DNA from: Oscillospiraceae bacterium | GTDB lineage: Bacteria > Bacillota > Clostridia > Oscillospirales > Oscillospiraceae | Length of the DNA stretch: 33,878 nt | Direction: 5' to 3' | Assembly: GCA_009784725.1 (NCBI GenBank) | Contig: WQXS01000021.1 | Location: 1 to 33,878 of the forward strand | Shown here: piece after piece, positions 1-33,878 of the stretch | Layout: each line of letters starts with the position of its first letter | How positions within the stretch are numbered: position 1 is the first letter of the stretch | Program-made: the position numbers and the translations under genes | Notes under the pieces: model-generated | Database searches by the model: none | What the model saw: the letters and a program-made list of their open reading frames with translations, nothing else | Told to the model about the DNA's origin: nothing

Positions 1-243
1 AGAACATTTAAAGCAATCAAAAAACGCGGTTATGATATAACACTTTTGAAGGAACCGATAACAATACTTGCAAAAGGTGAAGTTCTGCCACCAAAATATA
101 AAGATCATAAACTACAAGGCAGGCTTGCCGACTTTCGTGAGTGTCATATAAAAGGTGATTGGTTGTTAATTTACCGTATAATAGACGATAAGCTTATTCT
201 ATCACTTCACAGCACAGGGACTCATGCAGATTTGTTTGAGTAG
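1..243 (+). CDS. yafQ: YafQ-family toxin, 3' part (start lies outside the window)
   Basis: The reading frame is open from the first base and ends at TAG 241-243, giving 80 residues; the N-terminus is off the window. The sequence carries the typical end of a YafQ/RelE-fold ribosome-dependent mRNA interferase: a KAIKKRG start, LPPKYKDHKL, then FRECHIKGDWLLIYRI and a LHSTGTHADLF tail. In YafQ the HIxxDWLLIYxI strand and the late His of TGTHADLF belong to the catalytic fold, and both are present. The partner antitoxin (DinJ/RelB type) would normally lie just upstream, so it is expected outside the window. In this family the toxin cleaves mRNA on the ribosome. Confidence 0.88.
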   Translation, partial: RTFKAIKKRGYDITLLKEPITILAKGEVLPPKYKDHKLQGRLADFRECHIKGDWLLIYRIIDDKLILSLHSTGTHADLFE

Positions 244-278
244 ATTTATAAACGAACTGCTTTTCTCACCCTCGCATA

Positions 279-340
279 GCCTCGCTTGCGAGGCATTGGC
301 GACATCCCGACACCCACCCGAACGACCTGCGGTCGAAAAA
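279..340. repeat. GC-rich hairpin element, copy A
   Basis: The intergenic stretch after the toxin gene is clearly GC-richer than its surroundings. It contains GCCTCGC-TT-GCGAGGC (279-294) and CGACC-TGC-GGTCG (323-335), both perfect inverted repeats. An imperfect second copy lies at 21781-21830 beyond the flagellar cluster, sharing CCTCGC, the CCCACCC block and the CGACC..GGTCG hairpin followed by AAA. This looks like a dispersed intergenic repeat; no function is claimed. Confidence 0.5.
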
Positions 341-379
341 CCACGTTTCAAAATAATACTGTAAAAGCAAGAACAATTA

Positions 380-420
380 AAACCGGTCTATTCAAGAAAT
401 TGTATGGACCGGTTTAATTT
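380..420 (+). terminator. Intrinsic terminator-like hairpin
   Basis: AAACCGGTC (380-388) pairs with GACCGGTTT (407-415) around an 18-base loop, followed by AATTTTATTT. It could end the toxin transcript on the + strand. It also lies just beyond the 3' end of the small minus-strand ORF at 433-627, although that side has a weaker T tract. Confidence 0.55.
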
Positions 421-432
421 TATTTAGTTGTT

Positions 433-627
433 TTATCGGGCTTTTTTACGTTTAATGATTATAGTTAACGCACTTACTGCTGTTACAACTGCTCCGCTTA
501 TCAGTATCCACGTTAGAACATTGTTGCTATTTGATTCTGTTACACTACTAATTGCAGATATTGGATTAGTGGGATTAGTGTTTTCACTTTGCATTAACGA
601 TATATAAACATAACAGAACATTCCCAT
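433..627 (-). CDS. Small putative membrane protein, 64 residues
   Basis: The product is not recognised. It has a short hydrophobic N-terminus, a Ser/Asn/Thr-rich middle, one strong hydrophobic helix (about residues 38-57) and a basic IIKRKKAR tail. This resembles the C-terminal anchor of a secreted protein, so it may be a real single-pass peptide or the remnant of a larger surface protein. No good ribosome binding site is visible before the ATG. A hairpin lies directly after the stop. Confidence that it is expressed is low. Confidence 0.3.
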   Translation of the reverse strand: MGMFCYVYISLMQSENTNPTNPISAISSVTESNSNNVLTWILISGAVVTAVSALTIIIKRKKAR

Positions 628-747
628 TATTAAACAATAATATCATTGTGATTAATCATCATTAAGCCCTTGGAATTGTGAAAGAAACGTGTAATGACAA
701 GAGGTTAAACATGTGCTACGCTTGTTTTGGAAAGACAGGTGTTAACC

Positions 748-1110
748 ATGGATGAAAAGAATGTTTTGCCTCGTGCCGGTGAAGCGGTTATACCGATTGA
801 AAAATTTTTAAATTATTCACTAAACCCAATAAAAAGCAAGGGGAAGTAGGTGGCATTTAATAACGCATTAGGTTATAATCTTAGTAATGCGGATATACTT
901 GTTGAAAATATAAGACAAAACATAAAGAATTATCCTGCAGAATATAAGGGTAATAAAGGTTATGGTGATGTATACACAATTTCCATGGTTCTCAAGGGTT
1001 TAAACGGAAAAACTGCAAATGTAATGACATCATGGTTAGATGATAAAGAAACAGGAGAAATAAGACTAACAAGCGCTTACGTCAAAAAGAGGAGGGACAT
1101 CAATGATTAA
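748..1110 (+). pseudogene. DUF6883-family gene interrupted by an in-frame TAG
   Basis: Codons from ATG 748 read a typical DUF6883 N-terminus (AVIPIEKFLNYSLNPIKSKGK), then TAG at 847-849. The same frame continues at once with VAFNNALGYNLSNADILVENI and the rest of the domain up to LTSAYVKK. The two parts join with no loss of frame and no missing family segment, so one sense codon, for example CAG, appears changed to TAG. The ATG at 748 has AGGTG six bases upstream. TAG also ends yafQ and cheW here, so general recoding is unlikely. The family function is unknown. Assignment rests on recalled family pattern, not on a search. Confidence 0.6.
850..1110 (+). CDS. DUF6883 C-terminal part, possible separate reading frame
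   Basis: This is the part of the DUF6883 gene after the internal TAG. It can start at GTG 850, which directly follows the stop and has AAGGGG six bases upstream, so re-initiation to make an 86-residue product is possible. It holds the GYGDVYTISMVLKG strand region and the LTSAYVKK end of the domain but lacks the first 33 residues. Its stop overlaps the start of the DUF4926 gene by 8 bases, indicating one transcript. Base composition is AT-rich, unlike the flagellar genes. It may be non-functional. Confidence 0.5.
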   Translation: MAFNNALGYNLSNADILVENIRQNIKNYPAEYKGNKGYGDVYTISMVLKGLNGKTANVMTSWLDDKETGEIRLTSAYVKKRRDIND

Positions 1111-1291
1111 GCAATATGATAAAGTTAAACTAAAAAACGGAAAGTTTGCTATAATAGTAGAAATACTTGAAGAACAAAAAGCTTACATTGTGGATATAGA
1201 AATATCAGAAGGTGATTATGAAACCGAAACAATTTTACACTCGGACATAAGTGCTCTTATTATAGAGGTAGAACAGCCTTTAGCTATATAA
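1103..1291 (+). CDS. DUF4926 domain protein, 62 residues
   Basis: This small protein fits the DUF4926 pattern. It opens MIKQYDKVKLKNGKFAIIVEI, goes through an acidic beta-rich middle (YIVDIEISEGDYETETI) and ends in a hydrophobic ISALIIEVEQP. DUF4926 and DUF6883 genes are often neighbours, and here they overlap by 8 bases. The pair is found in accessory regions and is suspected of belonging to toxin-immunity or mobile contexts, but no activity is established. The start ATG 1103 has AGGAGGG upstream, inside the preceding gene. It is intact, whereas its partner is broken. Confidence 0.65.
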   Translation: MIKQYDKVKLKNGKFAIIVEILEEQKAYIVDIEISEGDYETETILHSDISALIIEVEQPLAI

Positions 1292-1395
1292 TTCTATCGT
1301 TTAATATTAAACTGTACTGGATATAATTATCAATTGTTATAATAGATAATTTTTCTCATAACTTAAAATAAGCTAATAGCTTTAATAATAAAATT

Positions 1396-1418
1396 ATGCG
1401 CCGATTTCGGCGCATTTT
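1396..1418. terminator. Bidirectional intrinsic terminator
   Basis: ATGCGCCG (1396-1403) and CGGCGCAT (1408-1415) form an 8-bp stem with an ATTT loop. It is followed by TTT on the + strand and by AATTTTATT on the minus strand. It lies between the + strand DUF4926 gene and the minus-strand flagellar cluster and probably ends both transcripts. Confidence 0.75.
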
Positions 1419-1455
1419 GGGTGGGGTAGGGATGTGGTACGCAGGGCAGTTTCAG

Positions 1456-2088
1456 CTACTTTTTCAGCCCTACGACCAGTAGGACTTCGTTGCGGGTGAT
1501 GCCGAGTTCGCTTGCGATTTCTATGTCGGTTTTGCCTTCGGCGGAGAGGGCGAGTATCATGGCTGTTTTTGTTTTGACGGTTGCCTTTTTTTCTGCTGCG
1601 GTAGGCGGGGGCATTGGTGTTGACTCTGCTGTTTCATCGAAGAATTTTTGAAAAACCGCTCCGTTTTCCTCCTTCTCGGGCGGAGGGTTAAACGGCGGGA
1701 TTATCTTGTCGCTTTTTACAATTCTTTCGGCACGTTCAAGCACTTCGCCTGCTACTCTTATTCTGTTGGCATCCAGCGGCAGGGTTCTCGGTAATTTTTC
1801 CAGAGCCTGCTCTTTTTTTTCAAGCGCAGGAGGCAAATCAAATGCAGGAATCTGCGACGTAGCTCTGTACTCCTGCTCCTTTAGCTCTGCCGTTGTTATT
1901 TTAAGCTGGTCGTTAAACTCCTCCATAAGGGTTTCGACGGAATTATATAACTGCAGAATTTGCGTTTCACGCTCATCCAGCAATTTTTTTTGTCTTTTTA
2001 CATTGGCAAAAAGCACCTTGCATATGATTGCAATTGCGCAGATAAGACCTGCTACAAACAATGCAAATGCGTAATATTCCAAACCCAT
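1456..2088 (-). CDS. SwrB-like / DUF6115 membrane-anchored protein, end of the flagellar operon
   Basis: The 210-residue protein has one N-terminal membrane helix (about 6-28), a charged segment likely to be coiled coil (30-75), a long Pro/Glu-rich linker, and a C-terminal helix-turn-helix-like end (GKTDIEIASELGITRNEVLLVV). This layout and its position downstream of the sigma-D gene match the DUF6115 family and Bacillus subtilis SwrB, which promotes flagellar export gate assembly. It is probably cytoplasmic with a membrane anchor. The ATG has GAGG five bases upstream. It is the last gene of the cluster, followed by the terminator at 1396-1418. The helix-turn-helix may serve protein contact and not DNA binding. 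Confidence 0.65.
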   Translation of the reverse strand: MGLEYYAFALFVAGLICAIAIICKVLFANVKRQKKLLDERETQILQLYNSVETLMEEFNDQLKITTAELKEQEYRATSQIPAFDLPPALEKKEQALEKLPRTLPLDANRIRVAGEVLERAERIVKSDKIIPPFNPPPEKEENGAVFQKFFDETAESTPMPPPTAAEKKATVKTKTAMILALSAEGKTDIEIASELGITRNEVLLVVGLKK

Positions 2089-2135
2089 AAAAACCTCGAA
2101 AGTATTTCAATTAAACTGTGTCAACCGACACCATT

Positions 2136-2462
2136 CTACAAATAAATATCTATCAGCTGGTCATGATCGGCGGGAGCAACAAGCAATTCTCTTTTCTGCT
2201 CCTCCGTCATTTCCTCCTCTTGGTTTCCGGAACCGCCGCCTGCAGCTCCCGAGCCGGCACCGTCCTCGTCGGTTTTTATTTCTTCCATTTCCGATTCGGT
2301 TGTAGCTACAACCCTTGACTGGTCATGTGTGCTTTCTATTTTTCCCTGAGCTGCCGCATGTTCCTGAGCTGCCTCCGGCTGTCTTTGTATATTACTTGAT
2401 TCCTTTGAAACATCAGTTGTACGTTGAATCATTATCTGCGTATCAATACTTCTTATTGACAT
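2136..2462 (-). CDS. Small acidic protein of flagellar operons, function unknown
   Basis: This 108-residue protein begins MSIRSIDTQIMIQRTTDVSK and continues with a Gln/Ala/Glu-rich middle, a Gly/Ser-rich acidic stretch and EEEMTEEQKRELL near the end. It has no membrane helix, signal peptide or cysteine. The second ATG (2460-2462) is preferred because AAAGGGG lies 8 bases before it, whereas the first ATG (2478-2480) has no proper ribosome binding site. It sits between fapA and the SwrB-like gene in the same direction. It is probably largely disordered. No function is proposed beyond its association with the flagellar operon. Confidence 0.65.
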   Translation of the reverse strand: MSIRSIDTQIMIQRTTDVSKESSNIQRQPEAAQEHAAAQGKIESTHDQSRVVATTESEMEEIKTDEDGAGSGAAGGGSGNQEEEMTEEQKRELLVAPADHDQLIDIYL

Positions 2463-2491
2463 GGTACGTGCCCCTTTCAACTACAGAAAAA

Positions 2492-4279
2492 CTACTTTTT
2501 CACGTCTCCCTTGCTGGTTTCACAAGGTCCCCACACTACTTCCCCGTTACTGTATTTGAATGTTGCATAGCTGACTTCATCGCTTACCTTAAAAATACTT
2601 GAGCCGATTTTAATACTTGAGCCTGAAAATGCCGTATCAAAAACATGAATTTTACTGTCCGTAGCATGCTCCATTTCATATTTTAATTCGTCCATCTCTT
2701 CGGTAAATGCGGTGAAATCCGCCTCATTGATTTTCCTGTTTTCAACTCCCGAAATATGCAGCTTTGTCCATGTTTCATTATCCATTACACCCTTTGATTT
2801 TGTAAGATAATTATCAAGCTGGTCAAGCTTAATCTTGTCAGCGGCAAGCCTTTCCATTTCCTTTTCCAGCACAAGAAGACGTGCGCGTTTTCGCGGCATA
2901 ACTCCGGCCTCAACATCGGTTTTTGTATTTGAAAGCGCTCCTATAAAATTAACGATTATATCTCCGGCCGCTGCCGCCTGCCCGCCTATAAGAGCTCCTC
3001 TTTTTCCCTTTGCATGAAGTGTGCTGCCTGTTTCAATCTTACTGTGGATACTGACATCTACGGTAACAGGACCGTCTGCAGATATCGAGCCTTGCTCAAT
3101 ATACATGATGGATACCGAGCCTCCCGCTTCGATTGTACCCTTGCCCGAACCCTGCATTCCGCCTTTTACTTCAATGTTTCCGCCGGCAATAAGCTTGGCA
3201 GCTTCGACTCCGCCGGCAACATTAATACCGTCCGTTGCTTTTATAGTATGCCCGGAACGGACACTGCCCGATATATGGACACTGCCCTCGAAATCAATAT
3301 TACCGACACTCATGTCAACATCGCCTGCGACTTTATATACACTTGAAACATTTATTGAATTGCTTACATATTCAACCATGCCAGCACAGGTCGAATACAT
3401 TTCTGTTCTATCATCGTTATAGCTGATGTTTTTGCCTCTCGGCAGAACTGTTTCCTTACCCGGCTTCTGTTTTATCGGGTTTCCTCTGACCGACATACCC
3501 GGAACACCTTCTGTTGCAGTTGTTCTGGATACAAGATGCTGCCCTTCCGTAACGGCAATGAAAAGATCGAGCGTCCGGTAATCCACTCTGCCGCCACCGA
3601 CTTCAACAGGTGCACCCGTTCTCTCGTCGGTGGAAAAATGGAAAATCAGCTTTCCGTCTTCTCCCTCTGTAGGAGGTGTTGCTGCTGCAACGGTTCTTGG
3701 TTCGTTATATTCTTTGGTTTCAATAAGAGTTGTCAGTTCAATCAGGTCAATCCCGTGTAAAACCCCCGCTTCCGTGAGCTTACTTTTAGCTGCTTCAAGA
3801 GTTAAAGCCGGACCGCCGGGTTCGGGCGCAAGTAATCTTGCATAAGCTTCCAGGTCATCACCGGAGATTTCTACCGACAAATCCTCGCCGTAAATATGCT
3901 CTGTTTGAGTAATTGCAACTCTTGCGCGTCCGCCGCCTTTTTCCGAGATGCTTTGAACAGATGAAATACTTAAATCAACAATTCTTTTTCTGGACAGATG
4001 CTGCATAAGCTCATTTCTGTCTAAATCCGCACCTGCACCTCTCTCTTCATAAATCTCGAGATATACGCCGTCTGTTTCGTAATAGACCGTAAAAAACGCA
4101 TTCATGTTGTTATTTGATGCGGGTGTGCCTGTAATTGCAAGTATTTGCCATTCTGTTTCGCCTTCTTGGTCACCTTTGAGAATATCTATTGTTAATGCTT
4201 CTTTTCCGCAAGCAAAATAAGATGTTGCCATTTGTTCAGCGGCTTCTCTTGAGTTTGCTGTAAAATATTTTGCTTTCAT
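2492..4279 (-). CDS. fapA: FapA family protein (DUF342, flagellar assembly protein A)
   Basis: The 595-residue product has an N-terminal Jag-N-like segment (about 1-50), a linker, and a central DUF342 region (about 205-450). That region is rich in repeating Gly/Ile/Val turns typical of a right-handed beta-helix (VAGDVDMSVGNIDFEGSVHI, GNIEVKGGMQGSGKGTIEAG). A coiled coil follows (about 465-540), then a beta-rich tail. This is the normal FapA layout. Some family members affect flagellar assembly or polar placement, but the mechanism is unsettled. AGAGGTG lies 5 bases before the ATG. It follows the sigma gene, as in many Clostridia. Confidence 0.85.
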   Translation of the reverse strand: MKAKYFTANSREAAEQMATSYFACGKEALTIDILKGDQEGETEWQILAITGTPASNNNMNAFFTVYYETDGVYLEIYEERGAGADLDRNELMQHLSRKRIVDLSISSVQSISEKGGGRARVAITQTEHIYGEDLSVEISGDDLEAYARLLAPEPGGPALTLEAAKSKLTEAGVLHGIDLIELTTLIETKEYNEPRTVAAATPPTEGEDGKLIFHFSTDERTGAPVEVGGGRVDYRTLDLFIAVTEGQHLVSRTTATEGVPGMSVRGNPIKQKPGKETVLPRGKNISYNDDRTEMYSTCAGMVEYVSNSINVSSVYKVAGDVDMSVGNIDFEGSVHISGSVRSGHTIKATDGINVAGGVEAAKLIAGGNIEVKGGMQGSGKGTIEAGGSVSIMYIEQGSISADGPVTVDVSIHSKIETGSTLHAKGKRGALIGGQAAAAGDIIVNFIGALSNTKTDVEAGVMPRKRARLLVLEKEMERLAADKIKLDQLDNYLTKSKGVMDNETWTKLHISGVENRKINEADFTAFTEEMDELKYEMEHATDSKIHVFDTAFSGSSIKIGSSIFKVSDEVSYATFKYSNGEVVWGPCETSKGDVKK

Positions 4280-4357
4280 AGTTGCACCTCTTCACGGGTT
4301 TGAGCAAATCTTTGGTTTACCCCCAAGCCGTCAACCGGCTTTTCAACTTCAGCGGCT

Positions 4358-4421
4358 TCAAACTACCTTTTATTATTCCTGCACTCTGCATTCTTGTTTC
4401 TTATTTATCAAACTACCTTTT
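4358..4421. repeat. 50-bp duplication across the 3' end of the sigma gene
   Basis: TCAAACTACCTTTT occurs at 4358-4371 and again at 4408-4421, where it is the complement of the sigma gene's last codons and stop. The 36 bases between (4372-4407) contain CCTGCACTCTGCATTCTT and TTTCTTATTTAT, which match the repeat units after flhA (8256-8350). This looks like a dispersed short repeat flanked by a duplicated target. Confidence 0.7.
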
Positions 4422-5172
4422 CAAGTTTTACTTTCATTTTCGCAAGGACTTTTGAATGTATCTGTGAAACACGTGATTCCGTAACATTTAAGATATCTGC
4501 AATCTCCTTAAGCAGTAATCCTTCGTAATAATAAAGTGTAATAACTGTCCGTTCCTTTTCGGGAAGCTCATCGATAACTTCGATAAGCACGGCTTTTTTC
4601 TCCTTTTCGAGCAGCTCATCCTCGGGGGTTTTTTCATCTCTGTTTTTGATTTCGGCTTCGGGATTTGCCGAACCCAGAGCATCTTCAAAGTTTATAAGGT
4701 TGAACATATGCGTTTGATTAAGGACCTTATGCACCTGCTCAACCGGCATTCCGAGCGAATCTGCCACCTGCTGGTCAACAGGTCCGTCGGGGTTTTGACT
4801 TTCGAATGTTTCGTATGCCGAATTTATTGCACTGATTTTTTTTCTGAGACTTGGTGATGCCCAGTCCTGAGACCTCATATAATCGAGGATTTCACCTCTT
4901 ACTCTTGTTACGGCATATGTTTCAAATTTAACCTCATGCTTTAACTCAAATTTCTCAACTGCATCAATAAGCCCTATCATCCCGCAGCTTACAAGATCGT
5001 CATACTCATTATAATTATTATATTTCGGCATCATGCGGCGGACTATCCATTTAACAAGGTAGCCGTAATGGATTAACAAATCATTTTTAGCGTCTATATC
5101 TTTGTTAACCTTATAAGCAACCCACAACTGCTCAAGCTCCTGCGGAGTCAGTTTTTGTGTAGTCTCTGCCAT
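4408..5172 (-). CDS. sigD: RNA polymerase sigma factor SigD/FliA (sigma-28, WhiG family)
   Basis: The 254-residue protein has the full sigma-28 layout. Region 2 includes YDDLVSCGMIGLIDAVEKFE and KFETYAVTRVRGEILDYMRS; region 3 includes SLRKKI and QQVADSLGMPVEQVHKVL; region 4 includes ERTVITLYYYEGLLLKEIAD and TESRVSQIHSKVLAKMK. It directs transcription of late flagellar genes such as flagellin and fliD. The ATG at 5170-5172 (MAETTQ) is chosen because GAAGGG lies 9 bases upstream; the ATG three codons earlier abuts that site. No anti-sigma factor FlgM is seen in the window. Its 3' end is duplicated (see the repeat at 4358-4421). Confidence 0.95.
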   Translation of the reverse strand: MAETTQKLTPQELEQLWVAYKVNKDIDAKNDLLIHYGYLVKWIVRRMMPKYNNYNEYDDLVSCGMIGLIDAVEKFELKHEVKFETYAVTRVRGEILDYMRSQDWASPSLRKKISAINSAYETFESQNPDGPVDQQVADSLGMPVEQVHKVLNQTHMFNLINFEDALGSANPEAEIKNRDEKTPEDELLEKEKKAVLIEVIDELPEKERTVITLYYYEGLLLKEIADILNVTESRVSQIHSKVLAKMKVKLEKVV

Positions 5173-5240
5173 GCCTGTCATCCCTTCATTTAGTGTTGCA
5201 GATATATTAGATGTGCATTGTACTAAACCGATGAAAACAT

Positions 5241-5269
5241 ATTATACCAAAATTTTATACAAAATGGAA
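5241..5269 (-). promoter_or_regulatory. Candidate sigma-A promoter before the sigma-28 gene
   Basis: On the minus strand an extended -10 box TGGTATAAT has its hexamer at 5241-5246. A weak -35 TTCCAT lies at 5264-5269, 17 bases upstream. It lies in the 157-base gap between the PilZ gene and the sigma gene and would let the sigma gene be transcribed independently of the long operon. Confidence 0.55.
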
Positions 5270-5329
5270 TCCTGTTTGCATAAAGTGTACATATTCATGT
5301 ATAAATGGTGCTTATCAGTAAATCAAAAT

Positions 5330-6073
5330 TTAAAGATTTAATCTTCTTCGTCTTTTTATTTGCTTTTGCTGTTCATTTAAAACATACTTTGCAATTCCGT
5401 CACTCATGCTTTCCGTCATGCCAAAAAACTGCATTCCCGTATTAAATATATTGCCTGTGCGCCAAGGGATACAGCGTTTGACCGTTGCGGTCATATGCAA
5501 AGCGGGTGAGCTGTCCTTTAAGGATTTTGTCCGTATACTCGCAGGTGTTCTGTCAAGATGGAGGCTCAGTATATATTTTTCATCGAACTCATATTTTCTT
5601 TTTGTCAAAAGCGCAATGCCCGTCACGCTGATATCTCTGCAGTTAACTGTTTCCAGAACATTTTCGTCCGCTTCATCACCAACGTATTTTAAACCCTGTT
5701 CCGCATCCTCTGTAAATTCAAAAATCTGCACTGCAAATTCAACCGGTAAACGAAATGCCTCGCGTCTTTGGTTTTTTTGAGCTCGTGTTGTCTGCATCAT
5801 CCACATATAGCGGATTTCTCCGCGTTTTTCCACTGCAACAACCTTCATTTGAGCTATATATCTGCCCGAAGCCCGGTAAAAAACGAGATACAGGCTGTCG
5901 TCCTGCTCAACGTGCATATATACGCCTTTTCGGTTTGGAACTCCGGCAAGAAAAGGCCCGTCGCCCAGCCTGTCCTCAATCATTGTCCTGTAGACAATAC
6001 CGGACTGCGCAACTAAATCAACCTTGTCTCCGACAATTATTATTTCATCATCAACAGCTTTTTCCAAATCCAT
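5330..6073 (-). CDS. PilZ domain c-di-GMP-binding flagellar brake-type protein (YcgR/MotI-like)
   Basis: The 247-residue protein has an N-terminal YcgR-like beta domain (about 10-95) and a C-terminal PilZ domain (about 103-235). Both c-di-GMP-binding motifs are intact: RxxxR as REAFR (104-108) and DxSxxG as DISVTG (147-152). Family members slow the flagellar motor when c-di-GMP rises, acting at the stator or rotor. It ends in a basic KRRRRLNL tail. It lies between flhG and the sigma gene, a position often held by this family in Clostridia. AAGGA lies 9 bases before the ATG. Confidence 0.88.
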   Translation of the reverse strand: MDLEKAVDDEIIIVGDKVDLVAQSGIVYRTMIEDRLGDGPFLAGVPNRKGVYMHVEQDDSLYLVFYRASGRYIAQMKVVAVEKRGEIRYMWMMQTTRAQKNQRREAFRLPVEFAVQIFEFTEDAEQGLKYVGDEADENVLETVNCRDISVTGIALLTKRKYEFDEKYILSLHLDRTPASIRTKSLKDSSPALHMTATVKRCIPWRTGNIFNTGMQFFGMTESMSDGIAKYVLNEQQKQIKRRRRLNL

Positions 6074-6094
6074 ACAGTCAATTCCTTAATTTAA

Positions 6095-6961
6095 TTAAAC
6101 CCCTGCTGTACCTCTATTTACACCGAGCATCCGTGAGAATACTCTTGATAAAATACTTTGTGAAGCCTTTTCATTCGGCATGTTTAAAATCGAACGGGCA
6201 ATTATATCAATTTCCCTTGCTGTAGCGCTGTACGGGTCACTTACCGAAATAGGCACCTGCCGCTTGATTGCCGCTGTAAAGTCGTGATTATATGATATTA
6301 AACCGAGCGGATTGATGTTTTTTCCGAGATTTCTGCCGCAAACAGTTACAAATCCTGTTTGAACGCTGTTTGCTTCATTGTTGTTTTCGCATTTATTTAC
6401 AAGCACATGTAAAGGATGTGTACTGTCGCGTTTTACTATTGTTTTTACAAGTGCATATGCATCAAGCACCGATGTCGGCTCTGCTGTTGTAACAACAATT
6501 GTTTCCGATGATGCAAGCAGTACCTGCATTATTGTATTGCTTACCCCGGCTCCTGCATCCATTATTATAATATCAATCGGTGCATCAATGCTAACTATTT
6601 TTGCAAGAAGTTCGGATAATTGATCCTCTTTCATATTTATAAGCTCATTTACGCCCGAACCTCCGGAGATAAACCTTACTCCCTCCAGACCCGGCTGGAT
6701 TATTTCAGAAAGGGATTTTTCACCCCGCAGAAAATAACTTAAATCCATCCTTGTCGTAATTCCGAGCATAATATCTACATTTGCAAGCCCGAAATCTGCA
6801 TCAAGAATGAGAACCCGCGAGCCAAGTCTGCTCATTGCAATGGCAAGATTGACGGAGATGCTGGATTTTCCGACACCACCCTTCCCGCTTGCAACGGAAA
6901 TGACTCTGACATCCTGGCTTTTCCCCATCAGCTCTCTTAAATTTGTTGCTTGATCGTGCAT
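6095..6961 (-). CDS. flhG: FlhG (YlxH), MinD/ParA-type ATPase for flagellar number and placement
   Basis: The 288-residue product has the FlhG N-terminal activation motif DQATNLR (3-9), the deviant Walker A SGKGGVGKS (25-33), the switch sequence LILDADFGLANVDIMLG and the Walker B-like DIIIMDAGAG. In this family the DQAxxLR helix stimulates the GTPase of FlhF, and the ATPase dimer on the membrane limits flagellar number. flhF lies just upstream with an 86-base gap, as usual. AAGGTG lies 4 bases before the ATG. The C-terminus is the normal amphipathic membrane-targeting type. Confidence 0.93.
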   Translation of the reverse strand: MHDQATNLRELMGKSQDVRVISVASGKGGVGKSSISVNLAIAMSRLGSRVLILDADFGLANVDIMLGITTRMDLSYFLRGEKSLSEIIQPGLEGVRFISGGSGVNELINMKEDQLSELLAKIVSIDAPIDIIIMDAGAGVSNTIMQVLLASSETIVVTTAEPTSVLDAYALVKTIVKRDSTHPLHVLVNKCENNNEANSVQTGFVTVCGRNLGKNINPLGLISYNHDFTAAIKRQVPISVSDPYSATAREIDIIARSILNMPNEKASQSILSRVFSRMLGVNRGTAGV

Positions 6962-7047
6962 ACTTCACCTTGTGCATCATCTCGAAGTTTCCTAAAAGGG
7001 AGAGCGATTGGCACATTTCTGATTTGCATGATTTAATAATTAAAATA

Positions 7048-8223
7048 CTAATCCCTGATTATCTGTTTTACCAATGATTCAATATCCGCTATTTCAATGT
7101 CATCGGGTACATTTTGTCCTGTTGTCACATATGCAAGAGGTTTTTGCGTATACCAGCTGATATTTAGAACCGAACCTCTGTATTTTGTTTCATCCAGCTT
7201 TGTTATCATTATTCTGTAACCGTCCAGAAAACCGTATGTATCAACCATCTCTTTAATGGATGAAAAACTCGTTGTTGCAGCAAGACATAAGAGAATATCC
7301 TCGGGCTCCAGGATTTTAACGATTTCAAGAAGGTCTTCCTTATGCTCCTTGTCACCCGGCCGTTTTCCTGCAGTGTCGACAAATATAATATCTCTGTCCG
7401 ACATACTATCAAGTGCTCCTTTAAGCTCATGTGCATGATAAACAACCTGAATCGGTATTCCGAGTATATCGGCATATGTCTGAAGCTGCTCCTGAGCGCC
7501 TATACGGTATGTATCTGTATTGATTATACCGACATTTTTCTTTTGCTTAACCGAAAAATCTGCTGCAAGTTTTACTATCGAAGTTGTTTTTCCTACACCC
7601 GTCGGCCCAAGAACCAGAATTATCTTTTGTGTAAATTTTCTGTGCAGAATCGGCTCGGACCTTCCGAACTGTTCAACCATCAGATGCTCAATAATCTCTG
7701 AACCTTTGACCCCGGGCTGCTGGCGCATCATTTGATCGGTTTGCTTGGCAAGCGAGTGAGCAAGCTCTTCTCTAACCTGTGCCTCAATAAGCTTACCGAG
7801 CAGATTTTGAACTTCTTCGGGATAATCATATGTTATATCACGTTTTATATAGGTGAACTTGTCAATAAAATCCGTCAGCATTGATTCAAACGAGTTCATG
7901 CGGCTGTCAAGCTTTTCAAACTGCTCTGCACTTACTGCCGCAGCTTTGCTCTTATGTCCCCAGCCCTTATCATCCGGCGAGAAAATGCTTCCCGATGCTG
8001 CACCGTCCTGCTCAGCAAGGCTTGCACTTAATTTTTTTGCAGATGGGATTTTTGCAGGGTCATACGCAAAGCGAACCTCAAGAATAGGTTTGCGAAAAAG
8101 ATTTTTAAGACCCTTTCTGCGTACTTTATCATACGAAAGCATAACTGCATCAGACCCAAGCTCTCGTATCGCAGCATCCATAGCCTGCTTCATATCCTCT
8201 GCGTGATATGTCTTAAACTGCAT
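7048..8223 (-). CDS. flhF: FlhF, SRP-type GTPase for flagellar placement
   Basis: The 391-residue protein has the three FlhF parts. The first is an N-terminal B domain with the typical start MQFKTYHAEDMKQAM and a basic linker. The second is an N helical domain (about 135-195). The third is the G domain with P-loop GPTGVGKT (206-213), NTDTYRIGAQEQLQTYA, FVDTAGKRPGD and the TKLDE guanine motif. It binds GTP as a dimer, recruits early flagellar parts to the membrane and is regulated by FlhG encoded next. AAGGGA lies 8 bases before the ATG. The gap to flhA upstream is filled with short repeats. Confidence 0.95.
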   Translation of the reverse strand: MQFKTYHAEDMKQAMDAAIRELGSDAVMLSYDKVRRKGLKNLFRKPILEVRFAYDPAKIPSAKKLSASLAEQDGAASGSIFSPDDKGWGHKSKAAAVSAEQFEKLDSRMNSFESMLTDFIDKFTYIKRDITYDYPEEVQNLLGKLIEAQVREELAHSLAKQTDQMMRQQPGVKGSEIIEHLMVEQFGRSEPILHRKFTQKIILVLGPTGVGKTTSIVKLAADFSVKQKKNVGIINTDTYRIGAQEQLQTYADILGIPIQVVYHAHELKGALDSMSDRDIIFVDTAGKRPGDKEHKEDLLEIVKILEPEDILLCLAATTSFSSIKEMVDTYGFLDGYRIMITKLDETKYRGSVLNISWYTQKPLAYVTTGQNVPDDIEIADIESLVKQIIRD

Positions 8224-8255
8224 TCAATCAATCCCTTAAAATTATTTCTGCATTC

Positions 8256-8350
8256 CGAACTATCATTTATTACTTCTTATTTCTGCACTCTGCATTCTGC
8301 ATTCTTATTTCTCATTTATTCCTGCATTCTGCATTCTTATTTCTCATTTA
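8256..8350. repeat. Short tandem repeats after the flhA stop codon
   Basis: The stretch between flhA and flhF holds two adjacent copies of a 34-base unit containing CTGCATTCTGCATTCTT and ATTTCTCATTTATT, plus a degenerate third unit starting TTATTTCTGCACTCTG. A related unit lies after the sigma gene (4372-4407). It begins directly at the flhA stop codon. It encodes nothing and forms no clear hairpin. Confidence 0.75.
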
Positions 8351-10402
8351 TTAAAGCCTGACTACACCCTCCGACAGAACCTCAACGCCGCTGTCAATTT
8401 CATTATACGATAAAACTGCAAGCTCAGGAGAAATTTGTTCGGAAATTTTTCTAAACTGCCTTCTTACAAGCGGAGATGTAAGAATAACAGGTGTTCTTCC
8501 TTTATTTTTCATATTCTCGATAATCGCTCTTAGCCTATCGAATATTGAATGTACCTGCATAGGTTCGATTGCAAGATATGAACCGTGCTCCGACTGTTTT
8601 GTACTGTCTAAAATGAGCTGCTCAAGTGACGGGTCAAGAGTTATTGCGTAAGCAATATCTTCCGGAATAAAACGTTTTGATATCGAACGCTTGAGCGATT
8701 GCCTTACATACTCTGTAAGCAGGTCCGGGTCACGTGTCAGATTTCCGTAATCTCCGAGTGCTTCAATAATAGACGCCATATCTCTGATTGGTATATTTTC
8801 CGAAAGAAGATTTGCAAGAATCTTTTGTATCTCACCAAGCGAGAACATTTTCGGTACAACCTCATCAACAAGAGCCGGCTGCGCTTTTTTAAGATTGTCG
8901 ATAAGTGTCTGAACCTGCTGACGGTTAAGAAGCTCATGACCGTGGCGTTTAATAATTTCCGTCAGGTGTGTTGCAATAACCGATGGCGGGTCGACTGTTG
9001 AATAACCGAGTATCTCAGCTTCCTCACGGTCACTTTTCGGAATCCACAGTGCAGGAAGTCCGAATGTCGGCTCAACGGTCGGGATGCCGTAAATTTCATC
9101 TTCAACCTCGCCGGAGCTGAGTGCAAGCAGATGGTCTGCCATTACTTCACCCTTAGCGATTTCTACGCCCTTGATTTTTATCGAATATGCATTTGTGCCA
9201 AGCTGAATATTATCGCGAAGCCTGATTGCAGGCACAATAACCCCCATATCGATTGCACACTGACGCCTGATCATAACAACACGGTCAAGCAGGTCTCCGC
9301 CTTGTGATACGTCGACCATCGGAACAATCCCGTATCCGAACTCAAGCTCTATCGGGTCAACCTGCAACAGAGCAGTAACACTTTCCGGTTTTCTTTTTTC
9401 CTCGGCAGCCACTTCCTCCACCTCGTGTTCTTCGACTATTGCCTCTTTTTGTATACGGCTGTTCGTTACATATCCTATAATCAAAAGGATTATTGCTACT
9501 ATCCACATCGGAATCGTAGGAAGCCCCGGCATCAGGCTGATAAGTATAAGAAGTACGCCGCCCATAATCAGAGCATGCGGCTGGGCAAGAATTTGCTTGG
9601 ACATTTCACCGCCGAAGGACTCATCTCTTCCGGAGCGTGTGACGATTATACCCGACGCTGTTGATATTAAAAGTGCGGGAATCTGAGTTATAAGCCCGTC
9701 ACCTATTGTTGCAAGTGTAAATATCTGCGCTACTTCGGCAATCGGAGCATCCATTGTTAATACTCCCATTATTATTCCGCCGATGGCGTTTACGAATGTG
9801 ACCAAAAGACCTGCGATTGCGTCACCTTTGATAAACTTACTCGCACCGTCCATTGCTCCGTGGAAGTCTGCTTCCTGCTGGATTTTTTCACGTCTCGCGC
9901 GGGCCTGGTCCTCGTCAATAAATCCGCTGTTCAGGTCTGCGTCAATAGCCATTTGCTTACCCGGCATTGCATCAAGCGTAAATCTCGCACCGACTTCGGA
10001 AACACGCTCGGCACCTTTAGTAATAACCATAAACTGTACAATCAGAATTATCAGAAATGTTATTACACCAACCGCAAGATTTCCGCCGACAACAACCTCA
10101 CCAAACGCTCTGATAATCTCACCCGCATTACCTTCGTTGCCGAGAATAAGACGGGTACTCGAAAGGTTAAGTGCAAGCCGGAACACTGTAATAAACAAAA
10201 GAATTGTCGGAAATACCGAGAAATCGACAGGGTCTCTTACGTAAAGTGAAAATAGCAAAATAATTATACACACTGCCATGTTAATTATCAGAAGAAAGTC
10301 CATCAGCACAGTATTCGGCGGGAAGATAATAACGACAAGAATCGCCAAAAGCAATATCGCTAACGAAATATCAGACATTTTAATTCTGTTTGGTTTTTCC
10401 AT
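8351..10402 (-). CDS. flhA: FlhA, flagellar type III export gate protein
   Basis: The 683-residue protein is full length. Eight membrane helices lie in roughly the first 320 residues, including the conserved FHIPEP-type loop region (FTLDAMPGKQMAIDADLNSG, then ARARREKIQQEADFHGAMDG). A large cytoplasmic domain runs from about 345 to the end and binds export chaperones. FlhA forms the nonameric ring of the export gate and couples proton flow to export. GAGGTGAG lies upstream of the ATG. It follows flhB with a 37-base gap and is followed by repeats. Confidence 0.97.
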   Translation of the reverse strand: MEKPNRIKMSDISLAILLLAILVVIIFPPNTVLMDFLLIINMAVCIIILLFSLYVRDPVDFSVFPTILLFITVFRLALNLSSTRLILGNEGNAGEIIRAFGEVVVGGNLAVGVITFLIILIVQFMVITKGAERVSEVGARFTLDAMPGKQMAIDADLNSGFIDEDQARARREKIQQEADFHGAMDGASKFIKGDAIAGLLVTFVNAIGGIIMGVLTMDAPIAEVAQIFTLATIGDGLITQIPALLISTASGIIVTRSGRDESFGGEMSKQILAQPHALIMGGVLLILISLMPGLPTIPMWIVAIILLIIGYVTNSRIQKEAIVEEHEVEEVAAEEKRKPESVTALLQVDPIELEFGYGIVPMVDVSQGGDLLDRVVMIRRQCAIDMGVIVPAIRLRDNIQLGTNAYSIKIKGVEIAKGEVMADHLLALSSGEVEDEIYGIPTVEPTFGLPALWIPKSDREEAEILGYSTVDPPSVIATHLTEIIKRHGHELLNRQQVQTLIDNLKKAQPALVDEVVPKMFSLGEIQKILANLLSENIPIRDMASIIEALGDYGNLTRDPDLLTEYVRQSLKRSISKRFIPEDIAYAITLDPSLEQLILDSTKQSEHGSYLAIEPMQVHSIFDRLRAIIENMKNKGRTPVILTSPLVRRQFRKISEQISPELAVLSYNEIDSGVEVLSEGVVRL

Positions 10403-10439
10403 TTTTATCTTCTCACCTCACTCTCATAATTACTGTGTT

Positions 10440-11513
10440 TTATGCCCTGCTGTACTTTCCTTTTTGTCTGTAAACAAACACCAGAATATCCGCTACCGCC
10501 TGATAAAGGTCTTCGGGGATTTCATCATTAACTTCGCATGCCTTAAAAAGTGACTGTGCAAGCGGTGGGTTTTCAACGATTTCTATACCATGGTCCATTG
10601 CTGTTTCCCTGATTTTATGTGCAATATAATCCTGCCCCTTCGCAAGCACGACAGGCGCCGAGCTTTCACTCTCCCTGTAAGCAAGTGCAACCGCAAAGTG
10701 AGTAGGGTTTGTAATTACAACATCTGCTTCGGGAACCTGCTGCATCATACGCATTGCGCTCATCTGCATCTGCTTTTGCCTGATTTTACCCTTTATTTTC
10801 GGGTCACCCTCCATCATCTTATACTCGTCTTTTACTTCCTGCTTTGACATTCTTAAATCTTTTTCATATTTCCATGTTGTATACAGAAAGTCTGCTACCG
10901 CAATAAATACCATGGCTATGCACATTTTAAGAGCGAGTAAAAACGCTGTGCGCATTATATCGACGAAGGATACATAAATGTCCTGACCCACATATGCATT
11001 GAATTTTTCCATCAGGACTATGTAATCAGAGTAAGCGACGTAACCAAGTAATGATATTTTCAGTATGTTTTTCGCTAAATCAACAAGCTTGCGCGGAGAA
11101 AATAATTGCTTAAGACCGTTAACCGGATTTATTTTGTTAAGCTTTACCTTAAGTGTTTCCGTTGAAAACATCCAGCCTATCTGCAGAATATTTGCGGCAA
11201 CCCCCGCAACAAGTGCGGCTACGAGCATCGGAGCTATTATTATGAAAAACGATCCTAATATCCGCAGAAACAGCGCAGAAATCTGGTCATGGTTCATCCC
11301 CTCGCTGACCATTTTTATCGATTGTGTTCCGAGGTTTTCGCGAAAAATCTCCGTCATCTGTCCTGTAATCCACTCCCATATGGCAAATAACAGGCCAAAC
11401 ATTATAATTGCGCATAATGCTGCGTTTACATCGGTGCTGCGGCGGACCTGCCCTTTCCTTTTGGAGTCCCGCCGCTTTTTCGCCGTCGCCTTTTCTGTCT
11501 TTTCTCCGCCCAT
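10440..11513 (-). CDS. flhB: FlhB, export substrate-specificity switch protein
   Basis: The 357-residue protein starts MGGEKTEKATAKKRRDSKRK, the usual charged FlhB N-terminus. Four membrane helices follow (about 30-215), then the cytoplasmic domain with the self-cleavage site NPTH (N269-P270) in ADVVITNPTHFAVALAY. Cleavage there switches export from rod/hook to filament substrates when triggered by FliK. fliR ends 3 bases upstream of the ATG, and the fliR stop region supplies the ribosome binding site, so the two are translationally coupled. The key Asn-Pro pair is intact. No fliK is in the window. Confidence 0.96.
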   Translation of the reverse strand: MGGEKTEKATAKKRRDSKRKGQVRRSTDVNAALCAIIMFGLLFAIWEWITGQMTEIFRENLGTQSIKMVSEGMNHDQISALFLRILGSFFIIIAPMLVAALVAGVAANILQIGWMFSTETLKVKLNKINPVNGLKQLFSPRKLVDLAKNILKISLLGYVAYSDYIVLMEKFNAYVGQDIYVSFVDIMRTAFLLALKMCIAMVFIAVADFLYTTWKYEKDLRMSKQEVKDEYKMMEGDPKIKGKIRQKQMQMSAMRMMQQVPEADVVITNPTHFAVALAYRESESSAPVVLAKGQDYIAHKIRETAMDHGIEIVENPPLAQSLFKACEVNDEIPEDLYQAVADILVFVYRQKGKYSRA

Positions 11514-11516
11514 AAA

Positions 11517-12308
11517 TCACCCGCTAACAAAATTAGCAAACATTTTTTCGATTCCGATAAACATTTCGTTAAATATTCTTTCACTGAAAGTTGCGAAAAC
11601 CGGTATAGTTACAATGAAAAGAATTATTCCGATTATCATTTTCATCGGGATTCCTATAACAAACATGTGTATCTGCGGAACTGCCCGCATCAGCATACCA
11701 AATGCAAATTCTATTGTAAGTCCCGAGGCTATTATAGGTAATGCCATCATAACGCCCATAATAAACGCTCGCATAAATATCTCAAGTGCCGTCCATCCTA
11801 TTGCAGGTGAAAAAACCAAAGTTCCAATCGGCATGCGATCAATGGTTAAATAGATTATCTCAATTAATCTGGTATGCCCGTTTACTAAAAAAAACAATAG
11901 TATAAACATAATATTCAGCACATTACCCATCATGGGAACCTGTGTATTATTCTGAGCATCAAAAACGTTGACTATACCAAAACCGATTTGCATATCTATA
12001 AGCTGTCCTGCCGTAAAAGCTGTCAGAGAAAACATTACGTTTACAACATATGCAAGAGCCATCCCGAGAAGCAGCTCTCCTGCGCATAAAAGGACATATC
12101 CGATAAGAGTTGTATAATGAATCGGAACGCTTTGCGGAAAAATCAAAAACATCAGATATCCGAGTGACAGTACCAGACCTATTTTTGCGATTACCGGCAC
12201 ATTGACCCTGCCGAAAATGGGTGATGAAAACACAAGTCCGCTCATCCGGAATATAAGCAGGATAAAATAATCCGCACCTAATAAAACTGCTGCTGCTGTT
12301 CCAATCAT
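11517..12308 (-). CDS. fliR: FliR, export gate membrane protein
   Basis: The 263-residue protein is strongly hydrophobic with about six membrane segments. It carries typical FliR features: FRMSGLVFSSPIFG near the N-terminus, GELLLGMALAYVVNVMF, and VPQIHMFVIGIPMKMIIGI near the C-terminus. Together with FliP and FliQ it forms the export gate core. The start ATG directly follows the fliQ stop (TAA then ATG) and the stop lies 3 bases before flhB, so the genes are coupled. Confidence 0.95.
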   Translation of the reverse strand: MIGTAAAVLLGADYFILLIFRMSGLVFSSPIFGRVNVPVIAKIGLVLSLGYLMFLIFPQSVPIHYTTLIGYVLLCAGELLLGMALAYVVNVMFSLTAFTAGQLIDMQIGFGIVNVFDAQNNTQVPMMGNVLNIMFILLFFLVNGHTRLIEIIYLTIDRMPIGTLVFSPAIGWTALEIFMRAFIMGVMMALPIIASGLTIEFAFGMLMRAVPQIHMFVIGIPMKMIIGIILFIVTIPVFATFSERIFNEMFIGIEKMFANFVSG

Positions 12309-12584
12309 TTATGACACTACCGTTGAATTTATTTGGTCGAACAAACGTGTTACAAAACCACCTACGGTGCTGAAGATATATCCTCCGAAAAGGAGCAGTG
12401 TAAGCATAACGCAAACGATTTTCGGAACAAATGCAAGTGTCTGTTCGTTTATTTGCGTGGTTGCCTGGAATATTGATACCAAAAGACCTACACCCATTGC
12501 AACAATAAGCATTGGAGCAGCGCACAATATAACCGTTGTAATTGCCTGAGTCAAAATACTTATTACCACACCCGTCGTAACCAT
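12309..12584 (-). CDS. fliQ: FliQ, export gate membrane protein
   Basis: The 91-residue protein has two long membrane helices (about 16-38 and 52-75) around the conserved GLLVSIFQATTQINEQTLAFVPK loop region (quoted in part: FQATTQINEQTLAFVPK). It has the normal length for FliQ, which assembles in about four copies with FliP and FliR. It lies directly before fliR with no gap. The ATG is preceded by GGGAGGGG about 9 bases upstream. Confidence 0.96.
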   Translation of the reverse strand: MVTTGVVISILTQAITTVILCAAPMLIVAMGVGLLVSIFQATTQINEQTLAFVPKIVCVMLTLLLFGGYIFSTVGGFVTRLFDQINSTVVS

Positions 12585-12604
12585 AACTTACCCCTCCCTT
12601 GCAG

Positions 12605-13297
12605 CTAATAAAATGTTTGAATCAACGAACCTACTATCAGCTGCCATCCGTCTACCATTACGAATAACAGAACTTTAAACGGAAGTGAAATCATTGCAGG
12701 CGGCAGCATCATCATACCCATTGACATCAGTGTGCTTGCGACAATCATATCTATAACGATAAACGGCAGGTATATCATAAACCCTATCCACATCGCATGT
12801 TTTATCTCACTTGTAATAAACGCCGGGATAAGTACGCTTGTCGGTATTTCCTCATCACTTGCATATTCTTCGCCCGACATTGCAATAAAGAAGTTCATAT
12901 CGCTGGTTATTACCTGCTCGAGCATAAATTTCCTAAACGGATCCATTGCGGTTTCAAGAAATTCATCCTGTGTAATTTCACCCTCCGAGTACGGAACGTA
13001 CGCATTATCATAAACCTCTGAAAATACGGGCTGCATAACGAAAAATGTAAGAAACAACGCAAGACCTATAAGAATCTGGTTAGGCGGTGTCTGCTGCATT
13101 CCGAGTGCCTGGCGGATAAAGGACAGGACAATTATTATCCGCGTAAAGCCGGTGAGCATCATTAATATCGACGGCAGCAGGGTAAGAATCGTAAGCAGAA
13201 TTACGATGTCAACGGTTTGCGCACTTTCGCCGAATAGTGTTCTGACTATTTCATTAATGGTACCGATATCCCCACCGGTTTCTACATCAATCGGCAT
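12605..13297 (-). CDS. fliP: FliP, export gate membrane protein
   Basis: The 230-residue product has the FliP hallmarks TGFTRIIIVLSFIRQALGMQ, QTPPNQILIGLALFLTFFVM and, near the end, DMIVASTLMSMGMMMLPP. The ATG at 13295-13297 is chosen because GGAGG lies 7 bases upstream; the TTG one codon earlier is less likely. The start overlaps the fliO stop by one base (TGATG), so the two are coupled. No clear cleavable signal peptide is seen, as in many Firmicutes FliP proteins. Five FliP subunits form the core of the gate. Confidence 0.95.
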   Translation of the reverse strand: MPIDVETGGDIGTINEIVRTLFGESAQTVDIVILLTILTLLPSILMMLTGFTRIIIVLSFIRQALGMQQTPPNQILIGLALFLTFFVMQPVFSEVYDNAYVPYSEGEITQDEFLETAMDPFRKFMLEQVITSDMNFFIAMSGEEYASDEEIPTSVLIPAFITSEIKHAMWIGFMIYLPFIVIDMIVASTLMSMGMMMLPPAMISLPFKVLLFVMVDGWQLIVGSLIQTFY

Positions 13298-13791
13298 CAA
13301 TCATCCTCCGGGGTTTTTTTCTTTGCTTTTTTTATGCTTTCGGAAAAATCGGAGCCTGTTGTTTTATACGGATTTTCCTTATCCTCGGGTTTTTCCTCTT
13401 TTTTCTTTGTTTTTCCGGTTTTTTCCGCAACAAAAGCAACAAGCTTTTTTGTCAGCTTGTTTCCGTATTGCCCGACAGGCGTCATATTCCAAGGGGTCGC
13501 TTCCTCATCATCCTGCGTTAATTCGGCATATTCTTCTGCATCGATTGTATCAAGCAGTGTCATTGTATGATTTGTAACGCCTAAAATATAGACCTTGCCC
13601 GCTACTTCGATAACACAAAATTGTTTATCTCTTGATACTGCGTATCGGTCCAAAAGTCTTATATTTCTGTTTTTCATTCCGGCACGTGTTTGCCCGGACG
13701 CTTTCATACCGACAAAATATGTCACATAATAAGCGCCGAATAAAATGACAATCGTACCTATTATAAATATAATAACCTGTTCTGGCGGCAT
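13297..13791 (-). CDS. fliO: FliO (FliZ-type), export gate assembly factor
   Basis: The 164-residue product has one membrane helix near the N-terminus (IIFIIGTIVILFGAYYVTYF), then the small FliO beta domain (RLLDRYAVSRDKQFCVIEV, KVYILGVTNHTMTLL) and a long Lys/Glu-rich tail. FliO helps FliP assemble. The ATG at 13789-13791 (MPPEQV) is chosen because AGGGG lies 7 bases upstream. Two earlier starts extend the frame by up to 8 residues. fliE lies directly upstream with a 93-base gap, which is unusual because many flagellar genes normally separate them. Confidence 0.88.
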   Translation of the reverse strand: MPPEQVIIFIIGTIVILFGAYYVTYFVGMKASGQTRAGMKNRNIRLLDRYAVSRDKQFCVIEVAGKVYILGVTNHTMTLLDTIDAEEYAELTQDDEEATPWNMTPVGQYGNKLTKKLVAFVAEKTGKTKKKEEKPEDKENPYKTTGSDFSESIKKAKKKTPEDD

Positions 13792-13884
13792 TTTGGTTCC
13801 CCTCATTTTTGGCAATCAGGTCATCACTCCCGGTCGCCGTCCTCCAAATTATCTCCTAAGATTGTCTGAAGCCCTAAGCCCTGA

Positions 13885-14205
13885 TTATACCGACATCCGC
13901 AGCACTTCGTTATATGCGTCAACCACTTTGTTTCTGATTTGAAGTGCAAGCTGTAGAGCAAGCTCAGCTTTTTGCGCATCGATAAGCATTCCTGCCAAAT
14001 CATCGCTTTCTCCCATCAGAAGCTCAAGGGATGAAGCTTTGTCCATAGCGTCGGTTTTATTTGTATTTTTAAATGATTCGGTTAAAATGTCTGCAAAACC
14101 ACCCTCGGAGCCGGTAAATCTTTCCGATGCCGACCGTACAGGTTCGGAATTAAGCAATTGCATTATATTGGGTGTAAGAGGATTAACGTTCATATTAATG
14201 ACCAT
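13885..14205 (-). CDS. fliE: FliE, basal body MS ring-rod junction protein
   Basis: The 106-residue product has the conserved FliE C-terminus (SSLELLMGESDDLAGMLIDA, then AELALQLALQIRNKVVDAYNEVLRM). FliE joins the MS ring to the rod and is the first protein exported. The start is uncertain: ATG 14205 has AAAGG only one base upstream, and ATG 14193 (MNVNP) has it 13 bases upstream. flgC and flgB precede it as usual, but fliF does not follow; the next gene is fliO. Confidence 0.93.
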   Translation of the reverse strand: MVINMNVNPLTPNIMQLLNSEPVRSASERFTGSEGGFADILTESFKNTNKTDAMDKASSLELLMGESDDLAGMLIDAQKAELALQLALQIRNKVVDAYNEVLRMSV

Positions 14206-14275
14206 GCCTTTCTTTTATCTTCACGTACAAAACAACTATAAAAAGGCATTGTCATTTTGTACATCTGTTTCGGTT

Positions 14276-14331
14276 GCCGATTTATCGGCGAGAATTTGGT
14301 ACATCGTAATATTAGTTTGAATTTATTCAAA
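14276..14331 (-). promoter_or_regulatory. Two palindromes in the flgC-fliE gap, possible sigma-D -10 box
   Basis: The 140-base gap between flgC and fliE holds GCCGAT-TT-ATCGGC (14276-14289) and TTTGAAT-TT-ATTCAAA (14316-14331), both perfect. Read on the minus strand, the first contains GCCGATAA (14282-14289), which equals the sigma-D -10 consensus. No good TAAA -35 box lies 15-16 bases upstream, so a promoter is only possible. Confidence 0.35.
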
Positions 14332-14345
14332 CTATCGCTCCTTTT

Positions 14346-14780
14346 TTATTTGCCGATTTCGAGTGTTTTTACTGCCATGTCCTTAAAAGCGTTAAGTGCG
14401 GTAATATTCGCTTCATAAGAACGGACTGCTGCCATCATATCCGTCATTTCCTGAACGACTTCAACATTCGGCATTCTAACAAATCCGTTTTCATCAGCAT
14501 CGGGATGCGAAGGATTATAGTCAAGCTTAAACTCTGACATATCCCGCCCTATACCGAGCACTCTGACACCTCCGGGTTTATTTCGCGCTTTATTGAAAAA
14601 TGCCGCAAAGTTCCTGTCATTCCCCCGCTCCTGGAAAACTACATATTTCCTGCGGTACGGGTCACCGTTTTCTGTCCTTGTTGTATCCAGATTAGCCATG
14701 TTTTCGGCTATTACATCCATGCGAAGCCTTGTTGCCGTAAGTGCCGACGCACTAATGCTGAGTGAACTTAAAAATGCCAT
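14346..14780 (-). CDS. flgC: FlgC, proximal rod protein
   Basis: The 144-residue product begins MAFLSSLSISASALTATRLR and has the rod signature VIAENMANLDTTRTENGDPYRRK (quoted in part: ENMANLDTTRTENGDPYRRK). It ends with the conserved VVQEMTDMMAAVRSYEANIT and the last helix. The ATG at 14778-14780 is chosen because GGGAGG lies 7 bases upstream; the longer frame adds 17 non-family residues. It follows flgB by 69 bases. Confidence 0.94.
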   Translation of the reverse strand: MAFLSSLSISASALTATRLRMDVIAENMANLDTTRTENGDPYRRKYVVFQERGNDRNFAAFFNKARNKPGGVRVLGIGRDMSEFKLDYNPSHPDADENGFVRMPNVEVVQEMTDMMAAVRSYEANITALNAFKDMAVKTLEIGK

Positions 14781-14849
14781 TTTTATACCTCCCGGTAATA
14801 TTTTGCTTTTCCCCACTTTGAGGTTTTTCACTTTACTTTAGTTAAATAA

Positions 14850-15257
14850 TTATCTTCCTTCGGATATCGCCAAGCGTAAACGTCTGATTTCGCTGTTCAT
14901 TTTTTCCATCAGGGAGTTGTAAAACAGACTGTTTTGCATCATTCTGACATTTTCCGATTCTATATCCACGTTATTTCCATCGGCTCTCATTGACAGCTCT
15001 CTTGACTGTTTAATCAAAGGTCTGACCTCATTGATATTTGCCCTGCCGATGGGAATATGTTTTTCATGTGTCCGTGTTCCTTCGAAGCCGCCTTCTTCGG
15101 CCGCCCTTCTTAAAAGCGATTCAAACTCAAGATATGAGGCCTTAAAACCCGGCGTTTCCACATTGGCAATGTTGTTTCGAATAACCGCATTACGCTGCCA
15201 TGATGCCGAAAGCCCTCTTCCCAGAGCATCCATCGGTTTGAATATCTTATTCCACAT
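14850..15257 (-). CDS. flgB: FlgB, proximal rod protein
   Basis: The 135-residue product has the rod signature AVIRNNIANVETPGFKASYL near the N-terminus and the ESENVRMMQNSLFYNSLMEK C-terminal helix. It forms the proximal rod with FlgC. The ATG at 15255-15257 (MWNKIF) is chosen because AGGAGGAG lies about 6 bases upstream. The promoter at 15292-15341 lies directly before it, so flgB probably begins the rod and export-gate transcript. Confidence 0.94.
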   Translation of the reverse strand: MWNKIFKPMDALGRGLSASWQRNAVIRNNIANVETPGFKASYLEFESLLRRAAEEGGFEGTRTHEKHIPIGRANINEVRPLIKQSRELSMRADGNNVDIESENVRMMQNSLFYNSLMEKMNSEIRRLRLAISEGR

Positions 15258-15291
15258 TGTGCATCTCCTCCTATATGAGAAAACCACCGCA

Positions 15292-15341
15292 GTATAATTC
15301 TTTATCCAAAGAATTATACCATGGCGGCCTTTGATTGTCTA
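15292..15341 (-). promoter_or_regulatory. Candidate sigma-A promoter of flgB within a 28-bp palindrome
   Basis: On the minus strand -35 TAGACA (15336-15341), a 17-base spacer and -10 TATAAT (15313-15318) fit sigma-A. The -10 lies in one arm of a perfect inverted repeat, GTATAATTCTTT-GGAT-AAAGAATTATAC (15292-15319), so the start region of the transcript could fold or be bound by a dimeric regulator. Confidence 0.65.
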
Positions 15342-15456
15342 TCTTTTATTTATATTTTATCGCAATATATAGCGTTTTTTTACATTTTCGGCTTTTTTTG
15401 CCACGATATATTGATTGTATATTTGCTCTATATCATCAGTAAAAAGCCCTTATTTC

Positions 15457-16275
15457 CTATCTAACTCTTCTGTAAATCGCAGGAGAAACCTGCTGTAAAT
15501 CACCTTGAATCCCGCTAAGGGTTTCACTCAGTCCTATAAACAGATATCCGCCTACCTCCAACGCGTCGTGATATCTTTTTGCCAAAGCCTGTTTTGTCGG
15601 TGAATCGAAATAAATCATTACATTACGGCAGAAAATTACATGGAACTTTCTTTTGAACTTGGTGACGAAGTTACTCATTAAGTTCAACTGTCCGAAGCTT
15701 ACACCCTTCGCAAGAACCGGTTTTATTTTATACGATTCTTCTCCGACCTTGTCGAAATATTTAAGCTTCCACGCTTTCGGGAGATGCTCAAAGTGTTCCT
15801 CGGGGTATACACCCGTTCTCGCCATATCAAGAACCCTTGTTGATATGTCGGTTGCAAGCACTGTTGTGTCCCATTCTCTGATTTTTGTGGGTCCGAACCA
15901 TTCCTGAAGCACCATAACCGTTGTATACGCTTCCTCCCCGGAAGCACAGCCGGCACTCCAAATACGAAGGTCTCTGTCCCTGATTTCAGATGTCCAGTAC
16001 GGTAATGCAACATCTTCCAAAAATTTATAATGAGTCTCCTCACGCATAAAATACGTGTAGTTTGTCGTGAGTTTGGTCATAAGGGTATTGATTTTTGCAC
16101 CGCTTTTATCGGCAAACACATCATCAATATAATCTTCAAACCCGTTAAACCCCTCGGAAATAATAAAGTTTGAAAGACGGCCTTCAATCAGTGTTCTCTT
16201 CTTTTCAAGATTAACACCGAAATTCGATTTTATATAATCGCGCAGGCGAAAAAAATCTTTATCTGCTATTTTCAT
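15457..16275 (-). CDS. cheR: CheR, chemoreceptor glutamate methyltransferase
   Basis: The 272-residue protein has the all-helical CheR N-terminal domain (about 1-75) and the SAM-binding domain with NYTYFMREETHYKFL, the IWSAGCASGEEAYT motif, VLATDIS and HVIFCRNVMIYFD. It methylates glutamates of chemoreceptors using S-adenosylmethionine during adaptation. GGAGAG lies before the ATG. It follows cheW in the same direction, separated by a tandem repeat. No receptor, CheA, CheB or CheY gene is in the window, so the rest of the pathway is encoded elsewhere. Confidence 0.96.
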   Translation of the reverse strand: MKIADKDFFRLRDYIKSNFGVNLEKKRTLIEGRLSNFIISEGFNGFEDYIDDVFADKSGAKINTLMTKLTTNYTYFMREETHYKFLEDVALPYWTSEIRDRDLRIWSAGCASGEEAYTTVMVLQEWFGPTKIREWDTTVLATDISTRVLDMARTGVYPEEHFEHLPKAWKLKYFDKVGEESYKIKPVLAKGVSFGQLNLMSNFVTKFKRKFHVIFCRNVMIYFDSPTKQALAKRYHDALEVGGYLFIGLSETLSGIQGDLQQVSPAIYRRVR

Positions 16276-16301
16276 TTAATCGCTCTCCTAAGAAATATGC
16301 T

Positions 16302-16445
16302 GACGTAAGGCTTCGCGATGGATACTACTCTATCTCTTCCATCTCGAAGACGTAAGGCTTCGTGATGGATACTACTCTATCTCTTCCATCTCGAAGACGT
16401 AAGGCTTCGTGATGGATACTACTCTATCTCTTCCATCTCGAAGAC
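16302..16445. repeat. Three tandem copies of a 47-bp unit at the cheW 3' end
   Basis: Copies lie at 16302-16348, 16349-16395 and 16396-16442, followed by GAC. Copies 2 and 3 are identical; copy 1 differs at one base (C for T at 16316). The third copy holds the last codons of cheW (FEMEEIE) and its TAG; the others repeat these bases beyond the stop. As 47 is not a multiple of three, the repeats do not extend the protein. Confidence 0.95.
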
Positions 16446-16892
16446 TTTGTATACATCAATCAGTTGTTTTACTTCGCCTTGTGAAACACCGACTGCTTTG
16501 ATGAAGTGGTTTTTTACGGCGTTGCCTGTTGTGGTCGGCGGGTCCTGGATGTTTGCATCATCAATATCTGTGACATCCTGAACGCCGTCAACAAGAATGC
16601 CGACACTCATTTCATCCAGACTGAGAACAATTATACATGTCTGTTCTGTGTAAACAACCTCTGCGCCGCCGAAACGCATACCCATATCAATGACCGGAAC
16701 AACCGTACCGCGAAGGTTGATAATTCCTTTGACATAAGCATGTGTGTGCGGAACGAGTGTTATATCACAAACACTGATAATTTCGACAACATAACTAATT
16801 TCGATACCGTAGCCGACTTTTTCTACGAGAAATGTTAAATATTTCCCTTGCATTACATCTTCGGCACTTACATTTTCCATCATATCATGCAC
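16419..16892 (-). CDS. cheW: CheW, chemotaxis coupling protein
   Basis: The 157-residue product is a single CheW SH3-like domain: KYLTFLVEKVGYGIEISYVV, then the central VPHTHAYVKGIINLRGTVVP and MSVGILVDGVQDV. It links chemoreceptors to the CheA kinase. The GTG at 16890-16892 follows GGTGAT by 4 bases; a start at one of the two nearby ATGs is also possible. The gene ends in TAG inside the 47-bp tandem repeat. Its neighbours are yaaR upstream and cheR downstream. Confidence 0.94.
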   Translation of the reverse strand: MHDMMENVSAEDVMQGKYLTFLVEKVGYGIEISYVVEIISVCDITLVPHTHAYVKGIINLRGTVVPVIDMGMRFGGAEVVYTEQTCIIVLSLDEMSVGILVDGVQDVTDIDDANIQDPPTTTGNAVKNHFIKAVGVSQGEVKQLIDVYKVFEMEEIE

Positions 16893-16926
16893 TTAGATCA
16901 CCATCCTGTATAACTTTTTATGGGAG

Positions 16927-17385
16927 TTACATCATAAGGTCAAGCAGCAGGCCTCTGATATCATCGATTTTATTTAATATCTCGATTTTATCGGCATGTT
17001 CGCTGATGACTTCCTTCCCGAGAGCATCCAGTTTTTCGTCTATTATCTGCACTGTTGCTATATATCGGTGCTTCCCGCGGGAGGCATATGCGTCCTCTCT
17101 TGAAAAAGTATATCCGTTACTGACGATTTCGTCAAGGAATTCTCGTATAAGTCTTCGATATTTTTCTAAATCTTTTACATCGACCCTGTCTGCAAGAAGT
17201 TTTCCCTGCTCGTCTATCTCCTTTTTCATCTCTGTGATGCGGGCAGTATACATTTCTTTTGACATATCCGTAAGAGTGCGCCGAAATGCAGAATTTTCAA
17301 CCGCTTCCGTACTGCGCGCTTCTGTTGTGCGCACCTGGACAACGCCCGATTCCGTCGCTTTTTGACCCTGTACTCTCATGCTCAT
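16927..17385 (-). CDS. YaaR family protein (DUF327)
   Basis: The 152-residue product matches the YaaR/DUF327 pattern: LADRVDVKDLEKYRRLIREF, the helix after it, GKHRYIATVQIIDEKLDALG and the C-terminal KIEILNKIDDIRGLLLDLMM. It is probably an all-helical cytoplasmic protein. The function is unknown; it recurs in Clostridia flagellar clusters. GAGGTG lies 5 bases before ATG 17385. It lies between the FlgN-like gene and cheW. Confidence 0.88.
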   Translation of the reverse strand: MSMRVQGQKATESGVVQVRTTEARSTEAVENSAFRRTLTDMSKEMYTARITEMKKEIDEQGKLLADRVDVKDLEKYRRLIREFLDEIVSNGYTFSREDAYASRGKHRYIATVQIIDEKLDALGKEVISEHADKIEILNKIDDIRGLLLDLMM

Positions 17386-17441
17386 AATAGCACCTCTATC
17401 GTCATTACGGGTTTTGCCCGCAATCTTGCGCCGATTACTAA

Positions 17442-17897
17442 TTACGTCTTCTTGTCAAATACTTCCGGAGTGTTTGGAACCGATTGTGCATATCCTCCGA
17501 TTCCTTTTCTTTTTGCACTTTGCTCTTCGATTTTTTTAATGTGCTCCTCTGTTTTTTCCTTCATCATTGCGATATTGTCATCGTTAAGGCTCGCACACTC
17601 TGTCAGTACTTCCCGTATTTCTTTTTCGAGATTATCTATTTCCGGATTTTTTTCTTTGCCGTCTTCTGGTGCAGAAACATAGGACTGCATCAGGGTTTCT
17701 GTTTCCTGATGCAATCCGTTGATTTTTTCTATCAGCTTTTCTCTTTTGTCGAGTGAGCTGTCGAACGCTTCTATATCATCCTTGGCAAGCAGTTCGGTCT
17801 GTTCCTCCGTATGCTTTTTGATTTGCTTGTAGATTTTAAGCTTTTCCTTTAGCAACTCAATCAGACGCTCTTTATCCGCAGATGGTATTTTGCTCAC
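17442..17897 (-). CDS. FlgN-like flagellar export chaperone
   Basis: The 151-residue product is predicted to be almost wholly helical with heptad-like charge spacing: KEKLKIYKQIKKHTEEQTEL, DSSLDKREKLIEKINGLHQE and NLEKEIREVLTECASLNDDN. This fits the FlgN/FliT-type chaperones that keep hook-filament junction proteins or FliD soluble before export. The GTG at 17895-17897 is chosen because GAGGAGA lies a few bases upstream and it overlaps the fliS stop as GTGA, a typical coupled start. The substrate proteins FlgK and FlgL are not encoded here. Confidence 0.7.
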   Translation of the reverse strand: MSKIPSADKERLIELLKEKLKIYKQIKKHTEEQTELLAKDDIEAFDSSLDKREKLIEKINGLHQETETLMQSYVSAPEDGKEKNPEIDNLEKEIREVLTECASLNDDNIAMMKEKTEEHIKKIEEQSAKRKGIGGYAQSVPNTPEVFDKKT

Positions 17898-18310
17898 GCT
17901 CTCTCCTCTCCCAATTGGATTTGCCCTCTGTTCATACCGCTGATTTCCTTCCATGCTTCTCTGATGCTGTCAACCATTTCAATTATCGGGTCGAGTGGTT
18001 CGGCATCTTTTTGCATATTTGCATCTGCAATGCTTTTAAGTGCAAATTCATATAATTCAAGAAGCTCTTCGGAAATTTGATAATTCATATCGAGACTGTT
18101 TATCAGCTCTGTAAGTATCATCTGTGCTTTCATAAGGGATTTATGCGCATTGGGAACATCTTTTTTAATTATGCTTCGTTTTCCCAAAACAATATTTTTC
18201 TTCAGTGCATCGTATAACATTACGATTAAATCCACCGGCCCCGCTGTCAGAACATCCTGCTTGCGGTATGCATCCTGGGGACGTGTGTTTATCATAACCA
18301 TCTGTTGCAT
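17894..18310 (-). CDS. fliS: FliS, flagellin export chaperone
   Basis: The 138-residue product has the FliS signature DAYRKQDVLTAGPVDLIVML followed by YDALKKNI. Four helices follow, including the NSLDMNYQISEELLELYEF segment. FliS binds the C-terminus of flagellin and delivers it to FlhA. The ATG at 18308-18310 (MQQMVMINTRP) is supported by GGTGA 5 bases upstream; the longer frame runs into fliD. It overlaps the next gene by 4 bases. No flagellin gene is in the window. Confidence 0.92.
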   Translation of the reverse strand: MQQMVMINTRPQDAYRKQDVLTAGPVDLIVMLYDALKKNIVLGKRSIIKKDVPNAHKSLMKAQMILTELINSLDMNYQISEELLELYEFALKSIADANMQKDAEPLDPIIEMVDSIREAWKEISGMNRGQIQLGEERA

Positions 18311-18339
18311 ATTAGTCACCGTCTTCCTTCCAAAGCACT

Positions 18340-20289
18340 TTATCCTTGTCCGAGCATTGCGTTGAACCAACCGCCTTGCTGGTTAAGCTTTTGCATTGAT
18401 GATTCCATTGACGCAAATACTTTGTAAAGTCTATCCTCTTCGGCAAACATTCTTTCCTGAAGTTTTTGAATTTGCTCATTTGCACGTTTCAAAGAGCCTT
18501 CGAGGTTTCTTATTGATGTGCTTTGGGTTGTGTTGACAAAGTCACGCATGAGACCGTCGATTTTATGAAGCAGTCCGACACCTCTTGTTGTGCCTGTGCT
18601 TGTGTCTATTTTGATGAAAACATCTGCTACAGCATCGGGATCTTTTTCAAGAGCTTCTCTGAGTCTTTCCTCGTTTATCATTATCTGACCGCCGGTGCCG
18701 TCAAAATAACTTCCGGTTGTCAGTCCGATTTGTGCCGGAGAAAGACCGGCTCCTTCTATTTGGTCAAAAAACGTTCTGCGAAGACTTGAAACAAGATTTT
18801 GGATTCCGTTGTCATTTCTGAGCAAACCTTTTCTTGCAATCGATTCCCATTCTTCGATTTGCTTGTCTGTCATGCCTTGTTTTTCTTCATCGGTCAGCGG
18901 TTTGTATCCGACTTCGCTGCTGCTCTTGCGTTCGGTAAGCAGACCTTCGAGTCTTCTGATAATTGAGTTGTATGAATCGATGAAGCCTTTTATTGCGTCA
19001 ATCGCAGGGGTTGCATCACGGGTGAAGTTAACAACTGTATCCTCATCGCCTGCAGCGGTTGTTTCGTTAAGGGTGATTCTGACACCCCTGTATTCAAATG
19101 AGTTTGTATCTCTTGTTACCCATTCATTATTGATAAACACTCTTGCTTGCTGACCGTCGGCTGCAATCGCTGCTCCCGAGCCGCTAAGTAAATCAAGCAG
19201 ATTTCCGGTGCCTGAAACTCGAAGGTCATGCTCTACCGAGTCTCCGGTCCCTGTTGTTTCGAGCGCAAACCTGTCAGTCAGCCTGTTATAGCTCATTGTA
19301 ACGCCTGTGTTGCTTTTGTTAACTTTATCAATCATTGTTGCAATTGTATCATTGCTGTTGATTGTAATATTTACATCGTTGATTGTCAGTGTCGTTTCAC
19401 CGACAAGCTCAACTGCTCTACCGTTGTTTCCAATGGTAGTACTGCCTTCTGCTCTTTGATAAGTAACAGCATCGTCGCCGGTTCCAATTGTTACTTCTTT
19501 GTAGAAGTTTAACTTTTGACCATTGAGTCTAAAGTCACCGTCTCCAAGCTTTTCAACACCGTATGTATCTACACCGATTTCAAATGTACCGCCCGGCAGA
19601 GCGCCTAAGTCGAAGGAATGCAACATTGTATCGGAGCCGGCTTCGTATATTTCAAGAACATCACCTTTTTTAATGATTTCATATTCTTTGCCATTATCAG
19701 CAGCAGTAAATGTTGTTTTATAGTCGGCAGCATTCAAAGCGCTTTCCATAGCGTTGTACTCGGCTTCGTTTATACTTACTTTTTCGCCTGCAGCATTTGT
19801 CACCGATGCTTGATGATTTGTGAATGTTATTCTCTGACCTTCGAGGAAGAAAAGACTGTCAAGTCTTGAGTTCGGGTTAAAGCCGCCACCGTTTTGTGAA
19901 ACGCTGCTGCTTGAAGAAAGGCTCGCTCCTCTGGCAAGGCTTGCGACTTGCCCGATTCTTATTGAACCTGTCGGTGTTCCTGTTGTAGTTGCAACGGAAA
20001 CGGCACCGGCATTCTTTCCGGTGACTGTAGCTTTGGTTGCATTAAATACATTTCTGTTCATCATGGACTTAGAGCCAAGGTTTGACAGGAATGTGGTTCT
20101 CAAGCTGGAGATTTCGTCTTTGATGGTATTGTGCGTTTGCTGTCTCCACTCAATAAGCTTTTTGTTGCGCATTTGATTATCAATCTTAAATTGATGCATA
20201 CGCAGTGTTTGCTGAATAATAAAGTCCGTATCCATTCCGGATGCCAGACCCATCATTCTTGTCGGTTGATTTCTCATTGGGTTAATCAT
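18340..20289 (-). CDS. fliD: FliD, flagellar filament cap protein
   Basis: The 649-residue product has the FliD N-terminal motif GLASGMDTDFIIQQTLRMHQ and the FliD_N coiled coil, then GSIRIGQVASLARG. A large variable beta-rich middle follows (about 120-400), then the FliD_C region with FIDSYNSIIRRLEGLL, YFDGTGGQIMINEERLREAL and a final coiled coil (SLKRANEQIQKLQERM) ending in FNAMLGQG. It caps the growing filament and helps flagellin fold outside the cell. The ATG at 20287-20289 has GAGG 8 bases upstream; the GTG three codons earlier overlaps that site. The sigma-D-like promoter at 20367-20394 lies upstream. Confidence 0.96.
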   Translation of the reverse strand: MINPMRNQPTRMMGLASGMDTDFIIQQTLRMHQFKIDNQMRNKKLIEWRQQTHNTIKDEISSLRTTFLSNLGSKSMMNRNVFNATKATVTGKNAGAVSVATTTGTPTGSIRIGQVASLARGASLSSSSSVSQNGGGFNPNSRLDSLFFLEGQRITFTNHQASVTNAAGEKVSINEAEYNAMESALNAADYKTTFTAADNGKEYEIIKKGDVLEIYEAGSDTMLHSFDLGALPGGTFEIGVDTYGVEKLGDGDFRLNGQKLNFYKEVTIGTGDDAVTYQRAEGSTTIGNNGRAVELVGETTLTINDVNITINSNDTIATMIDKVNKSNTGVTMSYNRLTDRFALETTGTGDSVEHDLRVSGTGNLLDLLSGSGAAIAADGQQARVFINNEWVTRDTNSFEYRGVRITLNETTAAGDEDTVVNFTRDATPAIDAIKGFIDSYNSIIRRLEGLLTERKSSSEVGYKPLTDEEKQGMTDKQIEEWESIARKGLLRNDNGIQNLVSSLRRTFFDQIEGAGLSPAQIGLTTGSYFDGTGGQIMINEERLREALEKDPDAVADVFIKIDTSTGTTRGVGLLHKIDGLMRDFVNTTQSTSIRNLEGSLKRANEQIQKLQERMFAEEDRLYKVFASMESSMQKLNQQGGWFNAMLGQG

Positions 20290-20366
20290 AAAATACACCT
20301 CAAATCCTTTTGATTAGATTATTAAATGCCGGTCCTCCATGAGCGGCATAGATACCTGTATATCTA

Positions 20367-20394
20367 ATATCGTATTAAATTAAGTAAATCTTTA
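20367..20394 (-). promoter_or_regulatory. Candidate sigma-D (sigma-28) promoter of fliD
   Basis: On the minus strand TAAA (20391-20394), a 16-base spacer and TACGATAT (20367-20374) resemble the sigma-28 pattern TAAA-N15/16-GCCGATAT, with two mismatches in the -10. It lies 78 bases before the fliD start. fliD is a late gene usually controlled by this sigma factor, which is encoded in the same cluster. Confidence 0.5.
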
Positions 20395-20412
20395 GTGTTT
20401 TTTTAACTTTTT

Positions 20413-21651
20413 TTAAACTTTTTTATCAAATTTTTTCAGTATGTCATTTAACGTGTCGATATCGGCATATGAACTGCCCGACCACGAGCCGTATTCAAAA
20501 TCGATTTCCGCTTGCGCCCCTAGCTGTGTACCTGCATTTATTTTTATATTTTCAATAAGTCTTGTGATAATATTTTCTGCATTTTTTTTGCCGAGTTCAA
20601 CAAACATTATTGCAAAAACACCGTCGCCTGCATAAGCGGGAACATCGGTTTCGCGAAGAGCACCCGTAATTGTGTTTGCCGCACTCCGTAAAAGCTCATC
20701 ATAACCTGCCGATTTTTCACCCTTGTGTTTAATGGAAATTGCGACAAATGTCATCGACCCGCCGTAACGGCGCTGTCTGTATAATTCCTGCGAAAGCGGC
20801 TTGCGGATACCGCTGATATTGAGCATATTATATTCAAGATGGAGCCCTGCGTTATATTCCTCCCAACGCTTTTCGACATCCTTTTTCTTTTTTGATTCAA
20901 AACGTTTGTCAAATGTCCGTGTAAGCTCTCCGATTTCCCTGTATCCGAGAAAAACTCCCCACCTGCCGTTTTCATTTATAACAAGCTTATCAACATCACC
21001 CGATTGCGCGGCATTATCGGAATGCTCGTGTTCCGTGATAATAATCCGAAACTTCCTTGCATGGAAGGTTTTTTCATCACCCCAGGTAACAACTGCAATT
21101 GAGGAGCCGCCGGCTATTTTAAACTCACGCATCGGATATAATCTTGCAACAGAATCGCGCCATTGAGTAAAGTTTTCAAGGTCTATATTTTTCTTGTCAT
21201 GTTCACTCAAATAGCTGTATGCTTTTGTATAATCATAGGTGTTAAGAGCGATAAAATAATCATGAAGGACCTGATAAGCTTCTTTCTCCGCATCTGCGCT
21301 TGCCGCAGCACGTTCGGCCGCTTGTTCTCCGTATGCTTCCGCTGCCTGTTTCCCTACATCGGGGGTTTCCTTGGGTGTTGGAGCCGGCTGCTGTCTCGGC
21401 GCTGCGCTCGGATATCTTCTGACAGGTCTTGAATATGTTTGACGGTCGCGAAATGTCGATTCTCGTTTAAATTTTTCCCGAAGCACTGTATATGCAATAT
21501 TGATTTGCTTCATCAGCTCCTCGGAGTCCGGATTATCGCTGATATCGGGGTGATGAGCACGGCATAGCTGCCTGTAAGATGTAGTAACGTCAGCCATACC
21601 TGCGCCAACTTTGACGCCGAGCACTCTATAAGACTCCAACAAATTGCTCAT
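20413..21651 (-). CDS. J-domain protein with NTF2-like middle and degenerate GGDEF C-terminus
   Basis: The 412-residue protein starts with a J-domain (about 4-65) containing the essential HPD (34-36) in LCRAHHPDIS, which in this family stimulates Hsp70 ATPase. A Pro/Gln/Ala-rich linker (70-125) follows. The segment at about 128-250 (VLHDYFIALNTYDYTKAYSY, then DKLVINENGRWGVFLG) resembles an NTF2/SnoaL-like fold. The last 140 residues follow the order of a GGDEF domain (MTFVAISIKHKG, DELLRSAANTITGALRETDV, AGDGVFAIMF), but the GGDEF signature is replaced by AGDGVF, so cyclase activity is unlikely. No membrane helix is seen. It lies upstream of fliD with its own promoter. The domain calls after the J-domain are inference. 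Confidence 0.7.
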   Translation of the reverse strand: MSNLLESYRVLGVKVGAGMADVTTSYRQLCRAHHPDISDNPDSEELMKQINIAYTVLREKFKRESTFRDRQTYSRPVRRYPSAAPRQQPAPTPKETPDVGKQAAEAYGEQAAERAAASADAEKEAYQVLHDYFIALNTYDYTKAYSYLSEHDKKNIDLENFTQWRDSVARLYPMREFKIAGGSSIAVVTWGDEKTFHARKFRIIITEHEHSDNAAQSGDVDKLVINENGRWGVFLGYREIGELTRTFDKRFESKKKKDVEKRWEEYNAGLHLEYNMLNISGIRKPLSQELYRQRRYGGSMTFVAISIKHKGEKSAGYDELLRSAANTITGALRETDVPAYAGDGVFAIMFVELGKKNAENIITRLIENIKINAGTQLGAQAEIDFEYGSWSGSSYADIDTLNDILKKFDKKV

Positions 21652-21711
21652 GCACTTCCACTTCCGATTAATAAATTACCGATTATTTACACATCCGACT
21701 TTGGTTCAAAC

Positions 21712-21740
21712 AGTATCTCATAAATAAACCTTAATTTCAA
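21712..21740 (-). promoter_or_regulatory. Candidate sigma-A promoter of the J-domain gene
   Basis: On the minus strand TTGAAA (21735-21740), a 17-base spacer and GATACT (21712-21717) preceded by TGA form an extended -10 promoter 61 bases before the start codon. Confidence 0.5.
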
Positions 21741-21780
21741 TATGTTAATTTATACATAAATATGCTATCAAATTCAATCG

Positions 21781-21830
21781 CCCTCGCTGCGCAACCCCGA
21801 TGCCCACCCTGACTTTCGACCTGTGGTCGA
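21781..21830. repeat. GC-rich hairpin element, copy B
   Basis: This intergenic block shares CCTCGC, the CCCACCC block and CGACC-TGY-GGTCG (here 21817-21829) with copy A at 279-340. It lies between the flagellar cluster and the DUF3791/DUF3990 pair. The two copies therefore bracket the cluster. Confidence 0.5.
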
Positions 21831-21870
21831 AATACTCAACTCTAATTAACAACTCCAATTTACAAAATCC

Positions 21871-21899
21871 TTGTTATATCTGCTAAAATAGCATATACT
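21871..21899 (+). promoter_or_regulatory. Candidate sigma-A promoter of the DUF3791/DUF3990 pair
   Basis: TTGTTA (21871-21876), a 17-base spacer and TATACT (21894-21899) lie 31 bases before the DUF3791 ATG, which has AAGGAG 6 bases upstream. Confidence 0.5.
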
Positions 21900-21930
21900 A
21901 CAAGCAAAAAGTCTACTTAAGGAGCTGTTT

Positions 21931-22164
21931 ATGAATAAAAATTTGCATACAGAGTCGGACAGAGCTTTATGGTTAGTACACTGCATATCTTATACCGCAG
22001 ATGAACTTGGATTATCTGTTTCCGATACAGCAAGATTATTGGAAGAACACAACCTCATCAAACCATTATTAAACGGCTATAACGCATTCCACACCCAAGG
22101 TTATGAATATATAGCTGAAATGCTGTCTGATGAATTGCGTAAAGCACAAGGAGTATCAGTTTAA
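21931..22164 (+). CDS. DUF3791 domain protein
   Basis: The 77-residue product fits DUF3791: LVHCISYTADELGLSVSDTA followed by RLLEEHNLIKPLLNGYNAFHTQG and a helical end. It is small, helical and soluble. DUF3791 genes commonly stand beside DUF3990 genes; here the stop overlaps the next ATG by one base (TAATG), so they are coupled. By analogy with toxin-antitoxin order it may be the antitoxin or accessory partner, but that is inference. It is more AT-rich than the flagellar genes. Confidence 0.78.
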   Translation: MNKNLHTESDRALWLVHCISYTADELGLSVSDTARLLEEHNLIKPLLNGYNAFHTQGYEYIAEMLSDELRKAQGVSV

Positions 22165-22700
22165 TGGTTTTTTATCATGGGACAAACAGCGTAATTGGTT
22201 CTATTGACTTAAATAAATGTCGTTTACGTACAGATTTTGGCAGAGGTTTTTATATATCAAGTAATCTTGAAACTGCACAAGTTTGGGCAGACGGTAAAGC
22301 CGGATTTTCCGGCATTTCTACAATAATGCGATATAAAATTAATGATTCTTTTCAAACCGATAATATAATCAAATATATAAGTTTCGATAAACCATCAGAA
22401 GAATGGTTGGATTTTATTCGCCTTAATAGGCAAAGATACACTAGTGAAGAACAATCCGTTGAACCGAGACATACATACGATATTGTTTCCGGACCGATAG
22501 CAAATGATAAAGTTGTTGATGTTGTTGACTTATACCTTAAACAAAAAATCACTGCAGAAGTTGCAATCTCAAGACTAAAAGCATTACCTAGTGTAATGCA
22601 ATTAAGTTTTCATACACCACTGGCTATGAGTTATATATTATCTTCATCTTACTCCCAACGTAATGGTAAAAAATGGAGCGGATGGAAAAACATCACCTGA
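22164..22700 (+). CDS. DUF3990 protein, putative ADP-ribosyltransferase-fold toxin
   Basis: The 178-residue product has the DUF3990 start VFYHGTN (2-8), then the core DFGRGFYISSNLETAQVWA, and later FDKPSEEWLDFIRLNR and HTYDIVSGPIANDKV. DUF3990 is related to ADP-ribosyltransferase-like folds; H5 of YHGT and Y30 of GFYIS would match NAD-binding positions, with an acidic residue later in the chain. The paired DUF3791 gene suggests a two-gene toxin-type module. The target is unknown. The gene ends just before the TIM-barrel gene. Confidence 0.72.
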   Translation: MVFYHGTNSVIGSIDLNKCRLRTDFGRGFYISSNLETAQVWADGKAGFSGISTIMRYKINDSFQTDNIIKYISFDKPSEEWLDFIRLNRQRYTSEEQSVEPRHTYDIVSGPIANDKVVDVVDLYLKQKITAEVAISRLKALPSVMQLSFHTPLAMSYILSSSYSQRNGKKWSGWKNIT

Positions 22701-22717
22701 CATTGAGGATTATGAAA

Positions 22718-23386
22718 ATGGATGAAAAAAATATCCCCGAATATAGTGGGACGCTGCGCAGTCATATGGTGGAAATTCCAAAACCCATCAGTCAGTGCGG
22801 CGGAATCCGTATATTCGGAAGGCTTATAAAATCGCTTGTATTCAGCACCGATATTGCCGTTATCCGCAATATAAATGCGGATGCAGTAATTGCCGTTTAT
22901 CCCTTTACCCCGCAGCCGATTATTTCGCATTCGATTATTATGGCATCCGATATCCCTGTATTTTGCGGTGTCGGCGGCGGAACAACAACAGGAAGCCGTG
23001 TCGTATACCTTGCTTCGGATGCCGAGTTTCAAGGTGCGGTTGGTGTGGTCATGAATGCTCCCACGTTAAATGCAACAGTAAAAAAAGTCCGTAAGGTCAT
23101 TGACATCCCTATAGTTTTGACAGTTGTAAACGAAAATGACGATATTTCGGAAAGAATAAAAGCAGGTGTCACAATTTTAAACGTATCGGCCGCATCGCGC
23201 ACACCATGGCTTGTCGATAAAATCCGGACCGAGCATCCTTCCGTTGCAATTATCGCAACCGGCGGACCAAACGATCAGTCAATCATCGACACAGTAAACG
23301 CAGGTGCAAACGCAATAACCTGGACCCCACCCTCAACCGCCGAAATCTTTAAGTCCATGATGGAAAAATACAGGAATATTATCTAA
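22718..23386 (+). CDS. TIM-barrel protein, often labelled hydrolase, function unknown
   Basis: The product is about 222 residues with repeated beta-alpha pattern. A hydrophobic strand occurs in ADAVIAVYPFTPQPIISHSI, a glycine loop in PVFCGVGGGTTTGSRVV, a strand in AVGVVMNAPT and another in IDIPIVLTVVNEND, and the end has IIATGGPNDQSI and GANAITWTPPS. The late TGGP and GANAI loops look like a phosphate-binding site of a TIM barrel. The reaction is unknown. The ATG at 22718 has GAGG 9 bases upstream; ATG 22712 is an alternative. It is close to an HD protein gene on the same strand. Confidence 0.6.
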   Translation: MDEKNIPEYSGTLRSHMVEIPKPISQCGGIRIFGRLIKSLVFSTDIAVIRNINADAVIAVYPFTPQPIISHSIIMASDIPVFCGVGGGTTTGSRVVYLASDAEFQGAVGVVMNAPTLNATVKKVRKVIDIPIVLTVVNENDDISERIKAGVTILNVSAASRTPWLVDKIRTEHPSVAIIATGGPNDQSIIDTVNAGANAITWTPPSTAEIFKSMMEKYRNII

Positions 23387-23417
23387 CAGCAGCGAAGCGT
23401 TAATCAAGGAGTAATAA

Positions 23418-23981
23418 ATGCATCCGAGAGAGTTAATTAATTTTTTAGGAATAATCGGACAATTAAAGCGAAATACCCGCCATGTGTGGGGCGAAAACGG
23501 CAGGCAGGAGAGTGTTGCGGAGCACAGCTGGCGGCTTGCTGCAATGGCTTTACTTGTTGGTGATGAGTTCCCGGATTTGGACATAAACAAGGTTGTTAAA
23601 ATGTGTCTCATCCATGATTTCGGCGAGGCAATAACAGGCGACATCCCATCTTTTTACAAAACAAAACAGGATAGGGAAAAAGAGGATTTGGCAGTAACCG
23701 ATATGCTCAGGCGGCTTCCCGAAAACACGGCAAAAGAGTTCACGGAATTGTTTACCGAAATGGCAGAGCTTCAAACCGGTGAAGCAAAACTCTTCAAAGC
23801 ACTTGACAGGATAGAGGCAATAATATCGCACAACGAATCCCCGCTCGAAACATGGCTTCCGCTAGAATATACCGAAAACATAACCTATGGTGACGAAAAC
23901 GTAACACACAGTGAGTACCTGACAGCATTAAAAGAAGAACTGAAAAAAGACACATTGCAAAAAATAGAAAACGGCAAGTGA
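23418..23981 (+). CDS. HD domain phosphohydrolase (YfbR/HDDC2-like nucleotidase)
   Basis: The 187-residue protein is an HD-superfamily metal phosphohydrolase of the 5'-nucleotidase YfbR/HDDC2 type. Metal and catalytic residues are visible in ESVAEHSWRLAAMA (H36), CLIHDFGEAITGDIPSF (H66, D67, E70) and KALDRIEAI (the late Asp). Relatives dephosphorylate deoxynucleoside monophosphates. AAGGAG lies 6 bases before the ATG. It follows the TIM-barrel gene by 31 bases and precedes a glycosidase gene by 28 bases, so these are probably co-transcribed. The true substrate is not shown by the sequence. Confidence 0.85.
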   Translation: MHPRELINFLGIIGQLKRNTRHVWGENGRQESVAEHSWRLAAMALLVGDEFPDLDINKVVKMCLIHDFGEAITGDIPSFYKTKQDREKEDLAVTDMLRRLPENTAKEFTELFTEMAELQTGEAKLFKALDRIEAIISHNESPLETWLPLEYTENITYGDENVTHSEYLTALKEELKKDTLQKIENGK

Positions 23982-24009
23982 AGCCGGTATATAAAAGGCA
24001 GGTTGAGTT

Positions 24010-25647
24010 ATGAATAATAACAACAAATCATTCAAAGCAATAGAAATTGTAAGTCATGGCAAAACAGACTATAAACTCAGTGAAGCTTTGGATTTAAGCG
24101 GCACCGCTTATAATCTGATACATTCATCGGGCGAAAAGGAAGGTCCTTTTCCGGTCACACCGAATATGATTGTCGGGTTTTCAACAGCTGTCCGCTCGGC
24201 AAAAAGACCTGTAACCGTTGTGTATCCGAATACCGAAACCGATGAGGAAACATTAACAGCCTGCTTTAATATCAGTATTACAGGCGAATATAACAGTCCT
24301 GCTCCGAAAAAACCGTTTCCACAAGCGGGCAAAGATGACACGGGCGTAAAATTCGACCTGTTTAAACCTTCAGGTATATCTCAGGAACAAATGAACAACG
24401 ATATAATAAATACAATCAAAAATATAATCAATAACGGCGATTTTCTCGTAGACCCGGAAACCGCCGAGGACCACAAAATTTTCCGCATGGTTATCGAGCA
24501 TAGCACAGATTATATAGCAAAAGGCGGAGCACATCAGGTCACATGCTCTGAATCTCACGGATACGGCATGTATCTGCTTGTTTTAATGGCAGGTGCCGAT
24601 AAAGAACTCGGAATCGATGTCAAAGCGTATTTCGACGGTATGTTCCGCTCTCTTCGTCAGTGGAAAGGGCTTGATGATAAAAAAACCGAGTATCTTATGA
24701 ATTGGGAAATCCGCACCGATAATAAATGGAAAACTCCGTACGGAGGCAGCTGGAATAACGGCGGAAGCGGCACCGCAACCGACGGCAGCCTTGATATGGC
24801 ATATGCATTACTGCTTGCATCAATCCAATGGGATATAAGCGACGACGGACAAAATTATCTTGAATATGCAAAGCTTATGGTTGATGAAATATGGCGCACC
24901 GAAGTACGCAAGGCAACACCTCCCGGTAATTACGGCACATTCTACACAACAGCGGGAAGCTGGATAAAACAAACCGGCGACAGCCGCTGTTTTACCCGCC
25001 CGTCAGACCATATGATTCATCATTTTAAAGTATTCGATGCACTCCGGCTGCCCGGTAACGACTGGGACAGCTTGGTTTCGGAAACATATAAAGGGCTTTT
25101 GAATATAATAATGCAGCAGAACCCGCCAACCGGAATACTGCCCGATTTTGCAAGCGTGCAATACGAAAACAGCGGCGACAAAAAACACGGCGAGTGGTGG
25201 TCAGCCCCGGGACAGCTGCTCGAAACACCGCAGGACGGCACATACCATTGGAACGCCTGCAGAGTTCCATGGCGCCTAGCCTTGGATACAATGCTGTGCG
25301 GCACTTCACCGCTCACAGAATTAGCGGTAAAAAGATTAAACGAACTGCAAAACGAATGGACAAACGGGGAGTTTACCGAAATATGCAGCAGGCAACTGAA
25401 CGGAACCCCCATAAGTAAAGAAACCGGATTCGATGAGGATACAAAAGACCCTGCATTTTGGGGTCCCGCACTTGTCCCCGCCTCACTTTTCGGCCCTCAA
25501 AAATGGTTCGACGCTGCGTGGAGCTGGGCAAGAAACCATCCATGGCAAGGTGATAAATACGGCGATTACTTGACAGCGCTTGGAATGCTTGCAGCATCCG
25601 GCAATGAGTGGAGCCCGCTTGTCACCCCCGGCCGGCCCGGCAATTAG
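24010..25647 (+). CDS. Glycoside hydrolase family 8 protein with N-terminal Ig-like segment
   Basis: The 545-residue protein has a beta-rich N-terminal segment (about 1-92, resembling a bacterial Ig-like domain) and a GH8 (alpha/alpha)6-barrel domain from about 100. The probable acid residue is E181 in [18 protein letters not shown]. The GH8 signature region is [19 protein letters not shown] (D258), where one usual Asp is Ser. Other family features are [10 protein letters not shown] and [11 protein letters not shown]8 enzymes cut beta-1,4 glucans, xylans, chitosan or mixed-linkage glucan; the substrate cannot be read here. No signal peptide or membrane helix is present, which is odd for this family. 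Neighbours give no polysaccharide context. Confidence 0.85.
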
Positions 25648-25667
25648 ACAAAAATTGGAGGATATTC

Positions 25668-26084
25668 ATGAAATCATACAGAAAAGAACTGACATATAAC
25701 ACAAAAACCCGCAGAGCATTCTTAAACATCACTCCGCAGGTGGATGCCGCACTTAAAGAAAGTGGTATCAGTGAAGGCTTATGCCTTGTAAATGCAATGA
25801 ATATCACAGCAAGCGTTTTTATTAACGACCACGAAAGCGGCCTGCACCGTGACTTTGAAAAATGGCTCGAAGGCCTTGCTCCCGAAAAACCGCACAGCCA
25901 ATACGACCACAACGGTTATGAAGATAATGCCGATGCACATTTAAAACGCACAGTAATGGGGCGAGAGGTTGTTGTCGCCGTAACAAACGGTCAGCTCGAT
26001 TTCGGAACATGGGAGCAAATATTCTACGGAGAATTCGACGGCAAAAGAAATAAACGTGTTCTTGTAAAAATAATCGGAGAATAG
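25668..26084 (+). CDS. yjbQ: YjbQ family protein (UPF0047, secondary thiamine-phosphate synthase type)
   Basis: The 138-residue protein carries the strongly conserved family end: [20 protein letters not shown], then [19 protein letters not shown] and [10 protein letters not shown]. Its length equals the family norm. Some members replace ThiE weakly in thiamine phosphate synthesis, but the physiological role is not certain. The ATG at 25668 is chosen because GGAGG lies 6 bases upstream. The gene follows the GH8 gene by 20 bases on the same strand. Confidence 0.93.
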
Positions 26085-26165
26085 GTTGCACTAAAGACAC
26101 CTTTTAAGCATTGAATTTTGTCATTCTGATGCAGCTTGCGGCCTAAGAACCTTATTATATTGCAT

Positions 26166-26187
26166 GTGTAATTTATCTATGTTACAC
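26166..26187. promoter_or_regulatory. Inverted repeat upstream of desulfoferrodoxin
   Basis: GTGTAA (26166-26171) and TTACAC (26182-26187) are separated by 10 bases, 35 bases before the desulfoferrodoxin ATG. Spacing of one helical turn between half sites would suit a dimeric regulator. It does not match the PerR or Fur box consensus closely. The rest of the 137-base gap shows no clear promoter. Confidence 0.4.
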
Positions 26188-26221
26188 TTTATTTATTATT
26201 AATTGAAACGGGGTATACAAC

Positions 26222-26605
26222 ATGAGCAGTAATCACAGATTTTTTAAATGCGACCTTTGCGGTAATTTGACAGGGCTTATTTCAAAAAAAGGAGCCCCGC
26301 TCGTTTGCTGCGGTCAAAACATGACCGAACTGATTCCGAATACAATTGAAGCAAGTGCAGAAAAACACGTGCCCTCAGTCAGTTCATCGGCAGATAAAAT
26401 CGATGTTCAAATCGGCAGTGTACCGCATCCAATGGAAGATGCTCATTTTATTGAATTTATTTATGTTGAAACTAAAAACGGCGGCCAGCGTAAATGCTTA
26501 AAACCCGGAGTTGACCCCAAATGCAGCTTCGTTTTTACAGATGATGCTCCAATCGCAGTATATGCTTACTGTAATCTTCACGGCCTGTGGGAGCTTGGTT
26601 TATAA
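26222..26605 (+). CDS. Desulfoferrodoxin (superoxide reductase)
   Basis: The 127-residue protein is a two-iron superoxide reductase. The desulforedoxin-type centre has C10, C13, C29 and C30 (FKCDLCGN and VCCGQNM). The catalytic Fe(His)4Cys centre has H49 in EKHVP, H69 in SVPHPM, H75 in EDAHFIEF, C117 and H120 in CNLHGLW, and E47 and K48 are also in place. It reduces superoxide to peroxide in the cytoplasm without making oxygen, a common defence of anaerobes. ACGGGG lies 8 bases before the ATG. The histidine kinase gene follows after 32 bases. Confidence 0.95.
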   Translation: MSSNHRFFKCDLCGNLTGLISKKGAPLVCCGQNMTELIPNTIEASAEKHVPSVSSSADKIDVQIGSVPHPMEDAHFIEFIYVETKNGGQRKCLKPGVDPKCSFVFTDDAPIAVYAYCNLHGLWELGL

Positions 26606-26637
26606 AATAGTGAACCCGTTATACAAGCAGGTATAAA

Positions 26638-28290
26638 ATGACTGGATTACTTGAACTAAATATCACTTTTGCTGCCTTTTGCTTTATTGTCAGTGTAATA
26701 ATCCTTGTGTCCGTGCAGATGAGTGAGCACGGCAAGGAAGAGCGCAGCAGGATTTTTATTTATATCATTATAACTAATCTCATACTCCTGCTCGCAAGCA
26801 AAGTGTGGTTCATTTATAACGGAAACCCCAATGTCAGCAGCACTTTGCCGCTTATTATTTCAGAGTGCATAAAAGCCTCGTGCGGTCCGGTTATGCTGAT
26901 TCTCTACACCCGCTTGATTATTGCAATCCTAAAGGAAAAAACCGTTCTTTCAAAATACATTATTATTGCGGCACGTATAGCTGTCGCTGTTTGTATTGCG
27001 GATATTTTCAGCATTTTAGCAGATCCGTTTATTAATTCGAACAGTTTGATAAATGAGTATAATCAACTGGTGCGTCCTGACTGGTTTATGTTAAGTTACG
27101 TCTTTACATTCGTTTGCATGGCAATCAACTCTGTAATATTAATTAATAAAAGAAAATACCTTGAAAAAAGAGAGCTGCTGACACTTGTGGGATATATTTT
27201 AATTCCCGCAATCGGAGTAATTCTTCATATGATGATAGCGGGAACACCGATAAATATGATATCAATCACCATTGCTATCGTATTTTATTTCGCCATCATC
27301 CAAAATGATATCGCACGAAAAGCACACGAAACAGATGAATACAACCGCATTCTCTACGAAAACGCACCTATTGGCCTCAGTATGTTTTTGCATGATTCCA
27401 CGTTTATTAATTATAATGACCAAATGTTCAACATGCTTAGCATTGACCGGCAAAATCAACGGCAGTTCGATATTATTAATGACTATACACCCGAGTATCA
27501 GCCGGACGGACAAAAATCAAGGACTAAAGCAGACGATTATATGAAACATACTATGGACGGGGAAAAGCAGATTTTCGAATGGACTCTGAAATCGGAAACA
27601 GGTGAAATCATCCCGTGCGAAGTCACAACAGTCCTTGCTAAATATAAAGGCGAAAATGTGGGACTCAGCTATGTATACGACCTTCGCCATATCAGCCATC
27701 TTGAACGGGAGCTGGTCGAAAGCAGAATCTCGGTTATGATGTCGCAAATCAAACCACATTTTCTCTATAATGCACTTACCGCAATTGTTCAGCTCTGTGA
27801 TGAAAACCCTGCACAGGCAAAAATAGCAGCAATGGATTTTTCCGCATATCTCAGAAGCAATATGGAATCGCTTAACAATACCAATCTTATAAGCATCGAA
27901 AAGGAAATGGACCATGTTAAGCACTATCTCAGCCTGGAAAAAGCAATATACGGAAAAGGGCTGGAAATTAAATATATCATCGAAGCCGGCGGATTTGGAG
28001 TACCCCCATTGACAATACAACCGATTGTAGAAAATGCAGTCAAACACGGAATAGGCAAAAAAGAAGGCGGCGGCACCATCACAGTTTCAATATCGGAAAA
28101 AGACGAAGTTTACATCGTTACCGTAACCGACGACGGCGCAGGCTTCGACACGACTGAACCACCAAAAAACATAGCAAAACACATCGGCATAAACAACGTT
28201 AGAAAAAGACTCGAACTATGCGGAGGAACCCTGGACCTCTCAAGCACCCCCGGAACAGGCACCACCGCAGTAATAAAACTTCCGTTCTAA
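26638..28290 (+). CDS. LytS/YesM-type sensor histidine kinase with 7TM-like N-terminus and PAS domain
   Basis: The 550-residue protein has about seven membrane helices in residues 1-225, a PAS-like sensor region (about 232-350, YNRILYENAPIGLSMFLHDS), and the His_kinase segment with the phosphoacceptor H374 in SQIKPHFLYNAL. An HATPase domain follows with the N box PIVENAVKHGIG and the G boxes DDGAGF and GIGINNVRKRL-like turn (GINNVRKRLELCGG). These kinases usually phosphorylate a LytTR or AraC-type response regulator. No such regulator is beside it; the next gene is on the other strand. A terminator follows at 28310. Confidence 0.9.
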   Translation: MTGLLELNITFAAFCFIVSVIILVSVQMSEHGKEERSRIFIYIIITNLILLLASKVWFIYNGNPNVSSTLPLIISECIKASCGPVMLILYTRLIIAILKEKTVLSKYIIIAARIAVAVCIADIFSILADPFINSNSLINEYNQLVRPDWFMLSYVFTFVCMAINSVILINKRKYLEKRELLTLVGYILIPAIGVILHMMIAGTPINMISITIAIVFYFAIIQNDIARKAHETDEYNRILYENAPIGLSMFLHDSTFINYNDQMFNMLSIDRQNQRQFDIINDYTPEYQPDGQKSRTKADDYMKHTMDGEKQIFEWTLKSETGEIIPCEVTTVLAKYKGENVGLSYVYDLRHISHLERELVESRISVMMSQIKPHFLYNALTAIVQLCDENPAQAKIAAMDFSAYLRSNMESLNNTNLISIEKEMDHVKHYLSLEKAIYGKGLEIKYIIEAGGFGVPPLTIQPIVENAVKHGIGKKEGGGTITVSISEKDEVYIVTVTDDGAGFDTTEPPKNIAKHIGINNVRKRLELCGGTLDLSSTPGTGTTAVIKLPF

Positions 28291-28309
28291 CACAGAGGGG
28301 GGAAATATA

Positions 28310-28341
28310 GCAAGGGGACAAGTCCCCTTGCCTTATTTTAT
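28310..28341 (+). terminator. Intrinsic terminator after the histidine kinase gene
   Basis: GCAAGGGGAC (28310-28319), an AA loop and GTCCCCTTGC (28322-28331) form a perfect 10-bp stem followed by CTTATTTTATT. It lies between the convergent histidine kinase and ABC ATPase genes. Confidence 0.85.
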
Positions 28342-29327
28342 TGCTTCCATTTTTTGTACAGATTTGCCAGACCCTCTTCCAAAGATGTTTGTGTGAAAAT
28401 GACATCGGTAATGCCATCCATTTTGGAGAGTTTTGCAAGGAGTTTGTTTGTGTTTTGGTAATCAATTATCTGCTCATTGCCATCTGAAAACTTAACAATT
28501 GCACGTTTTGTACACTCAAGCTCATCTCGCAGCTTCGTAAAATCGCCGTCAAAGGCAACTTTTCCTTTTGATATCAGCAGGATTCTCTGCGCCATTTCCT
28601 CAAGGTCGTCCATATCATGGCTTGTAACAACAATTGTTGTACCCTCCTTTTCATTCAGCTGTTTCAGAAAAGCAATCATTTGCCGCTTTGCTTCGACATC
28701 CAACCCTAAGGTCGGTTCATCGAGTAAAATCACCTTTGGCGAATGAAGCAGCATCATTGCAACATCGGCACGCATCCGCTGACCGAGGCTCATTTCCCGT
28801 GCAAAGGTTTTAAGCAGCTCCTCCAAGCCCAAAAGCTCTGTCACCATAGCAAGATTTCTTTTGTACAGGTCATCGGGAATATCCCAGACAACCTTTTTCC
28901 ATTCAAAGCTTTGAATAACAGGATGATCCCACCATAATTCCGTCCTGTTTCCGAACAAAACCCCAAGATGCTTCATAATGGTACGCCGCTGCTTCTGCGG
29001 CGACATTGAAAGTACAGTCAACTCACCCTTTGTGGGAAGAAGCATACCCGACAGAAGTTTAATAGTTGTGCTTTTTCCTGCTCCGTTCGGGCCTGCATAT
29101 GCGACAAATTCTCCTTTTTTAACCTCAAACGAAACATCGTCAAGTGCTGTGATTATACGTTTTTCCGGTTTTATCAGGTTTCTTATTAATCCCTTCCCGG
29201 TATTGTCTCGCTGCCATTGATTAAACGTCTTTGTGACGTTTTTTATACATATTGCCGAATCCTTTTCACAATTTATGTTATCTGCGAAAACCGTACGGCA
29301 CGTATCTGTTTGAACCTTTTTGGACAT
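28338..29327 (-). CDS. ABC-2 type exporter, ATP-binding protein
   Basis: The 329-residue protein is an ABC ATPase of the type paired with ABC_6/COG3694-like permeases. It has Walker A GPNGAGKSTT, a Q-loop region (LGVLFGNRTELWWD), the signature segment EMSLGQRMRADVAMMLL, Walker B VILLDEPTLGLD and the H-loop VVTSHDMDDLEEMA, followed by a C-terminal domain of about 80 residues. It powers export by the two permeases encoded upstream. Its start overlaps the preceding permease gene by 50 bases; AGGA lies 11 bases before the ATG. The substrate is unknown; lipids, peptides or drugs are all seen in relatives. Confidence 0.93.
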   Translation of the reverse strand: MSKKVQTDTCRTVFADNINCEKDSAICIKNVTKTFNQWQRDNTGKGLIRNLIKPEKRIITALDDVSFEVKKGEFVAYAGPNGAGKSTTIKLLSGMLLPTKGELTVLSMSPQKQRRTIMKHLGVLFGNRTELWWDHPVIQSFEWKKVVWDIPDDLYKRNLAMVTELLGLEELLKTFAREMSLGQRMRADVAMMLLHSPKVILLDEPTLGLDVEAKRQMIAFLKQLNEKEGTTIVVTSHDMDDLEEMAQRILLISKGKVAFDGDFTKLRDELECTKRAIVKFSDGNEQIIDYQNTNKLLAKLSKMDGITDVIFTQTSLEEGLANLYKKWKQ

Positions 29328-30144
29328 AATATCTCAATCCTTTCCTAAAGAAATAACCTGCCGTAAGAGCCGAAAGCAGCGCAAACAGCATCGGGTAGTA
29401 TGCAAGCAGTCCTGCTTGTATTTTGTTAAGTAGTATAAGTGCGGGAAACCATGCCATCAGACCTTCGGGAAGTATAGTCATTAGCGGTATCTGCACAAAG
29501 CGGGGCATTCCAGAAAGCGGAAATGTGCTCAGAAGCCATGTTTCGTCAATGGCTGTGTATGTTATCTCCTCTGCTGCAACCGGTGCATAAAATGCAATGC
29601 TTGAAACCAAATATGCACGGGCTATGATTATTATCATAGTTGCAATCAAGTAAGCAATAAGAGTAAGCATCCAAACTGCCGAAACATTTATTTCAAGTCT
29701 GTTTATTGCTATCATCATCAAAATAACCCCGACGATGAAGTTGCTGCTGCTTGTAAATGGCGAAAATCCGTTCGTAAGCAGCTGTGTGCTCAGAGGCAAA
29801 GGCTGAATAAACATATGTTCGAGCTGCCCCCGCCCGATTATTCTGCTTACATGAATGTTGTTGGACGAACCGAAAAGCATAAAAATGCCTGTAACAAGTG
29901 TCGAATATGCCATCATGAACAGCACCTCGTCCGTTGTCATGCCGCCGATTCCGCCAAACCTTACTGCTATCAGGAAAACTCCCGAAACCATTGCAAGGTT
30001 ATTTATTACATCACCGAGAATACCCATTATTGCAAACCTTGTATCCCTGAGAAGCCATACCATATCAACCTTTGCAGCTATCATCAGCAGCTTAATTATA
30101 CGTTTAAAGGTTATTCTGTCCGTAGGTAATCTATTACCCTCCAT
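29278..30144 (-). CDS. ABC-2 type exporter permease (ABC_6 family), second
   Basis: The 288-residue protein has about six membrane helices and an N-terminal amphipathic region (FKRIIKLLMIAAKVDMVWLL) typical of ABC_6 permeases, with the motif GRGQLEHMFIQPLPL in the middle. The ATG at 30142-30144 (MEGNRL) is chosen because AAGGA lies about 11 bases upstream; the longer frame would overlap the first permease by about 150 bases. It overlaps the first permease gene by 11 bases and the ATPase gene by 50, so the three form one tight operon. Confidence 0.85.
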   Translation of the reverse strand: MEGNRLPTDRITFKRIIKLLMIAAKVDMVWLLRDTRFAIMGILGDVINNLAMVSGVFLIAVRFGGIGGMTTDEVLFMMAYSTLVTGIFMLFGSSNNIHVSRIIGRGQLEHMFIQPLPLSTQLLTNGFSPFTSSSNFIVGVILMMIAINRLEINVSAVWMLTLIAYLIATMIIIIARAYLVSSIAFYAPVAAEEITYTAIDETWLLSTFPLSGMPRFVQIPLMTILPEGLMAWFPALILLNKIQAGLLAYYPMLFALLSALTAGYFFRKGLRYYVQKGSNRYVPYGFRR

Positions 30145-30901
30145 AACTGACCATTCCTTCCTGTGATTTTTTCCATACAAGTATTGCAACCGGCCATAGA
30201 ATAATATTCCATACGACCTGCAGCAGTATGGTTTCTGGTACATTTGCCGAGCCGGTAAATATCGTAAGAGGTGCTCCTCCCAGCGATGCAAACGGCTGAT
30301 ATCTCATTATTTCCGACAGTCCGAACGGTAGCAGCCTGATTGGGATTATAGTACCCGAAAATACCGTTATTATTGCCATTCTCATTCTGCCGAGCAGCCA
30401 ATTCATATTTCTGAGTTTTATTGATAAACATGCAAAAAGCAGTTCTATCGCAAAACCCAGAGAAATGCATAAAAGCAAACTTAGCAGGAAATATGATGAT
30501 TTTGGAATCAGGTTTACCGAAAACAGCGGTGCAAGCAGTATCATCGGCAGTGAAAACATCAGCAGCTCCGGCACCCAGCCGCCTACCGTCTGTGCAGCAA
30601 GCTGTCCGAATACCGGAAGCGGACGCCCGTAGAGCTTCATCAGAACCCCCTCCGAAAGCCATCCGGATGCTGCAGTTTGAACAACCAGCATATCGGCGAG
30701 AATCGCACTGACATATGCATATGTCAGCATTTGCGGGAGAGTCATTCCAACATCAACACCCGATGTCATTACTACTCTCCAGAGGTAGACAAGTGCAATA
30801 AGTGTAAATATTTTTATGAATATGCTTGGAAGTATATATATAAGTCCGCCGTTAATCCGTTCAAGAAAGGATAACTGTGCGGTTTTTGCGTATTTTTTCA
30901 T
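30134..30901 (-). CDS. ABC-2 type exporter permease (ABC_6 family), first
   Basis: The 255-residue protein has about six membrane helices and starts MKKYAKTAQLSFLERINGGL, with LMKLYGRPLPVFGQLAAQTV as its ABC_6-type middle motif. It pairs with the second permease to form the membrane channel. AGGAG lies 8 bases before the ATG. It is the first gene of the operon and lies 48 bases after a strong terminator hairpin (30949-30984), so its expression probably depends on read-through or anti-termination from the promoter at 31324-31352. Confidence 0.88.
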   Translation of the reverse strand: MKKYAKTAQLSFLERINGGLIYILPSIFIKIFTLIALVYLWRVVMTSGVDVGMTLPQMLTYAYVSAILADMLVVQTAASGWLSEGVLMKLYGRPLPVFGQLAAQTVGGWVPELLMFSLPMILLAPLFSVNLIPKSSYFLLSLLLCISLGFAIELLFACLSIKLRNMNWLLGRMRMAIITVFSGTIIPIRLLPFGLSEIMRYQPFASLGGAPLTIFTGSANVPETILLQVVWNIILWPVAILVWKKSQEGMVSYGG

Positions 30902-30948
30902 AGTGTATGCTCCTAAAATTAATCTTCTTTTCCCATTACTCCCGTAAT

Positions 30949-30984
30949 AAAAAAACTCCCGGGTATCCGTTTGAATACCCGGGA
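30949..30984 (-). terminator. Intrinsic terminator between the Cys-rich ORF and the ABC operon (possible attenuator)
   Basis: On the minus strand TCCCGGGTAT (30984-30975) pairs with ATACCCGGGA (30966-30957) around an 8-base loop, followed by G and seven T (30955-30949). It lies 28 bases after the stop of the Cys-rich ORF and 48 bases before the first permease gene, in the same direction. Confidence 0.88.
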
Positions 30985-31011
30985 AATCTCAGCGCATTAA
31001 TTAGCCTTTAA

Positions 31012-31206
31012 TCAGGCTGTTACTTTATGCGGCAAGAGGCATTCAAAACGGTGCAAATGGGCACAATTATCCCGTGATAACTCAAAACCGGAGCAAATGA
31101 CCGGTAATTGGACGCAATTATCCCATGTTTTTGCACAGTTAAATGCAATACCGTATTCGCAATTAACGAACACATTATCACCGCTCAAAAGAAAATTTAT
31201 TTTCAA
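31012..31206 (-). CDS. Cys-rich 64-residue protein upstream of the ABC exporter
   Basis: The product is not recognised. It has six cysteines and two related segments, WDNCVQLPVICSGFE and RDNCAHLHRFEC, which are also similar at DNA level. It has no membrane helix and no standard signal peptide. TTG 31206 is a good start, because AAAGGTGGTGA (31213-31223) lies 6 bases upstream. The micro-ORF at 31213-31239 ends inside that site. A consensus promoter lies 118 bases upstream and a strong terminator 28 bases downstream. It may be a regulatory leader peptide, an exported peptide, or a chance frame in a structured leader RNA. Confidence 0.5.
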   Translation of the reverse strand: MKINFLLSGDNVFVNCEYGIAFNCAKTWDNCVQLPVICSGFELSRDNCAHLHRFECLLPHKVTA

Positions 31207-31212
31207 AACCTC

Positions 31213-31239
31213 TCACCACCTTTCTATAATATTCTCCAT
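31213..31239 (-). CDS. Eight-residue micro-ORF ending in the ribosome binding site of the Cys-rich ORF
   Basis: ATG 31239 to TGA 31213 encodes MENIIERW. AAGGA lies 10 bases before the ATG. Its TGA is the last three bases of the AAAGGTGGTGA site used by the next ORF, so translating it would alter access to that site. It is too short for any similarity argument. Confidence 0.3.
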   Translation of the reverse strand: MENIIERW

Positions 31240-31301
31240 GGTATTATATTCCTTACCTGTGGTTTTGTGAATTTTCAAACCCGCTTTTGTAATTTTTAAT
31301 T

Positions 31302-31352
31302 GGTAAATTTTTTACCGACGCAGATAATATCACAGCACAGCGAGAATGTCAA
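31302..31352 (-). promoter_or_regulatory. Consensus sigma-A promoter and start-site palindrome of the ABC exporter leader
   Basis: On the minus strand -35 TTGACA (31347-31352), a 17-base spacer and -10 TATTAT (31324-31329) are near perfect. GGTAAA-AAA-TTTACC (31302-31316) lies at about +1 to +16 and could be an operator or a 5' hairpin. The remaining gap up to the GNAT gene at 31505 shows only a loose GGATTAT/ATAATCC repeat. Confidence 0.85.
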
Positions 31353-31504
31353 ATATCACTTTTTAGAATATTGTTTACTAATGTATGTATTAGTTATATC
31401 CGCATTAGAACGCATGGATTATCAGCATTATTTGATTCTGTCATAATCCTTCTCATAAAATTCTATATCCATTTTCAACAAAATCATCAAAATGTAAGGA
31501 ATAT

Positions 31505-32314
31505 TTATTTGCCTGTTCCCCATGGAAATTTATGTTCTTTCATGACAGCACGAATAGTCTTAATTGCATTATCGTCCATCCCCGGCAGTGATGAAATTTC
31601 ACGCTCGCTTTTTGATTTGATTACATCAAGGGTTTTAATATTTAATCCTTTTATTGCATTTGCAGCTTCGGGTTCAAGACGGGAAATTAGCACATCAACC
31701 GGTGTAAACTCGTGAAGTTTCTTTTCCGGGAAGCGTTTATCAAATTCTAGTGTTTCTTCTTCCGTTAAATCATCATATACCGAATCGATATAATACTTAC
31801 CATGAATCCCGTCTAAAGCACCCTCATAAAGCAAATAAACCATAAACGGATCAAAAACAGCTCCGTCAGATGTAGTAATACCAAACTCTGCAGCACGTCT
31901 AAAGCCGACACGGGGATAATAATCGGGAATCCCGAAAATCAAAACAGCAGGAAAACCAAGCTTTCTTCCGATTTCAAATGTATGCTGCATCAACGCTCTA
32001 CCGATTCCCCTGCTCTGAAACTCCGGTTTAACCGAGAGCGGTCCGAAAGTCAGAGTATCATGCTTAGTACCGTCTTCGGATTCAATCCAACTTTTTGTAT
32101 AGATAATATGCCCGACGATTTGCCCGTCCAGCACTGCAACGCAGTTTAGCTCCGGCACAAGTGCTTTTACACTCCGCAGTTTATGCACCAATAGGTGTTC
32201 ATTACACATAATCCGGTCTTCGTCCTCTTCCCAGAACTCCCAAAAGGCTTCCCGTGTCAGCTCTTCAACAGCATAATAATTGTCAGGGGTCTCGGGTCTA
32301 ATTATAAGATTCAT
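31505..32314 (-). CDS. GNAT N-acetyltransferase with alpha-CTD-like C-terminal tail
   Basis: The 269-residue protein has a full GNAT domain (about 1-170): FGPLSVKPEFQSRGIGRALM is the acetyl-CoA-binding motif A (core QSRGIGRAL), followed by FPAVLIFGIPDYYPRVGFRR. After about residue 205 comes a helical segment (SRLEPEAANAIKGLNIKTLD, then SEREISSLPGMDDNAIKTIR) like the helix-hairpin-helix RNA polymerase alpha C-terminal domain. The target of acetylation is unknown. ATG 32314 is chosen because AAGGAG lies 8 bases upstream; it overlaps the rsgA stop by one base, so it is translated with the rsgA 3' part. Confidence 0.88.
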   Translation of the reverse strand: MNLIIRPETPDNYYAVEELTREAFWEFWEEDEDRIMCNEHLLVHKLRSVKALVPELNCVAVLDGQIVGHIIYTKSWIESEDGTKHDTLTFGPLSVKPEFQSRGIGRALMQHTFEIGRKLGFPAVLIFGIPDYYPRVGFRRAAEFGITTSDGAVFDPFMVYLLYEGALDGIHGKYYIDSVYDDLTEEETLEFDKRFPEKKLHEFTPVDVLISRLEPEAANAIKGLNIKTLDVIKSKSEREISSLPGMDDNAIKTIRAVMKEHKFPWGTGK

Positions 32315-32712
32315 TACCATATCTCCTTATTCCTGTTGCGCCACCAAACTCCTAATTCTACGCTTTTTGCCGCCCTGTCTCTCATAGCGGCAAGCTTATC
32401 CTCAGCATACAGTGCTTCGCGCTGAAGCTTTAAGTAGCTCTCCCAACGTTCCTGAGTAAACACACCTTGCTTAATTGCCGCCTTTATTGCACATCCGGGT
32501 TCACTTTCATGTCTGCAATCTGAAAACTTACAAGTGCCCAGATGTTCTTCAACATCTGCAAACACGTCCGATACCGAGGATTGAAGTGTTCCTTCCGTGC
32601 TTTCCCACATGCCGATTTCCCGCATTCCGGGGGTGTCTATTATAAACGCACCGCAGGGAAGTGTAAACATCTCACGGTGAGTTTGTATGACGGCCCCTTG
32701 CGTCATCCTCAC
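32314..32712 (-). CDS. RsgA C-terminal part (second frame of the frameshifted gene)
   Basis: The frame is open from 32712 and real family sequence begins at THREMFTLPCGAFIIDTPGM, containing the G3 motif DTPG. It then has the zinc site C-x4-C-x-H-x5-C in CKFSDCRHESEPGC and a helical end. Alone it lacks the P-loop and the OB fold and cannot be a working GTPase. The ATG-like start MRMTQGAV is out of family. Its stop TAA overlaps the GNAT ATG by one base. Confidence 0.7.
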   Translation of the reverse strand: MRMTQGAVIQTHREMFTLPCGAFIIDTPGMREIGMWESTEGTLQSSVSDVFADVEEHLGTCKFSDCRHESEPGCAIKAAIKQGVFTQERWESYLKLQREALYAEDKLAAMRDRAAKSVELGVWWRNRNKEIW

Positions 32713-33370
32713 GTATTTCTTTTACAAGCATTACTTCTTCACCCATTAGAGTGTTGAGCAAGCTTGATTTTCCAACACCGGACGACCCAAGAAAAACACA
32801 GGTTTTCCCCGGCTGCAGATATTTACCAAGAGCGTCAAGCCCGACACCCGTCTTTGCGCTGGTTGTTATTATATCAACACCCGCCGCAATTTCCTCCACC
32901 TGTAAAAGCTGCTCTGCAGGGTCATCAATTAAATCTTCTTTTGTGAGGATTATTACAGGTGTCGCTCCGCTTTGCCACGTGAGAGTCAGATACCGTTCCA
33001 GACGGCGCAGGTTAAAGTTTTGGTTCAGCGACTGCATAATAAATACTATATCAAAGTTTGCCGCAACCGCCTGCTCCGTATATCCGCCCGGCTTCGGATC
33101 CATTCTGGAAAAATAACTTTTCCTCGGTAAAGTCTGTACAATTTGGCAATCCCCGCCATCCACTTCTTTGATAAGCACAAAGTCACCGACCGTAGGAAAA
33201 GGATGAGGCTCCCTGCCGTAATATACACTTGTTTTCAGCTTCCCGTTTCCCGCTCCGTTTTCGCTGATTAAATCATACCTGTCTCTATGAACCGCAGTAA
33301 TGCGTGCAGGAATTAACCCGTCAGCGGGTTTTTCTGTTTCTATATAGCCGTATTGCTTTAAATCTATCAT
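32672..33370 (-). CDS. RsgA N-terminal part (first frame of the frameshifted gene)
   Basis: The 232-residue frame has the RsgA OB fold (about 1-85) and the permuted GTPase order: G4-like TKEDL first, then TSAKTGVGL, then the P-loop FLGSSGVGKSSLLNTLMGEE and the switch sequence KEIREDDARGRHT. Family sequence stops at GRHT; the last residues NSP are out of frame. It lacks the DTPG motif and the zinc domain. AAAGG lies 7 bases before ATG 33370. Expression depends on the 300-base leader upstream. Confidence 0.75.
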   Translation of the reverse strand: MIDLKQYGYIETEKPADGLIPARITAVHRDRYDLISENGAGNGKLKTSVYYGREPHPFPTVGDFVLIKEVDGGDCQIVQTLPRKSYFSRMDPKPGGYTEQAVAANFDIVFIMQSLNQNFNLRRLERYLTLTWQSGATPVIILTKEDLIDDPAEQLLQVEEIAAGVDIITTSAKTGVGLDALGKYLQPGKTCVFLGSSGVGKSSLLNTLMGEEVMLVKEIREDDARGRHTNSP

Positions 33371-33420
33371 TTATATACCTTTCTTAATTTCAAATGCTTC
33401 TGTTTTCCGTTTTCGGACGC

Positions 33421-33469
33421 AAAAATACCGCTCACCAAGCAGCCTCTACCTGTGGCTGCTGCGTTGCGG
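33421..33469 (-). terminator. Terminator-like hairpin in the rsgA leader (possible attenuator)
   Basis: On the minus strand AGCAGCC (33460-33454) pairs with GGCTGCT (33444-33438). An outer CCGC/GCGG pair (33469-33466 with 33431-33428) extends the stem, followed by TATTTTT (33427-33421). It lies about 50 bases before the rsgA start codon in the transcript direction. Confidence 0.55.
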
Positions 33470-33517
33470 ATCAAAAACACCATAAACACGGTGCAGTACA
33501 GCACTATTCACAAAAGG

Positions 33518-33571
33518 TCACTTTCCAAAACGGCACAAAGGACAGGGAAATTCATCTGTCACACAAGACAT
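33518..33571 (-). CDS. 17-residue Cys-containing micro-ORF in the rsgA leader
   Basis: ATG 33571 to TGA 33518 encodes MSCVTDEFPCPLCRFGK with three cysteines, two of them as CPLC. AAGGA lies 10 bases before the ATG, so the ribosome binding site is only fair. It lies between a consensus promoter and a terminator-like hairpin, which is the usual place for a regulatory leader peptide. Too short for a similarity argument. Confidence 0.3.
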   Translation of the reverse strand: MSCVTDEFPCPLCRFGK

Positions 33572-33602
33572 CTCACACTCATCCTTGCACCCGATATTCA
33601 CA

Positions 33603-33632
33603 CTAAGTCTCAATCACCATATATACAAACAT
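33603..33632 (-). CDS. Nine-residue micro-ORF in the rsgA leader
   Basis: ATG 33632 to TAG 33603 encodes MFVYMVIET. AAAGGGG lies 8 bases before the ATG, a strong ribosome binding site, and the ORF begins about 37 bases after the expected transcript start. This arrangement is typical of translated leader peptides that sense ribosome stalling. Confidence 0.4.
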   Translation of the reverse strand: MFVYMVIET

Positions 33633-33675
33633 CAAAACAACCCCTTTCAAGGTAAAATCCAAGTATTTCAGCGCA

Positions 33676-33704
33676 ATTATAGTACACCCATACCAAAATG
33701 TCAA
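33676..33704 (-). promoter_or_regulatory. Consensus sigma-A promoter of the rsgA leader
   Basis: On the minus strand -35 TTGACA (33699-33704), a 17-base spacer and -10 TATAAT (33676-33681) match the consensus at all twelve positions. The transcript would start near 33669 and run about 300 bases before the rsgA ATG. That stretch (33371-33669) holds only the micro-ORFs and the hairpin listed here. Confidence 0.9.
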
Positions 33705-33799
33705 CAAGCAGACAAAATGGTACTTGCGATTTTATGCAACCCATAGTAAAATACATTGGTGCTATGGTTTAGTATTCGAAGCATTCATAGATTATGTTA

Positions 33800-33822
33800 T
33801 TGTGTCGGCACTGCCGACACAA
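33800..33822. repeat. Perfect 23-base palindrome
   Basis: TTGTGTCGGCA and TGCCGACACAA flank a single C. It lies 36 bases before the possible gene start at 33858 and could be an operator for it or a weak terminator. A looser CCATAG/CTATGG pair lies at 33741-33767. Confidence 0.6.
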
Positions 33823-33857
33823 TTCAACTTTATAACTATATTAGCAGGGGTAGTAAT

Positions 33858-33878
33858 GTGAAAAATAATGATTGCACA
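33858..33878 (+). CDS. Possible gene start cut by the right edge
   Basis: GTG at 33858 has AGGGG 7 bases upstream and opens a frame reading MKNNDCT up to the window end. Only seven codons are visible, so no product can be named. Confidence 0.35.

Follow-up and report, generated by a model that had tools for sequence, protein, structure and literature searches.

A probable ribosome-mediated transcription attenuator with a long leader ORF, found ahead of ABC-2 exporter and ABC-F genes in Clostridia

How does transcription reach three exporter genes that lie beyond a strong intrinsic terminator? The question is raised by a stretch of 33,878 nucleotides from an Oscillospiraceae bacterium (contig WQXS01000021.1; "the window" hereafter), in which a GNAT gene (31505-32320) lies upstream of a leader that, on the minus strand, extends from a promoter to a terminator and leads into the three exporter genes. 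A first-pass annotation had proposed that the leader senses ribosomes and attenuates transcription, and all of the features that it named are found in the sequence, on the minus strand. The arrangement described below points, with good probability, to ribosome-mediated attenuation of transcription in a leader whose ORF is long.

Layout of the locus and its promoters

The exporter genes and the terminator that precedes them are as follows.

28338..29327, minus strand: exporter ATPase, an ABC ATPase (PF00005)
about 29278..30144, minus strand: exporter permease 2, ABC2_membrane_6 (PF06182)
30134..30901, minus strand: exporter permease 1, 255 aa
30949..30983, minus strand: intrinsic terminator with an 11-bp stem, a 4-nt loop, and a T-rich tail

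A PF06182 permease, an ABC ATPase, and a partner permease in a single gene run mark an ABC-2 type exporter, in agreement with the earlier assignment of three exporter genes beyond the terminator. The start of permease 2 is taken from its overlap with permease 1 and from relatives. Permease 1 matches no Pfam or NCBIfam family at E 0.001, and a sequence search for a relative of solved structure gave none. The terminator, previously described as strong, is present as a hairpin at 30983-30958 followed by AG and seven T residues, and the exporter's Shine-Dalgarno sequence (SD) sits outside it. A separate promoter directly before position 30901, together with unchanged read-through, had been named as an observation that would speak against attenuation; no minus-strand promoter-like site lies between the terminator and 30901.

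Upstream of the terminator, the leader contains the following features.

31324..31352, minus strand: upstream promoter-like site TTGACA-17-TATTAT (11/12 match, with TG before the -10 element)
31302..31316, either strand: palindrome GGTAAA-AAA-TTTACC, at the start site of the upstream promoter
31243..31271, minus strand: likely main promoter TTCACA-17-TATAAT (11/12 match), so placed from its position relative to the SD
31213..31239, minus strand: 8-codon micro-ORF ATGGAGAATATTATAGAAAGGTGGTGA, present and not conserved
31209..31224, minus strand: extended SD GAAAGGTGGTGAGAGG, strongly conserved among 16 leaders
31012..31206, minus strand: leader ORF of 64 codons with a TTG start

The near-perfect promoter of the first-pass annotation is the upstream site, at 31352-31324. 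It lies outside the stretch that matches a relative from the same genus (L002; query positions 125-402 of 451). The site at 31271-31243 is probably the main promoter, since 10 of 16 leaders, the window included, have a match of at least 10/12 at 14-21 nt before the SD, a count that carries no chance control. Weaker matches occur at the same place in L033 (9/12) and L004 (8/12), with no good one in L006, L007, L010, or L014. Promoter-like sites overall are no more numerous than chance would give (8 found; expectation 5.3, sd 2.4). Transcription from the site at 31271-31243 would start near 31236.

This start bears on the micro-ORF, whose ATG occupies 31239-31237. Because the transcript would begin near 31236, the micro-ORF is probably not translated. 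The first-pass annotation was right about the string itself, at 31239-31213, and the role that it proposed for the 8-codon ORF is not supported, since the ORF is unconserved and its ATG lies at or upstream of the likely transcript 5′ end; we rejected it as a sensor on these grounds. In-frame upstream ORFs that end in the TGA of the SD, within 90 bases, occur in 5 of 16 leaders (5-21 codons). They have no common length or sequence among the 16 leaders, and L010 has no TGA there.

The palindrome, also noted before at the start site of the upstream promoter, is present at 31316-31302. It occurs once in the window's genome, and none of the 15 related leaders has it within 200 bases upstream of the SD; with a single genomic site and none in the other leaders, it was rejected as the operator of a regulon.

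Relatives of the leader and its ORF

The first-pass annotation had proposed a search for the same leader in other genomes, and 15 relatives were found. A DNA search of 99 genomes, the window's own included, returned only the window and L002. A permease search of genome contigs returned nine loci, eight of them at 47-74% identity; the ninth, L011, a distant locus from Acidobacteria, was left out of later analysis. The leader precedes the exporter in seven of the eight (L003, L004, and L006-L010) and is absent in L005. A peptide profile gave six matches in 300 genomes of the family, of which three are true leaders (the window, L013, and L014), and six matches in 391 genomes of the class, of which five are leaders (the window, L027, L028, L029, and L030). 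A search for the SD pattern in 394 genomes of the order gave nine matches, five of them leaders (the window, three known loci, and L026). Duplicates with an identical leader peptide were counted once (L023 with L004, L024 with L008, L025 with L006, and L027 with L007), and eight matches were judged false by inspection (L015-L020, L022, and L031). The leader is rare, with true matches in 3 of 300 and 5 of 391 genomes. The 16 distinct leaders comprise 12 before the exporter (counting L013, whose permease is incomplete), three before an ABC-F gene (L014, L026, and L033), and one orphan (L028).

The leader is not obligatory for the exporter, because L005, L065, L066, and L067 have the exporter without it. 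The last three are among seven strong exporter matches from the genomes of the class, which gave 20 matches in all. By the same test the other 13, which are weaker, show no leader, with marginal profile scores at L070 and L075 left uncounted. An ABC-F search matched 337 of 394 genomes of the order at E 1e-60. Among the 30 ABC-F loci listed, some with upstream stretches truncated by contig ends, only L033 has the leader. In all, the leader precedes ABC-F in genomes G009 (L014), G065 (L026), and G460 (L033). Against the NCBIfam cut-off of 380 for ribosomal-protection-like ABC-F proteins, L033 scores 432 and L067 scores 414, while the L014 protein, incomplete in its locus, scores 362.5. The matched parts of the L026 and L033 proteins are 74% and 65% identical, respectively, to that of L014. 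Since the leader precedes the exporter in some genomes and ABC-F in others, either effector can sit behind it.

Three further loci show other arrangements. The window genome has an ABC-F gene of its own (L032:1-1500), 83% identical to that of L014 and lacking the leader. In G665 (L067:1-3762), an ABC-F gene runs 4 bases into the exporter operon, and no leader separates the two; the ABC-F product is 52% identical to the ABC-F protein behind the leader in G009 (L014). The orphan leader (L028:1484-1820) has the SD, the ORF, the terminator, and the SD pairing described below, and there is no exporter or ABC-F gene among the ORFs listed for the 1.4 kb downstream of it. The next long ORF there may be hisH.

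An ORF of 42-73 codons begins just after the SD in 16 of 16 leaders. For L013, L014, and L028-L030, which came from the peptide profile, the ORF is necessarily open; the others were found through DNA, the SD, or a neighboring gene. pN is lower than pS in 115 of 120 leader pairs (pairs that are not independent of one another), and pN/pS is 0.72 in frame vs 1.07 and 0.94 when the frame is shifted. Each of the two alternative frames contains 1-9 stops. This pattern, with the conserved SD, would fit a translated leader ORF. The first-pass annotation had held that its reading would fail if neither ORF were conserved: conservation is lacking for the small ORF and present for the 64-codon ORF.

The earlier description of the 64-codon ORF as Cys-rich is accurate: the ORF, which starts with TTG, has 6 Cys. 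The peptide is weakly conserved among leaders apart from the pattern W..CALLPV..FGL.RD..AH..R.ECLSP, and the interior of the ORF varies in length and is poorly conserved. The number of Cys residues ranges from 1 to 7 per peptide among the 16. These properties bear on two alternatives. In the first, slowing at Cys or other codons would induce export of a related metabolite, as in an amino-acid attenuator. The architecture would be the same, and 6 Cys in 64 codons would suit it; the variable number of Cys residues, an alignment with no common codon run, and the ABC-F partners, which are not metabolic, make this very unlikely. In the second, which the first-pass annotation had also raised, the Cys-rich peptide would be secreted by the exporter as its substrate, and the terminator would only set a ratio. 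The genes adjoin, and the peptide is conserved to some degree. Against this, the number of Cys residues varies, the antiterminator described below overlaps the codons of the peptide, and the same peptide family precedes ABC-F in three genomes (90-97% complete) that have no exporter match at E 1e-15. We therefore set aside the proposal of a secreted substrate as extremely improbable.

Several minor features of the ORF and SD were also seen. The two NC..FE segments noted before are real direct DNA repeats, 82% identical, at 31055-31076 and 31106-31127. They form tandem GGGATAATTGYGYCC units within the ORF, and two such units can be seen by eye in many leaders; they are candidates for small hairpins or for a peptide repeat. 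A likeness of GGGATAA to 23S rRNA was considered and then dropped. Two of the leader peptides were searched in plasmids, with no match. Lastly, 12 viral contigs (L082-L093) carry the SD followed by ATG ahead of short ORFs of other kinds, and none of these contigs has the leader peptide, as judged by eye. Because the same pattern precedes these unrelated viral ORFs, the leader SD alone is not diagnostic.

Predicted mutually exclusive pairings in the leader RNA

Two predicted pairings involve the end of the leader ORF. One, which we call P1, joins it to the SD; the other, the antiterminator, joins it to the terminator.

31206..31217, minus strand: P1 5′ strand GGTGAGAGGTTT, complementary to the ORF end (11/12 pairs)
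31031..31042, minus strand: P1 3′ strand ATGCCTCTTGCC, identified by a count of complementarity
31037..31051, minus strand: antiterminator 5′ strand CCGTTTTGAATGCCT, at the same place in 15 of 16 leaders and overlapping the P1 3′ strand
30967..30980, minus strand: antiterminator 3′ strand GGGTATTCAAACGG, the 5′ arm and loop of the terminator, identified by duplex search and covariation

The terminators of the 16 leaders were read by eye from the sequences. An intrinsic terminator stands before the gene position in 16 of 16, at 16-30 nt after the ORF stop in 15 and at 91 nt in L028. In the alignment, 83.7% of 166 terminator cells are paired, and cells changed on both sides number 7, against 3.0 in shuffles (12 of 500 shuffles reach it). 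When the pairing is slid by two columns, it yields 9 and 10 such cells, more than the true version. The whole leader folds more stably than 100 of 100 shuffles (z -5.4), and the terminator accounts for much of this; the 131-nt ORF end alone is no more stable than its shuffles (z -0.2).

To look for an antiterminator, the final 75 nt of every ORF, counting the stop codon, were paired with the 5′ arm and loop of the terminator. All leaders except L030, whose duplex is weak, have their best duplex 38-46 nt upstream of the ORF end (15 of 16). The native duplex beats at least 290 of 300 simple shuffles of the ORF end in 11 of 16 leaders, with weaker results for L004, L007, L010, L013, and L030. When terminators were swapped among leaders, only 5 of 16 leaders paired best with the terminator that they carry themselves (it ranked 9th for L008 and 12th for L030). 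Swapped terminators often pair well because exporter leaders have much alike sequence there.

Covariation, counted for the named antiterminator pairing on a MAFFT alignment of the 16 leaders, gives further support. Paired cells make up 80.7% of 223, compared with 27-49% when the pairing is slid by 1-3 columns. Both-sided changes occupy 16 cells vs 6.3 in shuffles (0 of 500 reach it) and fall on 8 pairs vs 4.6 (16 of 500), with a covariation score of 0.309 vs 0.234 (0 of 500). The number of further pair types, 20, is not above shuffles (18.3; 108 of 500). A recount with another tie rule gave 14 both-sided cells in 7 of 16 leaders: six in L013, three in L028, and one each in L007, L008, L014, L030, and L033. 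The changes in L014 and L033 fall in another register than the one found by the duplex search. The clearest compensatory pair, 28-170, is A-U in 10 leaders and G-C in L007, L008, L013, and L028. Among the ABC-F leaders, the pairing is that of GATTGTTTTG with CAAAACAATC (L014), one base off the alignment register. Sequence and covariation thus agree on an antiterminator that overlaps the ORF and excludes the terminator.

P1 was an unplanned result: GGTGAGAGGTAT, which extends the SD, has its complement in ATGCCTCTCGCC at the ORF end. In fixed blocks, each of the 16 leaders forms 8-12 of the 12 pairs, for 91% of 192 cells, and sliding the blocks reduces this to 38-56%. Covariation is modest, with 11 of 1,000 shuffles reaching the number of paired cells and 80 of 1,000 the number of both-sided cells, and whole-row swaps give a similar result. 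Modest covariation is expected because one strand is the SD. The letters ATGCCT belong to both P1 and the antiterminator, which are mutually exclusive, and part of the conserved peptide pattern is dictated by these two pairings. On complementarity, P1 is predicted to act both as a sequestration of the SD and as an anti-antiterminator. A further "inner" pairing, of codons ~17-28 with the same ORF end, was rejected as not general, being limited to L004, L006, L009, L010, and L013.

These elements and their exclusive pairings make up the architecture of an attenuator, and the core idea of the first-pass annotation, attenuation by ribosome position, gains support from the terminator, the compensating antiterminator, the anti-antiterminator made by the SD, the conservation of the reading frame, and the presence of the leader before ABC-F genes as well. 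If the terminator were bound by a protein (an antitermination factor), or if attenuation were constitutive, with no role for the ribosome, the terminator and antiterminator alone would suffice; the SD, the ORF, and P1 would then be left unexplained, and we regard this as highly improbable.

The order of events that we propose uses four segments: the SD stretch (segment 1), the ORF end (segment 2), the 5′ arm and loop of the terminator (segment 3), and the 3′ arm that completes the terminator stem (segment 4). Segment 2 would pair either with segment 1, hiding the leader SD, or with segment 3, forming the antiterminator; segments 3 and 4 would form the terminator. With no ribosome, segment 1 would capture segment 2, and the terminator would form. 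During free translation, a ribosome on the last ~15 codons would cover segment 2, again allowing the terminator. A ribosome on the stop codon would leave the antiterminator strand uncovered, such that the off state would depend on timing; this is the least certain step. A ribosome held by a drug at the SD, the start, or the early codons would mask segment 1, segment 2 would take the nascent segment 3, and RNA polymerase would read through into the exporter genes. The co-transcriptional order is inferred, as is the role of ribosome-targeting drugs both as inducers and as cargo of the exporter.

Fold computations on the 16 leaders, with the ribosome footprint masked and segment 4 not yet transcribed, are consistent with this order. 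The median number of antiterminator pairs is 0.8 without a ribosome, 10.4 with a ribosome at the start, 8.3 at codon 12, 0.5 at mid-ORF, 0.5 at the stop, and 0 with segment 2 covered. Leaders with at least 6 antiterminator pairs number 6, 9, 10, 6, 6, and 0 of 16, respectively. L004, L008, L009, and L013 have near zero pairs under the start mask. The window forms 4.3 pairs without a ribosome, 11.3 with the start masked, 0 with segment 2 covered, and 11.8 with the stop masked, the last because its antiterminator strand, ~26-41 nt before the ORF end, stays free. The off state cannot be put down to free translation alone, because the stop mask leaves the antiterminator free in 6 of the 16 leaders, the window among them. 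At equilibrium, with the full RNA, the terminator is preferred nearly everywhere (medians 0.97-0.98), the exceptions being L029 (0.34) and L014 (0.68) with the start masked. Because the terminator wins at equilibrium, the switch would need co-transcriptional timing. The modeled folds support the pairing order, short of proof.

A ligand-binding riboswitch would account for some of these observations differently: P1 would be the closing helix of a structured domain, the 3′ strand of that domain would compete with the antiterminator, and the ORF would be incidental. The overlap of P1 and antiterminator is riboswitch-like, an inner GGG..TGYGCCC repeat is retained in many leaders (by eye), and the stop-codon mask leaves the off state under free translation unexplained. 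The interior, however, is poorly conserved over 42-73 codons, pN is below pS in frame and not in the shifted frames, the SD is strongly conserved, Rfam gives no match at gathering scores, and the gene partners are an exporter and ABC-F. We consider a riboswitch unlikely and prefer attenuation by ribosome position.

Likely input and comparison with known systems

What would such an attenuator sense? Ribosome-targeting drugs are the likeliest input by analogy, because ABC-F leaders of like logic (PMC10201436) and bmrB (PMC4191407) respond to them, according to parts of those reports. The exchange of ABC-F and exporter behind one leader, together with an operon that holds both, suggests that the exporter, too, would answer ribosome-targeting drugs. 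One possible reading, which we hold only tentatively, is that the leader is a portable drug-sensing element of Clostridia that uses its own SD as the anti-antiterminator and stands before two unrelated effectors, the exporter being one for ribosome-targeting drugs or otherwise related to stalled ribosomes. If so, the signal read may be the dwell of the ribosome at the start, a point on which we are equally tentative.

The closest known system, as far as parts of the report on it describe (Reilman 2014, PMC4191407), is bmrB-bmrCD of Bacillus subtilis, in which a 53-amino-acid leader ORF precedes ABC exporter genes, with a terminator, an antiterminator, and a predicted anti-antiterminator, and in which induction by lincomycin, erythromycin, and chloramphenicol requires translation of the ORF. 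The likeness lies in the leader ORF before an ABC exporter and in the three alternative structures. In the sections of that report on the leader, the bmrB terminator lies inside the ORF, whereas the present one follows the stop; bmr is additionally under AbrB control; and the present leader differs in that its SD is itself the anti-antiterminator strand and in that it also serves ABC-F genes. In the cplR leader of Clostridioides difficile, stalling on a uORF gates a terminator vs an antiterminator ahead of an ABC-F gene, and the uORF is hidden in a 5′ hairpin; the uORFs of vmlR, vmlR2, and lsaA are named alongside it (parts of PMC10201436). All three have counterparts here, the stalling a proposed one. 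The uORF consensuses given there span 3-4 residues, compared with ORFs of 42-73 codons here, and the cplR terminator also hides the SD of the gene, whereas the present exporter SD lies outside the terminator. Lastly, the hflXr leader rli80 of Listeria monocytogenes, as portrayed in portions of its report (PMC6310831), resembles the present one in an anti-antiterminator region that overlaps the leader ORF and in transcription attenuation that depends on the ribosome, as proposed here; it differs in its 14-residue ORF with an RLR stalling motif and in the type of gene controlled.

The working parts of the leader are thus known one by one. New, as far as searched, are the long shared ORF family, the SD as a competing strand, and the use of one leader by both an ABC-2 exporter and ABC-F. 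We presume that bmrCD and the present exporter belong to different ABC types. In the open PMC literature, searched by title and abstract with subscription papers outside the scope, no paper on the leader was found, and the COG names of the exporter had no match. Rfam has 0 matches in the window at gathering scores; the best candidate below threshold, NsiR1 (E 0.0036), lies on the terminator hairpin, and the reading of the leader as a known Rfam element was rejected.

A likely trigger, ribosome inhibition, can be assigned in this way to the exporter. Together with its terminator, the leader offers a handle by which to look for inducible genes of drug response in those Clostridia that are represented mostly by metagenome-assembled genomes, and the exchange of effectors behind one sensor is a natural experiment on the purpose of ribosome-stall sensors. 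Ahead of a related ABC-F gene in G358 (L034:1210-1500, with the gene starting at 1501) lie a short ORF and a hairpin, both unlike those of the present leader; this ORF has an SD of its own, and the two may represent a further leader family.
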